NCBI RefSeq assembly: GCF_020886775.1
Contig: NZ_AP024525.1
Span: forward strand, 3,472,001-3,536,000
Direction: 5' to 3'
Source of the DNA: Sinomonas cyclohexanicum
Lineage (GTDB): Bacteria > Actinomycetota > Actinomycetes > Actinomycetales > Micrococcaceae
DNA: 64,000 bases
The notes under the pieces were generated by a model. It made no database searches. It had not been told where the DNA came from and saw only the letters and a program-made list of their open reading frames with translations. Below are positions 1 to 64,000 of the stretch, piece by piece. Both the position numbers and the translations under genes were made by a program. Position 1 is the first letter of the stretch. Every line of letters starts with the position of its first letter.

Positions 1-72
1 CCCGGACCCTGCCAGAACCGATCGGCGTACGCTGTCGAGGAATTCCGGCTCGACGCCGCGCAGTCCACTCAT
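1..72 (-). CDS. N-terminal end of a putative TadA/CpaF-like secretion ATPase (partial, runs off left edge)
   Basis: Only the first 24 codons are present (M-S-G-L-R-G-V-E-P-E-F-L onward), starting at an ATG that overlaps the TGA of the upstream ssd-like gene in an ATGA arrangement. The visible residues hold no diagnostic motif. The assignment rests on context: in many actinobacteria the Ssd/CpaE-like gene is followed directly by tadA and tadBC pilus-assembly genes. The 4-base overlap implies translational coupling. It could be another product; the frame and overlap are seen, the function is inferred. Confidence 0.45.
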   Translation of the reverse strand, partial: MSGLRGVEPEFLDSVRRSVLAGSG

Positions 73-1238
73 CGCGCTGCCCTCCGCCCACGTTCGGCGA
101 GACGCGCGCCCACGGCGAGCGCGGCGACGTCGTCCATCACCGGACCCGTCCGGCCGACGGGATCAGAGAGCGTGGCGAGAACCGCCTGTGCAAGCCCACG
201 GACGGACCGGTGACGGCCGAGATCCATGAGCCGTCCTGCCTCGGCCGCGGCGGCGGCGCGCCTGAGATGGGGAATGCGTCCGACGAGCGGGCACCCGACG
301 AGATCGCTCAGTCGTTCCGCGTCGGTCCCCTCGGCGGTGCGTCCACGCACCACAGCGCCCACCGGAACCGGCGGGAGCTCATGCAGCAGCTGTGAAGCGG
401 ACAGCGCGGCGCCGAGCGTTCCCGGCAGCACGACGAGGACCTGGTCGCTCGCCCATCCGAAGTCGTCGAGCCCCTCACGCCCGCGCCCCACGTCGATCAC
501 GACGAGGTCGAAGGCGGAGCGCGCGGCGTCGAGCGCACCCGCGACGGCGGTCCCCGGTACCGGAACGGCCCGTCCCGGCCCCGCCGGCCACGACAGGAGC
601 GCGGTGCCCCCGACCCGTGGCAGCGACGCGGCGAGCTGCGCGGGGTTGATGGCCCCGCTCGCGGACGCGAGGTCGGGCCAGCGCAGGCCCTCTCCGGGCC
701 GCTCGCACAGGGAGGCCTCAAGGCCTCCCGCGAGCCGGTCGCCGTCCACGAGGAGCGTCTCAGCGCCGTCGAGTGCCGCGGCCGCGGCGAGGAGCGCCGC
801 TGTAGTGCTCGCCCCGGCGCCCCCACAGCCGCCCAGGACACCGACGATGCTCCCGGAGGGGCCCTCGGGCCCACGCCGGGAGAGGAACTCGACGAGCCAG
901 CCTGCGGCGTCAGGCAACTCTGCAACATGGTCGACCCCCAGCGCCGCGGCCCGCGTCCAGAGCGTCTGGTGGTGCTCCGGCCGGCCGACGAGCACGCTGG
1001 TGCCGCGGCGCTGTGGCGGAAGCTCCACCACGTCCGGGCCGACCAGCACGAGGTCCGCCTCGCGCCACACCGCATGCGTGCCGCCGGCGGCAGCGACCCC
1101 CTCGAACGCCACGCCCGCAACGGCCGCGACCCGCGCGCACTCCTCGAGCAGGGCGCTGTCACCCGTGATGCAGCACACGGTCGCGCTCGCTTCCGGGAGC
1201 CAGCCCGGTTCCCATCTGTCGTGTCCGATTGCTTCCAT
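69..1238 (-). CDS. ssd: Ssd/CpaE-like septum-site or pilus-localisation P-loop protein
   Basis: This protein of about 389 residues has a receiver-like N-terminal half (about 15-115) and a MinD/CpaE-type ATPase half. A deviant Walker A, GGCGGAGAST (about 136-145), begins the second half, followed by LLVDGDRLAGG, the switch-type aspartate segment of the MinD superfamily. The family is the secretion/septum-site protein seen upstream of tad genes (CpaE in Caulobacter, Ssd in mycobacteria), acting at the inner face of the membrane. A longer frame extends upstream, but the ATG at 1238 gives a homologous-looking N-terminus and leaves a 113-bp divergent promoter region. The signature lysine of a standard Walker A is not obvious, as in CpaE relatives. 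Whether the role is pilus localisation or division control cannot be settled here. Confidence 0.75.
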   Translation of the reverse strand: MEAIGHDRWEPGWLPEASATVCCITGDSALLEECARVAAVAGVAFEGVAAAGGTHAVWREADLVLVGPDVVELPPQRRGTSVLVGRPEHHQTLWTRAAALGVDHVAELPDAAGWLVEFLSRRGPEGPSGSIVGVLGGCGGAGASTTAALLAAAAALDGAETLLVDGDRLAGGLEASLCERPGEGLRWPDLASASGAINPAQLAASLPRVGGTALLSWPAGPGRAVPVPGTAVAGALDAARSAFDLVVIDVGRGREGLDDFGWASDQVLVVLPGTLGAALSASQLLHELPPVPVGAVVRGRTAEGTDAERLSDLVGCPLVGRIPHLRRAAAAAEAGRLMDLGRHRSVRGLAQAVLATLSDPVGRTGPVMDDVAALAVGARLAERGRRAAR

Positions 1239-1351
1239 GCGTCCCAGCGTTGTCGGGCCCCCTCTCAACGGGAACGGCGCTCGCCTCGTATGTGGACAAC
1301 ACGCCGGGGTGTCTCGTGTGGAGGACAAGTGCGGCCACAAGAGCCGCGAGA

Positions 1352-3034
1352 ATGAGGAGCGTGTATGCACTCGTTGTCCCCGCCTCGGACGGCAGCGTGC
1401 TCGTTCAGCGCATGGAACGCACGGGCGGCTTGACGTCGGACCCGGAGACGGTGCCGCGCTCTGGTCTCGCGGACGCCATCCGCGGGATCGAGGAGCGCCA
1501 GCGGCCCCGTTGGGTCTGGGAACGCACCGCCGACTTCTACCCGAGTCTGCTGACGGCGGGGGTCAGGGTGGACCGGTGCCATGACCTCTCGCTCTCTGCC
1601 GCCGTCCTCGCCCATTCCGCGTACACGTCCGGGTACAGGCCCGGGATCGGGCTTCCCGGCGCCATCGATTCGGACGATGAACCGGTCGGCGGCCTCCCGG
1701 CCGCCGCTCCGTCACCGCTGCAGGGGACGCTGTTCGAACCCGCGGGGGCGCCCGGACCCGGCGCGGACGTCCTTGCAGCCGAGCTACGCCGCCAGCTCGC
1801 CGCCGTCGCCCGGTCCCCGCGGGCGGGTCGTCTCAGGCTGCTGCTGGCCGCGGAATCGGCGGGCGCGCTCGTCGCGGCAGAGATACAGCACGCGGGCATG
1901 CCCTGGGACGTCGCCGCCCATGATGCCCTCCTCACCGCGAGGCTCGGACCCCGCCCCGCGCCGGGGGCCCGGCCCGCGCTGCTCGAAGCGAAGGCCGCCG
2001 AGCTCCGGGCGGGGCTGGGGTCGCCGAGGCTCAACCCTGACTCCCCGCAAGAGCTCATACGCGCGCTCCATCGAGCCGGCATCGAGGCGCGGACCACGCG
2101 GGCGTGGGAGCTTCGCCAGTACGCCCATCCCGCAATCGCGCCCCTCCTGGAGTACAAGAAGATGGCCCGGCTCCTCTCGGCCAACGGCTGGGCCTGGCTC
2201 GACGCGTGGGTACGGGACGGACGATTCCGCCCCGAGTACGTGGTGGGCGGAGTCGTGACGGGCCGCTGGGCATCCAGGGGCGGCGGGGCCATGCAGATCC
2301 CCGCGGACGTCCGCTCCGCCGCGCGCGCGCTGCCGGGCCACCGGCTCGTGGTGGCCGACGCCTCGCAGCTAGAGCCCAGGGTCCTCGCCGCGCTCGCCGG
2401 CGACGGTGCCATGGCTGCGGCCGCCCGCGGAAGTGATCTCTACGCCAGCATCGCCGCCGCCGGTTTCGGTGGCGACCGGGCCAAGGCCAAGGTCGCGCTG
2501 CTCGGTGCCATCTATGGCGCCACAACGGGAGAGTCGGGCCGGCTCATGCCGCAGCTCACGCGCCTCTATCCGCGGGCGGTCGCGCTCGTCGAGCGGGCCG
2601 CGCGCGACGGCGAACGCGGACTCACGGTCACGACCCACCTCGGGCGCAGCACTCCTCGCCCGTCGGAGCGATGGATCGCGTCGCAGCGGACGACAACAGC
2701 CGACGAGCAGCGCCGTGCCGACGCGATAGCGCGCGAGCGCGGCAGGTTCACCCGGAACTTCGTGGTGCAGGGAACCGCTGCCGAGTGGGCGGAGTGCTGG
2801 ATGGCCGACCTGCGAGGCAGGCTCCGCGGGCTCCAGCGCCAAGGCATGACCGCGGAACTCGTGTACTTCCTCCATGACGAAGTGGTGATCCATGCCGAAG
2901 AGGCCGCAGCAGAGGCGTGCGCGGCTGCCGTCCGCGATGCGGCACGGGCCGCGGGACGGCTCCTGTTCCCGGGAGCGCCAGTCGAGTTCCCGCTGAGCGT
3001 GGCGGTGGTCGAGTCCTACGACCAGGCCAAGTGA
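1352..3034 (+). CDS. DNA polymerase I-like protein (3'-5' exonuclease-like/polymerase, no 5' nuclease domain)
   Basis: This 560-residue protein carries all three family A polymerase motifs. Motif A is ADASQLEPR (Asp near residue 334), motif B is RAKAKVALLGAIYGATTGE (around 374-392), and motif C is LHDEVVIH (around 506-513). The N-terminal part is only about 200 residues before the thumb, so there is no FEN-type 5' nuclease, and the exonuclease region appears degenerate. Actinobacteria often encode such a short paralogue beside the full PolA. The start ATG follows a run of other upstream ATGs, but MRSVYALVV begins the conserved beta-strand pattern. It probably acts as a non-essential template-directed polymerase in repair; that role is inferred. 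It is divergent from the ssd-like gene. Confidence 0.85.
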   Translation: MRSVYALVVPASDGSVLVQRMERTGGLTSDPETVPRSGLADAIRGIEERQRPRWVWERTADFYPSLLTAGVRVDRCHDLSLSAAVLAHSAYTSGYRPGIGLPGAIDSDDEPVGGLPAAAPSPLQGTLFEPAGAPGPGADVLAAELRRQLAAVARSPRAGRLRLLLAAESAGALVAAEIQHAGMPWDVAAHDALLTARLGPRPAPGARPALLEAKAAELRAGLGSPRLNPDSPQELIRALHRAGIEARTTRAWELRQYAHPAIAPLLEYKKMARLLSANGWAWLDAWVRDGRFRPEYVVGGVVTGRWASRGGGAMQIPADVRSAARALPGHRLVVADASQLEPRVLAALAGDGAMAAAARGSDLYASIAAAGFGGDRAKAKVALLGAIYGATTGESGRLMPQLTRLYPRAVALVERAARDGERGLTVTTHLGRSTPRPSERWIASQRTTTADEQRRADAIARERGRFTRNFVVQGTAAEWAECWMADLRGRLRGLQRQGMTAELVYFLHDEVVIHAEEAAAEACAAAVRDAARAAGRLLFPGAPVEFPLSVAVVESYDQAK

Positions 3035-3100
3035 GGGGCCCGCCTCGGCCAGAACGTCAGTCTCCTGGCCACGTCAGGTGCGCCTCGATGCCCAGCCGGG

Positions 3101-3778
3101 TCACATGTCGATGCGGTGTTCCCTCGTCGTGTCCCAGGGGACGCCCCAGCCGAGGGCAGTGAATAGCGAGTCGAGGACCATGGCCGTGAAGCCCCAGACG
3201 AGAACGTCGTTGACCAGGAACCCCGGGCTCGCGAAGCGGGCACCCCGCCGATGGAGCACGACCATGACGCGGTTCGCGGGGTCGAGGAGGTCCCGCACGG
3301 GGGTCCGGAACACCTGGGCGGATTCGCCGTAGTCCACGACGTCCACGGGCGATGGGGCCGCCCACCAGCCGATGACCGGGGTGACCAGGAACCCGCTCAC
3401 GGCCATCCCTAGCGGCGGGAGTTCCCCGAGCACCTCGACGCCGGACGGATCGAGACCGGTCTCCTCGCGGGCCTCGCGCAAGGCGCAGTCCACGAGTGTG
3501 GCGTCTTCGGGGTCCTGGCCTCCCCCGGGGAACGCGACCTGGCCCGGATGCGATCCGAGGGTTGCGGCGCGCTCGAGGAGCAGGACGTCCAGCTCCGCGG
3601 GGGCGAGCGGGCGACGGGACACGGCCGGGACGTCGTCGAGGGCACCGAACAGCACAAGTACCGCGGCTCGGCGGAAGTCACCCGGGAGTGTGGCGGGGTG
3701 CCAGCGTCGGTCGAACGGGTCCGTTGCCCCTGCGCGGATGGACTCCACGAGGTCCTCGAGCTCGTCGCGTGCGCTCAC
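3101..3778 (-). CDS. NUDIX hydrolase, CoA pyrophosphatase type
   Basis: This 225-residue protein has the bipartite signature of the CoA-diphosphatase branch. The segment [20 protein letters not shown] (residues 67-85) matches the UPF0035-type motif upstream of the Nudix box, and REAREETG (101-108) supplies the metal-binding glutamates. The family cleaves CoA or other nucleoside diphosphate derivatives to 4'-phosphopantetheine and 3',5'-ADP; the exact substrate is not proven. The start is a GTG that overlaps the TGA of nth (GTGA), so the two are translationally coupled. A second NUDIX gene, frameshifted, lies at 24.9-25.8 kb. Confidence 0.88.
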
Positions 3779-4632
3779 GTCCCAGCACCCGTGGCGAGAG
3801 GCTCTCCGCTGCCCTGGGCTTCTGTCCGCCGGCGGATGGAGGCGGCAAGCGAGGCGTTGGCCATCATCTCGGCGTGCAGTGCTTCGCTCCCGGGAGCCAA
3901 CTCGAAGCGCAGGAGCTTGCGGGCCTTGGCCGGATCGGTCTCCCCCACTCCGTAGGACGGGCAGAGGGACGCGACGGTGCAGGCGCCGCACGCAGGCCTG
4001 CGCGCGAGGCAGACCCGGCGCCCGTGGAACACGACCCGGTGCGAGAGCATGGTCCAGTCCCGCGGCTCGAACAGCTCCATGACGTCGCGCTCCACGACGA
4101 GTGGGTCTTCCGAGGCCGTCCACCCGAAGCGCCGCGCGAGCCGGCCGAAATGGGTGTCCACGGTGATGCCCGGGACACCGAAGGCGTTGCCGAGCACCAC
4201 GTTCGCCGTCTTCCGCCCTACACCGGGAAGCGTGACGAGCTCGGTGAGGGTTCCCGGAACCTCGCCGTCGAACTCATCGACGATCTTCCGGGCGAGGGTG
4301 TGCAGGCTCCTCGTCTTGGCGCGGAAGAAGCCAGTGGGGCGGATGATCGCCTCGACGTCGGCGGGGTCCGCCTCCGAGAGTGCCCGTGCGTCCGGGTATC
4401 GGGCGAACAGGACGGGGGTCACCTGGTTGACGCGGACATCGGTGGTCTGGGCGCTCAAGACGGTGGCGACGAGGAGCTCGAACGGGTTCCTGAAATCGAG
4501 CTCAGCGTGGGCGTAGGGATAGGCCTCCGCGAGGGCGCGATTGATCTTGCGGGCACGGCGCTTGAGCGCGAGTGGCGACTCATCGGGGCTCATCCGCCGC
4601 CGACGCGGCTCGGGTCCTTTGGCTGCGCTCAC
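3775..4632 (-). CDS. nth: Endonuclease III (DNA glycosylase/AP lyase)
   Basis: This 285-residue base-excision repair enzyme removes oxidised pyrimidines and cleaves the abasic site. Visible features are the helix-hairpin-helix LPGVGRKTA (135-143, with the catalytic Lys141), the catalytic Asp159 in TVDTHFGRL, and a 4Fe-4S cluster loop with C208, C215, C218 and C224 in the expected C-x6-C-x2-C-x5-C spacing. The start is a GTG overlapping the stop of the upstream membrane-protein gene; an internal ATG at residue 14 is a plausible alternative. It sits in a three-gene run with overlapping ends (membrane protein, nth, NUDIX). Confidence 0.95.
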
Positions 4633-6317
4633 CCGCGTTCGATTCCGGCAAGCTCCCGGAGGACCCCGATGCGCCCGTCGCTGCTCTGGACCACGAACTC
4701 ACGGCCCCGGTCCTGGAGGGCAAGGATCCATTGGCCCGGGTGCAGTTCGAACACCGGCTGGCCCGTGGTCGGATCGACGGCCGTGCGCCGCTCGCTGACG
4801 GCGAACCAGAAGGCCTCGTAGGGTTCAGGCTCCTCGTATGCCTTCGTTGCCGCGATGTCCTCGTGCGGGACGCCGGCCCCGCGCGACGAGGCGGGGAACA
4901 CTGCCGTCGCCGGTCCGCCGAGGCCTTCGCGGGCGGCGCGTTCGGCGGCCGGGCGTTCCGCACTGGGCGCCCCGGCCTCCGGCCGCTCCCTCACAGGGCT
5001 CTCGACCACCGGGGCCACGGGCTCAGGCGCGCCGTACATCTCGCCGTCGGCCTCGCCGAAGTGGTCCATGGGTGCGGCGTCGGCCTCCTCCCGGCCCCGC
5101 TCGCCGTGCGTCGACGGCTGCCCCGATGCGGACGACGCCGCTCCCTCGCCGTCGGCTCGCCCGGCAACGTGCGCCTCGGTCGCCTCGAGGGCCGCACCGT
5201 CGCCGGCATTGACCGCGCCGAGGCCACCGAGCGCACCGACCGCAGCGGCCCCCCGCGGCGTGGCGTCCTCACGAGCGCTCTCCGGGTACTGGGCCCCCTG
5301 GTGCACTGCTTCGTCACGTTCGGCACGCGGGGCCGCCTCGGGCGCGGACGGCAGCACTGGCGCGGGCGACGACTCGGGCCCGAGGCCGCCGTCGAGCTCG
5401 TCCGGCGACGCGAGAAGGTCCGCGGCGCCCACGTCGACCGACCCGGCAGCGGCTCGCGCGGACTCGGCCCCCACTCCTGCTGCGGGCACGCCGTCGCCCG
5501 GTCCTACGTCCTCGGCGCCGGCCGGGCGACTGGTCTCCGCCGGGGCCACGTCGTCGGCCGACGGAACGCCGGCGGGGGCCCTACCCTCCGCCTGTCCCGA
5601 TCGGCCCGGACCCGACGCAGGCGGGACCCACGCACCGTCGTCCTGGTGGGCGCCCCACGCCGAGCCCGCAGCGGCCGCACCAGCGGCAGCCGCACCCCCC
5701 ACACCGCCGGCCACTGCGCCAGCGGGGCTCCCGTCCGTCCCCGGCTTGGAGCCCGCAGGCTCCCCCGAGCCATCGGGGCGGGCCGCACCTGCGGCGCCGG
5801 CGGCCGGCTTGGGCCGCCGCACGGCCGGCACGGCGTCGCGGGCCGTGACGTGGGCCGGCACCTCGACGCGGCCGTCGAAGTCGGCGGCGAAGGGCGGAAT
5901 GAGCCGGGCGAGCGTCGTCGCGGCCAGCATCGCGAGCCCGCCCAGGAGTCCCACCACGGCTCCGGCCGTGAGGGTCGTGACCGTCAGGATGAGGTAGAAG
6001 GCCGTGCTGAGCACCGCGACCACCGAGGCGAACTGGTCCACCGAGAGGGACCCGATCCGCAGTGACCGCTTCGGCTCGACCCGACGCCACGCGAACAGGG
6101 CTGCCGCCGCGATGGGCCCGAGGACGCCGATCGCGAGGAAGAACAGGTTCGAGGCGTTCCAGAGGTTCGCGAACAGGAAACGGTCGAACAGGGGCAGGAG
6201 CGACGCCACGAACGTGATGACGACACCCCCGCCGAGCGTGAGGTCACGGACGGTGAACGGCCCGAGTACGGCCTCGCTGCGGCGCCCTTCGGACGGGCTC
6301 TTGCTGGGTTCAGACAT
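4629..6317 (-). CDS. Membrane protein with long Ala/Gly/Pro-rich linker, unknown function
   Basis: This 562-residue protein is not one I recognise. The N-terminal 145 residues hold four hydrophobic segments (about 29-45, 58-77, 95-117 and 118-138). About 300 residues of low-complexity A/G/P/E-rich sequence follow (about 150-480). A compact C-terminal domain of about 70 residues contains [20 protein letters not shown] and a strand-rich ending ([20 protein letters not shown]). The long linker is probably cytoplasmic and disordered. Its stop overlaps the nth start, which places nth and the NUDIX gene in its transcript. The 318 bp upstream is shared with the divergent acs gene. Confidence 0.6.
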
Positions 6318-6538
6318 GAGTCACTCCTTCGGTCTTGGGGATCAGCCTAGCCACATGGCCTTGGGCGAACCTAGATGCAGTGCGGTGCACGAGGGGAGGC
6401 GAGCACGCCCGCACGAGCCCGCCGCTCGCCGTCGGACGCCTACCGCCTGCCGCACGGAACCGGCCGTCGGGCGCCGCCGTGTGACGTACGCAACGTCGTC
6501 GCGACCCCGATCGCGCTACTGTTGACGAAGGCAGCCGA

Positions 6539-6554
6539 TGTGTGCGGCCTCACA
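6539..6554. promoter_or_regulatory. Predicted GlxR/Crp-type binding site upstream of acs
   Basis: TGTGTGCGGCCTCACA matches the Crp/GlxR palindrome TGTGA-N6-TCACA at 9 of 10 fixed positions, and the flanking GA/TC pairs extend the symmetry. It lies 82 bp before the acs ATG, in the 318-bp divergent region 6318-6635. acs is a known Crp/GlxR target in several actinobacteria, and a GlxR-type regulator is encoded at 24126. The match is seen; binding is inferred. I see no other feature in this intergenic stretch. Confidence 0.55.
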
Positions 6555-6635
6555 TCGACGGCGGCCGTCCGCGACCGTCGCAGGAGGCGTCGGAAATCGG
6601 CTGCAGCACGCGAGGAACGAGCCGAAAGGACATCC

Positions 6636-8615
6636 ATGTCCCACGAAACCGTCAAGGGTGACGCCTTCGAGAACCTGCTCCGTGAGGAGCGCCAGTTCGC
6701 CCCAACGCCGGAGTTCGCCGCGGCGGCCAATGTCAACGAGGGCATCTACGCCGAGGCGAACGCGGATCGGCTGGCCTTCTGGGCGGACCAGGCGCGCAAG
6801 CACCTGACGTGGTCCAAGGACTTCACCGAGACCCTCGACTGGTCGAATCCCCCGTTCGCGAAGTGGTTCGTGGGCGGGGAAGTCAACGCGGCGTACAACG
6901 CGCTGGACCGGCATGTGGAGAACGGTCTCGGCGACAGGGTCGCGATCCACTTCGAGGGCGAACCGGGCGACACCGAGACCATCACCTACGCAGACCTGAC
7001 CGAACGCGTCAAGCGCGCCGCGAACGCCTTCGAGGCGCTCGGGGTGGCCAAGGGCGACCGGGTTGCCGTCTACCTTCCCATGATCCCCGAGGCCGTCGTG
7101 ACAATGCTCGCGTGCGCCCGGATCGGGGCGGTCCACTCGGTGGTGTTCGGCGGGTTCTCGGCCGAGGCGCTGCGCTCGCGCATCGACGACGCCGAGGCCA
7201 AGCTCGTCGTCACCGCGGACGGCACGTTCCGCCGCGGCAAGCCGTCCCCGCTCAAGCCGGCCGTGGACGAGGCCCTCGCCGAGGACGGGCACACCGTCCA
7301 GCACGTCCTCGTGGTCAAGCGCAACAAGCAGGATGTCGCGTGGACCGAGGGCCGCGACCTGGACTGGTCCGAGGCGATGGGTGCTGCTTCCCCCGAGCAC
7401 ACGGCAGTGGGCCACGACTCCGAGCACCCGCTCTACATCCTGTACACGTCCGGCACCACCGGGAAGCCCAAGGGCATCCTGCACACGACCGGCGGCTACC
7501 TGACCCAGTGCGCGTTCACGCACTCGGCGGTATTCGACCTCAAGCCTGAGACGGACGTCTACTGGTGCACCGCGGACATCGGGTGGGTCACGGGCCACTC
7601 CTACGTCACGTACGCCCCGCTCATCAACGGCGCCACCCAGGTCATGTACGAGGGCACCCCGGACTCCCCCCATCAGGGGCGCTGGTGGGAGATCGTCGAG
7701 AAGTACAAGGTCTCGATCCTCTACACGGCCCCGACCGCGATCCGCACCATGATGAAGTGGGGCTCGGACATCCCGGCCAAGTACGACCTCAGCTCAATCC
7801 GCGTCCTCGGCTCCGTGGGCGAGCCCATCAACCCCGAGGCGTGGATGTGGTACCGCGACGTCATCGGCCACGGCAGGGCCCCGATCGTGGACACGTGGTG
7901 GCAGACCGAGACGGGCGCGATCATGGTCGCGCCGCTCCCGGGCGTCACCGCCACGAAGCCGGGCTCGGCCCAGGTCCCGCTCCCGGGCATCGCCGTGGAT
8001 GTCGTGGACGAGGCCGGGCACGCCGTTCCGAATGGCCACGGCGGCTTCCTCGTGATCCGCGAGCCGTGGCCGTCGATGCTCCGCACCATCTGGGGGGACC
8101 CCGAGCGGTTCAAGGACACGTACTGGTCCCGGTTCGAGGGCATGTACTTCGCCGGGGACGGCGCGAAGAAGGACGACGACGGCGACATCTGGCTCCTGGG
8201 CCGCGTCGACGACGTCATGAACGTCTCGGGCCACCGCCTCTCCACGACCGAGATCGAGTCCGCGCTCGTCTCGCACCCGTGGGTCGCGGAGGCCGCCGTG
8301 GTCGGCGCCGCCGACGAGACGACCGGTCAGGCCGTGGTCGCGTTCGTGATCCTGCGCGGCGAGGCGGAGCTCCCGACCGGTGAGAACGCCGGCGACGAGA
8401 TCATCCAGACGCTGCGGAACCACGTGGGCCATGAGATCGGCCCGATCGCGAAGCCCCGCCACGTCCTTGTGGTCCCGGAGCTGCCCAAGACCCGCTCCGG
8501 CAAGATCATGCGCCGCCTCCTCAAGGACGTCGCCGAGGGCCGCGACCCGGGCGACGCGACGACCCTCGCCGATCCGAGCGTGATGCACAAGATCGCGGCG
8601 GACCTGCGCAAGTAG
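6636..8615 (+). CDS. acs: Acetyl-CoA synthetase (AMP-forming)
   Basis: This 659-residue enzyme activates acetate with ATP and CoA to acetyl-CoA, AMP and pyrophosphate. Seen motifs are the P-loop-like [11 protein letters not shown] (about 269-279), WWQTETG (about 421-427), and the C-terminal [14 protein letters not shown], whose lysine is the usual acetylation-regulated catalytic residue. Length fits the family. The ATG at 6636 has GAAAGGA 6 bases upstream; the frame stays open further upstream, but that sequence is not protein-like. A strong bidirectional hairpin follows the stop codon. Regulation by GlxR is likely from the site at 6539-6554. Confidence 0.97.
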
Positions 8616-8622
8616 CAGCCAG

Positions 8623-8679
8623 CGCACGACGGCGGCGCCTCACCCCAGCGGGCAAGGGGTGAGGCGCCGCCGTCGTGCG
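8623..8679. terminator. Bidirectional hairpin between acs and the LacI-family gene
   Basis: A perfect stem of 24 base pairs (8623-8646 with 8656-8679) and a 9-base loop separates two convergent genes. The arm starts CGCACGACGGCGGCGCCTC. There is no clear U-tract, as is common for high-GC actinobacterial terminators. Similar words recur in the hairpins at 17924-17964 and 46378-46412. Confidence 0.8.
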
Positions 8680-8693
8680 TGGCCAGAGGCGCG

Positions 8694-9695
8694 TCAGCAC
8701 CCGCAGGAGGCCCGTCGCACAAGTGTCGGCGGGAAGATCCGATGGGCCGTTGGGCCTTCTCCCACGAGGGCCTCGACGGCAGCGCGGGCCATCTGGGCAA
8801 TCGGCTGGGCGAGCGTCGTGAGACCGGGCCAGCTGTACTCGGCCTCAGGCGAGCCGTCGAAGGAGACGATGGCGATGTCCCGGGGCACCCGCACGCCGGA
8901 CTCGTGGAAGCCGCGCAGGAGCCCCACGGCGAGGATGTCCGAGCTCGCGAACAGCGCGGTGGGCCGGTTGGCGGAGGCGGCGAGCTCGAGGCCCACACGG
9001 TAGCCGTCCGCACGGTGGAACGGCGCCCTGATGACGGGACCGGGCACGAGCCCGGCCGCGCGGATTCCCTCGAGCCAGCCCACCTCGCGCCCGTCGAGCC
9101 CTCCGCCGGTCGCCGTACCCATGACGAGTCCGATGTCACGGTGCCCGTGCCCGGCGAGGTGTTCGACTGCGGCGCGCGCGCCTTCGCGGAGGTCCACGCC
9201 CACGGAGGCGAAACCCGGACTCTCCGCACTGTGGTTGAGCAGGACGACGGGGATGTCCGCCGACTCGAGGTCGCGCAGGTCCGGCTCGAACAGCACGCTC
9301 GAGAGGAACACGCCATCCACACGTCGGCTGGCAAAGCTCTCGACGTGCCGGCGCTCGGCCGCGACGGACGCGTCCGAGTTGGCGATGAGGAGCGCGTAGC
9401 CGCGCTCGGCCGCGGCCACCTCGACCGCGTGGGCGAGCATGACGAAGAACGGGTTCGTCGAGTCCGGGACAATCATGCCCAGCATCTCGCTCGAGCCGAG
9501 CTTGAGGGCACGGGCCGCAGCGTTCGGGCGGTAGCCGAGCACGGCAATCGCATCGCGCACCCTCGCCTCGGTCGCCGGGGCGACCTTCTTGGGGCCGCCG
9601 TTGACCACATAGCTCACCACGGCCGTGCTGACACCAGCCAGCCGCGCGACGTCCTTGCGGGTCGCGGTCGGCTTGGCGGCGGGGGTGTGCGGCAT
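8694..9695 (-). CDS. LacI-family transcriptional regulator (alpha-galactoside locus)
   Basis: This 333-residue regulator has an N-terminal HTH (TRKDVARLAGVSTAVVSYVV), the hinge region with LGYRPNAAARALKLG, and a periplasmic-binding-protein-like sensor domain (LGMIVPDSTNPFF onward). It ends in RRASCGC. The start is uncertain between ATG 9704 and ATG 9695; the latter has a weak GGTGG in the right place. It follows the oxidoreductase gene (stop 9706) and is probably co-transcribed with it. The inverted operator pair in the divergent promoter at 10991-11085 is its likely target, which would put the oxidoreductase, this gene and the ABC importer/alpha-galactosidase under one sugar-responsive repressor. 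Confidence 0.9.
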   Translation of the reverse strand: MPHTPAAKPTATRKDVARLAGVSTAVVSYVVNGGPKKVAPATEARVRDAIAVLGYRPNAAARALKLGSSEMLGMIVPDSTNPFFVMLAHAVEVAAAERGYALLIANSDASVAAERRHVESFASRRVDGVFLSSVLFEPDLRDLESADIPVVLLNHSAESPGFASVGVDLREGARAAVEHLAGHGHRDIGLVMGTATGGGLDGREVGWLEGIRAAGLVPGPVIRAPFHRADGYRVGLELAASANRPTALFASSDILAVGLLRGFHESGVRVPRDIAIVSFDGSPEAEYSWPGLTTLAQPIAQMARAAVEALVGEGPTAHRIFPPTLVRRASCGC

Positions 9696-9705
9696 GGCCA
9701 CCATG

Positions 9706-10971
9706 CTAGCCGCGGACATCCCCCGGACCGGCGGCCGGCGACGCGCCCTCCACCGCGGGAGCCGCACCGGGAGCGTCGCCGAAGTCCGGAATCGGCAGGC
9801 GCGCGCCGTCCGCAACGGCCGACTGGTGGGCGACGATTCCGGGCAGCGTGTATCGCGCCGCCTCCCAGGCGTTCACAGGCGGGAGGCGTCCCTCCGTGAC
9901 GGCACGGACAAAGTCGTCCACGAGGAAATGGTGGCTGCCCTCGTGGCCGTTGGGCAGGCCGCGGAGCTCCTCGGGGAGGCGGCCGGCGTCATGCACGGGA
10001 GCGAGTCCCGAGACGAAGGCGTCGCGCAGTGCGGGGGCCACGTGGGCGAGCGAGGGGTCGTCGGCGTCGAGCGTCGAGGCCGTCTCGACGAGCTCCGTCA
10101 CGTCGGAGAAGCCCTCCTTGTCCTGCCAGACGGCCGAGCCCACGAGCTGCTCGAAGCTACCCTCGGTCCCGAAGTAGCGGAAGCGGCTCTCGCGCAGGTG
10201 CGAGGGGTAGCCGACGCGGCGGAACTCGTTGATGCGCATGGACCCCCCGCCGGCGAGCTCGAAGAGGGCGCTTGCGTTCGAGAAGTCGTTGTCGAACATG
10301 CTGACGCCGCGCTCGAACACGCCGTCGCCGCGGTCGTCCCGCACGCCAATGCAGCTCACGCTCACGGCATGCCCACCGATCGCCCCGATCACGCCGCCCA
10401 CGGAATGGGTCGGGTAGAGCATCGGCGGATAGCTGGCGGTGCGCTTCCAGTCGGCCCCGCCGCTGTACCGGTAGGCGTCATAGAAGCCGAGGTCCATGTC
10501 GTGGACGTAGTCCCCCTCGGCGTAGAAGATCCGACCGAACGCGCCCTCGACCCGGCGCTGGCGCGCGTAGACCGTCGCGGGGTTGTAGTAGCTGGTCTCG
10601 CCCATCATGTAGGTCAGCCCGGTCTCGCGGACTGCGTCGATGATGGCCGCGATCTCGTCGACGCTGATGGCCATGGGGACGGCGGAGTAGACGTGCTTCC
10701 CGGCGCGGAGGGCCTGGACGACGAGCGGGCCGTGGGTCCAGCGCTGCGTGAAGATCGCGACGGCGTCCACGCTGCTGGCCAGCATGTCCTCGAAGCTGGC
10801 GAAGGTGCCCGCGAGGCCCTGGGACTCGACGAGAGCCTGGGCGCGCTCCTCGAGGACGTCAGTGACGTACACGGCGGAGACCCCGGGGTGGGCGTTGAAG
10901 AGCTTGGAGAACTGGCCGGAGAACTGGCCGGCGCCGACGATACCGAGCGAGAAGCCTGTGGTGTGAGTCAT
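9706..10971 (-). CDS. Gfo/Idh/MocA-family oxidoreductase
   Basis: This 421-residue protein has an N-terminal Rossmann fold with GIVGAGQFSGQF (about 9-20), then the VYVTDVLEERAQAL segment that follows the nucleotide site. The substrate-domain segment near SAVPMAIS takes the place of the usual EKP motif, so the catalytic lysine of classical members appears absent. The family oxidises or reduces sugars and related polyols with NAD(P). The C-terminal 25 residues are a disordered G/A/P tail. It is divergent from the sugar importer and shares its operator region, so a role in processing an imported galactoside-derived sugar is likely; the substrate is unknown. Confidence 0.85.
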   Translation of the reverse strand: MTHTTGFSLGIVGAGQFSGQFSKLFNAHPGVSAVYVTDVLEERAQALVESQGLAGTFASFEDMLASSVDAVAIFTQRWTHGPLVVQALRAGKHVYSAVPMAISVDEIAAIIDAVRETGLTYMMGETSYYNPATVYARQRRVEGAFGRIFYAEGDYVHDMDLGFYDAYRYSGGADWKRTASYPPMLYPTHSVGGVIGAIGGHAVSVSCIGVRDDRGDGVFERGVSMFDNDFSNASALFELAGGGSMRINEFRRVGYPSHLRESRFRYFGTEGSFEQLVGSAVWQDKEGFSDVTELVETASTLDADDPSLAHVAPALRDAFVSGLAPVHDAGRLPEELRGLPNGHEGSHHFLVDDFVRAVTEGRLPPVNAWEAARYTLPGIVAHQSAVADGARLPIPDFGDAPGAAPAVEGASPAAGPGDVRG

Positions 10972-10990
10972 GGGGGAAGTCTCGCAGTGG

Positions 10991-11085
10991 AATCTACACG
11001 AGTCAACAGATTCCTCACTTAGGTATCAAGCGCTCCTACTTTGCAGGATTCCCTCTTGCTCATCACGAGGTTACTCGTGTAGATT
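10991..11085. promoter_or_regulatory. Inverted operator pair in divergent sugar-locus promoter
   Basis: AATCTACACGAGT (10991-11003) recurs as its exact reverse complement ACTCGTGTAGATT (11073-11085), with 69 bp between. Each copy holds a near-palindrome around a central CG (TACTCGTGTA in the right copy), as expected for LacI-family operators. The left copy is 20 bp before the oxidoreductase start and the right copy 38 bp before the permease start. Two sites about 82 bp apart would allow repression looping. Binding by the LacI-family protein at 8694-9695 is inferred. Confidence 0.7.
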
Positions 11086-11095
11086 TCTGGTCACC

Positions 11096-11111
11096 TGTAA
11101 TCCACATCACA
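11096..11111. promoter_or_regulatory. Predicted GlxR/Crp-type site before the alpha-galactoside importer
   Basis: TGTAATCCACATCACA matches TGTGA-N6-TCACA at 9 of 10 fixed positions. It lies between the right LacI-type operator and the ribosome-binding site of the first permease gene, so it would add carbon-catabolite input. Binding is inferred. Confidence 0.5.
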
Positions 11112-11122
11112 GCGAGGAACCA

Positions 11123-12073
11123 ATGACTACCACCTCAGTGGGGGAACGGAAGCCTACGCGGCGCAGCGCCGATTCCGGAGGCCGTCAACACACCGCCCGC
11201 CGCCGCGGCCGCGGTGACCTTCGGGTCGCGCTCATCTTCGTAGCACCGGCCCTTGTGGGGTTCGTGCTCTTCTACCTCGTCCCCACGATTCGGGGAATCT
11301 ACCTGAGCTTCACCGACTACAGCATCCTGGGGAACCCGGTCTGGGTCGGAGTCAAGAACTACGTCAAGATCTTCCAGGACAAGCTCTTCTGGAACTCGAT
11401 GGGCGTCACGCTCGAGTACGTCCTGCTCAACATCGTGGTCCAGACGGTCGTGGCACTCGGCCTCGCCCTCCTCATGTACCACGTGGCGAAGTCCACAGTG
11501 ATCCGCGGGATCCTGCTGCTGCCCTACCTCGTGGCCAACGTCATCGTCGCACTGCTGTGGTTCTGGATGCTGGACTACCAGATCGGCATCGTCAACCAGA
11601 TGCTGCAATGGCTCGGCATTCCCAAGGTCGCCTTCTTCGGCAACGAGTTCTGGGCGATTCCAACCATTGCGTTCGTCAACGTCTGGCGCCACATGGGCTA
11701 CACGGCGCTCCTGCTCTTCGCCGGCCTCCAGGCGATCCCCAGCCATCTCTATGAAGTGGCGAACCTCGACGGTGCGAGCAAGTGGCAGACCTTCTGGAAG
11801 GTCACCATGCCGCTCCTGCGCCCAGTGCTCCTTCTCGTCCTCGTGGTCACGGTCACGGGATCGTTCCAGATCTTCGACACCGTGGCCGTCACGACGCAGG
11901 GCGGCCCGATCAACGCCTCACGCGTGATCCAGTACTACATCTACCAGCGCGCCTTCACCCAGCAGGACTTCGGCTATGGCTCGGCGCTGAGCGTGATCCT
12001 GTTCATCATCCTGGGGATCGTTGCCTTCCTGCAGATGAAGTTCCTCCGCGGCAACGAGAACGACCTGGCCTGA
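11123..12073 (+). CDS. Carbohydrate ABC importer permease, MalF-like (first subunit)
   Basis: This 316-residue inner-membrane protein has six predicted transmembrane segments after a basic N-terminus (RKPTRR...RRRGRGD). The EAA loop that docks the ATPase is EVANLDGASKWQTFWKV with a following MP. The CUT1 family imports oligosaccharides. The ATG at 11123 has GAGGA just upstream; an earlier in-frame ATG at 10970 would read through the operator region and is rejected. It is followed 10 bp later by the second permease. No ATPase gene is present in the cluster, so a shared MsiK-type ATPase encoded elsewhere is expected. Confidence 0.93.
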   Translation: MTTTSVGERKPTRRSADSGGRQHTARRRGRGDLRVALIFVAPALVGFVLFYLVPTIRGIYLSFTDYSILGNPVWVGVKNYVKIFQDKLFWNSMGVTLEYVLLNIVVQTVVALGLALLMYHVAKSTVIRGILLLPYLVANVIVALLWFWMLDYQIGIVNQMLQWLGIPKVAFFGNEFWAIPTIAFVNVWRHMGYTALLLFAGLQAIPSHLYEVANLDGASKWQTFWKVTMPLLRPVLLLVLVVTVTGSFQIFDTVAVTTQGGPINASRVIQYYIYQRAFTQQDFGYGSALSVILFIILGIVAFLQMKFLRGNENDLA

Positions 12074-12083
12074 GAGGACAGCC

Positions 12084-13004
12084 ATGACCACCTTCACCCC
12101 CGCCGCCCGCCGTCGCGCTCCGGGTCGGAGCCGCCTCAACTGGGGCCGCATCGCCACCTGGACCGCACTGATCCTGGCGATCGTCGTGACGCTCGGCCCC
12201 TTCCTCTGGATGCTGCGGACCGCACTGTCCAATAATCACTCGCTCGCGACCCACTCGGGCGACCTCCTGCCCGCGGACTTCACCTGGGGCGGCTTCGAAC
12301 GGGTCCTGGGCCTCCAGTCCACCGCCCAGGCGCAGGCCGAAGGGGGGTCTGGGGCCTCGATCAGCTTCTGGCAGTACCTCCTGAACTCGGTCATCGTCTC
12401 AACGCTGATCACTGCTTCCCAGGTCTTCTTCAGCGCCCTCGCCGCCTACGCGTTCGCGAGGCTGCAGTGGAAAGGCCGGAACAAGGTCTTCGCGCTGTTC
12501 CTCGGCACCCTCCTCGTCCCGGGAATCTTCACGGCGCTGCCCAATTTCCTCCTGATCAAGAACATGGGCCTGCTCAACACCTATCTCGGGATCGCCCTGC
12601 CCACGATGCTCATGACCCCGTTCGCAGTGTTCTTCCTGCGGCAGTTCTTCCTCGGCATGTCCCGCGAAGTCGAGGAGGCCGCGATGCTCGACGGCGCGAA
12701 ACACGGCCGGATCTTCTTCCAGATCGTGCTCCCCAACGCGGTCGGCCCGCTCGCGACGCTGTGCCTGCTCACGTTCATTGCTGCCTGGAACGACTACTTC
12801 TGGCCCCTCCTCGTCGGCAATGCACCCGCGGTCCGGGTCCTCACCGTCGGGCTCGGGGTCTTCAAGTCGCAGTCGCCCCAGGGCGCGCCTGACTGGTCCG
12901 GCCTCATGGCGGCGACCCTGATCTCGGCACTGCCGATCCTCCTGCTGTTCATCGCCTTCGGGAAGAAGATCGTCAATTCGATCGGCTTCTCGGGGATCAA
13001 GTAG
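12084..13004 (+). CDS. Carbohydrate ABC importer permease, MalG-like (second subunit)
   Basis: This 306-residue membrane subunit starts 10 bp after the first permease, with GAGAGGA upstream. It has six predicted transmembrane segments and an EAA loop EEAAMLDGAKHGRIFFQIVL followed by P. The C-terminus ends KIVNSIGFSGIK, typical of MalG-type CUT1 permeases. It pairs with the product of 11123-12073 to form the channel, and takes substrate from the lipoprotein at 13099. Confidence 0.93.
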   Translation: MTTFTPAARRRAPGRSRLNWGRIATWTALILAIVVTLGPFLWMLRTALSNNHSLATHSGDLLPADFTWGGFERVLGLQSTAQAQAEGGSGASISFWQYLLNSVIVSTLITASQVFFSALAAYAFARLQWKGRNKVFALFLGTLLVPGIFTALPNFLLIKNMGLLNTYLGIALPTMLMTPFAVFFLRQFFLGMSREVEEAAMLDGAKHGRIFFQIVLPNAVGPLATLCLLTFIAAWNDYFWPLLVGNAPAVRVLTVGLGVFKSQSPQGAPDWSGLMAATLISALPILLLFIAFGKKIVNSIGFSGIK

Positions 13005-13098
13005 CTCCCAGGCACGCCACAACCCACAGAGAAACAAGCACCAACCGGTGTCCGGCTCCGCCGGAGGCCTCCCCTCCCCTGTCCCGAAAGGACCTCCG

Positions 13099-14454
13099 AT
13101 GAAGAAAGCACTCGGCGCAGTCGCCGCCGCGGCGGCCGCCGCAATCGCCCTCTCTGCCTGCACGGGCGGCGGCGCCCAGCCCGCCTCGGGCGCGGGTGAT
13201 GCGAGCGGCACCATCAGCTATTGGCTGTGGGACGCCAACCAGCTCCCCGCCTACCAGCAGTGCGCCGATGACTTCCACAAGGCCAACCCGAACATCACCG
13301 TCAATGTCACCCAGACCGGCTGGGACGACTACTGGACGAACATCACCAATGGCTTCGTGGGAGGCAACGGTCCCGACGTCTTCACAGACCACCTCTCCAA
13401 GTACGGCGACTTCGTCAAGAACAACCAGCTCCTGTCCCTGGACGACGCGGTCAAGAATGACAACGTCGACCTCGGCCAGTACAACAAGGGGCTCGCGGAC
13501 CTCTGGGTCGGCCAGGACGGGAAGCGCTACGGACTGCCGAAGGACTGGGATACCATCGCGCTCTTCTACAACAAGGACATGCTCGCCAAGGCGGGCGTCA
13601 CCGCTGACCAGATGGGGAGCCTCTCGTGGAACCCCAAGGACGGGGGCACCTTCGAGAAGGCGATCGCGCACCTGACCGTGGACAAGAACGGCAAGCGCGG
13701 CGACGAGGCGGGCTTCGACAAGAACAACGTGGCCGTATACGGTCTGGGCCTTGACGGCGGCTCGGGGTCGGGCATGGGTCAGACCCAGTGGAGCTGGCTC
13801 ACCGGGACCACCGGGTGGAACTACACCGACAAGAACCCGTGGGGCACGCACTTCAACTACGATGACGCCAAGTTCCAGGACACGATCACCTGGTTCCACA
13901 GAATCATCGACAAGGGCTACATGCCCAAGCTCGAGACGGTCGTCGGGGCGAACATGGCCGACACGTTCGCGGCCGGCAAGTCGGCGATCAATGCCCAGGG
14001 ATCCTGGATGATCGGCCAGTACTTCGGGTACAAGGGCGTCAACGTGGGCATTGCGCCGACGCCGACCGGCCCTGACGGGAAGCGCGCCTCGATGTACAAC
14101 GGCCTCGCCGACTCGATCAACGCCGCCACCAAGAACCCGGCCGCCGCCGCCAAGTGGGTCGAGTACCTCGGCTCGCCGGCCTGCCAGGACGTGGTTGCCG
14201 CGAAGGCGGTCGTCTTCCCCGCGATCTCGGAGGCCGCGGACAAAGCATCGGCAGCGTTCAAGGCCAAGGGCATCGACGTCACCCCGTTCACCCAGCAGGT
14301 CAAGGACAGCACCACGTTCCTCTTCCCCATCACGGAGAACGCGGCGAAGGTTGACGGGATCATGAAGCCGGCCATGGACGCCGTCTTCTCGGGCAAGTCG
14401 CCCGCGAGCTCGCTGACCGACGCCAACGCCCAGGTCAACGCGCTCTTCCAGTAG
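13099..14454 (+). CDS. Sugar ABC importer substrate-binding lipoprotein
   Basis: This 451-residue extracellular binding protein has a lysine-led signal peptide (MKKALGAVAAAAAAAIALSA) ending in a lipobox with the lipidated cysteine at residue 21. The mature part is a family 1 solute-binding fold (SYWLWDANQLPAYQQCADDF; LPKDWDTIALFYNKDML). The ATG at 13099 has AAAGGA 8 bases upstream. It sits between the permeases and the alpha-galactosidase, so the ligand is probably an alpha-galactoside such as raffinose or melibiose; that is inferred from context. A hairpin terminator follows. Confidence 0.93.
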   Translation: MKKALGAVAAAAAAAIALSACTGGGAQPASGAGDASGTISYWLWDANQLPAYQQCADDFHKANPNITVNVTQTGWDDYWTNITNGFVGGNGPDVFTDHLSKYGDFVKNNQLLSLDDAVKNDNVDLGQYNKGLADLWVGQDGKRYGLPKDWDTIALFYNKDMLAKAGVTADQMGSLSWNPKDGGTFEKAIAHLTVDKNGKRGDEAGFDKNNVAVYGLGLDGGSGSGMGQTQWSWLTGTTGWNYTDKNPWGTHFNYDDAKFQDTITWFHRIIDKGYMPKLETVVGANMADTFAAGKSAINAQGSWMIGQYFGYKGVNVGIAPTPTGPDGKRASMYNGLADSINAATKNPAAAAKWVEYLGSPACQDVVAAKAVVFPAISEAADKASAAFKAKGIDVTPFTQQVKDSTTFLFPITENAAKVDGIMKPAMDAVFSGKSPASSLTDANAQVNALFQ

Positions 14455-14486
14455 TCCAGACGACCGGTCCTGATGGATCGGCACCA

Positions 14487-14510
14487 GGGGCCCGGCCTGC
14501 GCCGGGCCCC
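14487..14510 (+). terminator. Hairpin after the binding-protein gene
   Basis: A perfect 10-bp stem GGGGCCCGGC/GCCGGGCCCC with a 4-base loop (CTGC) ends 33 bp after the stop codon. There is no T-tract. It may attenuate rather than fully stop transcription into the alpha-galactosidase gene 54 bp downstream. Confidence 0.65.
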
Positions 14511-14564
14511 TACGCTGGACTCAAGCGGCCCTCCAACGCCCACCCACCACCGAAAGAACCTGCC

Positions 14565-16748
14565 ATGGACCCCCTCCACCTCCGTTCCGCCGGTACCAGC
14601 CTGCTCCTCGCCTTCGGTTCCGGCGAGGCCGAGATCGTCCACTGGGGCGCCGACCTGGGCGAGGCCCTGCCCGACCTCGCCCTCCTTGCGCCGCCGATCC
14701 CGCACTCGGCACTCGACGTGCCGGTGGTTGCGGGACTCCTTCCGCAGGCCTCGTCGGGGTGGCTGGGACGCCCCGCGGTCCGCGGCAACCGGACGGGCGA
14801 CGGCGCCCCCGGCCTCTCGTTCTCCCCCGCCTTCCGCGTGGTCTCGGCTGAGGCGACCCTCGACGGGTGCGGCGCGAGGATCGTCCAGTCCGATCCCGAC
14901 TCAGGACTGAGCGTGGCCTCGGACCTGCTCCTGCACCAAGGCGGGCTCCTCGAGCTCTCGCATGAGCTGACCAACACAGGCACCACCCCCTACAGCCTCG
15001 ACGAGCTCGGCGCCGTGCTCCCGGTGCCGGGGGACGCCGTCGAACTCCTGGACCTCACCGGCCGATGGTGCCGCGAGAACCATCCGCAGCGGCAGGCGAT
15101 CCGGCAGGGCACGTGGGTGCGCTCGGGCCGGCATGGCCGCACCGGCCACGACTCTTCGCTGCTCGTTGCCGCGGGGACGGCGGGCTTCTCGAACCGGTCC
15201 GGCCGCGTATGGGCCGTGCACTTCGGCTGGTCCGGCAACCATGAGCAGTACCTCGACACGCTCGCGGACGGTCGGCGGATGCTCGGCGCGTCCGAGCTCC
15301 TCGGCTCGGGCGAGGTGGTTCTGGCCCCAGGGACGAGCTACCGCACGCCCGTGCTCTATGCGGCGTACTCCGACCACGGCCTTGACGGCGTGACGGAGGC
15401 GTTCTACCACTGGTTCCGCGGGCGTCCGCAGCATGTGGGGCCGGGCGCCCGCCACGCAGCGTCGGGCCGCCAGCGCCCGGTGGTCCTCAACACGTGGGAG
15501 GCCGTGTACTTCGATCACCGCCTCGAACCCCTCCTCGAGCTCGCCGAGTCGGCTGCGGAGCTCGGCGTCGAACGCTTCGTGCTCGACGACGGCTGGTTCC
15601 GTGGGCGCCGCGACGACCACGCGGGCCTGGGCGACTGGTACGTCGACGAGACGGTGTGGCCCGAGGGCCTGGCCCCGCTCATCGAGCGGGTCAACGCTCT
15701 CGGCATGGAGTTCGGCCTCTGGGTCGAGCCCGAGATGCTCAACCTCGATTCCGACGTGGCGCGCGCCCACCCGGACTGGATCGCGGGACCGTCCTCGAGG
15801 TCCTACAAGGACGGAGGCAGGCTCCCGCTCGAGTGGCGCCACCAGCACGTCCTGGACCTCGCGAACCCCGACGCCTGGCAGTACGTCTACGACCGCCTGG
15901 ACGCCCTCCTCGGCGCGCACCGCATCGCGTACCTGAAGTGGGACCAGAACCGCGACCTCACCGAGCACGGCCACGCGGGCCGGCCGTCGGTGCGCGAGCA
16001 GACCCTCGCCGCGTACCGGCTCTTCGACGCGCTCAAGGCCGCACACCCGCACGTCGAGATCGAGTCGTGCTCGTCCGGCGGGGCCCGCGTGGACCTGGGC
16101 ATCCTGCAGCGCACCGACCGCGTGTGGGCCTCGGACTGCAACGACGCCCTCGAGCGCCAGACCATCCAGCGCTGGACCCAGGCGGTGCTCCCGCCCGAAC
16201 TCGTCGGCTCGCACGTCGGCCCGACCCACTCGCATACGACCGGCCGGATCCACGACATCTCGTTCCGCGCGATCACGGCGCTGTTCGGCCACTTCGGGAT
16301 GGAGTGGGACATCCGCCAGGCCACGCCCGCCGAGCGCGGGACGCTCCAGCGGGCCATCGCGCTGTACAAGGCGCACCGGGGGCTCCTCCATTCGGGGGTC
16401 CGCGTCAACGCCGACCTTGCGGAGCCGAACCTCGCGCTGCACGGCGTCGTCGCGCACGACGGCGCGTCGGGCCTCTTCGCGGCCGTCGCCTTGGGCACGC
16501 TCTCGGCTGAAACGCCGGGGCGCGTGGGCATTCCGGGCCTCGACCCGGAACGCACATACCGCGTCCGCGCCGCACTGCCGACGTCAGACGACGCAGATCT
16601 GGCCAACACGTTCACGCAGACCGCGCCGCCCGCCTGGCTCGCCGAGGATGCCACCGCCACGGGGCGCTTCCTCGCGGAGGTCGGCCTGCCGCTGCCCGTC
16701 CTGCGGCCCGAGCACGCGCTCCTGCTCGAGATCACCGCGACCGAGTAG
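14565..16748 (+). CDS. Alpha-galactosidase, GH36 family
   Basis: This 727-residue cytoplasmic hydrolase releases terminal alpha-1,6-galactose from melibiose or raffinose-type sugars. Visible signatures are VLDDGWFRGRRDDH, the nucleophile motif KWDQNRD (Asp near residue 460), SCSSGGARVDLGIL, and the acid/base segment WASDCND (Asp near 524). An N-terminal beta-sandwich and a C-terminal beta domain give the normal family length. The ATG at 14565 has GAAAG upstream. It lies downstream of the ABC importer and in the same direction, which defines the locus as alpha-galactoside utilisation. Confidence 0.95.
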   Translation: MDPLHLRSAGTSLLLAFGSGEAEIVHWGADLGEALPDLALLAPPIPHSALDVPVVAGLLPQASSGWLGRPAVRGNRTGDGAPGLSFSPAFRVVSAEATLDGCGARIVQSDPDSGLSVASDLLLHQGGLLELSHELTNTGTTPYSLDELGAVLPVPGDAVELLDLTGRWCRENHPQRQAIRQGTWVRSGRHGRTGHDSSLLVAAGTAGFSNRSGRVWAVHFGWSGNHEQYLDTLADGRRMLGASELLGSGEVVLAPGTSYRTPVLYAAYSDHGLDGVTEAFYHWFRGRPQHVGPGARHAASGRQRPVVLNTWEAVYFDHRLEPLLELAESAAELGVERFVLDDGWFRGRRDDHAGLGDWYVDETVWPEGLAPLIERVNALGMEFGLWVEPEMLNLDSDVARAHPDWIAGPSSRSYKDGGRLPLEWRHQHVLDLANPDAWQYVYDRLDALLGAHRIAYLKWDQNRDLTEHGHAGRPSVREQTLAAYRLFDALKAAHPHVEIESCSSGGARVDLGILQRTDRVWASDCNDALERQTIQRWTQAVLPPELVGSHVGPTHSHTTGRIHDISFRAITALFGHFGMEWDIRQATPAERGTLQRAIALYKAHRGLLHSGVRVNADLAEPNLALHGVVAHDGASGLFAAVALGTLSAETPGRVGIPGLDPERTYRVRAALPTSDDADLANTFTQTAPPAWLAEDATATGRFLAEVGLPLPVLRPEHALLLEITATE

Positions 16749-16750
16749 CC

Positions 16751-17875
16751 ATGCCGCCCGGGCTGTTCGGGTCGCGGACCCTCGGCGCGGCCCTGGGCTC
16801 GCGCACCAACGCCCTCAACGGGCTCCGCCTCGTCTTCGCCGCGGCCGTCATCATCTCCCACGCATGGTGGCTCGGAGGCTACGGGCCGGAGCCCGCCCTG
16901 TACGGGATCAAGCTCGGCACGGCGGGCGTGATGGGGTTCTTCGCGATCTCGGGTTACCTCATCACGGTCAGCGCGGAGCGTTCGGACGCGCTGGCCTTCG
17001 CCGCGGCGCGGTGGACGCGCATCTATCCGGCACTGGCAGTCGCGGCGCTGGCGGTGGCGTTCATCGCGGCGCCCATCGGTGCACTGCTCACCGAGGGACA
17101 GTGGGAGGTACGCGGAGCACTGGCCTTCGTGGCCGCGGCCCTCACACTCGTCATCGGGACCACGAAGACACCGCCGATCGGGACCTCCCTCGCAGGCAAC
17201 AACGATCCGTCAGACTGGGACGGCCCCCTGTGGACGCTCACCTGGGAGGTGCTGTGCTATGTCCTCGTCGCGGTTGCGGTGTACGCCGCCCGGAGGGCGT
17301 CGGCCGGAAGGACACTGCACGGCAGGGCACCACACCGCATCGTGATCCTGTTCCTGTTCGCGCTGTTCTCCGGGGCCGTCGCCGGGAAGGTCGTCGGCGG
17401 CGGATACGGATCCGGCCGCACGGAGTTCGTCCTCCCGTTCATCGCGGTCTTTCTGGCGGGCGCTCTCCTGGCAACCCTGCGGAACCGGCTGCGGCCAGGC
17501 GTCTTTCCGGCCGCTGCGGCAGGGCTCGCGGTCTGGGGTGCACTCGCCACGGGCTTCGGGACCGCCCTGGCTCCGCTGCCCTTCGCCTACCTCGTGCTGT
17601 GCGCAGGATCAGTCCGGTCGCATGTGGGGAATCGCTGGGACATCTCGTACGGCATCTACATCTACGGGTGGCCGGCCCAACAGCTCCTTGCGGCAGCACT
17701 GGTCCCCGCCCGCTTGTCGCCCCTCGCGTTCGCCGCCATCGCACTCGTCGTGGTGTGGCCGCTCGGCCTGCTCAGCTGTCTGGCGATCGAGAGGCCGGCG
17801 CAGCGGCTGCGCGCGCGCATCCTCGGCGCGCCACGCACGGGCCAGGGGCCCCCGGAGCCTGTTGCGACCGAGTAG
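16751..17875 (+). CDS. Acyltransferase family 3 membrane protein (OafA-like)
   Basis: This 374-residue protein has about ten hydrophobic segments. The N-terminal signature is NALNGLRLVFAAAVIISHAW (active-site histidine in ISHAWW), followed by FFAISGYLI and ARWTRIYP, as in inner-membrane O-acyltransferases that acetylate surface glycans. It starts 2 bp after the alpha-galactosidase stop, so it is probably co-transcribed, although a sugar-catabolic role is not obvious. The substrate is unknown. A terminator hairpin follows. Confidence 0.85.
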   Translation: MPPGLFGSRTLGAALGSRTNALNGLRLVFAAAVIISHAWWLGGYGPEPALYGIKLGTAGVMGFFAISGYLITVSAERSDALAFAAARWTRIYPALAVAALAVAFIAAPIGALLTEGQWEVRGALAFVAAALTLVIGTTKTPPIGTSLAGNNDPSDWDGPLWTLTWEVLCYVLVAVAVYAARRASAGRTLHGRAPHRIVILFLFALFSGAVAGKVVGGGYGSGRTEFVLPFIAVFLAGALLATLRNRLRPGVFPAAAAGLAVWGALATGFGTALAPLPFAYLVLCAGSVRSHVGNRWDISYGIYIYGWPAQQLLAAALVPARLSPLAFAAIALVVVWPLGLLSCLAIERPAQRLRARILGAPRTGQGPPEPVATE

Positions 17876-17923
17876 CCGTGCTCTCGGGCTGTTCGGATGT
17901 GCGGGCGCGCGGGGAGTCAGCGC

Positions 17924-17964
17924 ACGACGGCGGTGCCCCACCCCTTGTGGGGCACCGCCGTCGT
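17924..17964. terminator. Bidirectional hairpin between acyltransferase and cupredoxin genes
   Basis: A perfect 17-bp stem (17924-17940 with 17948-17964; arm ACGACGGCGGTGCCCCA) and a 7-base loop lies between two convergent genes. It shares the ACGACGGCGG word with the acs terminator. Confidence 0.8.
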
Positions 17965-17988
17965 CGGCGGGTGGTTGAGTCGCGCGGC

Positions 17989-18924
17989 CTACGGCGTCAC
18001 GACGACGTCGCCGACCATGCCCATGTCATCGTGGAACTCGCAGATGTAGTGCCACGTGCCGGCCTTGGTGAAGGTGACCTGGAACGTAGACGGTCCTCCG
18101 GCGAAGGCGGGCAGGAGAATCGGTGACGCGGGCGGCGTGACTCCGGCCGGGACCGACGTGAACGTCACGGTGTGCGGCACCACGCCAGCATTGGCGCTCA
18201 AGTCGAACGTCACTGTGGTCCCCTTCCGGACCACGTCGAGCGACGGGATGAACCGCATGACCATGGCCTTGTCATCCATGGCGCCGGCGAACACGTGCGT
18301 CGGGCTGGACTTGGCGAGGGTGGTGGCCCAGAGCCGGTAACCGTCGCCGAGGATCTGGGCTGCGGCCACGGCCGCCTGGGCGCTGTAGTACTGCTTGGAG
18401 TGCGGGTACGCCGTTCCCGCCGCGTGGACGTGGACGGTCGCGGACATCATCTCGCCATGGATCATGCAGAAGAACGTGAAGTCACCTGTTGTGGTGAACG
18501 TGAGCGGGTACGTCCTGATGCCGGGCCCGGCGGGGGTGTTGCCGGTGGAGATGAGCCCCGAGTTCCACCACGACTGGGTCGGGTCGAACACTGGTCCGCC
18601 GGCAGGGATGAAGGCGTCCTTCTCGAGGTTCTCGAGTGAGGTGGGCGGGAAGGGCGGGGTCCCGTGGCTCACCGTGTGGATCTCGGCGCTGTTCGCCACG
18701 AAGTTGATGGTGTCGCCGGAGTTGATCGTGATGTCGTCGGGCAGGAAGCGCATGCCCTGGACGGCCATGTCGGGCGATTCGTTGCCGACGAGGACTGTCC
18801 ATGTTGTCGAGGGGGGCGCTGCGGGCACGGCCTGCGCCGGCGCGACGCCGAGGAGCCCGAAGGTGAGGGTGACGAGTGCCGTGAGGACCACGGCGGGGGC
18901 ACGGAACGGAGTGTGGGATGACAT
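17989..18924 (-). CDS. Secreted two-domain cupredoxin-like copper protein
   Basis: This 311-residue exported protein has a signal peptide (1 to about 32, ending APAQA). Two plastocyanin/azurin-like domains follow. In domain 1 the type 1 copper ligands are H83, C153, H156 and M159 or M160 (FFCMIHGEMM); in domain 2 they are H251, C295, H298 and M301 or M303 (YICEFHDDMGM). The function is probably copper binding or electron transfer outside the membrane; the partner is unknown. Two starts are possible: ATG 18924 with AGAGG upstream, and ATG 18948, whose original ribosome-binding site (GGAGGG, now at 22084 and beyond on the far side of the element) was displaced by an IS256-family insertion. The native promoter is therefore separated from the gene. 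Confidence 0.82.
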   Translation of the reverse strand: MSSHTPFRAPAVVLTALVTLTFGLLGVAPAQAVPAAPPSTTWTVLVGNESPDMAVQGMRFLPDDITINSGDTINFVANSAEIHTVSHGTPPFPPTSLENLEKDAFIPAGGPVFDPTQSWWNSGLISTGNTPAGPGIRTYPLTFTTTGDFTFFCMIHGEMMSATVHVHAAGTAYPHSKQYYSAQAAVAAAQILGDGYRLWATTLAKSSPTHVFAGAMDDKAMVMRFIPSLDVVRKGTTVTFDLSANAGVVPHTVTFTSVPAGVTPPASPILLPAFAGGPSTFQVTFTKAGTWHYICEFHDDMGMVGDVVVTP

Positions 18925-18947
18925 GGGAACCTCTGCTCTGGAGGCCA

Positions 18948-18955
18948 TGCGCCGG
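18948..18955. repeat. Left 8-bp target-site duplication of the IS256-family element
   Basis: TGCGCCGG flanks the left inverted repeat and is repeated exactly at 22076-22083. An 8-bp duplication is typical of IS256-family insertion. Confidence 0.88.
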
Positions 18956-19849
18956 GAGGGTGTCAGATGGTTTGTGTGAGGGCGGTGTCCCTGACAGAAA
19001 GCCGAGACACTGATGAGCATGGTCAGCAAGGAAGAGCGGCAGGAGCGCCGCAGGGCCCAGCGTGAGGGCGTGGAAGCGCTCGAGGCGTCGGGGGCGCTGG
19101 ATGAGCTGTACTCGATGATCGATGCCGGGCAGGTCCAGCTCGAGGGCAGGGACGGGCTGATCCAGCAGCTGATCAAGGCCGGCCTCGAGCGCGGGATGCA
19201 GGCCGAGCTGTCGGACCACCTCGGGTACGAGAAGGGCGACCCGGACGCGGCGCTGTTCCCGAACTCGCGCAACGGCTCGTTCCCGAAGACTGTCGGCACG
19301 ATCGCCGGGGACGTGGAGCTCGCGGTCCCGCGGGACCGGGACGGGACCTTCACACCGATGCTCGTGCCCAAGGGCGCCCGGCGCCTGTCCGGGCTCGATG
19401 ACATGATCATCTCCCTGTACGCGGGCGGGATGACGGTGCGCGACATCGAGCATCACCTCGTCTCCACGGTCGGCACCGAGGTCAGCCGCGAGACGATCTC
19501 CAAGGTCACCGACGAGGTCCTGGACGAGGTCCTGGCCTGGCAGCGCCGGCCGCTGGAGTCCTTCTACCCGGTCATCTACCTGGACGCGATCGTGGTCAAG
19601 GTCCGCGACGGGGCGCACGTGCGCAACAAGGCCGCGCACATCGCGGTCGGGGTGGACATGGACGGGATCAAGCACGTGCTCGGGATCTGGGTCCAGGCCG
19701 CCGAGGGCGCGAAGTTCTGGGCCGGGGTATGCGCCGAGCTGGCCAACCGCGGCGTCCGGGACGTACTCATCGTCTGCTGCGACGGGCTCACCGGCTTCCC
19801 CGAGGCGATCGAGGCAACCTGGCCCGAGTCGCTGGTGCAGACCTCATCT

Positions 19850-20030
19850 GTCCACAATGGCGGTGGCCGAACCGTTCGGCCAGCCACCTGCGCCGTGGCG
19901 GTCAGAACCCTTGCAGACGCGTCGCCCTCGAGGCCCACATGCAGACCCGTTCGGCCGCCGCGGGGCAGAATCGTGAATCAGCCAGCGGGAGATGCGACGC
20001 CGGTGCGGCGATCGCCGAGATGAGGTCCTG
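19850..20030 (+). ncRNA. Predicted bridge RNA of the IS110-family element
   Basis: The region starts with a strong hairpin (GGCCGAAC 19865-19872 against GTTCGGCC 19874-19881). It then holds four guide-like words in the expected order. TGCAGACC (19940-19947) equals the left target up to the core. GCAG (19965-19968) complements core plus right target. CAGCGGGAG (19983-19991) equals the element's right end before the core. AGATGAG (20018-20024) is the exact complement of CTCATCT, the core plus left end. This is the layout of target- and donor-binding loops in IS110-group bridge RNAs. The exact RNA ends are not determined. Confidence 0.55.
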
Positions 20031-20092
20031 ACGCGAGGCTGCCGCGCATCCCCGGCACAGGTGGGTTCAGTCCGAGAGGAAGGACCTGCGGT

Positions 20093-21406
20093 ATGACAAG
20101 TACTGAACTGGCTACCGCTGCCGGGACCCCCGAGGTGTTCGCCGGCGTGGACTGGGGCGGTGCGTTCCACCAGCTCTGCCTCGTCGACTCGACCGGGGCC
20201 ACGCTGCTGCAGAAGCGCTTCCCGCACACCGTCGAAGGCCTTGCCGGGCTGTGCGCCGCCCTTGCCGCGGTCGCTGGCGTGGTCCGGGTCGCCATCGAAC
20301 GCGCCGAAGGGCTCCTGGTCGAGCGGCTGCTCGAGCTGGCCGTGGAGGTCTACTGCATCTCCCCGAAGGTCTCCGCCCGGTCCCGGGAGCGCTACCGGAT
20401 GGCCGCGAAGAAGTCCGACGCGTTCGACGCCTTCGTCCTGGCCGACAGCCTCCGCCACGAACACACCCATTGGCGCCCGATCCGACCCGCGTCCCAGACC
20501 CTGATGCGCCTGCGCGCCGTGATCCGCGACCGCGAGCGGCTCGTGTGGCGCCAGCGCGACCTGGAGAACCAGCTCCGGGCGGTGATGGAGTCCTACAACC
20601 CTGCGGTCCTGCACCTGTTCTCCAGCCTCGACCGGGACATCTCCCTGCAGTTCATCAGGCGCTACCCACAGCCCGCCCAGGCCGCCCGCGTCGGGGTCAA
20701 GCGCATGGACGCCTTCATCACCGCCCACGGCTACTCCGGGCGCACCAGCGCCGAGACCCTCGTGGAACGCCTCCGCCCCCACCTGCTCGCCGCGGGCGAG
20801 GGCACCAGCGCCGGCCGGGCGTTCACCGCAGTGCGGATGGCCGAGGAGCTCTCCCTGCTCAACGGGCACCTGCGCGAATACGACACCGAGATCCGGGCAC
20901 TGCTCGCCGCCCACCCCGACACCCGGATCTTCACCGCCTTCCCCGGCGTCGGCCCCGTCACCGCCGCGACCCTCCTGGCAGGGATGGGCGAGGACCGCGA
21001 CCGGTACCCCTCCGCGGCGTCGCTGCTGGCCGAGACCGGGCTCGCTCCCGTCACCCGCGCCTCCGGGCGCACCCGCCAGGTCCGCTTCCGCTACGCGGCG
21101 AACAAGCGCATGCGCCACGCGATCGACTGGTGGGCCTTCGTCGCCGTCCGCGAGGACCCCCACTTCACCGGCGAGCACTACCGAAGGGCCCGGGCCGCAG
21201 GCCAAGGCCACCACCGCGCACTGCGCGGCGTCGCAGCCCGCTGGGTCCGCATCCTCTGGCGCTGCTGGCACGACCGCACCGAATACGACCCGGCCCTGCA
21301 CCCCCTACGCCGGCAGGCCCTCGAAGCCGCCGACCACGCCCAGGACACCGGCCCCATCCCCCAGCGCACCGCAGAGGAACACCTGGCACTGCCCGCCGCG
21401 AGCTGA
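20093..21406 (+). CDS. IS110-family transposase (DEDD recombinase with Tnp20 domain)
   Basis: This intact 437-residue recombinase has a RuvC-like DEDD N-terminal domain: VDWGG (Asp near 19), AIERAEG (Glu) and KKSDAFDAF (two Asp). A coiled middle follows, then a C-terminal transposase-20 domain with FPGVGPVTAATLL and ETGLAPVTRASGRTRQVRF, whose serine is the second catalytic residue in the family. The ATG at 20093 has AGGAAGG 7-13 bases upstream. All active-site residues appear present, so this copy may be functional. It reads in the same direction as the disrupted IS256 transposase. Confidence 0.95.
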   Translation: MTSTELATAAGTPEVFAGVDWGGAFHQLCLVDSTGATLLQKRFPHTVEGLAGLCAALAAVAGVVRVAIERAEGLLVERLLELAVEVYCISPKVSARSRERYRMAAKKSDAFDAFVLADSLRHEHTHWRPIRPASQTLMRLRAVIRDRERLVWRQRDLENQLRAVMESYNPAVLHLFSSLDRDISLQFIRRYPQPAQAARVGVKRMDAFITAHGYSGRTSAETLVERLRPHLLAAGEGTSAGRAFTAVRMAEELSLLNGHLREYDTEIRALLAAHPDTRIFTAFPGVGPVTAATLLAGMGEDRDRYPSAASLLAETGLAPVTRASGRTRQVRFRYAANKRMRHAIDWWAFVAVREDPHFTGEHYRRARAAGQGHHRALRGVAARWVRILWRCWHDRTEYDPALHPLRRQALEAADHAQDTGPIPQRTAEEHLALPAAS

Positions 21407-22075
21407 GCCCACGCACACCCCCAGCGGACGGGAAGCCCCCGCCCGCCGATCAGCCCTGCCCCCCGCGACCCCCATCCGGACCCCAGGGGTTGACAGCGGG
21501 AGTCTGCGTGGTGCACCTGATCCGGGCCTCGATGCGGTTCGTGGCCTACGGCCAGCGCAAGGCCGTCGCCGCGGCCCTCAAGACGGTCTATCAGGCCCCG
21601 AACGAGGCCGCCGCGAAGGCGGCCCTTGAGGAGTTCGCGGCCTCCGAGCTGGGGAAGAAGAACCCCAACACGGTCCGGGCGTTCCAGGACGCCTGGGAGC
21701 GGTTCATCCCGTTCCTGGCGTTCCCGCCGATGCTGCGCCGGGTCATCTACACCACCAACGCGATCGAGTCGCTGAACTACCAGCTGCGCAAGGTCATCAA
21801 GAACCGCGGCCACTTCCCCTCCGACGACGCGGGTCGTGAAGCTGCTCTGGCTCGCGATCTGCAACATCGAGGACAAGCGCGCCCGCCAACGGGCCAAGGA
21901 GCGCGGACTGCCCGCACACCGGCGCAAGGCCGACGGGCGCCTCGTCCAAGGCCAGGTCACCACGAACTGGAAGCAGGCCCTGGCCCAGCTCGCCCTGGCC
22001 TACCCCGAACGCATCAACCCCTACCTCTGAACCAAACCGGAGACCGACCACTCACACAAACAACTTGACACGCTC

Positions 22076-22083
22076 TGCGCCGG
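22076..22083. repeat. Right 8-bp target-site duplication of the IS256-family element
   Basis: TGCGCCGG is identical to 18948-18955 and directly follows the right inverted repeat ending at 22075. Confidence 0.88.
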
Positions 22084-22279
22084 GTCCCTCCAGCGGGGAA
22101 CACGGCAACGGAAGCGCGGGCAGCGCATACAGCGCGAGCCCGCCGCGCGGCGTCGTGCGCCGCCAGAACGATGGCGCAGTGGCCGCTTCGGTGCCGAGAC
22201 CCCACCGAATCAGGGTGCTGCTCCCCCTCGAGGTCCCCGGGGAACACGCCAAGGATAGACCCACGCCTAGAGTGGGTCC

Positions 22280-22753
22280 ATGGCAGAGAACCCTCACCGC
22301 GGCACCGTCCTGGTCATCAACGGCCCCAACCTCAACCTCCTGGGCACGCGCGAGCCCGAGAAATACGGCACGCACACCCTCGCGGACATCGAGCGGCTGT
22401 GCGCGGACGCCGCCGAGGCGCAGGGCCTCGCGGCCGAGTGCTTCCAGTCGAATCACGAGGGCGCGATCATCGACGCCATCCACGCTGCACGGACCACGGC
22501 GCTCGGGATCGTGCTCAACGCCGGCGCCTACACGCACACGTCCGTGGCCATCCGCGACGCGATCGCAGCGGTCCAGCTGCCGCTCGTCGAGGTGCACATC
22601 ACGAACGTCCACGCGCGCGAGCCGTTCCGACACCACTCGTACCTCAGCGACATCGCCAAGGCGGTCATCGCGGGCGCGGGCGTGCTGGGCTACCGCTTCG
22701 CGATCGAGTACCTCGCGGACCTCACGGCCACGCGCAAGCCGGTCGACGCGTAA
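22280..22753 (+). CDS. aroQ: 3-dehydroquinate dehydratase, type II
   Basis: This 157-residue shikimate-pathway enzyme dehydrates 3-dehydroquinate to 3-dehydroshikimate. Diagnostic segments are [18 protein letters not shown] (active-site Arg and Tyr), [29 protein letters not shown] and the catalytic histidine in FQSNHEG. Length fits the dodecameric type II family. The gap 22084-22279 holds a small hairpin (GACCCAC/GTGGGTC at about 22258-22278) directly at the start codon and no other gene. Much of this gap was once shared with the cupredoxin gene before the IS insertion. Confidence 0.96.
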
Positions 22754-22786
22754 GGCGGCTCAAGGCCGGCGCAGATCGAGAGCCGG

Positions 22787-23959
22787 CTACTTCCGCGTGC
22801 ACACGCCGGAGGCGACCGTCTGGCTGAGCCCGGAGGCCCGGGCGGCAACGGGAGCGAGCTCGTCCATCGTGATCGCGTAGCCCACGTTCGCCGTCGAATC
22901 GCTCTTGGCGAACACGACGCCGGTCACGTGCCCGTCGAGGGTCATGAGCGGGCCGCCGGAGTTGCCCTGCTGGACATTGCCGGAGATCTGGTACACCTGC
23001 TTCGGGACCTCGTTGGCGCCGTAGATGTCCGGGGCGAGGACCGTCGTCGTGCCCTGCACGACCGCTGGGCGCAGCTGGTACGGGCCACCGAGCGGATAGC
23101 CGCCGAACGCCGCCGACGTGCCGGCGGGGCTCATGCCCGTCAGCGGCAGCGGTGTGGCGCGGAGACCGGAGACGGCGATGACGGCGAGGTCGTGGACGGC
23201 ATCGAAGTACACGACCCGCCCGCTGCGCGCGCCCCCGCCGGGAAGCTCGACGACGGGCTCGCTCACCCCCGCGACGACGTGTGCGTTCGTGATGACGCGG
23301 TCCGGGGCCACGACCCACCCCGAGCCGGTCTGGTTCTGCCCGCACTGGTACGCCGTCCCGGTGATCCGCAGGATCGACGGCGCGGCGGCACGCAGCTCGG
23401 GCGTGTCCACCGAGTCCGGCACCTTAACGGGCTGGGCCGGGGCGATGCCCTCGATGAGCTTGGGCAGCCCGTCCCCGATCACGAACGCGCGCAGCGCCGC
23501 GGCCTGCTCCTTGACGGGGTCCGGCGTGGCGTCGTCGATCGCACGGACCACGGCGGAGCCGGCGATCTGCTGGGTCAGGACGGGCACACCGATGCTCGAG
23601 ACTGTGAACGAGATCATCGAGATGACGAGCGCTGCGACAACGACGCTCACGAGGCCGCCCAGCCCGCGGTCGACGGCGGTGGCCCCCTTCCAGCGGATCC
23701 CCCGACGGACGCGGTGGCCCAACGCCGAGCCGACGGCGTTGCCGGCGGCCATGAGGAGGATTGCGGTGATGATGATGCCGGCCGCGCGCCAGCCGCCATC
23801 GGTGAGCCAGCCGCTCACGATCGGCACGGCGAAGAAGGCAGCGATGCCGCCGGCCACGAACCCGAGGATCCCGCCGAGGCTCACCACGAACCCGGCCCGG
23901 ATCCCGTTGAGCAGGTAGCCCACGAGAACGAGCACGAGGATGATGTCGAGCAGGTTCAC
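22787..23959 (-). CDS. marP: MarP-like membrane serine protease (CvpA domain plus trypsin-like domain)
   Basis: This 390-residue protein has four N-terminal transmembrane segments in a CvpA/colicin V-type domain (about 1-125), then an extracellular chymotrypsin-like protease. The triad is visible: H227 in ITNAHVVAG, D257 in AVHDLAV and S334 in QGNSGGPL. C206 and C387 are placed to form the disulfide that activates mycobacterial MarP. The family protects against acid and oxidative stress by processing cell-wall hydrolases. It is divergent from glxR across 166 bp. Confidence 0.92.
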   Translation of the reverse strand: MNLLDIILVLVLVGYLLNGIRAGFVVSLGGILGFVAGGIAAFFAVPIVSGWLTDGGWRAAGIIITAILLMAAGNAVGSALGHRVRRGIRWKGATAVDRGLGGLVSVVVAALVISMISFTVSSIGVPVLTQQIAGSAVVRAIDDATPDPVKEQAAALRAFVIGDGLPKLIEGIAPAQPVKVPDSVDTPELRAAAPSILRITGTAYQCGQNQTGSGWVVAPDRVITNAHVVAGVSEPVVELPGGGARSGRVVYFDAVHDLAVIAVSGLRATPLPLTGMSPAGTSAAFGGYPLGGPYQLRPAVVQGTTTVLAPDIYGANEVPKQVYQISGNVQQGNSGGPLMTLDGHVTGVVFAKSDSTANVGYAITMDELAPVAARASGLSQTVASGVCTRK

Positions 23960-24038
23960 CCGAGGAGTCTACCGGCGCACGCTGGCCCGACACTGGGAGC
24001 CGCCGGAGACCCAGCGGCCGGCGTGGGGATGTGTCGCA

Positions 24039-24054
24039 TGCCAAGTTCGTCACA
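24039..24054. promoter_or_regulatory. Possible autoregulatory GlxR site
   Basis: TGCCAAGTTCGTCACA matches TGTGA-N6-TCACA at 8 of 10 fixed positions and lies 72 bp before the glxR start. Autoregulation is common for this family. This is the weakest of the four listed sites. Confidence 0.35.
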
Positions 24055-24125
24055 AAACATGCCGCGCATCTGAAACAATGGCCCCAGCGCAAGCATGTGA
24101 ACGCCACTGACACTAGGAGAATGAA

Positions 24126-24803
24126 TTGGACCTCGAGGTACTGCGCCGCGCACCCCTCTTCGCCACGCTGGACGACGAAGGCTTCCGCCTGCTCACGGAC
24201 GAGTTGACCGAGGTTGACCTCTCGCGCGGCGCGTCGGTGTTCCGCGAAGGGGACCAGGGCGACCAGCTCTACTTCATCGTCTCCGGCAAGGTGAAGCTGG
24301 GCCGCACGTCCCCGGACGGGCGCGAGTCCCTCGTGGCGATCCTCGGCCCGGGCGAGCTCTTCGGCGAGATGGCCCTCTTCGACCCTGCCCCCCGCAACGC
24401 GACCGCCACGGCCGTCTCCGAAACCCGGCTCGCCGGCCTCAAGAACGAGGCGCTCGTCGCGCTGCTGCGCTCCCGCCCGGAGGTCTCCGCGCAGCTGCTG
24501 CAGGCCCTCGCCCGCCGCCTGCGCCGCACCAACGACTCGCTCTCGGACCTCGTCTTCTCGGACGTTCCCGGGCGCGTCGCGAAGGCCCTCCTGGACCTCG
24601 CAGACCGCTTCGGCCGCCCCGCGACGGACGGCGTCCTTGTGGCCCACGAGCTCACGCAGGAGGAGCTCGCCCAGCTCGTGGGCGCCTCGCGCGAGACCGT
24701 GAACAAGGCCCTGGCCGAGTTCGTCCAGCGCGGCTGGATCCGTCTGGAGGCGCGCGCCGTCGTGATCCTGGACATGCAGCGCCTCCGCCAGCGCTCGCGC
24801 TGA
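24126..24803 (+). CDS. glxR: Crp/Fnr-family global regulator, GlxR type
   Basis: This 225-residue protein has a cyclic-nucleotide-binding N-terminal domain with FGEMALFDPAPRNATATA (the GE-R-A phosphate-binding cassette) and a C-terminal winged helix with ELTQEELAQLVGASRETVNK. It matches actinobacterial GlxR/Crp, the cAMP-responsive regulator of carbon metabolism. The start is a TTG with AGGAG 6 bases upstream; the nearby ATG at 24121 is out of frame. It is monocistronic: a terminator hairpin follows. Its predicted sites occur before acs and both sugar importers in this window. Confidence 0.95.
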   Translation: MDLEVLRRAPLFATLDDEGFRLLTDELTEVDLSRGASVFREGDQGDQLYFIVSGKVKLGRTSPDGRESLVAILGPGELFGEMALFDPAPRNATATAVSETRLAGLKNEALVALLRSRPEVSAQLLQALARRLRRTNDSLSDLVFSDVPGRVAKALLDLADRFGRPATDGVLVAHELTQEELAQLVGASRETVNKALAEFVQRGWIRLEARAVVILDMQRLRQRSR

Positions 24804-24850
24804 CGCCGGTTGAGCTCGCCCGCGCTGGTTGAGCCCACTGGCCGAAAGAA

Positions 24851-24882
24851 GGAGAGCCGGACCCTTTCGGGTCCGGCTCTCC
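24851..24882. terminator. Bidirectional terminator after glxR
   Basis: A perfect 14-bp stem (GGAGAGCCGGACCC with its complement) and a TTTC loop separate convergent genes. It is flanked by GAAAGAA on the left and a T/G-rich stretch on the right. Confidence 0.85.
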
Positions 24883-24905
24883 GTGTCTGTCAGGGGCTTG
24901 GCCCC

Positions 24906-25830
24906 TCAGGGCTCGACGACGCGCAGCGCCTCCGTCGGCGGCGCGACGGCGCCCGGCGCCTCGACCTCGAGGTACAGCTGGCCGTTCTCCTCGACCAGCT
25001 CGGCGCGGTACAGGTGGTTGCTGCGCTTGATGCTCAGGTAGGCGATGCAGCCCTTGGCCTTGGCCATCTTCGCGAGGATGATCTCGGTGGCGGGGACGAG
25101 GAGTTCGGGGAGCGCGAGGCCGCGCGTGTCGGGCTGGCCGATCTCGTCGCCGAGTGCGCTCGTTTCACGCCCGGCGACGACCTTGGCCGCGCTCACCCAC
25201 TGCCCCCACACGCCCTTGCTCGGCAGGAGCATGGGCGTCTGGCCCACCGGCAGGGTCGCCGCGAAGTAGCGCGTGTCGAAGCGCCGGTGCGCGAACTCGG
25301 GGGTCACCCAGTGGACGAGCGAGCGGAGCAGGTCCGTGCGGAGCCCGAGGCCGCGCTTGGACAGGAGGTCCCGCGAAGCCGATCTCCTGGTTCGCGAGCG
25401 CCTCGCGGGCTCGGACCCAGTCGGCGGTGCTGGTCCCCTCGACGACCACGGACTCGTCGGAGCCCGCGAGCAGCACGCCGGTCTCCTCGAAGAGTTCGCG
25501 GATTGCTGCGACCACGTGGACGCGGGCGAGCGCGTAGTCGTCGGTGCCGAGGAGCTCGGACCACTGGCCTACGGATGGGCCGAACCAGTCGAAGGAGTCC
25601 TGATCGGCGTTCTCGACCGATCCCCCGGGGAAGGCGACGACGCCGAGCGGCGAGTCGCCGGTGCGGTAGGTCAGCCAGGTCTCGGTGCCGTCGGGCGCGT
25701 CGCGCACGAGAGCCACGGTCGAGGCGAGGCGGGGCTTGCGGGGCGCGCGGTCGGCCTCCTCGAGCCAGCTGCGCGCGGCGCCCTGGAGGTGCCGGGGCAG
25801 GGTGAAGCGGCGCTTATACGAAGTCGGCAA
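24906..25830 (-). pseudogene. NUDIX hydrolase with a one-base frameshift
   Basis: The N-terminal 150 residues (MPTSYKRRFTLPRHLQG onward; VAFPGG; IRELFEETGVLL with the Nudix glutamates) and the C-terminal 133 residues (TPEFAHRRFDTRYFAATLPV onward) lie in two frames. They join if one C is removed from the CCC run at 25370-25372, giving GFADLLSKRGLGLRTDLL and a protein of about 307 residues. The Nudix box is spread out by an acidic insert between FPGG and RELFEE. It is in an operon with ridA (17-bp overlap) and the tiny gene upstream. It may be a true pseudogene or a sequencing error in a C-run. Confidence 0.8.
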
Positions 25831-26317
25831 TCAACTCAACCTCCACTGGTGCGTCGAGCGGCAGGACCGCGACGCCGACGGCCGAGCGGGCGTGCGTGCC
25901 CGCCTCGCCGAAGATGGTGCCGAGCAGCTCGGAGGCGCCGTTGATGACGCCGGGCTGCCCGGTGAACTGCGGGTCGGAGGCAACGAAGCCCACCACCTTG
26001 ACGATCCGCGTGATCCGGTCAAGGTTCCCGATCTGGGCCTTGACGGCCGCGAGGGCGTTGATGATGCACAGCTGTGCGTACTTCTTGGCGTCCTCGGCAC
26101 TCACCTCGGCACCCACCTTGCCCGTGGCGGGCAGCTGGCCGGAGACGAACGGCAGCTGGCCGGACGTGTAGACGCTGGTGCCGTTCACGACGGCCGGAAC
26201 ATACGCGGCGACGGGCGCGGCGACCTCGGGCAGGCTCAGGCCCAGCTCGGCGAGACGACGTTCGACCGCGCTGCTCACGTCGGTCTGGGATGTCCCCTGC
26301 GCTGCGTCCTGGCTCAT
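25814..26317 (-). CDS. RidA/YjgF-family protein
   Basis: This 167-residue protein is of the Rid family, which hydrolyses reactive enamine/imine intermediates. The N-terminal 20 residues are a variable extension (MSQDAAQGTSQTDVSS). The core has VVNGTSVYTSGQLPFV and the C-terminal segment HARSAVGVAVLPLDAPVEVE, where the usual arginine of the substrate pocket is in the ARSAVG region. This is the longer actinobacterial subgroup. Its ATG overlaps the stop of the tiny upstream gene and its end overlaps the NUDIX start. Confidence 0.9.
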   Translation of the reverse strand: MSQDAAQGTSQTDVSSAVERRLAELGLSLPEVAAPVAAYVPAVVNGTSVYTSGQLPFVSGQLPATGKVGAEVSAEDAKKYAQLCIINALAAVKAQIGNLDRITRIVKVVGFVASDPQFTGQPGVINGASELLGTIFGEAGTHARSAVGVAVLPLDAPVEVELIADFV

Positions 26318-26472
26318 GCTTGCTTCTCCCTCTTCATGTACGCGACGAGTCCGTTCCCGCCCGGTCCGGGAACCACCTGAACGAGCTCCCAGCCGTCCTC
26401 TCCCCACTGGTCGAGGATCTGTTTTGTAGCGTGCACGATGAGGGGCACGGTGGCGTATTCCCAGGCGGTCAT
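26314..26472 (-). CDS. Tiny DUF4177-like protein (52 residues)
   Basis: This short frame encodes a 52-residue protein starting MTAWEYATVPLIVHATKQIL. It continues through DQWGEDGWELVQVVPGPGG to a basic end. The pattern W-E-Y...L-D-Q-W-G-x-x-G-W-E-L resembles DUF4177-type proteins, whose function is unknown. Its stop overlaps the ridA ATG (ATGA), so it is the first gene of a three-gene operon. The start ATG lies 37 bp from the divergent penicillin-binding protein gene, so the promoters overlap. Confidence 0.8.
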   Translation of the reverse strand: MTAWEYATVPLIVHATKQILDQWGEDGWELVQVVPGPGGNGLVAYMKREKQA

Positions 26473-26508
26473 GAGGCCAGATTAGTACGTCCCGGTAGAC
26501 TGGCCCAC

Positions 26509-28821
26509 ATGGCGTCTGGCAAGAACCCTGTCTTTGACACGGCCACCACCTTGGGGAAAATCCTTGCATTCCTTGGAGTGAGTGCGATCTGTGGCGTGCT
26601 CGTGGCCGGGCTCATGGTGCCCGCTGCGGCGGTCACGGGGAGCGCGGCGAACGGCTCGGTGCAGTTCTTCGAGAGCCTGCCGAGCGAGCTCACCGTGGAC
26701 CCCCCAGGACAGGTGACGAAGGTCCTCGCCGCAGACGGCTCCCAGATCGCCACGCTGTTCGCCGAGAACCGCACCAAGGTCACCCTCGACCAGATGTCCC
26801 CGTTCATCAAGGACGGCATCGTCGCGATCGAGGACTACCGCTTCTACGAGCACGGCGGCGTGGACACGACCGGTATCCTCCGCGCGCTCGCCGCGAACCT
26901 GCGCGGCAGCAAGCAGGGCGCCTCGACCCTGACGCAGCAGTACGTGAACAACGTCATCAACGAGAACCTCGTCGCGGAGGGCAAGGACAACGAGGTCCTG
27001 CTCAACGGCCTGAACAAGGGCGTGGGCGACAAGCTGCGGGAAATGAAGCTCGCGATTGCGCTCGAGAAGAAGTTCACGAAGGACCAGATCCTCGAGGGCT
27101 ACCTCAACATCGTCTTCTTCAACGCCAACGCCTACGGCATCCAGGCTGCGAGCCAGTACTTCTTCTCCACCGATGCCAAGGACCTCACGCTGCCGCAGGC
27201 CGCGCTCCTGGCGGGGCTGGTCAACAGCCCCTCGGTCTACGATCCGATCGCACATCCGGACAACGCGAAGAAGCGCCGCGACCTCGTGCTCGACGCGATG
27301 CTCGAGCACGGCAAGATCAACCAGAAGCAGCACGACGACGCCGTCGCGACCCCCGTGCAGACCAAGGTCAACCCACCGAAGCAGGGCTGCCAGTACGCCG
27401 CGACTGCCCAGTACTTCTGCGATTACGTGATCCACCAGATCCTCAACGACCCGGCCTACGGCGCGGACGAGAAGGAGCGCCTGGCCAAGGTGGTCCGCGG
27501 CGGGCTGACGATCAAGACGACGCTCGACATGCGCCTGCAGACTCCTGCCCAGACGGAGGTCGACTCGACGGCCGGTGCGAACAACGGGGCCTGGCCGTGG
27601 GGTGCCTCGCTCGTCTCGATCGAGCCCGGCACGGGCAAGGTCCTCTCGATGGCCCAGAACAGCCGCATGCTGCCCGGGCAGGGCAAGGACTACGTGACGG
27701 TCTACAACTTCAACGTCGACTCGGCGGACAAACAGGGCAACGATCTCGGCGGTCTTGGCGGCATGCAGCCCGGCTCGACGATGAAGCCCATCACGCTCGC
27801 GGCATGGCTCGGCGAGGGCAAGTCGACCAACCAGATTGTCAACGCGGCCCAGCGGCGCTACGGGATCAACTACCCATGGAAGACCACGTGCCAGCATGTC
27901 CAGGGCTGGTACGACAGCACCGTGCCCGACTCGATCGACCTCCAGAATGACGAGCCGGGCTGGTATCGCCCGATGAGCGTCCGCGAGGGCATCTACCAGT
28001 CGATCAACACCGCGACGTTCGCTACCGCAGCCGGGTTGAACGACTTCTGCGACATCCAGCGCACCGCGGACGCCATCGGTATGCACCTCGGCAGCGGGAA
28101 GGACGAGAAGCTCGACCTCGCGACCCTCGGCAACCTCCTCGGTGGCTCCAACGTCGCGCCGATCACCATGGCGAACGCCTTCGCGACGTTCGCGGGCAAC
28201 GGCACCTACTGCCAGCCGATGTCCATCACGGAGGTCACGGATCCGCAGGGCAAGAAGATCGGCGGTCAGGCGCCCACCTGCCAGCAGGGCGCGATCAAGC
28301 CGGACGTCGCCAAGGCCGCCACCAACGTGCTCCAGGACGTCCTGACCAAGGGTTCGGGCCTCAACATCAAGGACGCGTCGGGCAAGTTCATCAGTGTTGG
28401 CGCCCCCGCCGCTGCGAAGACCGGTACCAACCAGTTCAACAACCAGACCTGGGTGGTCGGCTACACGCGCGGCGTCGCGACGGCCTCGTTCTTCGGGATC
28501 GCGACAGGCGGCATCGCAGACAAGATCGGCCAGAACGTCTACGTCAACGGCCGTTTCTACAAGTCGGTTGACGGCGCGTTCATCGCCGGGCCGCAGTGGG
28601 CCCGGTACATGCAGATCGCTGCGCCGCTCTACGACCACGGCGAGTTCGATGCGCCGCCGCAGAACCTGATCAGCGGGGGCTCCTCCCCGTCTGCGCCGGC
28701 CTCGGCCCAGCCGCAGCAGAACCAGACCCAGCAGCAGTCTCAGCAGACCCCGGTGAACCCGCCGGCACCCGCGCCGCAGCCCGCCAACCCCGGCAACGGC
28801 AAGGGCAAGGGCAACGGCTGA
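26509..28821 (+). CDS. Class A penicillin-binding protein (glycosyltransferase/transpeptidase)
   Basis: This 770-residue bifunctional peptidoglycan synthase has one N-terminal transmembrane anchor (ILAFLGVSAICGVLVAGLMV). The GT51 domain shows EDYRFYEHGGVD (about 107-118) and GASTLTQQYVNN. The transpeptidase domain has the nucleophile box GSTMKP (about 421-427), SIN near 497 and KTGT near 636. The C-terminus is a 70-residue Q/P/A-rich disordered tail. ATG 26509 begins just before the membrane anchor; longer upstream frames read through the divergent operon. It precedes a metallophosphoesterase by 4 bp. Confidence 0.95.
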   Translation: MASGKNPVFDTATTLGKILAFLGVSAICGVLVAGLMVPAAAVTGSAANGSVQFFESLPSELTVDPPGQVTKVLAADGSQIATLFAENRTKVTLDQMSPFIKDGIVAIEDYRFYEHGGVDTTGILRALAANLRGSKQGASTLTQQYVNNVINENLVAEGKDNEVLLNGLNKGVGDKLREMKLAIALEKKFTKDQILEGYLNIVFFNANAYGIQAASQYFFSTDAKDLTLPQAALLAGLVNSPSVYDPIAHPDNAKKRRDLVLDAMLEHGKINQKQHDDAVATPVQTKVNPPKQGCQYAATAQYFCDYVIHQILNDPAYGADEKERLAKVVRGGLTIKTTLDMRLQTPAQTEVDSTAGANNGAWPWGASLVSIEPGTGKVLSMAQNSRMLPGQGKDYVTVYNFNVDSADKQGNDLGGLGGMQPGSTMKPITLAAWLGEGKSTNQIVNAAQRRYGINYPWKTTCQHVQGWYDSTVPDSIDLQNDEPGWYRPMSVREGIYQSINTATFATAAGLNDFCDIQRTADAIGMHLGSGKDEKLDLATLGNLLGGSNVAPITMANAFATFAGNGTYCQPMSITEVTDPQGKKIGGQAPTCQQGAIKPDVAKAATNVLQDVLTKGSGLNIKDASGKFISVGAPAAAKTGTNQFNNQTWVVGYTRGVATASFFGIATGGIADKIGQNVYVNGRFYKSVDGAFIAGPQWARYMQIAAPLYDHGEFDAPPQNLISGGSSPSAPASAQPQQNQTQQQSQQTPVNPPAPAPQPANPGNGKGKGNG

Positions 28822-28825
28822 TCTG

Positions 28826-29758
28826 GTGACCGCCCTTGCCACGGTAGCCCGGCGCGCTGCCCTCGTCGCCGGGCTCGGTGCGAGCGCGGGCGCCGCCGCC
28901 GCAGCCTACGGATGGTGGGAGAAGGACCAGTTCGTGCTCCGCGAGGAGACCGTCCCGATCCTGCCCGAGGGCTCGGAGCCGCTTCGCGTCCTGCACCTGA
29001 GCGACATCCACTTCGTGCCGGGCCAGGCCGCGAAGGTCCGGTGGCTCGCGGGCCTGTCCGAGCTCGAGCCGGACCTCGTGGTGAACACGGGAGACAACCT
29101 GAGCCACCCGGACGCCGTCCTGCCGCTGCTCGACGCGCTCGAGCCACTCCTGAGATTCCCCGGCGTCTTTGTCCCGGGCTCGAACGACTACTACGCGCCC
29201 GTCAGGAGCAATCCGGCGGGCTACCTTCTGGGGCCATCGAACCGGAAGGCGGTCCCCCGGCGCGTCGAGCTCGACTGGCGTCGACTCTTCACCGGGTTCG
29301 GCTCGGCTGGCTGGATCAACCTGACCAACAGGTCGCAGTCGCTGGATCTGGGCGGGCTGCGTCTCGACTTCTCGGGCGTGGACGATCCGCACCTGAGGCG
29401 CGAGCGCTACGCCGGCTGGCCCCGGAGCACGGCGGCAGACGCGGGAGGGCCTACGGTCAGGGTCGCCGTCATCCATGCCCCCTACCAAAGGGTCCTGGAC
29501 CACTTCACGGACGCCGGAGCGGACGTGATCCTCGCCGGCCACACCCACGGCGGCCAGATCTGCCTTCCGTTCTACGGCGCGCTCGTCTCGAACTGCGACC
29601 TGCCCACGTGGCGCGCCAAGGGCCTCACCGAATGGGAGCACGGGGGCCGGCTGGTCCCGCTCAACGTATCGGGAGGGATCGGCACGTCCCGCTACGCCCC
29701 GATCCGCATTGCGTGCCGCCCCGAGGCCATCATGCTCACGCTCACGCCCCGGGCCTGA
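28826..29758 (+). CDS. Membrane-associated metallophosphoesterase
   Basis: This 310-residue protein of the calcineurin-like superfamily has the metal-binding motifs VLHLSDIHF, LVVNTGDNL, GSNDYYAP (in place of GNHD) and ILAGHTHGGQ. The N-terminal 30 residues are hydrophobic (RRAALVAGLGASAGAAAAAY), probably a membrane anchor or signal. A GTG start lies 4 bp after the penicillin-binding protein stop, so the two form an operon. That pairing is common in Micrococcaceae, but the substrate is unknown. Confidence 0.9.
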   Translation: MTALATVARRAALVAGLGASAGAAAAAYGWWEKDQFVLREETVPILPEGSEPLRVLHLSDIHFVPGQAAKVRWLAGLSELEPDLVVNTGDNLSHPDAVLPLLDALEPLLRFPGVFVPGSNDYYAPVRSNPAGYLLGPSNRKAVPRRVELDWRRLFTGFGSAGWINLTNRSQSLDLGGLRLDFSGVDDPHLRRERYAGWPRSTAADAGGPTVRVAVIHAPYQRVLDHFTDAGADVILAGHTHGGQICLPFYGALVSNCDLPTWRAKGLTEWEHGGRLVPLNVSGGIGTSRYAPIRIACRPEAIMLTLTPRA

Positions 29759-29844
29759 ACCGACCCACCCGGGAGGTATGACCGGGGCCACCGGCGAAGG
29801 CGTAGGGTAGTTGCCACAGCTAACCACTTCCTATCCTTCGAGGT

Positions 29845-31779
29845 GTGAGCCCCGGCATGCCACAGCGCGCCCCTGCAGCCGCCCCACCGGGCGGCGCCCG
29901 ACCGGGCACGGCCCAGCAGACGAGGTACTGGGCGTCAATCGCCCGTCTGGGACCGCTCGTGCGCCCCATCGTCCCGCGTCTGCTGATGGGCCTCGTGGTG
30001 GCGCTCGCGGCCTCGGCGCTGGCCCTGGCCGTCCCGCAGGTGCTGCGCCTCGTCATCGATGAACTCGTGCGCAGCGGGACGCAGGGATCGGCCGTGTGGG
30101 GAGCGGCCGGCGTCGTGCTTGTCCTCGGCGTGCTCGAGGCGAGCATGATCTACCTCCGCCGGGTACTCGTGATCGAGCCGAGCATCAGCCTCGAGCGGCA
30201 GATGCGCGTGGCCCTCTACGACCACCTGCAGGACCTCCCGGTCTCGTTCCACGACCGCTGGGGCTCGGGGCAGCTGCTCTCGCGGTCCATCGCGGACCTC
30301 GGGTTCCTGCGCCGCTGGCTCGCCTTCGGCGCGATCTTCCTCGTCGTCTCGATCAGCACTGTGGCGCTCGGCGTGGTGCTGCTGTTCACGCTCGCGTGGC
30401 AGCTGGCGCTGATCTTCCTCGCCGCGGCCCTGCCGATCATGGTCTACGGCGCAATCTTCCGCCGGCGGTTCTCCCTCGCGACGCGCCGCAGCCAGGACCT
30501 GGCCGGCGACCTCGCCACGACGGTCGAGGAGTCAGTCCACGGGATCCGAGTGCTCAAGGCATTCGGCCGCGCGCGGGAGGCGCTCGAGGGCTTCACAGAG
30601 CAGGCCCAGCAACTGCGCGAGACCGAGGTCGCCAAGGCCCGGCACCAGGCCCTGTTCAGCCTCGTGGTGACCCTCCTGCCCGAGCTCGCGCTCGGCGTCG
30701 GGCTCATGGTGGGCATCTGGCTCGCAGCGACCGGCCAGCTGAGCATCGGCTCGCTCGCGGCGTTCTTCGCCACCGCCGCAGCCGTCGCGCAGCCGGTCGA
30801 GGCGAGCGGCATGCTCGTGGGTATGGCACTGACCGCGAAGACCGCGGTGGACCGCCACTTCGAGGTCATGGACGCGGAGAACACCCTCACGGACCCCGCC
30901 GAGCCGCGGCATCTCCCCGACCCGCGCGGCGCGCTCACGTTCCGCGACGTGCGCTTCGCGTTCACAGCTCCCTCGCACGACGGCGCGGGGCCGCCTCGTG
31001 CGGACCTCCCGCCAGCGGCTGGCCCGCCGGGCGTACTGCGCGGCGTGAGCCTGGACATCCGCCCGGGCGAGACGATGGCCCTCGTGGGGGCGACGGGCTC
31101 GGGCAAGAGCACTCTGCTGCAGCTCGTCCCGCGGCTGTACGACGTCACCGGCGGAGCCGTGGAGATCGACGGGATCGACATCCGCCGGCTGCCTCTCGCC
31201 GAGCTGCGGCGCCTCGTCGCGGTGGCCTTCGAGGACACGACCCTGTTCTCGTCCTCGGTCCGCGAGAACGTCCTGCTCGGCGCGCCCGTTCGGGAGGGAC
31301 CCGAGGCGGAGGCGCTCCTCGAGGAGGCCCTCGACGTCGCGCAGGCCCACTTCGCGCACTCGCTCCCGGACGGCCTCGACACCCGCATCGGCGAGGAGGG
31401 CCTGAGCCTCTCCGGCGGGCAGCGGCAGCGCATCGCCCTGGCCCGCGCGATCGCGGCCCGGCCCGCGGTCCTCGTGCTCGACGACCCGCTCTCGGCGCTG
31501 GACGTCGCCACAGAGGAGCGAGTCTCGGAGCGCCTCGGCGACGCCCTCGCCCACACCACAACGCTCATCGTCGCCCACCGCCCCTCGACCGTGGCGCTCG
31601 CGGACCGAGTGGCGCTCCTGCGGGACGGAGTCATCGAGGACGTCGGCACGCACGCAGAGCTGCTCACGCGCAGTGAGCACTACCGCTGGGTCATCGCGAG
31701 CCTGCCCCGCGGGCCGCGGGACCTGGACAGGGACCGCGAGCCCAATCTGGACGACGTCTACTCGAAGGAGGCCCGGTGA
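29845..31779 (+). CDS. ABC exporter subunit A (fused membrane and ATPase domains)
   Basis: This 644-residue half-transporter has six transmembrane segments (about 30-320) and an ATPase domain with Walker A GATGSGKS, signature [14 protein letters not shown] and switch LIVAHRPST. The Walker B reads [12 protein letters not shown], so the catalytic glutamate is replaced by aspartate. Its signature motif is canonical. Such a split is typical of the degenerate-site subunit of heterodimeric exporters, pairing with the next gene. GTG start with an AGG upstream; the last base pairs overlap the second subunit (GTGA). The substrate is unknown, possibly drugs or lipids. Confidence 0.93.
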
Positions 31780-33677
31780 CCCACGCGACCCTCGGAACGC
31801 GCGGCGAGGACGCGGTAGACCTCACGCGGGAGGCGAGCCGCGCCGTCCGGCGTCGCTCGCTCGCTCTCCTCGGCGACCTCATGCGCCCCGTGCGGGGCCG
31901 CCTGGTGGCCACGCTCGCGATGGTCGTCGTCTCGCAGGCCAGCCGCGCGGCGGGGCCGGCGATCATCGCGTTCGGGATCGACCGCGCGCTGCCCGCGTTC
32001 GCGTCCGGCGATCCGAGGCTCACGTGGCTCGTCGGCGCAGGCTATCTGGCCGCGGCGCTGACGACGGCGCTGCTCACCGCCGGCTACGTGACCTCCACGG
32101 CGCGCCTGAGCCAGGCGATGCTGCTGGACCTGCGCGTGTGGGTGTTCCGGCACACCCAGCGCCTGAGCCTGGACTTCCACGAGACGTACACGTCCGGGCG
32201 GATCATCTCGCGGCAGACCTCGGACCTCGAGGCTCTGCGCGAGCTTCTCGACTCAGGCGTGAGCGCCCTTGCCTCGGGCCTCCTGTTCATGCTGTTCACG
32301 GCGATCACCGTGTTCGCCCTGGACTGGCCGTCGGGGCTCATCATGCTCGCCGCGGCCGTGCCGATGACGCTCCTCGCGCGCTGGTACCAGGTCCGCTCGC
32401 AGCGGGCCTTCCGTGCCTCGCGAGTGGTCTCGGCGCGCCTCATCGTGCACTTCGTCGAGACGATGACCGGCATCCGCGCGGTCAAGGCGTTCCGCAAGGA
32501 GCGCGCCAACAGCGCCGAGTACGGCGTCCTCGCCGACGACTACGCCGCCGCAACCCAGCGCTCCGTCATGCTCAACGGCGTCTTCCAGCCCGGGCTCGTG
32601 CTCACGGGGAACGTGACGGTGGCCGTCATCCTGCTCGTCGCTGCGTTCCGGGTGCTCGAGGGAAACCTCGCGGTGGGCGTGCTGCTCGCCGTCGTGCTCT
32701 CCACGAAGCGGTTCTTCAGCCCCCTCGAGACGATCGCGATGTTCTACAACTCGTTCCAGAGCGCCCAGACAGCGCTCGAGAAGGTCTCGGGGCTGCTCGA
32801 GGAGGTGCCCACGGTGCAGCCGCCGCGGGACCCGGTGCAGCTCCCCGCGGCGCGCGGGGAGGTGGCGTTCGAGTCCGTCTCGTTCTCGTACGCGTCGGGG
32901 CCCGAGGTGCTGCCGGAGTTCACGCTGCGGATCCCGGCCGGCCAGACCGTCGCACTGGTGGGGGCGACCGGGGCGGGCAAGTCGACGCTCGCCAAGCTCG
33001 TGGCCCGGTTCTACGACCCCACCTCGGGCGCGGTGACGCTCGACGGCGTCGACCTCCGCCGGCTCTCGACGCGGGACCTGCGGCGCGCCGTCGTCATGGT
33101 GACGCAGGAGGCGTTCCTGTTCTCGGGGTCCGTCGCGGACAACATCGCGCTCGGGCGTCCGGACGCGTCGCGTGAGGAGATCGAGGCGGCCGCGCGCGCC
33201 GTGGGCGCGCACGGGTTCATCTCGGCACTGCCGGACGGGTACGACACGGACGTCACCAAGCGCGGCGGCCGCGTCTCCGCGGGGCAGCGGCAGCTCATCT
33301 CGTTCGCCCGGGCCGTGCTCGCGAGCCCGGCCGTCCTCATCCTCGACGAGGCCACGAGCTCCCTGGACATCCCCTCGGAACGGCTCGTGCAGGCCGGCCT
33401 CGCGAAGCTGCTCAACGGCCCCGGCACGGACGGCGCCGCGGCGCACGACGGCGGCGGCCCCCCTCGGGCGGGCGGCGACGGCGGGGCTGGGGCGTCCGGT
33501 GCGGGCGCGCGGACGGCGATCATCATCGCCCATCGGCTCTCGACCGTCGAGATCGCAGACCGGGTGCTCGTGGTGGACGGCGGGCGCATCGTCGAGGACG
33601 GATCGCCTGCGGAGCTCCTGGCCGGCGGCGGCCGGTTCGCCGCCCTCCACGGGGCCTGGCGCGACTCGCTCGTGTAG
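31776..33677 (+). CDS. ABC exporter subunit B (fused membrane and ATPase domains)
   Basis: This 633-residue partner starts at a GTG overlapping the stop of subunit A. It has Walker A GATGAGKS, a degenerate signature [14 protein letters not shown], a canonical Walker [12 protein letters not shown] with the catalytic glutamate, and switch IIIAHRLST. Together with subunit A this leaves one intact ATP site (B Walker motifs plus A signature) and one degenerate site. An unusual Gly/Ala-rich insert of about 30 residues (around 552-582) lies between the D-loop region and the switch histidine. Confidence 0.93.
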
Positions 33678-33708
33678 AGCGCCGTTGACGCCCTCACGTC
33701 CCTCGCCC

Positions 33709-33897
33709 TCATCCAGGCACGCCAGACTGCCGGGAAGACCGCCCGCAACAACGGCACCCGCAGACCGTGACCGCCTCCTCTGCCTCATCGACGATCCAGC
33801 CCCAACACCGCTCACACAGTCCGGCGCGTCCCGGGCGAAGGACCGCCCACGGCCGACGTTCACCGCATGCAAGACCTGCCGCCATTCTGATCACCAC
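33709..33897 (-). CDS. Possible small cysteine-rich protein (62 residues)
   Basis: This weak candidate has clustered cysteines, LCERCWGWI and VTVCGCRCCG, which could form a zinc ribbon. There is no clear ribosome-binding site and the family is unknown to me. It occupies most of the 321-bp gap between the ABC exporter and tRNA-Pro. The alternative is that the gap holds only the tRNA promoter. Confidence 0.25.
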   Translation of the reverse strand: MVIRMAAGLACGERRPWAVLRPGRAGLCERCWGWIVDEAEEAVTVCGCRCCGRSSRQSGVPG

Positions 33898-33934
33898 GGG
33901 ACGTCGCCTGCTGCTTCAAAACCGCCCGCTCGAT

Positions 33935-33963
33935 TTCACGTTCGGGAGCGAATCGGGTACTCT
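33935..33963 (+). promoter_or_regulatory. Predicted promoter of tRNA-Pro
   Basis: TTCACG (33935-33940) and TACTCT (33958-33963) are spaced by 17 bp and lie 35 bp before the tRNA. Both boxes are partial matches to the vegetative sigma consensus. Confidence 0.45.
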
Positions 33964-33998
33964 AGACGAGTTGCTCCGGGGAGACTCGGGCGATGGAT

Positions 33999-34075
<77 letters not shown>

Positions 34076-34079
34076 AGGG

Positions 34080-34109
34080 AAGGCCCCGCAGCCAACGCTG
34101 CGGGGCCTT
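34080..34109 (+). terminator. Terminator of tRNA-Pro
   Basis: A perfect 13-bp stem AAGGCCCCGCAGC with its complement, a CAAC loop and a short T-run after the stem. It is the best canonical intrinsic terminator in the window. Confidence 0.9.
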
Positions 34110-34146
34110 TCGCTGTGCACCACCTGGAACGGCACGCCATCTGGAA

Positions 34147-36929
34147 CTAATGGTGCGGCAGGACCGGATGAGTCCTGCCTCGACCGAAGCGATGCCGCAT
34201 GGCCTTGTGGACGGCGTCGCCGATGACGACCCCGGGGATCGCGAGCGCGGCGATCACGAACCCTTCGAGCGGCGGTGGGGCCTGGCCGAGCACGGCTGCC
34301 ACCGGGCCGATGAAGAGGAAGACCGCCAGAAGTGCGAGCTCCACGAGGATCGCCCAGAGGAGCATCCGGTTGCCAGTCCACGAGAGCCTCCACGCGGACC
34401 GGCTCGCGCTGCGGCACGCATAGGCATTGGCGAGCTGCCCGAGCACCACGGCCGTGAATGCCGCCCCCGAGGCCGCGGCAATCACGCCCACCGGAGGCAG
34501 GTCCCCGCCCGGCCGCCAGCCACCGAGCCACAGGACCCACGCGAACGCGGCCATCTCGAAGACGACCTCCACCGGCCCGAGCACCGCGAAGACCCGGAAC
34601 ATCAGGCTCCCGTCCATGAGGTGGCGCCGCTCTGGGGGCCGCTTGAGGACCCCAGCACTCGGCTTCTCGCCGCCGAGGGCGAGCGCAGGCAGGAGGTCCG
34701 TCCCGATGTCCAGGCACAGGATCTGCAGGACTCCCAGGGCGAGTGGGAAGTGCCCCGCCGACAGCGCCCACACGACGAACGGCGTGAGCTCGGCAACGTT
34801 GTCGGTGAGGTGGTAGGTGAGGAAACGGCGGATGTTCGCGTAGGTGGCGCGGCCCTGCTCCACCGCGACGATGATGGTCGCGAAGTCGTCGTCGAGGAGC
34901 ACGAGGTCTGCCGCATTGCGCGCCACGTCGGTCCCGCTGCGCCCCATGGCGACCCCGATGTCCGCCGCCTCGAGAGCGGGACCGTCGTTGACGCCGTCGC
35001 CCGTCATCGCGACGCAGTGCCCCCGCGCCTGCAGCGCGTGCGCGACGCGCAGCTTCTGCTCGGGCGTGACGCGGGAGATGACCACGCCGTCCCGGTCCAG
35101 GAGCGCGCCCAGCACCTGCTGGTCCTCCGGCAGGCTCGCACCCGAGAGGACGTCGTCGGGCCCTGCGGGGTGGTCGATCAGGCCGATCTCCCGGGCGATC
35201 GCCGCGGCCGTCATGGGATGGTCCCCAGTCACCATCGCGATCCTGATCCCCGCCTCGCGGGCCTGGCGGATGGCCCCGGCCACGGCGGGCCGGGGCGGAT
35301 CGTGCAGCCCGACCAGACCGCGGAGCACCAGGTCCCGCTCAAGAACGACGGCGTCGGCCTCTCCCGCCGCCGCTGCGCGGACTTCCGCGCCGGTCATCCC
35401 GCGCGACGCTACCGCGAGGACCCTCAGTCCGCGCTGCGCAAGCGCTTCGATGGCGGCGTGCGCACGTCCGCGCCACCCGCCGTCGCCCGGCCCCTGGGCC
35501 TCCCCCCGGTCAGGGTGGCGCTCGGCGCGATCGTCGGCGCTGTGGTCGCCGATGCACAGGTCCAGCAGCACCTCGGGAGCACCCTTGACCCAGAGCTCCC
35601 CGGCCTCGGCCTCCCCCGGGAACGAACCGGCCCCCAGGACGGCGCTCTGCCGCTTCCGCTCGCCGTCGAACGCGAATCCCGCGATCGGCACGATCCCCTC
35701 GGCCTCACCGCCAAGCCGGCGATCGAGGGCCGTCAGCGCGGCCTCCATGGGGTCGCCGACGGCGCGCCACTCGCCGTCGTGGGACACTCGATGTCGCCCT
35801 GCGAGGCCGCACGTGCACCGGCCGCGAGCTGCGCCGCGGCCGCGACGGCGCCGGCCGGGCCGTCGACCGCCGCCTCGGGGGCGTACCCGGGCCCCTCGAT
35901 GGCCACCGACCCCGCAGGCGTCCAGACCTCGACGGCCCCCATCCGGTTCTGGGTGAGCGTCCCGGTCTTGTCGGTGCAGATGAAAGTGGTGGACCCGAGC
36001 GTCTCCACAGCCTCGAGGTTGCGCACGAGCGCATGCCTCCGGCTCATCCGCTGGGCACCCATGGCAAGCGAGAGGGTGACCGTGGGGAGGAGCCCCTCGG
36101 GGACCAGCGCCACCGTGACACCGATCGCGAACAGGAACGCGCCGGCAAGCGGGTTGCCGATGAGGAGCGAGACGAGGAAGAACGCGGCCCCCACCGTGAC
36201 GGCGACGATCGCGATGATCTTCACGATCCGCCTGAGCTCGAGATCAAGCGGGCTGGGCGGGGGCTCGGCCCGCGTGGTGAGGCGGGCGATCTCAGCGAGC
36301 CGCGTCGATGTGCCCGTCGCGGTGACGCGACCGACGGCGTCTCCCGCAGCGACGAAGGTGCCGCCGGCTCCCGCCTCGCCCGCCCCGCGCGGCACAGGCA
36401 CACTCTCGCCGGTCAGCATGGACTCGTCGACAGAGACGCCGGAGGCCTGCAGGAAGTCGAGGTCTGCGGGGATGCGGTCGCCGGCCGTCAGCAGCACGAT
36501 GTCTCCGGGGACGAGCTCGGCCGCGTCGACCACGGTGGTCCGCCCATCGCGCCGGACTTGGACGTTGCTCGGCAAGAGCTCCCGGAGCTTCGCCGAGGCC
36601 CGTTCTGCCCGTGCCTCCTGGAAGAACGCGAAGAGCCCGTTGATGACCACCACCGCGGCGATGGCCCAGCCCAGCTCGGGCATGCCGGCGACGAAGGCGA
36701 GAATCGAGGCGGCCCACAGCATGAGGGCGAAGAAGTGCGCCAACTCCGCCCCGAGCCGAAGCCACCATGGTCGCGCCTTCTCGCGCGGAAGGCTGTTGGG
36801 GCCGAACTGCCTGCGGAGCTCCCCCACGGCACGGGTGCCGAGGCCGTCCGCCACGGTCATTCCCGAGGCTGGCCGCACGCGGCCGGGCGGGACGGCCTGG
36901 CGGCCAGAGGAGACGCTCACGGACCACAT
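34147..36929 (-). pseudogene. Cation-transporting P-type ATPase (P2 type), frameshifted
   Basis: The N-terminal part has the actuator TGES (SMLTGESVPVP), the membrane PEGLLPTVTL motif and the phosphorylation motif CTDKTGTLT. The C-terminal part has GDPMEAAL, MVTGDHPMT and TGDGVNDGPALEAADIG, then the last membrane helices (DNVAELTPFVVWALSAG). They are in different frames: reading is lost at about 35780-35790, where restoring one G (GAG-GTG-TCC) gives IEVSHDGEWRAVGDPMEA. The joined protein would be about 927 residues. The transported ion (Ca2+, Na+ or another) is not evident. ATG 36929 is the chosen start; 36974 is possible. Confidence 0.85.
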
Positions 36930-36982
36930 TCTGGTGCCCAGAGGGGCCATCCGGAAGGGGCCTAGTACCTGCACGCACGACA

Positions 36983-37006
36983 GCCCCGGACCGTGCGGCC
37001 CGGGGC
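36983..37006 (-). terminator. Hairpin downstream of the repeat-peptide gene
   Basis: GCCCCGG (36983-36989) pairs with CCGGGGC (37000-37006) around a 10-base loop. It lies 50 bp past the peptide stop codon on the minus strand and before the P-type ATPase, and probably ends the short peptide transcript. Confidence 0.45.
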
Positions 37007-37055
37007 ATGCGCATCAGATCCTAGGGAGCCCGCCCTAGAGATCACATCGGATAGC

Positions 37056-37280
37056 TCACATCGGGTCGGGCCAGTTGCCGATTCCCCCCTGGGGCGACAC
37101 CTGCATGGGGTCGGGCAAGTTGCCGATGGCCACCGGAGCCTTCATGGGGTCCGGCCAATTGCCGATGGCCTGGACCCGCATCGGGTCGGGCCAGTTGCCG
37201 ATCGCCGTCGGCGCGCCGGCAACGCCCGATACCGCGAGGGCGCCTCCCACCGCAAGCGCTGCAATCAGTTTCTTGAGCAT
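37056..37280 (-). CDS. Secreted repeat peptide precursor (four IGN-W/L-PDPM copies), putative pheromone
   Basis: This 74-residue precursor begins MLKKLIAALAVGGALAVSG, a clear signal peptide with likely cleavage near residue 23-26. The rest is four near-identical octapeptides: IGNWPDPM (27-34, 39-46, 67-74) and IGNLPDPM (52-59). They are separated by RVQA, KAPVA and QVSPQGG, and the last ends at the stop codon. No enzyme or structural domain is present. AAGGA precedes the ATG by 8 bases. It has its own promoter and is divergent from an HTH-TPR regulator (start 37493). Multi-copy precursors next to such a receptor suggest a peptide signal; a RiPP or a wall-associated repeat protein are alternatives. 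I do not recognise the family. Confidence 0.8.
   Translation of the reverse strand: MLKKLIAALAVGGALAVSGVAGAPTAIGNWPDPMRVQAIGNWPDPMKAPVAIGNLPDPMQVSPQGGIGNWPDPM
37059..37202 (-). repeat. Four 24-bp coding repeats of the peptide precursor
   Basis: The copies lie at 37179-37202, 37143-37166, 37104-37127 and 37059-37082 (first to fourth in the protein). They encode IGNWPDPM three times and IGNLPDPM once. Synonymous differences between copies with the peptide conserved point to selection on the peptide rather than recent DNA duplication. Confidence 0.9.
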
Positions 37281-37368
37281 CTTCTTGTCCTTGAATTCTG
37301 TCGCGTGATGACGCGGGACTGGGTGCGTGTTTCCGGGCGGAGCATGCTTTGTCGTGATTGACATGCCT

Positions 37369-37397
37369 AGTAAAATATCTTCCACATGGCCTGTCAA
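37369..37397 (-). promoter_or_regulatory. Predicted promoter of the repeat-peptide gene
   Basis: On the minus strand a consensus -35 box TTGACA (37392-37397) is followed after 17 bp by TTTACT (37369-37374). Transcription would start near 37362, giving a leader of about 80 bases. The surrounding 212-bp divergent region is notably A/T-rich for this genome and is the natural place for operators of the HTH-TPR regulator. Confidence 0.6.
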
Positions 37398-37492
37398 GGA
37401 GAGCCGCCGCCTTCGGGACGCCTCCTGATGGGCTGCGGCACACACAGCAACCCGGGGTTCGAACGGTCTCGGGAGGGGGCCAGGAGGTCAAC

Positions 37493-38794
37493 GTGGGTAG
37501 TGGATTCGGCGAGAAACTGCGTGCTGAGAGGCTCGAGCGCGGGCTGACGCAGGCAGAGCTCGGCAAGGACCTGTACTCACCGAGCTACATCTCGCTGCTC
37601 GAGACCGGTCGCCGTGAGCCGACGGCGGAAGTCATCCAAGAACTGGCCCGGCGGCTCCAGCTCGCGCCCAAGGCCCTCGAGGCGTGGAGCCAGCCCGTCA
37701 GCGCCAACGACGCCGAATATGTCCTCGCAGGGCTCTACGCCCGCCAGGCATGGGACCTCCGCGACTACGCGCAGGCCGCCACCCACGCCGCCACGGCCGC
37801 CCAGTTTGCCCTCGACGGGAAGAACAACAGCGCGTGGTGGAACATGACATACATGCAGGCCGAGTGCCTCATGAAGCAGGGCGAGCTCGCCGAGTGCCAG
37901 CGGATCGTCCAGCACCTCCTCGAGCACCCGATCGTGGCGGAGTCCGCCGGCCTCGCGGTGCGCGCCCGTCAGATGCTCGCGGCGGTCTGCCACGGGCTCG
38001 GCCAGCTGGGCACTGCCGTCGAGCACGCCCGTGAGGCCGTCCGCCTGGGCGCCCAGCTGCCGCCGGGATCCACGATCTACATCGGCGCCCTCCGGGCCCT
38101 CATCGGCGCCCTCGCGGAGAGCGGCCGCCTTGACGAGGCGTGGGACCAGTGCCGCATCCTCGCGACGCTCGTCGACGAGGACTCGATGGGCCAGCTCGCA
38201 GGCGAGGTCGAGTGGGTCATCGGGAATGTCGCGTTCATGCGCGCCGACTATGAGGAGGGCGTCAAGCACCACGAGCGTGCGGCCAAGCTCCTCTCCCCCG
38301 CCAATGACATCGAGCTGTGGGCCCGCTTCAACAAGGCCTCGGCCGCCGTGCGCCTCTCGGGCGGGATCATCGAGCCCGAGACTCTCGCGGCGATCGAGCG
38401 CGCCGAGCTCGCGCTGAGCATCGTGGGCGGATCACGGGCCGAACAGCTCGAGGTGATGTTCATCCGGGCGCGCTGGCTGTACCTCAACGGCCAGATCCCC
38501 GAGGCCATCGAGCTCCTGCGGACCATCTACGCGGAGAAGTCCGCGCTGGGGCGGCACACGGCCGGCGAGGTGGCGCTCCTCTACGGCCGTGCCCTGAAGG
38601 CCCTGGGCCAGAATGAGGAGGCCCTCGAGCTCCTGAAGGACGCCCGCGAGCAGTTCAGCTACGCGGGCGCCTCAGACAAGGTTCAGCAGACGATGGACGC
38701 AATCCTGGAGATCCGGCTCGCCGCGCAGCGCGCAGAGCGAGGCGCGGAGAAGAGCGGCGCCCAGGAGACCGTCGGGAAGGGCGCCGCCAGCTGA
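37493..38794 (+). CDS. XRE-type HTH regulator with TPR domain (RRNPP-like receptor)
   Basis: This 433-residue protein has an N-terminal HTH (about 5-60; LTQAELGKDLYSPSYISLLE). Helical tetratricopeptide-like repeats fill the rest (about 75-420; for example AQAATHAATAAQFALDG and GQIPEAIELLRTIYAEK). The start is a GTG with a perfect AGGAGGT 4 bases upstream. HTH plus TPR is the architecture of RRNPP receptors (PlcR, Rgg, PrgX, NprR), which bind short secreted peptides re-imported into the cell. Here the divergent neighbour encodes a secreted repeat peptide. Direct binding and target genes are inferred. A general TPR regulator without a peptide ligand is the alternative. Confidence 0.88.
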   Translation: MGSGFGEKLRAERLERGLTQAELGKDLYSPSYISLLETGRREPTAEVIQELARRLQLAPKALEAWSQPVSANDAEYVLAGLYARQAWDLRDYAQAATHAATAAQFALDGKNNSAWWNMTYMQAECLMKQGELAECQRIVQHLLEHPIVAESAGLAVRARQMLAAVCHGLGQLGTAVEHAREAVRLGAQLPPGSTIYIGALRALIGALAESGRLDEAWDQCRILATLVDEDSMGQLAGEVEWVIGNVAFMRADYEEGVKHHERAAKLLSPANDIELWARFNKASAAVRLSGGIIEPETLAAIERAELALSIVGGSRAEQLEVMFIRARWLYLNGQIPEAIELLRTIYAEKSALGRHTAGEVALLYGRALKALGQNEEALELLKDAREQFSYAGASDKVQQTMDAILEIRLAAQRAERGAEKSGAQETVGKGAAS

Positions 38795-38798
38795 CCCG

Positions 38799-39725
38799 TC
38801 AGCTGAACGTGCGTCCCGTGAGCCGCTCGTACGCCTCGACGTAGCGCGCCCGGGTGCGCGTGACGACGTCGTCCGGCAGCACCGGGGCCTCCTCGCCGGA
38901 GGCCCGGTCCCAGCCGGATTCGTCGGAGGTCAGCCAGTCACGGACAAACTGCTTGTCGAACGAGGGCTGGGCGTGGCCGGGCTCCCACGAGGCGGCGTCC
39001 CAGAACCGCGAGGAGTCCGGGGTGAGGACCTCGTCGCCGAGCGTGATGATCCCCGAGGCCGGGTCCACGCCGAACTCGACCTTGGTGTCCGCGAGGATGA
39101 TCCCCCGCTCCCGCGCGATCCGCTCTGCCTCGCGGTACAGCTCGAGTGTGAGGTCGCGCAGCTGGGCGGCGGCCTCGTCGCCCACCATGCCGGTCACGTC
39201 CTCGTAGGTGATGTTCTCGTCGTGCTCACCGAACTCCGCCTTCGCCGAGGGGGTGAAGATTGCCTCCGGCAGGCGCGAGCCGTCCACGAGGCCCTCGGGA
39301 AGCGGGATCCCGCACACGGTGCCGGACTCGCGGTACTCGAGCAGACCGGAGCCGGTGAGGTACCCGCGGGCGATGCACTCGACCGGGTACATCTCGAGTC
39401 GACGGCAGATCATCGCGCGGCCCACGACCTCGGCGGGGACTCCGTCGTCGACCGTGGAGCCGATCACGTGGTTGGGCACGTTGAGCTGCTCGAACCACCA
39501 CAGGCTCATCTGCGTGAGGATGCGGCCCTTGTCGGGGATCGTGCTCGCCAGGACGTAGTCGTAGGCGGAGATGCGGTCGCTCGCGACGACGAGGACCTCA
39601 CCGGACTCGCCCGGTCCGGCCTCCGCGGGCTCATACAGGTCGCGAACCTTGCCCGAGTAGATGTGCCGCCACCCCGGCAGATCGAGGACCTCGGTCGTGT
39701 AGCCCTTCGTGTTCTCGCTGGTCAT
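38799..39725 (-). CDS. purC: Phosphoribosylaminoimidazole-succinocarboxamide synthase
   Basis: This 308-residue purine biosynthesis enzyme (SAICAR synthetase) joins aspartate to CAIR using ATP. Seen segments are SGKVRDLYE near the N-terminus, VVASDRISAYDYVL, VECIARGYLTGSG and DTKVEFGVD, which bind ATP and substrate. Length fits actinobacterial PurC. The ATG at 39725 overlaps the purD stop (TGATG), with a GTG one codon earlier as alternative. The gene ends 4 bp from the convergent HTH-TPR gene end, with no terminator between. Confidence 0.95.
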   Translation of the reverse strand: MTSENTKGYTTEVLDLPGWRHIYSGKVRDLYEPAEAGPGESGEVLVVASDRISAYDYVLASTIPDKGRILTQMSLWWFEQLNVPNHVIGSTVDDGVPAEVVGRAMICRRLEMYPVECIARGYLTGSGLLEYRESGTVCGIPLPEGLVDGSRLPEAIFTPSAKAEFGEHDENITYEDVTGMVGDEAAAQLRDLTLELYREAERIARERGIILADTKVEFGVDPASGIITLGDEVLTPDSSRFWDAASWEPGHAQPSFDKQFVRDWLTSDESGWDRASGEEAPVLPDDVVTRTRARYVEAYERLTGRTFS

Positions 39726-41044
39726 CACTCGGCTCCCGTTCCGGCGCTGTTCTGGGCGCCCGTCGACACGCCGGGCACGCTCACGCCGCCCCGCGCCGCC
39801 TTAGCGGCGATGTCTCGGCGGTACTGGCCGCCGTCGAGCTTGATCAGCTCGATCCCCTCGTAGGCCTTCTCGCGGGCGTGCGTGAGATCCTCGCCGAGCG
39901 CCACGACGGCGAGCACACGCCCGCCGGCGGAGACGACCTTGCCGTCGTCGGACAGCTTCGTGCCGGCGTGGAGGACGTGCACGCCCTCGAGCGCCGCGGC
40001 CTTCTTAAGGCCGCGGATGCGGTCGCCGGTACGCGGCGTGTCCGGGTAGTTCTCTGAGGCGAGCACGACGGCGACCGCCGCCTCGGGCGCCCAGCGCAGA
40101 GTCTCGGCCTGGTCGAGACGGCCGGTCGCGGCCGCGAGGAGGAGGCCGCCGAGCGGCGTCATGAGCCGGGCGAGGACGGCCTGGGTCTCGGGGTCGCCGA
40201 ACCGGGCGTTGAACTCGATGACGCGGGTTCCGCGCGATGTGAGGGCGAGGCCGCAGTACAGCACGCCGACGAACGGCGTGCCGCGCTGGGCCATCTCGTC
40301 GACGGTCGGCTGCGCGACGCGCTCGATCACCTCGTCGACGAGGCCCGCGGGCGCCCACTCGAGCGGCGTGTACGCGCCCATGCCGCCGGTGTTGGGGCCC
40401 TCGTCGTTGTCGAAGATGCGCTTGAAGTCCTGCGCCGGGGCGAGCGGGACCACGGTGCGGCCGTCGGAGAGGACGAACAGGGAGACCTCGGGGCCGTCGA
40501 GGAACTCCTCGATCACCACGGACCCGCCCGCGTCGAAGCATGCCTGGGCGTGGGCGAGGGCCGCGTCCCGGTCGGATGTCACGACGACGCCCTTGCCGGC
40601 GGCCAGCCCGTCGTCCTTCACCACGTAGGGGGCGCCGAACGTGTCGAGGGCGTCCGCGGCCTCCTCGGCATTGACCGCCACGCGCGCCATCGCGGTCGGC
40701 ACGCCGGCCTCGGCCATGACCTGCTTCGCGAATGCCTTGGACGCCTCGAGCTGGGCGGCGGCCTTGCTCGGCCCGAACACGGGGATGCCGGCCGCGCGGA
40801 CGGCGTCAGACACGCCCGCCGCGAGCGGGGCCTCCGGCCCCACCACCACGAGGTCCACGCCGAGCGTCTCCGCGAGCGCCGTGACGGCCGCAGGGTCGTT
40901 GGCGTTGACGGGGTGGGTGGGGACCACCTGGGCGATGCCGGCGTTGCCCGGGGCGGAGTGCACCTCGGTGACGCTCGGATCGGCGAGGAGGGAGCGTACG
41001 ATGGCGTGTTCGCGGCCACCCGGGCCGATCACGAGAACCTTCAC
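39725..41044 (-). CDS. purD: Phosphoribosylamine-glycine ligase
   Basis: This 439-residue GAR synthetase of purine synthesis has an ATP-grasp fold. Visible parts are VLVIGPGGREHAIV at the N-terminus, VVKDDGLAAGKGVVV, GPEVSLFVLSDG and EFNARFGDPETQAVL. The start is a GTG (V-K-V-L-V-I-G) 88 bp from the divergent asparaginase; upstream in-frame sequence is not protein-like. It is coupled to purC by stop/start overlap. Confidence 0.95.
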   Translation of the reverse strand: MKVLVIGPGGREHAIVRSLLADPSVTEVHSAPGNAGIAQVVPTHPVNANDPAAVTALAETLGVDLVVVGPEAPLAAGVSDAVRAAGIPVFGPSKAAAQLEASKAFAKQVMAEAGVPTAMARVAVNAEEAADALDTFGAPYVVKDDGLAAGKGVVVTSDRDAALAHAQACFDAGGSVVIEEFLDGPEVSLFVLSDGRTVVPLAPAQDFKRIFDNDEGPNTGGMGAYTPLEWAPAGLVDEVIERVAQPTVDEMAQRGTPFVGVLYCGLALTSRGTRVIEFNARFGDPETQAVLARLMTPLGGLLLAAATGRLDQAETLRWAPEAAVAVVLASENYPDTPRTGDRIRGLKKAAALEGVHVLHAGTKLSDDGKVVSAGGRVLAVVALGEDLTHAREKAYEGIELIKLDGGQYRRDIAAKAARGGVSVPGVSTGAQNSAGTGAE

Positions 41045-41132
41045 GCCCCAAGGGTATCGGGACGGCCCCGCGCGGCGCACCCGCCGGTGGGTTGGCGGCT
41101 TCATGCGTGTACGCGCACATAAACTGGGGACC

Positions 41133-42140
41133 ATGGACCACGCAACCTTCTCGGCGGACGACTCCGTCGAGCTCGCCGTGATCGAGCGCAGCGGCTTCAT
41201 CGAGTCGCGCCATCTGGGCTCCGCGCTGGTGATGGCCGGGGACGGCTCGGTGGTCACGGAGCTCGGCGACATCCGCACTCCCGTGTTCGCGCGGTCCACT
41301 CTCAAGCCGTTCCAGGCGCTCGCGTCCATGCAGGCGGGCGTCCCGCTCAGGGGCACCCAGGTGGCCGTCGCGTGCGCGTCCCACACGGGGTCGCTGGACC
41401 ACATGGACGTGGTCGAGGGCATGCTCGGCGCGGCCGGACTGCGCGAGGCGGACCTCCTCTGCCCGCCGGACTGGCCGACCGACGAGAACGCCCGCGGCTG
41501 GCTGGTCCGCGCGGGCCACGGCAAACGGCGGCTCGCGTACAACTGCTCGGGCAAGCACGCGGCGTTCCTGTGGGCGTGCGTGGAGAACGGCTGGGACCGT
41601 CGCAGCTACCTCGAGCCGAACCATCCGCTCCAGCAGCGGGTCCGGGCCACGATCGAGGAGTACGCCGAAGAGCTCATCGCGCACCTCGGGATCGATGGAT
41701 GCGGCGCCCCCGTCGCCGCGCTCTCGCTGCACGGCCTGGCCCGCGCCTACTCGCGCCTCGCGAAGGCCCCCGGCGACCAGGGCGCGAACGCCCGTGCCGC
41801 GACGATCGCCACGTCGATGCTGGACTACCCGTGGGCCGTCCAGGGCCGCGACCAGCCGAACACGATCGTCATGGAGGAGCTCGGCGTCCTGGCCAAGGTC
41901 GGCGCCGAGGGCCTCGTCGTCCTCGCCACGCCCCAGGGCGCCACGGCGGCAGTCAAGGTCCTCGACGGGAACGTCCGCGCCACGACCCTTGTGGCCCTGA
42001 CCATGCTCGCGGCCGCGGACGCGGTGGACGTCGCAGACGTGGCGCGGGTCCTCGAGCGGGTCGTCGAGCCGGTCATGGGCGGCGGGCGGCAGGTGGGCCG
42101 CATCCGCCTCGGCCGCGCCGTGTCGGCGCTGCTGGACTAG
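41133..42140 (+). CDS. L-asparaginase, AnsA/PF06089-like family
   Basis: This 335-residue protein belongs to the asparaginase II family of actinobacteria and rhizobia, distinct from the E. coli type. Signatures are SGFIESRHLGSALV, TPVFARSTLKPFQA, ACASHTGSLDHMD and YNCSGKHAAFLWAC, where the serine and lysine form the proposed active site. It hydrolyses asparagine to aspartate and ammonia. ATG 41133 is chosen because upstream sequence is antisense to purD. It is followed 28 bp later by a small gene in the same direction. Confidence 0.9.
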   Translation: MDHATFSADDSVELAVIERSGFIESRHLGSALVMAGDGSVVTELGDIRTPVFARSTLKPFQALASMQAGVPLRGTQVAVACASHTGSLDHMDVVEGMLGAAGLREADLLCPPDWPTDENARGWLVRAGHGKRRLAYNCSGKHAAFLWACVENGWDRRSYLEPNHPLQQRVRATIEEYAEELIAHLGIDGCGAPVAALSLHGLARAYSRLAKAPGDQGANARAATIATSMLDYPWAVQGRDQPNTIVMEELGVLAKVGAEGLVVLATPQGATAAVKVLDGNVRATTLVALTMLAAADAVDVADVARVLERVVEPVMGGGRQVGRIRLGRAVSALLD

Positions 42141-42167
42141 ATTCACGCAACCCCAGGAGGCACGCAG

Positions 42168-42572
42168 ATGGCTGTCCGCCGCAGGATCGCGCACGACGAC
42201 GGGCGCGCGGCCGTCGCCGTGTGGCGCGCCGCGCGCTCGGCGACGTCCGAGCGCGAGGAGGGCGTCGCCGTCGTGCGCCAGGAGGTGCCGCGTCAGACCG
42301 TGGCGACCGCGGTGCGGTACCTCCTCGAGGAGCTCGCGGAGCGCGCGCCGGGGAACTCTGTCGAGGTGCGGGTGCCGCCGTTCGGGGTGGCGCAATGCGT
42401 CGAGGGGCCGCGGCACACGCGCGGGACTCCGCCCAACGTCGTCGAGACCGACGCCGAGACGTGGCTGGGGCTTGCGACCGGGATGCTCGCGTGGCCGGAG
42501 GCGCTGGCGTCGGGGAAGCTCAGCGCGTCCGGCATCCGCACGGACCTGAGCGAGTTCCTCCCGCTGGGGTAG
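42168..42572 (+). CDS. Sterol-carrier-family small protein
   Basis: This 134-residue protein resembles the actinobacterial sterol carrier (MSCP-type) family found beside purine genes. Visible are [38 protein letters not shown] and a C-terminal [11 protein letters not shown], a typical ending for this fold. AGGAGG lies before the ATG. The function is unknown; a lipid- or small-molecule-binding role is inferred from the fold. Confidence 0.8.
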
Positions 42573-42587
42573 CCGGTCTGGGGCGCA

Positions 42588-43379
42588 CTATCCGCGGCCC
42601 ACGAACGGCATGCCCGAGGCCGTGATGAGCAGGCTGCCCACGCTGGCCTCGCGCGGGAGGGACGCCATGAAGGCGACCGCGTTGGCGGCCTCCTCGACCG
42701 CGAACGTCGGCTCGACGCGGCGCGAGCCGTCCGCCTGGAGTGCGCCCTCGCCGACGCTGAGCCCGTGCATCATCTCGGTCCGCGTGTTGCCGATGTCGAT
42801 CTGCCCGGCCGTGATGCCGTAGGGCCGGCCGTCGAGTTCGATGCTCTTCGTCAGGCCCGTGATGGCGTGCTTCGTGGTGGTGTACGCCACGGACCGGGGG
42901 CGCGGCGCGTGCGCCGAGATCGAGCCGTTGTTGATGATCCGGCCGCCCTGGGGCTCCTGCGCCTTCATGGCCCGGAACGCCGCGGCCGCGCACAGGAAGC
43001 TGCCCGTGAGGTTGACCGCAACGGTGGACTCCCAGCCGGCCATGTCGATCTCGCCCACGTCGCCGGAGGGCCCGAACGTGCCCGCGTTGTTGAACAGAAC
43101 GTCCACCCGGCCGAAGGCGCGCAGCGTCTCGGCGAAGAGGCGGTCGACGTCGTCGGGCCGGGTCACGTCGCACGGCACCACGAGCGCGGGCGGGCCATCG
43201 CCGGCGCCGGAGGCGAGGCCCGAAGTGCCACCGACTGTCTCGGTCAGCGCGTCCTCGCGCCGGCCGGCGAGCGCCACGCGCCAGCCGTCGTCAAGGAGCC
43301 TGAGCGCCACCGCTCGGCCGATCCCGCTGCCGGCACCCGTCACGACGGCGACGCGCCGCGCGTGCTCGTTCTCTCCCAT
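42588..43379 (-). CDS. Short-chain dehydrogenase/reductase
   Basis: This 263-residue classical SDR has the cofactor motif TGAGSGIG (15-22), NNAG around residue 97-100, and the active-site serine and YTTTK (Tyr and Lys). The substrate cannot be read from the sequence. It is convergent with the preceding small gene and divergent from aceE across 152 bp. GGGAGG precedes the ATG. Confidence 0.9.
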
Positions 43380-43446
43380 GTGGCCTCCCGATCGTCACGG
43401 ACTTGACGTGCGTCACGCTGACCCTGCACGCTAGTTTCACATTACA

Positions 43447-43466
43447 GTATTTTGTTTCCGCAATAC
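43447..43466. promoter_or_regulatory. Inverted repeat in the aceE leader
   Basis: GTATT (43447-43451) and AATAC (43462-43466) form an inverted repeat in the A/T-rich stretch 66 bp before the aceE start. A weak Crp-like match (CTTGA-N6-TCACG, 43402-43417) lies further up. Either may be a control site; neither is certain. Confidence 0.3.
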
Positions 43467-43531
43467 GAAATGAGAGCGGAGCCAATCCACCCAGACCCGG
43501 GCGCGGTACCCCGCGCAGAAAGAGGTTGGAC

Positions 43532-46345
43532 GTGTTGACTGGAGAGCCTACCCAGTTCCTCGGCGCCCGATTCCATGGCGCCGAGTTCCATGGCGGCGGT
43601 GCCGCCCTGGACCGCGACCCCGAAGAGACCGCCGAGTGGATCGAGTCCTTCGATTCGCTCGTGTCCGAGCAGGGCACCGAGCGGGCCCAGTTCATGGTCA
43701 AGAGCATCCTGCAGCGCGCGGGCGCCCAGAGCGTCGGCGTGCCCATGGTGCACACCACGGACTACGTGAACACCATCCCCGCGGACCAGGAGCCCGCGTA
43801 CCCCGGCGACGAAGAGGTCGAGCGGCGGTACCGGGCGTGGATGCGCTGGAACGCAGCCGTCCTCGTGCACCGGGCCCAGCGGCCCGGCGTCGGCGTGGGC
43901 GGGCACATCTCGACCTACGCGGGCGCCGCGACGCTCTACGAGGTGGGCTTCAACCACTTCTTCCGCGGCAAGGACCACCCCGGCGGCGGCGACCAGGTCT
44001 TCTTCCAGGGCCACGCCTCCCCCGGCATGTACGCCCGCGCCTTCATGGAAGGGCGCCTGACCGAGGAGGACCTCGACGGCTTCCGGCAGGAGAAGTCCCG
44101 CGAGGGCCACGCCCTCTCCTCCTACCCGCACCCGCGGCTCATGCCGGAGTTCTGGGAGTTCCCCACGGTGTCCATGGGCATCGGGCCGATGAACGCGATC
44201 TACCAGGCCCAGTCGAACCGGTACCTGCACAACCGCGGGATCAAGGACACCTCGGACCAGCACGTGTGGGCCTTCCTCGGCGACGGCGAGATGGACGAGC
44301 CCGAGTCGCGCGGCCTCCTCCAGCTCGCAGCCAACGAGGCCCTGGACAACCTCACGTTCGTCGTCAACTGCAACCTCCAGCGCCTCGACGGGCCGGTGCG
44401 CGGCAACGGCAAGGTCATGCAGGAGCTCGAGGCGTTCTTCCGCGGAGCGGGCTGGAACGTCATCAAGGTCGTGTGGGGCCGCGAGTGGGACTCGCTGCTC
44501 GCGCGCGATGACAACAACCAGCTCGTCAAGATCATGAACGAGACCCCGGACGGCGACTACCAGACCTACAAGGCCGAGAACGGTGCCTTTGTCCGCGACC
44601 ACTTCTTCGGCAAGACGCCGGAGACGAAGGAGCTCGTCGCGGACCTGACCGACGAGCAGATCTGGAACCTCAAGCGCGGCGGCCACGACTACCACAAGGT
44701 GTACGCCGCCTACCGCGCCGCCGTGGAGCACAAGGGCCAGCCCACCGTGATCCTCGCCAAGACCGTGAAGGGCTACGGCCTGGGACCGCACTTCGAGGGC
44801 CGCAACGCGACCCACCAGATGAAGAAGCTCACGCTCGAGGACCTCAAGGACTTCCGCGACTACCTCCGCATCCCGATCACAGACGAGCAGCTCGAGGCCA
44901 ACCCCTACGAGCCGCCCTACTACCACCCCGGATTCGAGGCGCCCGAGATCCGGTACCTGCTCGCCCGCCGTGCCGAGCTCGGCGGCGCGGTGCCCCAGCG
45001 GCGCAAGGAGCATGCCGCCGCCGTGCTTCCCGAGCCGAAGGCGTACGAGGTCGCCAAGCGCGGGTCGGGGAAGCAGCAGGCCGCCACCACGATGTCCTTC
45101 GTGCGGCTCCTCAAGGACCTCATGCGGGACAAGGGCTTCGGCCGGCGGATCGTGCCGATCGTTCCCGACGAGAGCCGCACGTTCGGCATGGACGCGTTCT
45201 TCCCCACCGCGAAGATCTACAACCCGGGCGGCCAGAACTACCTGTCCGTGGACCGTGACCTGGTCCTCGCATACAAGGAGTCGCCGGCCGGGCAGCTCAT
45301 CCACCCCGGCATCAACGAGGCCGGTGCCGTCGCCGCGTTCACCGCCGCCGGGACCGCGTACGCCACCCACGGCGAGCCGCTCCTGCCGATCTACGTGTTC
45401 TACTCGATGTTCGGCTTCCAGCGCACCGGCGACTCGTTCTGGGCGGCCGGGGACCAGATGGCGCGCGGGTTCATCATCGGCGCCACCGCCGGGCGCACCA
45501 CGCTCACGGGCGAGGGGCTCCAGCACGCCGACGGCCACTCCCCGCTCCTGGCGGCGACCAACCCCGCCGTTATGACCTACGACCCGGCGTACGGCTACGA
45601 GATCGGGCACATCGTGCGGGCGGGCATCGAGCGGATGTACGGCGCCGCTGGTACCCCCGGAACCACCGCAGATCCGAACGTCATGTACTACCTCACGGTG
45701 TACAACGAGCCGATCGTCCAGCCGGCCGAGCCGGAGGGCCTCGACGTCGACGCGCTGCTGAAGGGCATGTACCGGCTGCCGTCGGGTGGCGCGGGCGGAG
45801 CGGACGACGCCGCCTCGCGCCTCGCCGCCGATGCCCCGCGCGCGCAGCTGCTCGCCTCGGGCGTGGCCGTGCCGTGGGCGCTCGAGGCGCGCCGCATCCT
45901 CGCCGAGGACTGGGGTGTCGCGGCGGACGTGTGGAGCGTGACGAGCTGGACGGAGCTGCGCCGCGAGGGCCTCGCCGCCGAGGAGCAGGCGTTCCTGCAC
46001 CCCGAGCTCGAGGCGCCGGCGCCCTTCGTGACCCAGCAGCTCGCGGGCACGTCCGGGCCGGTCGTGGCCGTCACGGACTACAACAAGTCCGTGCCGGACC
46101 AGATCCGCCAGTTCGTGCCGGGCGACTACGCGGTGCTCGGCGCCGACGGGTTCGGCTTCTCGGACACGCGAGCGGCTGCGCGCCGATTCTTCAAGATCGA
46201 CGCGCACTCCGTGGTGGTCCGCACCCTGGCCGAGCTCGCCCGCCGCGGCGAGGTGCCGGCGTCGGCGGCGCGCGACGCGATCGGGAAGTACCGTCTGCTC
46301 GACGTGAACGCGGGAACGACCGGCGGCGCGGGCGGCGACAGCTGA
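43532..46345 (+). CDS. aceE: Pyruvate dehydrogenase E1 component, homodimeric
   Basis: This protein of about 937 residues decarboxylates pyruvate with thiamine diphosphate and passes the acetyl group to lipoyl E2. The ThDP motif GDGEMDEPE followed by [11 protein letters not shown] is present, as are [20 protein letters not shown] and [15 protein letters not shown]. The start is a GTG with AAAGAGG upstream; the next codon TTG is an alternative. It stands alone, as usual in actinobacteria, without E2 or E3 genes nearby. An IS110-family element begins directly after the stop codon. Confidence 0.96.
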
Positions 46346-46377
46346 TATGGAGTGAGCTGCTGTCAAGTGGGCAGGGT

Positions 46378-46412
46378 GAGGCGCCGCCGGGAGGAGGTCC
46401 CGGCGGCGCCTC
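46378..46412. terminator. Hairpin downstream of aceE
   Basis: A perfect 15-bp stem (GAGGCGCCGCCGGGA with its complement) and a 5-base loop, 33 bp after aceE. The GGGTGAGGCGCCGCC arm is also found in the acs terminator. It could end aceE transcription or be structure within the IS element's 3' non-coding end. Confidence 0.65.
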
Positions 46413-46644
46413 TGTGCTTCGCTGGAGGGGGTGGTCGGCGAGCGTGTCGTTGGCGACGCGCGGTCAGGCTGATATGCGCGGATTGGCTACCGCAGGACGG
46501 TGGTTCGGCTGGAGTCGGTCCGCGTGTCTAGGAGCGAACGTGGGCCCCCTCTGGGGTGCCTGTTCATAGCTGTGCCGCGGGTGGCTCCACGCGCTGCCGC
46601 CGACCTCTGTGGGATCCGGCGAAGCGGTCTGTGGGCGGCGGGGG

Positions 46645-47739
46645 TCAGTCGTCGTCCATGACTGCCAGCGACCAGCACCACCCGGCCAGCTCGCGGGCGA
46701 TTGCGACGTTGGCCACGGTGGGGCGCTTGCGCCGCTCGAGGAAGCCCACCCACCTCTCGTGCAGGCGCCGGTTGCCCTCATCGCCGCGCACGCGGGCCGC
46801 GGCCGGGGCCAGGTCCCATCGGTCGCGCATGGTCTTGCCGGCCACATACCGGGCCCGGTGGTGCCAGGCGGCCTCCACCAGGAGCCTGCGGACGTGGGCG
46901 TTCCCGGTCTTGGTGATCGGCCCCTGCGCCCGGGAGGCGCCGGAGGAGTGCTCCGAGGGCGTCAGGCCGACGAAGGAACCGATCGTGGCCCCAGTGAACC
47001 GGCGCCAGTCCCCGATCTCCACCGCGAGGGCGAACCCCGTCAGGGTACTGACCCCGCGCAGGCAGCCCAGCCGGTGCACGAGCGGGGCGAACTCGCTGAC
47101 GGCGGCGAGCTGCCCGATCGCGGCATCGAGCCGGTCGCGGCGGGCCCTGACCGTCAGCACCGCCTCGTAGTCGGAGTCGAACGCCATCCTGGTCGCCGGG
47201 GACAACAGCTGAGGAAGTGCCTCCTTCCGAAGCCAGACGTCGTGGGCCCCCGTCCAGGCGTCCCCGCCGTCATAGACAATCCCATACCGCAGGAGCAGCT
47301 TGGAGAGCCGGTGCCGGGCCCGCATCAGGTCCCCGCGGCAGTCCTCCCTCGCCCGCACCAGATCCCGGGCGGACTCCTGCGCCACGGTCGGGACCGCGAC
47401 CGGGGTGACCTCGTCCAGGCGCAGCAGCCTGGCCAGATGCACCGCGTCCCGGGAATCGGTCTTGACCCGGTCCCCCGACGGGCGCTGCAGCCTGGACGGG
47501 GCGGCGACCACGCACCTGACTCCCTGTGAGGTCAAGGCCCTCGAAAGTCCGAATCCCGTCGGGCCGGCCTCGTAGACCACGGCGATCGGGCCCGGCAGGC
47601 CGGCGAGCCATCCGCTGATGGCCTCCTGGGACGGGGCAAGCCTGGTCTGCACCAGCTCGCCGGTCACCCCGTCGATCGCCGCCGCCGCGACCGAACGGGC
47701 GTGCACATCCAGACCAACACTCGTACGCTCAATGAACAC
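46645..47739 (-). CDS. IS110-family transposase (second element)
   Basis: This 364-residue DEDD recombinase has TSVGLDVHARS (first Asp), VVYEAGP (Glu), KTDSRDAVHLA (two Asp), and a C-terminal Tnp20 domain with RGVSTLTGFALAVEIGDWRR and FVGLTPSEHSSGASRAQGPI, which holds the catalytic serine. The GTG start at 47739 (V-F-I-E-R-T) has GGGGAGG 5 bases upstream; an ATG 18 bases earlier is the alternative. It is only distantly related to the transposase at 20093. The frame is intact. Confidence 0.93.
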   Translation of the reverse strand: MFIERTSVGLDVHARSVAAAAIDGVTGELVQTRLAPSQEAISGWLAGLPGPIAVVYEAGPTGFGLSRALTSQGVRCVVAAPSRLQRPSGDRVKTDSRDAVHLARLLRLDEVTPVAVPTVAQESARDLVRAREDCRGDLMRARHRLSKLLLRYGIVYDGGDAWTGAHDVWLRKEALPQLLSPATRMAFDSDYEAVLTVRARRDRLDAAIGQLAAVSEFAPLVHRLGCLRGVSTLTGFALAVEIGDWRRFTGATIGSFVGLTPSEHSSGASRAQGPITKTGNAHVRRLLVEAAWHHRARYVAGKTMRDRWDLAPAAARVRGDEGNRRLHERWVGFLERRKRPTVANVAIARELAGWCWSLAVMDDD

Positions 47740-47880
47740 CGGGGCCTCCCCACGCATGTCGGATAGGCCGGGCAGGGGACTCTGTCCGGTAACCCACGAA
47801 TCTGCGCGAGAGAGGCCCCGGCCCGCAACCACCCACACAAGGCGGTCACTCCATACCGTCTAGCCCCGACGCGATAGACC

Positions 47881-47925
47881 GCCCCGCACACCGTCCTCTG
47901 GGCCTGGTTGGACAGTGTGCGGGGC
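47881..47925. terminator. Hairpin between IS110 element and sugar importer
   Basis: A 16-bp stem with one mismatch (47881-47896 with 47910-47925; arm GCCCCGCACACCGTCC) and a 13-base loop. It may be the original aceE terminator, pushed away by the IS insertion. Confidence 0.6.
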
Positions 47926-48024
47926 CTTCGCGTCTCCGGGGCCGAAAGTCGCTCCGGCCATCTTCGTCGATGAACGCTCCTGTGAGATCACGGGATGATA
48001 ACGCTTACGTTTCTGAACTGTTCT

Positions 48025-48038
48025 GATCGTTTTCGATC
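48025..48038. promoter_or_regulatory. Palindrome GATCG-TTTT-CGATC before the second sugar importer
   Basis: A perfect inverted repeat 65 bp before the binding-protein ribosome-binding region, in an A/T-rich promoter stretch (47990-48070) with GATAACGCTTACG upstream. It is a candidate operator for the DeoR-family regulator at the end of this operon. Confidence 0.4.
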
Positions 48039-48054
48039 GCCTAACATTCTGGAA

Positions 48055-48070
48055 TGTGATGTGGGTCATA
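48055..48070. promoter_or_regulatory. Predicted GlxR/Crp-type site before the second sugar importer
   Basis: TGTGATGTGGGTCATA matches TGTGA-N6-TCACA at 9 of 10 fixed positions and lies 33 bp before the binding-protein start. The remaining part of 47926-48102 holds no gene. Confidence 0.5.
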
Positions 48071-48102
48071 GAAGCCCCGTCGTTCACATCCAGGAGAAGC
48101 AG

Positions 48103-49425
48103 ATGAACACTTCCGGCAGCGGTTCCGCCTCCACGTTCCACCTCCCGCCCATGGATCGCCGGGCCGTTCTGAAGACGCTCGGCATCGGAGCCGTCGGACT
48201 CGCGGGCATACCCCTCCTCTCCGCGTGCACCGGAGGCTCGGCACCCGGCGGGGGCTCCTCTGGCTCGAAGACCATGTCCTTCGGGTCGGGCGCGTCGGAC
48301 GACGTCCCCAAGCGCGCGTACCAGGCCGTGGTCGACGCGTTCCAGAAGAAGGAGGGCGCCACCGTCACGGTCAACACCGTCCCGCACAACGACTTCCAGA
48401 ACAAGATCAACTCCTACCTCCAGGGCAGCCCGGACGACGCCTTCACATGGTTCGCGGGCTACCGCATGCAGTACTACGCGGGCAAGGGCCTCCTCGCGCC
48501 CATCGACGACGTCTGGGAGAAGATCGGCGGCAACTTCTCGGATGCCCTCAAGAAGGCCTCGACAGGGCCTGACGGAAAGATGTATTTCGTCCCGAACTAC
48601 AACTACCCGTGGGGCTTCTTCTACCGGAAGAGCTTCTGGGCCGAGAAGGGCTATGCCGTCCCGAAGACCTTCGACGAGCTCAAGACCCTCGCCGCGAAGA
48701 TGAAGTCGGACGGCATCATCCCCATCGGGTTCGCCGACAAGGACGGCTGGCCGGCCATGGGAACGTTCGACTACATGAACATGCGCCTCAACGGCTACCA
48801 GTTCCACGTGGACCTGTGCGCCCACAAGGAGTCCTGGAACCAGCCCAAGGTCCAGTCCGTCTTCGACACGTGGAAGGCGCTCCTCCCCTACCAGGACCCG
48901 GGCGCGCTCGGGCAGACCTGGCAGGATGCGGCCCAGTTCCTCGCCCAGAAGAAGACCGGCATGTACCTGCTCGGCTCGTTCGTGACCCAACAGTTCACGG
49001 ACCCGACCGTGCTCGCGGACATCGACTTCTTCCCCTTCCCCGAGATCGCGGTCGAGGGCCAGGACGCCATCGAGGCACCGATCGACGGCCTCCTCCTGTC
49101 CAAGAAGGGCGGCCAGAACCAGACCGCGAAGGACTTCCTCGCGTTCATGGGCACCCCCGAGGCCCAGAACGACTACTACAACGTCGACAACTCGAACATC
49201 GCGACCGCGAAGGGCGCGGACACGTCGAAGTTCTCGCCGCTGAACAAGAAGTGCGCCGACGTGATCGCCAATGCCAAGCACATCAGCCAGTTCTTCGACC
49301 GCGACGCGCTGCCCGCCATGGCGAACAATGTGATGATCCCGGCCCTGCAGTCCTTCATCAAGGACGGCAGCGTGGACATCAAGAACCTCGAGTCCCAGGC
49401 GGCCGCGCTCTACGCGGCCCAGTAG
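48103..49425 (+). CDS. Sugar ABC importer substrate-binding lipoprotein (second locus)
   Basis: This 440-residue protein has an N-terminal leader with DRRAVLKTLGIGAVGLAG, a twin-arginine-like signal, and a lipobox LLSAC. The mature family 1 solute-binding fold includes YNYPWGFFYRKSFWAEKGY. GGAGAAG precedes the ATG. It heads a four-gene operon with two permeases and a DeoR regulator. The sugar is unknown; no hydrolase is encoded nearby. Confidence 0.92.
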   Translation: MNTSGSGSASTFHLPPMDRRAVLKTLGIGAVGLAGIPLLSACTGGSAPGGGSSGSKTMSFGSGASDDVPKRAYQAVVDAFQKKEGATVTVNTVPHNDFQNKINSYLQGSPDDAFTWFAGYRMQYYAGKGLLAPIDDVWEKIGGNFSDALKKASTGPDGKMYFVPNYNYPWGFFYRKSFWAEKGYAVPKTFDELKTLAAKMKSDGIIPIGFADKDGWPAMGTFDYMNMRLNGYQFHVDLCAHKESWNQPKVQSVFDTWKALLPYQDPGALGQTWQDAAQFLAQKKTGMYLLGSFVTQQFTDPTVLADIDFFPFPEIAVEGQDAIEAPIDGLLLSKKGGQNQTAKDFLAFMGTPEAQNDYYNVDNSNIATAKGADTSKFSPLNKKCADVIANAKHISQFFDRDALPAMANNVMIPALQSFIKDGSVDIKNLESQAAALYAAQ

Positions 49426-49501
49426 GCCCGGACCCCAAGCGAACCTCGGCGCGGGCGGCCCTGAACCGCCCGCGCCGGCTCCTCCCACTGCAGGAAAAGC
49501 C

Positions 49502-50413
49502 ATGCCATCAACCCGTCGCAAGGTCCGCCGGCTGTCCAAGCGGGACAAGATCGTCCTCGCCGTCATGGTCGCCGTGCCCACCCTCATCGAGCTGCTCTTC
49601 GTGTGGCTCCCGACCCTCTTCTCGATCGGCCTCAGCTTCACGCGCTGGAACGGCCTCGATCTCACCGACATCCGCCCCGCAGGCACGGACAACTACAAGT
49701 TCGTCTTCCAGGACTATCCACCGTTCTGGCCGGCAGTCGAGCACAACGTCCTCTGGCTCGTGTTCCTCGCCCTCATCGCGACGCCGCTCGGGCTGCTCCT
49801 CGCCGTCCTCCTCGACCAGAAGATCCGCGGCAGCCGGATCTACCAGAGCATCTTCTTCGTCCCCGTCATGCTCTCCCTCGCCCTCGTCGGCATCATCTGG
49901 CAGCTCTTCTACCAGCGCGACCACGGCCTGCTGAACTTCCTCCTCGGCACGTCCGGCACCCCGGCGGCAGTCGACTGGTTCGGGGACAGCAACGTGAACA
50001 TCTGGGCCGCGCTCATCGCGGCCACGTGGCGCCACTCCGGCTACGTCATGCTGCTCTACCTGGCGGGCCTCAAGGGCGTCGACCCCGCCCTCAAGGAGGC
50101 TGCGGCCCTCGACGGCGCCAATGCGACGCAGACGTTCTTCCGGGTCGTGTTCCCCGCGATGCGCCCCATCAACATCATCATCGTGGTCATCACCATCATC
50201 GAGTCCCTGCGCGCGTTCGACATCGTCTATGTCATCAACCGCGGCACCAACGGCCTCGAGCTCATCTCAGCGCTCGTGATCCAGAACCTGGTCGGCGAGG
50301 GGCAGGTGATCGGCGTGGGCTCCGCTCTCGCCACCATCCTCCTCGTCATCTCCCTCGTCCCGATCACGTTCTACCTCTCCCGCACCTTCGGCAAGGAGGC
50401 CAAGGAATCATGA
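49502..50413 (+). CDS. Sugar ABC importer permease, MalF-like (second locus)
   Basis: This 303-residue CUT1 membrane subunit has six predicted transmembrane segments, with an EAA loop KEAAALDGANATQTFFRVVF followed by P. The ATG follows a 76-bp gap after the binding-protein gene. Its stop overlaps the next permease start (ATGA), giving coupled translation. No ATPase gene is present; a shared ATPase is expected elsewhere. Confidence 0.93.
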   Translation: MPSTRRKVRRLSKRDKIVLAVMVAVPTLIELLFVWLPTLFSIGLSFTRWNGLDLTDIRPAGTDNYKFVFQDYPPFWPAVEHNVLWLVFLALIATPLGLLLAVLLDQKIRGSRIYQSIFFVPVMLSLALVGIIWQLFYQRDHGLLNFLLGTSGTPAAVDWFGDSNVNIWAALIAATWRHSGYVMLLYLAGLKGVDPALKEAAALDGANATQTFFRVVFPAMRPINIIIVVITIIESLRAFDIVYVINRGTNGLELISALVIQNLVGEGQVIGVGSALATILLVISLVPITFYLSRTFGKEAKES

Positions 50414-51321
50414 CCGTCCTCACCACCCGCGTGAGCGGAGCCCAGGCCCCCGCAGGCCGGCCGGGCGGCAAGCCCAAGCGGCACTACGCGACGCACCTCG
50501 TCCTGCTCGTACTCGCGGTCATGTGGCTCCTTCCGCTGGCCTGGTCCCTCTACACCGCGCTGCGGCCCATCGAGTCGACCAACGAGCACGGCTACTTCAG
50601 CATCGCCGGACCCTACAACTTCGACAATTTCGTCACGGCGTGGAACCAGGGCGGCTTCACCCAGTACTTCTGGAACTCGTTCCTCATCACGGTCCCTGCG
50701 GTGCTCCTCACGCTGTTCTTCGCGTCCCTCATGGCCTTCGCGGTGAGCCGGGTGAGCTGGAAGTTCAACGTCACGCTGCTCATCCTCTTCACCGCCGGCA
50801 ACCTGCTCCCGCCGCAGGTCCTCGCGGCCCCGCTGTTCCAGATGTTCAAGCAACTCAACGTCCCGTACTGGTTCTCCGACTCGGGCACCCTGCTGAACAC
50901 GTACATCTCGGTCATCGTGGTGGACACGGCGTTCCAGATCGGCTTCTGCACGTTCGTCCTCTCGAACTACATGAAGGCGCTCTCCCAGGATCTGACGGAG
51001 GCCGCCCTCGTGGATGGCGCGGGCATCTGGACCCAGTACTGGTCCATCATCATGCCGCTCTGCCGGCCCGCGTTCGCCGCCCTGGGCACGCTCGAGGTCA
51101 TCTTCATCTACAACGACTTCTTCTGGCCGCTCCTGTTCATCCAGAGCGGTGACCGCCTTCCCGTCACGACCGCGATCAACAACCTCCAGGGCGTGTTCCT
51201 GAGCAACTACAACCTGCTCGCCGCGGGCGCGACGATCACGGTCATCCCCACCCTGGTGATCTACCTCGTACTCCAACGACAATTCGTCGCGGGCCTGACC
51301 CTCGGTTCGAGCAAGGGGTAG
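50410..51321 (+). CDS. Sugar ABC importer permease, MalG-like (second locus)
   Basis: This 303-residue partner subunit starts at an ATG overlapping the TGA of the MalF-like gene. It has six predicted transmembrane segments and an EAA loop TEAALVDGAGIWTQYWSIIM followed by P. It ends FVAGLTLGSSKG, typical of MalG-type proteins. It is followed 2 bp later by the DeoR gene. Confidence 0.93.
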   Translation: MTVLTTRVSGAQAPAGRPGGKPKRHYATHLVLLVLAVMWLLPLAWSLYTALRPIESTNEHGYFSIAGPYNFDNFVTAWNQGGFTQYFWNSFLITVPAVLLTLFFASLMAFAVSRVSWKFNVTLLILFTAGNLLPPQVLAAPLFQMFKQLNVPYWFSDSGTLLNTYISVIVVDTAFQIGFCTFVLSNYMKALSQDLTEAALVDGAGIWTQYWSIIMPLCRPAFAALGTLEVIFIYNDFFWPLLFIQSGDRLPVTTAINNLQGVFLSNYNLLAAGATITVIPTLVIYLVLQRQFVAGLTLGSSKG

Positions 51322-51323
51322 CC

Positions 51324-52091
51324 ATGCTGGCCGCCGCGCGGCATTCCGCGATTCTGGACGCCGTCCATGCCGAAGGCATCGTGAAGGTCGCCGACCTCGC
51401 GCAGCGACTCGGCGTGTCCACGGTGACCATCCGCCGCGACATCGACGCGCTCAGCGACTCCGGCCTCCTGACAAGGGTGCACGGCGGGGTCATGGCCCCG
51501 AGCGAGGGCGGAAGCCACGAGCCCGGATTCGCCCTCAAGTCCACCCAGAACCTCGAGGCGAAGGAGGCGATAGCCCGCGAGGCGGCCTCGCTCGTGGCGG
51601 AGGACATGGCGGTGGGCATCACCGCAGGCTCGACGACGTGGGTGCTCGCCAAGGCCCTCGCCGCCGGGCCGCGCATCACGGTCCTGACCAACTCGGTCCG
51701 GGCCATGGAGGCATTCGACGCCTCGCCGTCGGGCTCGACGGTCCTGCTCACGGGGGGCCAGCGGACACCGTCGGATGCCCTCGTGGGCCCTCTGGCGACG
51801 GCCTCGGTCCGCCGGCTCCACCTGGACGTGCTGTTCCTCGGGGTGCACGGCATGGACGAGCGCGCGGGCTTCACGACGCCGAACCTGCTCGAGGCGGAGA
51901 CCAACCAGGCATTCGCCGCGACGGCGCGCCGGGTCGTGGTCGTGGCCGACCACAGCAAGTGGGGGGTCCAAGGCATCGGGAGCATCTGCGGCTTCGACGA
52001 CGTGGACGCACTCGTGACGGACGGGGCCATGCCTGCCCACGCTCTCGGCATCCTCACCGAGAGGATCCCGACAGTGCGGGTCGCACCCTGA
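51324..52091 (+). CDS. DeoR-family transcriptional regulator
   Basis: This 255-residue regulator has an N-terminal DeoR HTH (ILDAVHAEGIVKVADLAQRL; VSTVTIRRDIDALSDSGLL) and the C-terminal sugar-phosphate sensor domain (GITAGSTTWVLAKAL; FLGVHGMDERAGFTTPN). The start is 2 bp after the permease stop, so it belongs to the importer operon. It probably represses the operon until a phosphorylated sugar binds; the palindrome at 48025-48038 is a candidate operator. Confidence 0.93.
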   Translation: MLAAARHSAILDAVHAEGIVKVADLAQRLGVSTVTIRRDIDALSDSGLLTRVHGGVMAPSEGGSHEPGFALKSTQNLEAKEAIAREAASLVAEDMAVGITAGSTTWVLAKALAAGPRITVLTNSVRAMEAFDASPSGSTVLLTGGQRTPSDALVGPLATASVRRLHLDVLFLGVHGMDERAGFTTPNLLEAETNQAFAATARRVVVVADHSKWGVQGIGSICGFDDVDALVTDGAMPAHALGILTERIPTVRVAP

Positions 52092-52137
52092 GCGTCGGCG
52101 ATCCGCTGGCGCGTGACGACGGGGCCGGCGCGGCGCC

Positions 52138-52587
52138 TCAGGCCGGGGCGCCGCGCCGATCGCTTCCGTGCGGCATGATCGCGCGAACGAACGCGACCAG
52201 CTGGGCGACGATCCCGATGAACCCTCCGACGATGGCGACGACGAGCACGATCCTCACCACGAGCGCCCAATCGAAGGAGGTGTTGCCGAAGTCGAATGGG
52301 AAGACGTCCCAGATGCGGAATGTCGCCACGATCCCGAAGATGAGCACGACGATCTCACCGATCGCGCGGACCGCCCTCACGCCGACGAGCAGGTAGACCA
52401 CATTGGCCACGAGGCCCGCAATCCAGGCGGCGTTGACAGCGCCCATGACCTCGGAGGTCCGGGGCGTGAGGAACGGGAGGATCCGCCATCCGGGCGCGAC
52501 GTTGGCGAGGTACAGCAGCACGCCGATCACGATGATCGACGGCACCGCGCCTGCCCGCGCGGATCGTTCCCGATCTCCCCTGGCCAT
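52138..52587 (-). CDS. Small integral membrane protein, unknown function
   Basis: This 149-residue protein has four hydrophobic segments (PSIIVIGVLLYLANV; WIAGLVANVVYLLVG; IGEIVVLIFGIVATF; LVVRIVLVVAIVGGFIGIV). I do not recognise a family. The start is uncertain: ATG 52587 or GTG 52602. It is convergent with the DeoR gene and followed upstream by a terminator hairpin that isolates it. Confidence 0.6.
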   Translation of the reverse strand: MARGDRERSARAGAVPSIIVIGVLLYLANVAPGWRILPFLTPRTSEVMGAVNAAWIAGLVANVVYLLVGVRAVRAIGEIVVLIFGIVATFRIWDVFPFDFGNTSFDWALVVRIVLVVAIVGGFIGIVAQLVAFVRAIMPHGSDRRGAPA

Positions 52588-52659
52588 GGTCCCAGTGGAC
52601 ACCGTTCCGCCCCGCCGCGCGAGGGGCTTTCGTCCCGCGGCCCGGCTCAGGACGCACAA

Positions 52660-52690
52660 CGGCCCCGCCTCCTCACGGGAGACGGGGCCG
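52660..52690. terminator. Terminator hairpin after the 62-residue gene
   Basis: CGGCCCCG (52660-52667) pairs with CGGGGCCG (52683-52690) around a 15-base loop; on the minus strand the stem is followed by TTGTG. It lies 33 bp past the small gene at 52723-52911. Confidence 0.6.
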
Positions 52691-52722
52691 GCTGCTTCCA
52701 GAGGCCGCTCGGCTTCCGGCAG

Positions 52723-52911
52723 TCAGCGCGCGACGAACCAGTTCAGCACCGGGACCCGGGCGGCCCAGCCGCCCTTGCCCTCGTGGCGGTCCGTCCGGAC
52801 CGCGATGTCCGGGTCGATGTTCGTCACCTTGGGGATGTAGCGCTCGGCCGGCTGCGGGAGGACCGCCGCCTCCCCTGCAGATGGACGCGTGATGGTCGTG
52901 GTGATGGACAT
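52723..52911 (-). CDS. Small protein of unknown function (62 residues) with its own promoter
   Basis: This 62-residue protein begins MSITTTITRPSAGEAAVLPQ and ends VPVLNWFVAR. It has no membrane segment or known domain. GGGGAGAG lies before the ATG. It is the last gene on the minus strand of the purine cluster but has its own promoter at 52984-53013, with an imperfect IclR-type site just downstream. It may serve the xanthine dehydrogenase module; the evidence is positional only. Confidence 0.6.
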   Translation of the reverse strand: MSITTTITRPSAGEAAVLPQPAERYIPKVTNIDPDIAVRTDRHEGKGGWAARVPVLNWFVAR

Positions 52912-52949
52912 GTCTCTCCCCTTTCCAGGTCGGTCGCTTCCGAGTTACT

Positions 52950-52962
52950 TTCATATCTCGGA
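52950..52962. promoter_or_regulatory. Imperfect IclR-type operator in the small-gene leader
   Basis: TTCATATCTCGGA matches TCCG-N5-CGGA with one perfect half (CGGA) and two mismatches in the other half. It overlaps an 11-bp palindrome GAAAACTTTTC (52961-52971). It lies 22 bp downstream of the predicted -10 box, where a bound repressor could block elongation. Confidence 0.3.
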
Positions 52963-52983
52963 AAACTTTTCTTGATACATGAA

Positions 52984-53013
52984 ACTCTAGTGGGATACCA
53001 AGCAAGGGGTCAA
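52984..53013 (-). promoter_or_regulatory. Predicted promoter for the 62-residue gene
   Basis: On the minus strand TTGACC (53008-53013) and TAGAGT (52984-52989) are spaced by 18 bp. The stretch 52912-53070 between this gene and the xanthine dehydrogenase stop is A/T-rich for the genome. Confidence 0.45.
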
Positions 53014-53070
53014 GGGTTATCCGAGAACTCACACGCGCCCCACCCGGCGTCCAGGCCGTCGGCCTGGGCC

Positions 53071-55938
53071 TCAGGCCGGCACGGCCTGCGGCGCGGCAGG
53101 CAGCGCGAGCCCCGCGTCCTTCAGGGCCAGGTAGATCCGGTCCCGCGTGAACGGGGTCTGCGTGAACCGCAGCCCCGTCGCGGCGCGCAGCGCATTGGCC
53201 AGCGCCGGGGCCACGGGGTTGAACGGGCTCTCGCTCATCGACTTGGCCCCGAGCGGGCCCAGCTCGTCCGAGGTCTGCGCGAAGTAGACCTCGCTCCGCG
53301 GCACGTCTGCGAACGTGGGGATGTGGTACTGGCGCAGGATGTCCGTGGTCACCCGCCCGGTCCCATCGACCTGCACGTTCTCCCACAGCGCGGCCCCGAG
53401 CGCCTGCGCGATGCCGCCCTCGACCTGCCCCCGGCACTGCCGCGGATTCACGACCACGCCCGCGTCCGCGGCCTGGACGCTCTGCAGGATCTGCAGCTCG
53501 CCCGTGCCGCGGTGCACTGCCACGCGGAACCCGTGGACGTTGAACGCGACCGAGCGGGGCGTGCCACCCCAGCGGCCCTCCGCCTCGAGCACCGCCCCCC
53601 GCCGGTGGGCCTCGGCCGCGACGGCAACCAGACCGCCGTCGTGCGCGTGCTCCAGCCCGGCCCCGGACGCGAACTCGCGGATCCGCCGGCCGAGCTCTTC
53701 GGCCGCTGCGAGCGTCGCCTTGCCGGCCACGACGGTGCCGGTCGAGCCGAACGCCCCGGTGTCGTGGTCGGTGAGGGCGGTGTCCGCGTTGCGGAGCACG
53801 ACGTCGCGCGCCCGCACCCCGAGGTCGGCGAGCGCCGTCGTGGCGAGCTGGACGTGCACGGTGCTCGTGCCGTTGCCGAACTCGGCTGTGCCCACGTCCA
53901 GCGCCACACGCCCGTCCGGCAGGAGCGCGATCCGCGAGTGCGCGTGGTGGCCGCGCGGCGGGACGGTGTCGATCATGGACAGCGCGGTCCCCTCCCCCAC
54001 GAGCCACTCCGGGCCGAGGTCGGCGAGCGCCAGCACGGGCCCCTCGCCGAGCCGCGCCCCGCGGGAGCGCCCGCGCCTGAGCGCCTGGGTGACGAGCTGC
54101 ACGCACTCCTCGAGGCCGTACGAGCCGTAGAGCACGTCCTCCTCCGGCTCGGGGCTCGAGGCAATCATGGGGTCACCCTTGCGGACCATGTTGCGCCGCC
54201 TGAACTGCAGGGGGTCCATGCCGATGCCCGCAGCGAGCTCGTCCACGACCGACTCGACCGCGAAGATCATCTGGCTCAGCCCGTATCCGCGGAACGCGCC
54301 GGCGGGCACGGTGTGGGTGTAGACGGCGCGGGCGTCGATCTTCTTGTTCGCGCACCGGTACACGGACACGGACTCGTTGCAGCCGTGGAACATGACGCCG
54401 GGGGCGTGGTTGCCGTACGCGCCGGTGTTCGTCGTGACGTCGAGGGCGAGGGCCGTGATGGTCCCGTCACGGCGGGCGCCGGCGCGGACGCTGATCTCGA
54501 ACGGGTGTCGCGTGGTCGCGGCGGTGAACTGCTCGGTGCGGGTGAACTCGAGCTGCACCGGCCGGCCCAGGCGCAGTGCAGCGAGCGCGGCGACGTCTTC
54601 GGTCAGGATCTCCTGCTTGCCGCCGAACCCGCCGCCCACACGGCCTGTCACGACGCGCACGCGCTCCCGGCTGAGCCCGAAGATCCGGGCCAGGCTGCGC
54701 TGGACGAGGAACGGCACCTGGGTCGAGGAGCGGACGGTGAGCGTCCCGCCGTCGCGCGGGTCCCCCTCGGTCCACGCGATCGCGCAGTGCGTCTCGAGGG
54801 CAGCATGCTGCACCCGCTGGGTGCGGAACGTGTTCTCGTACACGAACTCGGCCTCCCTCAGGCCCGCTGCGACGTCGCCGACCTCGGAGTGCAGCTCCGC
54901 GACGATGTTCCGTGCGGGGTCCGCAATACGGCTCGTCTCCGCGTCCCTGTCCCCGTGCACCGGCACCGCGCCCGGCGCGAGCGCCTCGTCCGTGGTGAGG
55001 ACGGCCGGCAGCACCTCGTAGTCCACGACGACGGCACGCACCCCCGCCTCGGCCGCCGCCACGGTCTCGCCCACGACGGCGGCGACCCGCTGCCCGACGA
55101 ACCGCACCATGGTGCCGAACAGCTGCATGTCGTCGGGGTCGTCGGAGACCAGCTCGTGCTGGGCAGTCGAGTAGTACAGGCCCGGCGCGTCGGCCTGCGT
55201 GAGGACGGCCAGGACGCCCGGGACCGCGAGCGCCGCGGACGCGTCGATCGACCGGACGCGCGCGTGGGCGTGCGGGGAGCGGACCAGCTTGAGGTGCGCG
55301 AGCCCGGCCTGGCCGCCGGGGACCTCGTCCTCGGTGACATCGAGCGTGTACCGCTCGGCGCCGGTGACGATCCGCCGGCCCGCAAGCGCGGGGACGTCCT
55401 CGCCGAGCCGCCCGGACCCCGCCAGTGCGGCGGACGACGGCGCCTGGCCGCCGTCGCGGCGATCATCACCCGACGCCTCCGGCGGCGCGGCGGCGACCGC
55501 GTTCTCGATCGCCGCGTACCCCGTGCAGCGGCACAGGTTGCCCTTGAGGCTCCGCGGCAGGGTGGCGAGCTGCGCGTCGTCGAACGTCGCGGCCGTCATG
55601 ACCATCCCCGCCGTGCAGAAGCCGCACTGGAAGCCCTGGGCGTCGACGAACTGCTGCTGCATGGGGTGCAGGCCCACGCCGGGGCCGTCCGCGGCGTGGC
55701 CGGCGCACGTCGCGGCGAGGCCCTCGATCGTAGTGACGGCGTGGCCCTCGGCGCGCACCGCCGGGTAGAGGCACGAGTGGACCGGGACGCCGTCCACGTG
55801 GACGGTGCACGCACCGCAGTCGCCGCCGTCGCAGCCCTTCTTGACCCCGAGCGCGCCCTCCTCGCGGAGGAACGTGCGCAGGCACTGTCCCGGGCGGGGC
55901 GTGCCCGCGGCGTCGTGGCCGTTGATCTCGATGGCCAT
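53071..55938 (-). CDS. Xanthine dehydrogenase, fused 2Fe-2S and molybdopterin subunits
   Basis: This 955-residue protein fuses an N-terminal two-cluster ferredoxin module (C36, C41, C44, C56; then CGFC and CRC near 105-144) to the molybdopterin-binding domain. The latter shows [21 protein letters not shown] and a C-terminal [12 protein letters not shown], where the glutamate is the expected catalytic base. The enzyme oxidises hypoxanthine and xanthine to urate. ATG 55938 has AGGAG about 10 bases upstream; GTG 55947 is too close to it. It overlaps the FAD subunit gene (stop 55940). In many bacteria these two modules are separate genes. Confidence 0.9.
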
Positions 55939-55939
55939 C

Positions 55940-56803
55940 TCAGGCACTCTCCTCGGGGTCTTCGGTGGATTCGCACAGCTCGAGCCGGAGCTCCTCGGCG
56001 AGCCGGTAGGTCATGTCGCGGCGCCATGCGGGGTCGCCGTGGATGTCGTCGTGGTAGAGGTCCGCCGGGATGGCGGTGCCGATCGCGGCGGCGAGCCGGC
56101 CGGCGTCGGGCGCCTCATGGGCGCTGTCTCCTGGGAAACGGAGCTGCACGGGGCGCTTCGTCGACGCGGTCACCGTGAGCACGAACTGCCCGTCCCGGTC
56201 CCGCCGCCCGATGAGCAGCACGCCCGAGCGCCCGCGGTTGCTCAGCGACAGCCGCCGGAACGCGGTCCGGGCGGCCAGCGCGTGCGCGGGGAGGCGGACC
56301 GAGCGGATGAGCTCGCCGGGGGTCAGCGCGTTGACTGCGTCGCCGGTGACGAGCTCAGCGACCGGCATCTCGCGCACGGTGCCGCCGGGCCCCCACAGCG
56401 TCGCGACGCCGTCGAGACCCGCGGCGAGGGACGTCATCGGCCCCGCGGGCAGGGACGTGGCGATGTTGCCGCCCACGGTCGAGAGGTTCCAGATCTTGAA
56501 CGACGCCACGAACGCGTCGCAGCACGGGCGCACGACGGCGAGCCCCGGCCACCGCTGCACCGCGGCGCCTGCGGGATCACCCAGATCCCACAGGCGCGCG
56601 ATCGTGCAGGTGGCTGCGAGGGTGATGCCGCCACTGTCCTCGGTCACCGGCTCCCAGCCGGCGGAGGTGAGGTCGAGGAGGCGGCGCAGGGTCTGGCTCC
56701 CGTAGGAGAAGAGGACGGTGCCCCCCGCGAGCCAGGCGTCGCCCTCGCACCAGGCGTCAGGGTCGGCGGTGGGGACGTAGGCCTCGATCGTGTTCATGTC
56801 CAT
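55940..56803 (-). CDS. Xanthine dehydrogenase FAD-binding subunit
   Basis: This 287-residue protein of the CoxM/XdhB type has the FAD signatures WLAGGTVLF (about 24-32) and [15 protein letters not shown] (about 106-120). It passes electrons from the iron-sulfur module to NAD+ or another acceptor. It overlaps XdhC upstream by 10 bp and the large subunit downstream by a few bases, so the three genes form a tightly coupled operon. Confidence 0.9.
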
Positions 56804-58134
56804 GCCGGGGCCTCCCGCGGGCGGGACTGGGATGATCTGGTGGGCCGGGCGACTCCCCCACGTCTGGGGGTCACCTCCCGGAGGTCACCTCCTGTGGGTT
56901 CCGCGTGGATCCGGCCCTCGCGGTCCCGCAGAGGCCGGCCGCTCGCGCCCGGGTGCCTCGTCGCGACGACCTCGGCGAGGATCGAGACGGCCACCTCGGC
57001 GGGGGTCGTGGCCCCGAGATCCAGGCCGATCGGCGAACGCAGCCGGCCGAGGTCGACGGGACCGTGGCCGGCCTCGAGGAGCGCGGCGATGCGCTGCTCG
57101 TGGCTGCGCCTCGAGCCCATCGCACCGAGGTAGGCGAGGTCGAGGCCGAGGGCCAGGTCCAAGAGCGGGACATCGAACTTGGGGTCGTGGCTCAGGACAG
57201 CGACCGCCGTGCGCGCGTCGAGCCGGCCCGCCTCCGCCTCGGCGGCGAGGTACTCATGGGGCCAGGCCGTGACGACCTCGTCCGCGCACGCGAACCGCGC
57301 TTGGGCCGTGAACGCCGCGCGGGCGTCGACGAGCGTCACCCGGTAGCCCAGCAGCTTGGCGGCCGGGACGAGCGCTGCGCCGAAGTCGTTGGCCCCGATC
57401 ACGATGAACCGCGGCGCCGGCAGCCGCGACTCGACCAGCAGCCGCACGCCCTGATCGGGCCGTGCCCCAGCGAGATCGGGGCCCGCGCACCCGCCCTCCG
57501 GCCCGACGACCACGACCCCGGTCATCCCCTGCGCGAGCACGGGTGCGACGAGCACCGCAGCGCGCGCGGCCATGGCCGGCTCGCCCGGGAACAGCGGCGC
57601 GAGCGCCGCGGCCAGCGCCTCCCCCGCGGTCGGCGCGCCGAGCAGCACGAGGTGCGTGCCGGCGTCGTGCGTCGAACCGTTCGGATCGATTGAATCGATT
57701 GAATCCAACCGGCGCACGACGGCGGTCGCCTCCTCGGGCGCGCAGCCCGCCGGCGTGCCGGCCGGATCAGCGGCATCCGGCACAGTCGAACCGAGCCGCG
57801 CGATGTGCACCTCGAGCTCGCCGCCGCACGTGAGGCCGGCGGCGAACGCGTCCTCGGCGCTGTAGCCGAAGCGCTCGATCCGGGCGCCGCCGCCGTCGAG
57901 GACGTCCAGGGCCGCGGCGACCACCGCGCCCTCGACACATCCGCCGGACAGACTGCCGAGGATGCGGGGCGCGCCGTCGGCGGCGCCGTCGGGCGCAAGG
58001 CACCGGGCCACAAGCATCGACGTGCCGACGGGACGCGGCACGGAGCCGGTCGCGGAGACGACGGTGGCGACGGCGCACGGCGCCCCGCGGGAGGTGCGCT
58101 GCCACGCGGGCAGCGAGGTCAGGAGCTCGATCAT
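56794..58134 (-). CDS. xdhC: XdhC-family molybdenum cofactor sulfuration/insertion protein
   Basis: This 446-residue accessory protein has an XdhC/CoxI N-terminal domain (TVVSATGSVPRPVGTSMLV; GSLSGGCVEGAVVAAAL, with the conserved cysteine). A Rossmann-like C-terminal domain includes FIVIGANDFGAALVPAAKL and LGAMGSRRSHEQR. The family binds Moco and equips xanthine dehydrogenase. The usual length is about 300-380; the extra residues include a low-complexity DSIDSIDPNGS linker and a 40-residue C-terminal tail. It heads the xdh operon. Confidence 0.9.
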   Translation of the reverse strand: MIELLTSLPAWQRTSRGAPCAVATVVSATGSVPRPVGTSMLVARCLAPDGAADGAPRILGSLSGGCVEGAVVAAALDVLDGGGARIERFGYSAEDAFAAGLTCGGELEVHIARLGSTVPDAADPAGTPAGCAPEEATAVVRRLDSIDSIDPNGSTHDAGTHLVLLGAPTAGEALAAALAPLFPGEPAMAARAAVLVAPVLAQGMTGVVVVGPEGGCAGPDLAGARPDQGVRLLVESRLPAPRFIVIGANDFGAALVPAAKLLGYRVTLVDARAAFTAQARFACADEVVTAWPHEYLAAEAEAGRLDARTAVAVLSHDPKFDVPLLDLALGLDLAYLGAMGSRRSHEQRIAALLEAGHGPVDLGRLRSPIGLDLGATTPAEVAVSILAEVVATRHPGASGRPLRDREGRIHAEPTGGDLREVTPRRGGVARPTRSSQSRPREAPAWT

Positions 58135-58206
58135 CGCTCCCCCTTTCCCGGCCGCTGGGCCGGAGGTCCCCGGCGCGCGGCCGGAGAGGGTCTGTAGGTC
58201 AATGGT

Positions 58207-58253
58207 GCGCCCGCGGGGGCCCGGAGCGTCACATCCGGGGGCCCCGCGGGCGC
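58207..58253 (-). terminator. Hairpin after the purine permease gene
   Basis: GCGCCCGCGGGG (58207-58218) pairs perfectly with CCCCGCGGGCGC (58242-58253). It sits in the 175-bp gap between the permease stop and the xdhC start, so the xdh operon may be partly uncoupled from the permease/deaminase operon. Confidence 0.55.
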
Positions 58254-58309
58254 GGTCTGGGGGCGGACGCGGTCTGGGGGCGGGCGCGGCGCCCACCGGC
58301 GCCCAGCGC

Positions 58310-59905
58310 CTACGCGCCGACGAGAGCGCCGAGCGGCCCGCGCACGAAGTACACGATGAAGCCCGCCGCCACGATCCACATGAGCGGGTGGACCTTCCGC
58401 ACCTTGCCGGTGCAGGCCTTGACGAGCACCCAGGTCACGAAGCCCACGCCGATGCCGTTGGCGATCGAGTACGTGAGCGGCATCGTGACGATCGTCAGGA
58501 ACGCCGGCAGTGCCACGTGGAACTTGTGGAAGTCGATCTCGCGGATCTGCCCGGCCATCATCGTGCCGACCACCACCAGCGCGGCGGAGGCGACCTCGAG
58601 CGGCACCACGGACGTGAGCGGCGTGAGGAACATGGCGCCGAGGAACAGCGCGCCGGTCACCACAGAGGCGAGGCCCGTGCGGGCACCCTCGCCGATCCCG
58701 GCCGCGGAGTCCACGTAGACGGTGTTGGACGAGCCGGACGTCGCCCCGCCCAGCACGGCGCCGAAGCCCTCGATGATGAACGCGCTCTTCAGGCGCGGGA
58801 ACGTCCCGTCCTTCTTGGCCACGCCCGCGCTCTTCGCGAGGCCCGTCATGGTGCCCATCGCGTCGAAGAAGTTCGTGAACACGAGGGTGAAGACGAGCGT
58901 GATGGCGGCGAGGGCGCCGACCCGCTGGAACGCGCCGAACAGGTCCACGTGCCCCACGAGGCCCAGATCCGGGACCGCAAGGATCTGGCCCTGCAGGACC
59001 GGGGTGTTCAGGTGCCACCCGTCGGGGTTGTTCGGGCCCGAGGGGCCGAGGTGCCAGATGGCCTCGACCACGGCCGCAAGGATCGTCGTGGCGACGATGC
59101 CGATCAGGAGCCCGCCCTGGACCTTCCGCGCAACGAGAATGCCCATGAGCAGGAGCCCGATGACGAACACGAGCGTGGGGAGCGTGGTGATCGAGCCATC
59201 GTGGCCCAGCTGCACGGGCGGCCCGGCGGGGGTCCGCGTGACGAACCCGGAGTCCACGAACCCGATGAACGCGATGAACAGGCCGATCCCTACCGTGATC
59301 GCCGCCTTGAGCTCCTTCGGCACGGCGCGGAAGATCGCGGTGCGCGCCCCCGTCACGCCGAACAGGACGATCAGGACGCCGTTGATCACCACGAGGCCCA
59401 TCGCTTCGGGCCACGAGACTTCCTTGACCATCGCCACCGCGAGGAAGAACGAGTTGATCCCCAGGCCGGCGGCGAGACCGAACGGGAGGTTCGCGACGAT
59501 GCCGAAGATGATGGTCAGCACGCCGGCCGTGAGGCCCGTGACCGCGCCGACCTGCGCCGCGGGGAGGAACGCGCCGGTGACGTCCGTGGGAGCGGAGTCG
59601 GCGCTGAAGCCGCCGAGGATGAGCGGGTTCAGGACCACGATGTACGCCATCGTGAAGAACGTGACGAGCCCGCCGCGGATCTCCCGCGACACCGTGGACC
59701 CGCGCTGGGTGATGTGGAACAGGCGGTCCAGGAGCCGGGGCGCCGGCCTGGTCTCCTTGGGCTCCTCTGGAGCCCCCGGCGCACGACGGCGCGTGGTCCC
59801 CGCAGCCGGGGACGGCGCCTGGGCGGGGCCCGGCACTCCGGCGGGGGCCGGCGTCGTGCGCGGTGCGGGTTCGAGCTCGTCGGTGAGGGTCTGCTGCATG
59901 GTCAT
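58310..59905 (-). CDS. NCS2-family purine permease, AzgA-like
   Basis: This 531-residue permease has 12-14 hydrophobic segments after a 65-residue P/A-rich cytoplasmic tail. AzgA-type signatures are GGLVTFFTMAYIVVLNPLIL, GLGINSFFLAVAMV and TNFFDAMGTMTGLAKSAGV. The subfamily moves hypoxanthine, guanine or adenine with protons, which fits the neighbouring deaminase and dehydrogenase. AGGGG lies 8-12 bases before ATG 59905; GTG 59914 is too near it. It is 12 bp downstream of the deaminase gene. Confidence 0.92.
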   Translation of the reverse strand: MTMQQTLTDELEPAPRTTPAPAGVPGPAQAPSPAAGTTRRRAPGAPEEPKETRPAPRLLDRLFHITQRGSTVSREIRGGLVTFFTMAYIVVLNPLILGGFSADSAPTDVTGAFLPAAQVGAVTGLTAGVLTIIFGIVANLPFGLAAGLGINSFFLAVAMVKEVSWPEAMGLVVINGVLIVLFGVTGARTAIFRAVPKELKAAITVGIGLFIAFIGFVDSGFVTRTPAGPPVQLGHDGSITTLPTLVFVIGLLLMGILVARKVQGGLLIGIVATTILAAVVEAIWHLGPSGPNNPDGWHLNTPVLQGQILAVPDLGLVGHVDLFGAFQRVGALAAITLVFTLVFTNFFDAMGTMTGLAKSAGVAKKDGTFPRLKSAFIIEGFGAVLGGATSGSSNTVYVDSAAGIGEGARTGLASVVTGALFLGAMFLTPLTSVVPLEVASAALVVVGTMMAGQIREIDFHKFHVALPAFLTIVTMPLTYSIANGIGVGFVTWVLVKACTGKVRKVHPLMWIVAAGFIVYFVRGPLGALVGA

Positions 59906-59917
59906 TGTGGCCACCCC

Positions 59918-60445
59918 TCAGTACTCGACGCGCTGGGCGAAGCTCGCCCACTGCTCGAAGGGGGCCTTGCGGCTGATCCCCGTGGGGGCCACGGCCGCGA
60001 CCGGCATGCTGCGCTGCTCGACCGGGGTGTCGAAGTAGTCGTAGAAGGCCGCGTCGTCGAAGCCGGCCTCGGCCGCGTCGTGGCGGTCCGCGGCGAAGTA
60101 GACCCGGTCGATCCGCGCCCAGAGCGACGACGCGAGGCACATGGGGCACGGCTCGCAGCTCGAGTAGAGGACGGCGCCGGTGAGGTCGAACGTGTTCAGC
60201 TGGCGGCACGCGGTGCGGATCGCGGTGACCTCGGCGTGTGCTGTGGGGTCATTGCTGTCGGTGACCCGGTTGACGCCGTCGAAGATCTGGCCGTCGGCGG
60301 TGACGACCACGGCCCCGAATGGGCCGCCGTTCTCGAGGACGTTCTGCGCCGCGAGCTGGACCGCGCGGGCCAGATGGAGCTGGCCGGCGTCCGTGATCGT
60401 CCGGTCTTCGCGCTGCGCTGTGTCGTGGACGGTGGTGGTGGTCAT
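59918..60445 (-). CDS. Guanine deaminase-like nucleoside/base deaminase
   Basis: This 175-residue zinc deaminase has the motif PTAHAEVTAI (His ligand and catalytic Glu) and SSCEPCPMCLASSLWA (PCxxC zinc ligands). The C-terminal YDYFDTP and aromatic region resemble guanine deaminases of the cytidine-deaminase superfamily, which convert guanine to xanthine. The neighbouring permease and xanthine dehydrogenase support that. A broader nucleoside deaminase is the alternative. GGGAG precedes ATG 60445. A predicted IclR-type operator lies 117 bp upstream. Confidence 0.88.
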   Translation of the reverse strand: MTTTTVHDTAQREDRTITDAGQLHLARAVQLAAQNVLENGGPFGAVVVTADGQIFDGVNRVTDSNDPTAHAEVTAIRTACRQLNTFDLTGAVLYSSCEPCPMCLASSLWARIDRVYFAADRHDAAEAGFDDAAFYDYFDTPVEQRSMPVAAVAPTGISRKAPFEQWASFAQRVEY

Positions 60446-60561
60446 GGAGGGACTCCCTCGCTCGGGGAAGCCCGGCCATGTGCCGTGCACGGGGCGCGCG
60501 CTACTGCGGGCCAGACTTCCTTGACATGTGATGTGAGGTTGCCTGGTAGATAGCGCCCGGA

Positions 60562-60574
60562 TCCGTTCTTCGGA
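60562..60574. promoter_or_regulatory. IclR-type operator before the deaminase/permease operon
   Basis: TCCGTTCTTCGGA is a perfect TCCG-N5-CGGA palindrome, extended by one pair (A/T) on each side. The same 13-bp design is found at 61743-61755 and 61856-61868. Confidence 0.6.
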
Positions 60575-60681
60575 TACCCGGGGGCCCGCCGTGACTTATC
60601 GAGCGTAGCAGGGTCGGTGTGAGGTGCGCCATAGGTCTGGGGGAATTTTTGGAATCGAATTTCCGCCAGCTGGAACCATTT

Positions 60682-60936
60682 GCCCCGAAATGGAGGCGTG
60701 CACCGCCGAAATGGGGGACTTGTCCGCCGAAGTGGGGGCCCTACGACCTGCTGGCCAGGAGAACTTCACCCCTCACCGCACCGAAGCTCTATTCCGATCG
60801 ACGTCGGGCGGACGACGCCGGGAGTCGCCTTCCGCGCAGTCGACACCCGGGCGGGGCGCGCCGTCGCGCACCAGCAGGGGGGCGACGTCGCGGTCACGGG
60901 ACCCCGCCTCGGCGGGCAAGGCCGCCATTTCGGGGG
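60682..60936. repeat. Short repeat-bounded segment, possible IS21-like remnant or MITE
   Basis: Three direct copies of a CCGCCGAAATGGGGG-type word lie at 21-bp spacing (60682, 60703 and 60724). One inverted copy (CCGCCATTTCGGGG, 60922-60935) closes a 255-bp segment. Multiple 20-bp-class repeats at ends, inverted across the element, are known for IS21-family termini. No open reading frame in the segment looks real. It fills most of the 494-bp gap between the deaminase and the IclR gene; nothing else is seen there besides the operator at 60562. Confidence 0.45.
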
Positions 60937-60939
60937 ACG

Positions 60940-61695
60940 TCAGGCCCGGTTGAGCTCCGCCGAGATGTTGGCCGCCGCCTCGCGCAGGAGCGGCACGGCG
61001 CGCTCGCCGAACGCCTCGTCCACGCGGGACACGGGGCCGGAGACCGAGATCGCCGTAGGCGTCGGCGCCCCCGGAACGGCCATGGAGAAGCAGCGCACGC
61101 CGATCTCCTGCTCCTGCTCGTCGATCGCGTAGCCGCGGGCACGGATCTTGTCGAGGTCGGACAGGAGCGAGTCGATGTCGCCGAGGCTGTAGGCGGTGGG
61201 CGTCGGCATGCCCTGGCGGGCCACGATGGAGCGGACCTGCTCGTCGTCGAGCTGGGCCAGGATGGCCTTGCCCACGCCGGTGTCGTGCGTGTGGGCGCGC
61301 CGGCCCACCTCGGTGAACATGCGCATCGCGTGGGGCGAGGGGACCTGGGCCACGTAGATCACCATGTCCGAGTCGAGGACCGCCATATTGGATGTCTCGC
61401 CGAGCCGCTCCACGAGCATCTGCAGCTGCGGCCGCGCGACGGCCCCGAGCTGCTTGTTCGCGCCCTCGCCGAGGCGGATGAGCCGGGGGCCGAGCGCATA
61501 GCGGCGATTGGGCAGCTGCCGCACGTACCCGAGGGAGACGAGCGTGCGCAGGAGCCGGTGGATGGTGGGCAGCGGGAGCTCGGTCGAGGATGAGAGCTCG
61601 CTGAGCGTGACGTCGCCGCCGGCGTCGGTGATGAGCTCGAGGAGCTCGAACACCCGCTCCACAGACTGGACGCCGCCGGATGCCTTCTCTGCCAT
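60940..61695 (-). CDS. IclR-family transcriptional regulator, AllR-like
   Basis: This 251-residue regulator has an N-terminal winged HTH (DVTLSELSSSTELPLPTIHR; LLRTLVSLGYVRQLP) and a C-terminal effector domain (VGKAILAQLDDEQVRSIV; EQEIGVRCFSMAVPG, with the conserved ligand-binding serine region). AGGAGGG precedes the ATG. It stands between the purine cluster and the malic enzyme/malate synthase genes, and the 13-bp palindromes occur before it and on both sides. AllR, the ureide/glyoxylate regulator of this family, is a fitting functional model; the ligand is inferred. Confidence 0.92.
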   Translation of the reverse strand: MAEKASGGVQSVERVFELLELITDAGGDVTLSELSSSTELPLPTIHRLLRTLVSLGYVRQLPNRRYALGPRLIRLGEGANKQLGAVARPQLQMLVERLGETSNMAVLDSDMVIYVAQVPSPHAMRMFTEVGRRAHTHDTGVGKAILAQLDDEQVRSIVARQGMPTPTAYSLGDIDSLLSDLDKIRARGYAIDEQEQEIGVRCFSMAVPGAPTPTAISVSGPVSRVDEAFGERAVPLLREAAANISAELNRA

Positions 61696-61742
61696 GTTCC
61701 CTCCTGAGGGGTGCCGCCGGATCTCGATTCCGGCAAAACTTA

Positions 61743-61755
61743 TCCGCATCCCGGA
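61743..61755. promoter_or_regulatory. IclR-type operator at the regulator's own promoter
   Basis: TCCGCATCCCGGA fits TCCG-N5-CGGA and lies 48 bp before the IclR ATG. An additional TTCCGG half-site is near 61729. Autoregulation is inferred. Confidence 0.55.
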
Positions 61756-61855
61756 AACTTGCGGCGATTCCACGATACCGCACCACGTACCCCCGGAAAC
61801 AGGTGTCCGTCCCTCAGGACAGGGACTTGTCTTTTCCAAGATACAGAGAATAATA

Positions 61856-61868
61856 TCCGTAGTACGGA
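61856..61868. promoter_or_regulatory. IclR-type operator before the malic enzyme gene
   Basis: TCCGTAGTACGGA is a 13-bp perfect palindrome, 43 bp before the malic enzyme ATG, followed by AAAACG. It is the best copy of the shared motif. Confidence 0.65.
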
Positions 61869-61911
61869 AAACGCAGCGAGGCGGATGCCTCCCGGACCCA
61901 AGGACGATTCA

Positions 61912-63294
61912 ATGGCGAGCCCTAGCCCCGGCAACTCCATCACCCTCCGCGTCGACGCCCCCAGCCGCATCAGCATCACGAGCGAGCTCGCGGCCGCCGT
62001 CGCCGCCGCCGGCGCCCCTGTCACCGCACTGGACATCAGCGAGTCCCACCACGACGGCGTCGTCGTGGACATCACCTGCAACACGACCTCCGAGCAGCAC
62101 GCCGAGGAGGTCGCCGCCGCGCTCGAGGCGCTCGAGGGCGTGCACGTCCGCAAGGTCTCCGACCGCACCTTCCTCATGCACCTCGGCGGCAAGCTCGAGG
62201 TCGTCCCCAAGGTTCCCCTCCGCAACCGCGACGACCTCTCGCGGGCCTACACGCCCGGCGTCGCCCGCGTGTGCCGCGCGATCGCGGAGAACCCCGACGA
62301 CGCGCGCCGCCTCACCGTCAAGCGCAACACCGTCGCCGTGGTCACCGACGGCACGGCCGTGCTCGGCCTGGGCGACATCGGCCCGGCCGCCGCGCTGCCC
62401 GTCATGGAGGGCAAGGCCGCCCTGTTCAAGCAGTTCGCCAACGTGGACGCATGGCCGGTGTGCCTCGACACGAAGGACACCGAGGAGATCATCAAGATCG
62501 TCAAGGCGATCGCACCGGTCTACGGCGGTGTGAACCTCGAAGACATCGCGGCCCCGCGCTGCTTCGAGATCGAGGCCCGCCTCCGCGAGGAGCTGGACAT
62601 CCCCGTCTTCCACGACGACCAGCACGGCACCGCGATCGTCACGCTCGCCGCCCTCGTCAACGCGCTCAAGCTCGTGGGCAAGAAGATCGAGGACGTGCGC
62701 ATCGTGGTCTCCGGTGTCGGCGCCGCGGGCAACGCGATCATCCAGCTCCTCCAGGCCCAAGGCGCGAAGAACATCATCGCGTGCGACCGCAAGGGCGCCA
62801 TCCACAAGGGCCGTGAGCTCACCGACGCGCACCGCGTGTGGGTCGCCGAGAACACGAACCCGGAGTCGTTCTCCGGCACGCTCATCGAGGCGCTCAAGGG
62901 CTCAGACGTGTTCATCGGCGTCTCCGCGCCGAACCTGTTCGGCCCCGAGGACGTCGCCACGATGGCCGAGGACGCCATCGTCTTCGCCATGGCCAACCCG
63001 GACCCAGAGACGGACCCCGTCGCCGCCGCGGACCACGCCGCGGTCGTGGCGACCGGCCGCAGCGACTTCCCGAACCAGATCAACAACGTGCTCGCCTTCC
63101 CGGGCGTGTTCCGCGGCCTGCTCGACGCCGGGGTCTCGGACATCACTCCCGCGATGCTCGTCGCCGCCGCCCAGGCCATCGCGGCTCGCGTGAGCGACGA
63201 GGAGCTCAACGCGAGCTTCATCATCCCGAGCGTGTTCGACCCGCACGTCGCCCAGGACGTCGCCGCAGCGATCGTCTCGGCAGCGCGCGTCTAG
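61912..63294 (+). CDS. NAD(P)-dependent malic enzyme with N-terminal ACT-like domain
   Basis: This 460-residue enzyme decarboxylates malate to pyruvate. An N-terminal ACT-like domain (about 8-85; [20 protein letters not shown]) precedes the catalytic core: [33 protein letters not shown] (metal site), [16 protein letters not shown] and the Rossmann segment [13 protein letters not shown]. It lacks the phosphotransacetylase-like C-terminus of large MaeB forms. AAGGA precedes ATG 61912. Gene order with malate synthase suggests glyoxylate-derived malate feeds pyruvate formation under IclR control. Confidence 0.95.
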
Positions 63295-63401
63295 ACCGGC
63301 GCGCACAGGCTCGCACAAAGCGCAGTCGAGCGCCCGCGCAAGACCCCCAGCAAGCAGTTCAACCAGGCCCCAGGGAGAACCCGGATTCCGGGAGAAGGAA
63401 C

Positions 63402-64000
63402 GTGAAAGCTATGGCCATCACAGTCACCGACAACGCGCCGATCGCGGGCGCCGACGAGATCCTCACCGACGAGGCGCTCGCCTTCGTCGAGGAGCTCCAC
63501 AAGCGCTTCGCCGGCGAGCGCAACGCTCGGCTCGAGGCCCGCAAGGCCCGCCGAGCCGAGGCCGCGAGCACCGGCAAGCTCGATTTCCTGCCGGAGACGG
63601 CGGAGGTCCGGGCCGGGGACTGGAAGGTCGCCGAGGCCCCGGCGCCGCTCATGGACCGCCGCGTCGAGATGACCGGTCCGGCGAGCCCGGCCAAGATGGC
63701 CATCAATGCCCTCAACTCCGGCGCCAAGGTGTGGCTCGCGGACATGGAGGACGCCGCGAGCCCGCACTGGGCCAACGTGGTGGATGCCGTGAAGAACCTC
63801 CGCGACGCGGCCAACGGAACGCTCTCGTTCACCTCGCCCGAGGGCAAGGAGTACACGCTGCGCACCGACGCGCCGCTCGCCGTCGTGGTCACCCGCCCGC
63901 GCGGTTGGCACATGGACGAGCGCCACGTGCTCATCGACGGCGCGCCGGGCGTGGGCGCGCTCGTGGACTTCGGCCTGCACTTCTTCCACGTCGCCAAGCC
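63402..64000 (+). CDS. aceB: Malate synthase A, N-terminal part (runs off right edge)
   Basis: About 199 codons are present. The segments VWLADMEDAASPHWANVVDA and VVTRPRGWHMDERHVLIDG (the catalytic arginine region of malate synthase A) are clear, followed by VDFGLHFFHVAK. The enzyme condenses glyoxylate with acetyl-CoA to malate. GTG 63402 has GGAG 7 bases upstream; ATG 63411 is the alternative. It lies 107 bp after the malic enzyme stop codon, so co-transcription is likely. With the upstream purine genes it points to glyoxylate from ureide degradation as the substrate source. Confidence 0.95.
   Translation, partial: MKAMAITVTDNAPIAGADEILTDEALAFVEELHKRFAGERNARLEARKARRAEAASTGKLDFLPETAEVRAGDWKVAEAPAPLMDRRVEMTGPASPAKMAINALNSGAKVWLADMEDAASPHWANVVDAVKNLRDAANGTLSFTSPEGKEYTLRTDAPLAVVVTRPRGWHMDERHVLIDGAPGVGALVDFGLHFFHVAK

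Follow-up and report, generated by a model that had tools for sequence, protein, structure and literature searches.

Is a short secreted-type repeat protein, encoded next to an HTH-TPR regulator, the precursor of a signal that this regulator senses? The question is raised by a locus in the window analyzed here, the whole stretch of 64,000 nucleotides from Sinomonas cyclohexanicum (NZ_AP024525.1, positions 3,472,001 to 3,536,000). Translation confirmed the arrangement described in the original prediction, a 74-residue secreted-type precursor in which IGNWPDPM occurs three times and IGNLPDPM once, encoded divergently to an HTH-TPR regulator of 433 residues. The precursor gene (37056..37280, minus strand) encodes MLKKLIAALAVGGALAVSGVAGAPTAIGNWPDPMRVQAIGNWPDPMKAPVAIGNLPDPMQVSPQGGIGNWPDPM, in which a signal-peptide-like segment spans approximately residues 1 to 23 (assigned from its pattern and not by SignalP, with the cleavage site placed by eye). 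Translation and a genome motif search located the four octapeptide copies, all on the minus strand: copies 1 and 2 (37179..37202 and 37143..37166) read IGNWPDPM, copy 3 (37104..37127) is the variant IGNLPDPM, and copy 4 (37059..37082), again IGNWPDPM, is C-terminal and abuts the stop codon, which follows immediately 3' of the last Met. The earlier description of a signal peptide followed only by octapeptides is right as to the four copies and wrong as to "only," since linkers of 4 to 7 residues (RVQA, KAPVA, and QVSPQGG) lie between them.

The divergent gene (37493..38794, plus strand) encodes the 433-aa regulator, the proposed intracellular peptide receptor, which was studied by translation, Pfam, AlphaFold2, and Foldseek. 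Its start codon is GTG, with an AGGAGG sequence 5' of the start that is kept across Sinomonas. Pfam analysis revealed an HTH domain (HTH_3/HTH_31) at residues 5 to 64 and TPR matches at residues 157 to 388, and the AlphaFold2 model (pLDDT 91.6, pTM 0.78) comprises the HTH followed by a TPR superhelix. When this model and that of a related receptor consisting of the TPR part only (L131; see below) were searched with Foldseek, the top rows were LGN-type (eukaryotic) TPR-peptide complexes and designed TPRs, ahead of PlcR and Rap. For the regulator, the PlcR-PapR7-DNA complex was the first HTH-TPR regulator in the list (rank 15, E value of 8e-7), with PlcR at rank 22 and Rap-CSF at rank 40. No RRNPP, Rgg, Rap, or AimR family model in Pfam or NCBIfam matched the regulator up to an E value of 1, and in a PDB sequence search the only match from RRNPPA proteins was to the HTH of PlcR (E value of 0.009). 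Among the 50 matches listed from a viral structure library, none was an arbitrium receptor by name; giant-virus and other TPR proteins ranked top. A mobile-element origin was considered and rejected, as the regulator had no match in plasmids (E value of 1e-20) or phages (E value of 1e-10).

The divergent promoter region contains a conserved 39-bp element, TTGAC-N7-GTAAAAT-N4-YCYACA-N5-TGTCA (37358..37396, no strand assigned), which was identified by alignment of loci and a site scan and is a candidate operator. The element is conserved in Sinomonas and in g9 (Arthrobacter and relatives). With up to 5 mismatches, and with no chance estimate attached, it also was found in g18, g19, two g24 genomes, two of three g28 loci, and the one g29 locus scanned; it was absent from the third g28 locus (L087) in the mismatch-tolerant scan. 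Its first 29 bases occur at one site per genome in 15/15 Sinomonas genomes, so that with at most one mismatch no regulon is visible outside the locus. The original prediction gave the precursor its own consensus-like promoter. The promoter scan does not bear this out, as its sole sigma-70-like site lies on the regulator strand, with a -10-like TAAAAT inside the 39-bp element; inspection of the peptide strand of the element by eye does favor it, revealing TTGACA, 17 nt, and TTTACT.

A search of Micrococcaceae for HTH-TPR genes with a divergent PDPM-repeat gene had been proposed, and it was productive. The DNA pattern for GN[W/L]PDPM was present in 30/245 family genomes, and a reversed control pattern was present in 0/245. 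The 30 comprised 15/15 Sinomonas (g1) genomes and 15/17 g9 genomes, and in the remaining two g9 genomes GNWPDPA is found next to the regulator gene. We then considered named relatives in Sinomonas, Arthrobacter, Paenarthrobacter, and Pseudarthrobacter, taking the best 80 of 306 loci. A divergent precursor was found in 80/80, and the motif formed the C terminus of the precursor in 69/80. The number of motif-pattern matches per precursor was one (5 loci), two (40), three (14), four (17), five (3), or six (1). Under a rule requiring at least 4 of 8 matches, which is still biased towards similar copies, there were 227 copies in these best 80 loci, of which 174 were exact; per-position identity was G 227, N 223, W 225, P 220, D 226, P 220, and M 207. 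Codon differences between copies within one precursor were silent in 574 cases and residue changing in 101, and the 139 linkers comprised 94 different sequences. The predominance of silent codon differences, the mostly exact copies, and the variable linkers point to selection acting on the peptide itself, as opposed to constraint on the DNA sequence or a recent duplication of the copies. The octapeptide, then, is conserved between species and stays nearly fixed while copy number varies from one to six motif matches, the pattern that the original prediction proposed to look for.

We consider it probable that the WP peptide and the TPR protein form an RRNPPA-like peptide signal-receptor system in Actinomycetota. 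In the mechanism that we propose, the precursor would be exported from the cell, and proteases would release peptide copies of 7 to 8 residues built on an (I/V)GNWPDPM core. These would re-enter through a general oligopeptide importer (four SBP_bac_5 importer proteins are encoded in the genome) and would bind in the groove on the concave face of the TPR superhelix, altering the action of the HTH at the shared promoter region; the output would most likely be feedback on the precursor gene, plus further targets. We infer from this arrangement that the regulator senses the peptide. The likeness to RRNPPA would be one of mode of working, and descent is not supported by any family-model match. The peptide-pheromone reading of the original prediction is supported by these data; the variant peptides, a TPR-only clade with GGDEF-EAL neighbors, and stray peptide ORFs, described below, had no place in it.

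The wider receptor family was sampled as 113 loci, made up of the 30 top matches and 83 hand-picked from among the matches listed, beyond which there are more, and is not a random sample. By a fixed rule, an ORF with a WP motif was divergent to the receptor in 76/113 loci, compared with 2/2444 control windows; the controls are overlapping windows from the same loci, and the motif rule was written after the peptides had been seen. The rule was satisfied by 54/90 HTH-TPR loci and 22/23 loci whose receptor has the TPR part only. Inspection raised these to 56/90 and 23/23 by adding L026 (one internal copy), L093 (WIWPD), and L136 (IDDWPH), leaving 34/90 HTH-TPR loci without an adjacent precursor (L081, in which the N terminus of the receptor is not resolved, was counted as HTH-TPR). 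On sequence evidence, the gene pairing is well supported, and close homologues of the regulator are accompanied by the peptide gene (15/15 Sinomonas genomes and 80/80 of the best named loci, of 306), compared with 56/90 of the HTH-TPR loci examined.

Beside the receptors of other groups, the peptide varies: GNWPDP followed by S, A, T, or F in g19, GIWPN in g18, GNWPDA and GNWPN in g28, GNWPD in g29, GEWPH in g30, GNWPDRF in g15, GDWPH in g17, and WIWPD and GIWPD in two g24 genomes. When compared by eye with the receptor tree, peptide type tracks receptor clade, and we envisage that in related genera receptor and peptide would have drifted jointly to other WP peptides. Of the 34 HTH-TPR loci without a precursor, 13 are g24 orthologues and nine are paralogues in Sinomonas, and several others belong to distant branches. 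The g24 orthologues without a precursor may have a different gene directly upstream. A conserved antisense ORF upstream of the g24 receptors may be the terminal part of a gene lying upstream; ARAGORN found no tRNA that could be its source. In family f17 (three genomes with HTH-TPR matches), no WP precursor was found in the four short loci examined. Among the Sinomonas HTH-TPR paralogues that lack a WP precursor, the upstream ORF appears from its sequence to be metalloprotease-like (L092) or polysaccharide deacetylase-like (L097 and L101).

In RRNPP proteins, conserved Asn residues of the groove hold the peptide backbone. Asn245 and Asn280 of the regulator lie 35 residues apart, in helices 233 to 249 and 273 to 289, which are successive first TPR helices. 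Every one of the 78 aligned receptors that has a WP precursor carries both (56/56 HTH and 22/22 TPR-only receptors). Among receptors without one, both are present in 13/13 g24 proteins, and Asn245 and Asn280 are present in 15 and 17, respectively, of 21 others. Because the 13 g24 receptors without a precursor keep both, these residues do not separate peptide users from other receptors.

The TPR-only receptors (23 loci, approximately 335 to 373 residues) form one clade in a quick tree (21 rows, SH-aLRT of 98; L150 and L136 were excluded). Their peptides include IGWWPN, IGWWPD, VGSWPF, VNNWPY, IGNWPY, and AGNWPH, among others. The 22 precursors scored are 46 to 103 residues long; 15 are single copy, and 19 end within 3 residues past the WP. 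The AlphaFold2 model of L131 is a pure TPR superhelix (pLDDT of 93.6) with no separate N-terminal domain, for which Foldseek placed RapH at rank 46 and RapI at rank 48; a TPR superhelix, putatively cytosolic, thus is predicted for both receptor types. A gene for a GGDEF-EAL (cyclic-di-GMP) protein lies within approximately 3 kb in 19/23 TPR-only loci, compared with 0/60 HTH-TPR loci with such flanks, and 11/11 neighbor genes scanned had both GGDEF and EAL domains, several also having HAMP. The other four loci (L122, L124, L134, and L150) are near a gene with a chitin-binding-type module (CBM_5_12) or near one similar to such a gene. With no HTH, this branch probably would act via protein contact, often on the neighboring GGDEF-EAL enzyme. 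In L131 (2514-2942), L127, L135, and L147, a DUF7793-type gene was noted between the receptor and GGDEF-EAL genes, with a GAF-HisKA kinase gene upstream. Two TPR-only receptor genes stand in tandem in L134 and L136 (g31), and the two in L136 are paired with separate precursors that differ in peptide (IDDWPH and GNWPG).

That TPR-only receptors retain WP precursors indicates that the pairing is independent of the HTH. This bears on the idea that the secreted repeat protein works outside the cell (as a wall-bound, antimicrobial, or metal-binding protein) and that the regulator, responding to another ligand, only controls it. A signal-peptide-like start, a divergent gene, and a shared promoter region are what a regulator and its target would display, but the branch with no HTH keeps a divergent WP precursor in 23/23 loci, copy number and linkers vary around a short peptide that is nearly fixed, and leaderless forms exist. 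We consider this explanation unlikely.

The leaderless forms are of two kinds. In g10 and g32, six short receptor-adjacent ORFs have no signal peptide by eye and end in VNWPF, GDWPHA(A/D), GDWPD, or GNWPD; L271 is a seventh ORF of this kind. In addition, 15 GNWPDPM sites lie away from any receptor, in 12/30 genomes. No relative of the regulator was found in these 15 loci by tblastn (best E value of 0.8), and the 39-bp element was represented in them by one poor site (L064, 7 mismatches). In the 14 loci that were read (L066 contains a run of N and was left out), the ORFs are 11 to 69 residues long, most with AGGAGA or a similar ribosome-binding-site-like sequence in front. A signal-like segment is present in three (L073, L074, and L076) and missing from most, and six ORFs of 11 to 29 residues with no signal peptide by eye end in GNWPDPM (L065, L069 to L072, and L075). 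Two stray ORFs combine peptides: L067 (G243) has two IGNWPDPM copies and one IGWWPD, the peptide of the TPR-only precursor of the same genome (L135), and L077 (G123) has IGWWPN and IGNWPDPM, the former being that of its TPR-only precursor (L131). These cases, which number only two, suggest that the HTH-TPR and TPR-only peptides may belong to one network. A leader or arrest peptide was entertained as a possibility for the 11-residue ORFs but was thought unlikely for the main gene because of its repeated precursor and signal-like start.

Pfam analysis of 10 neighbors of stray ORFs identified a PRC-barrel twice and otherwise little. The stray ORFs of L065 and L073 adjoin the PRC-barrel genes, and in L065 an ATG lies approximately 30 bases past the 11-residue ORF. 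In L064, L068, L069, L071, L075, and L077, a gene near the stray ORF encodes a protein that starts with or contains a signal segment (GWLLLSGAA, for example); Pfam assigned no family to five of these six proteins and a weak collagen-like one to that of L071.

Simple export leaves the missing signal peptide of most stray copies and of the six g10 and g32 precursors unaccounted for. The short ORFs ending in GNWPDPM, together with the leaderless precursors that adjoin receptors, would be the basic form if the peptide were an intracellular ligand acting in the cell that produces it. We judge this very unlikely, given that a signal-peptide-like segment can be made out by eye in the receptor-adjacent precursors of Sinomonas and of the best 80 of 306 loci. 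A broader scheme, offered tentatively as possible and rather less than probable, is that Actinomycetota have their own WP-code peptide family, in which HTH-TPR receptors would serve transcription and TPR-only receptors would set cyclic-di-GMP via GGDEF-EAL proteins; stray ORFs, most of them leaderless and some with both peptides, would feed the receptors inside the producer and so link several genes to one signal. The GGDEF-EAL neighbors suggest a direct route from peptide signal to cyclic-di-GMP, and short synthetic peptides could be tried directly on common soil strains.

The preferred reading, an RRNPPA-like signal and receptor, can be compared with characterized pairs. Like PlcR-PapR of the Bacillus cereus group, the Sinomonas system joins an HTH and TPR regulator to an adjoining short gene for a putatively exported propeptide (its export signal being assigned by pattern). 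It differs in phylum, in having no detectable sequence family, in its WP peptide, in its divergent precursor, and in having up to 8 motif copies. The N-terminal HTH detected by Pfam (HTH_3/HTH_31) is an RRNPPA trait that is absent from Rap, as it is from the TPR-only clade. The TPR-only pairs resemble Rap-Phr of Bacillus in having a TPR-only receptor and a short Sec-type precursor with the peptide as its C terminus; unlike Rap, the modeled receptor has no separate N-terminal domain, and its usual neighbor is a GGDEF-EAL gene. To our knowledge, a GGDEF-EAL protein is not a known Rap partner. In the accessible portions of the literature, RRNPPA systems are placed in Bacillota and their mobile elements (PMC9765709, PMC12700828, PMC11343458, and the review PMC13220807), repeated propeptides are known there, and RRNPP_detector was applied to Firmicutes and viruses (PMC10075063). 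Tandem-repeat propeptides of Bacillota likewise have several pheromone copies per precursor (PMC11343458 and PMC9765709). As far as the excerpts of these papers go, repeated copies are common for AimR, NprR, Rap, and PlcR (PMC9765709), and pseudo-repeats are more frequent than identical ones (PMC11343458), whereas at the HTH-TPR locus repeats are the rule and mostly identical. We found no report of WP peptides or of an actinobacterial RRNPP or peptide-pheromone system in a literature search that covered subscription papers and preprints thinly. A version conserved in synteny in Micrococcaceae would carry cytosolic peptide sensing into a second phylum.

The surroundings of the locus bear on one further explanation. 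The gene at 38799..39728 (minus strand), which from its sequence we take to be purC, is a conserved neighbor, adjoining the receptor in 112/163 loci (80 of the 163 being close named relatives), and for this reason the HTH-TPR locus looks old; purC is not thought to be part of the system. A presumed ABC exporter gene, so named from its sequence (31776..33677, plus strand), has counterparts near the receptor in 89/163 loci. Such exporter genes, and repeated cores with linkers, would suit a multicore RiPP (modified-peptide) or bacteriocin precursor whose expression the regulator controls. This is highly improbable, as no maturation enzyme was recognized by sequence reading among the syntenic neighbors compared (ABC transporter, P-type ATPase, purC, and purD) and peptide type tracks receptor clade. 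Slippage can create short repeats, but we give practically no credence to a functionless chance or low-complexity repeat, which is contradicted by conservation across genera, by the reversed control (0/245) and control windows (2/2444), and by the 574 silent against 101 residue-changing differences. The P-type ATPase, judged as such from its sequence (34147-36974, minus strand), appears split between overlapping ORFs that differ in frame (34147-35787 and 35733-36974), which may reflect a frameshift or a sequencing error.
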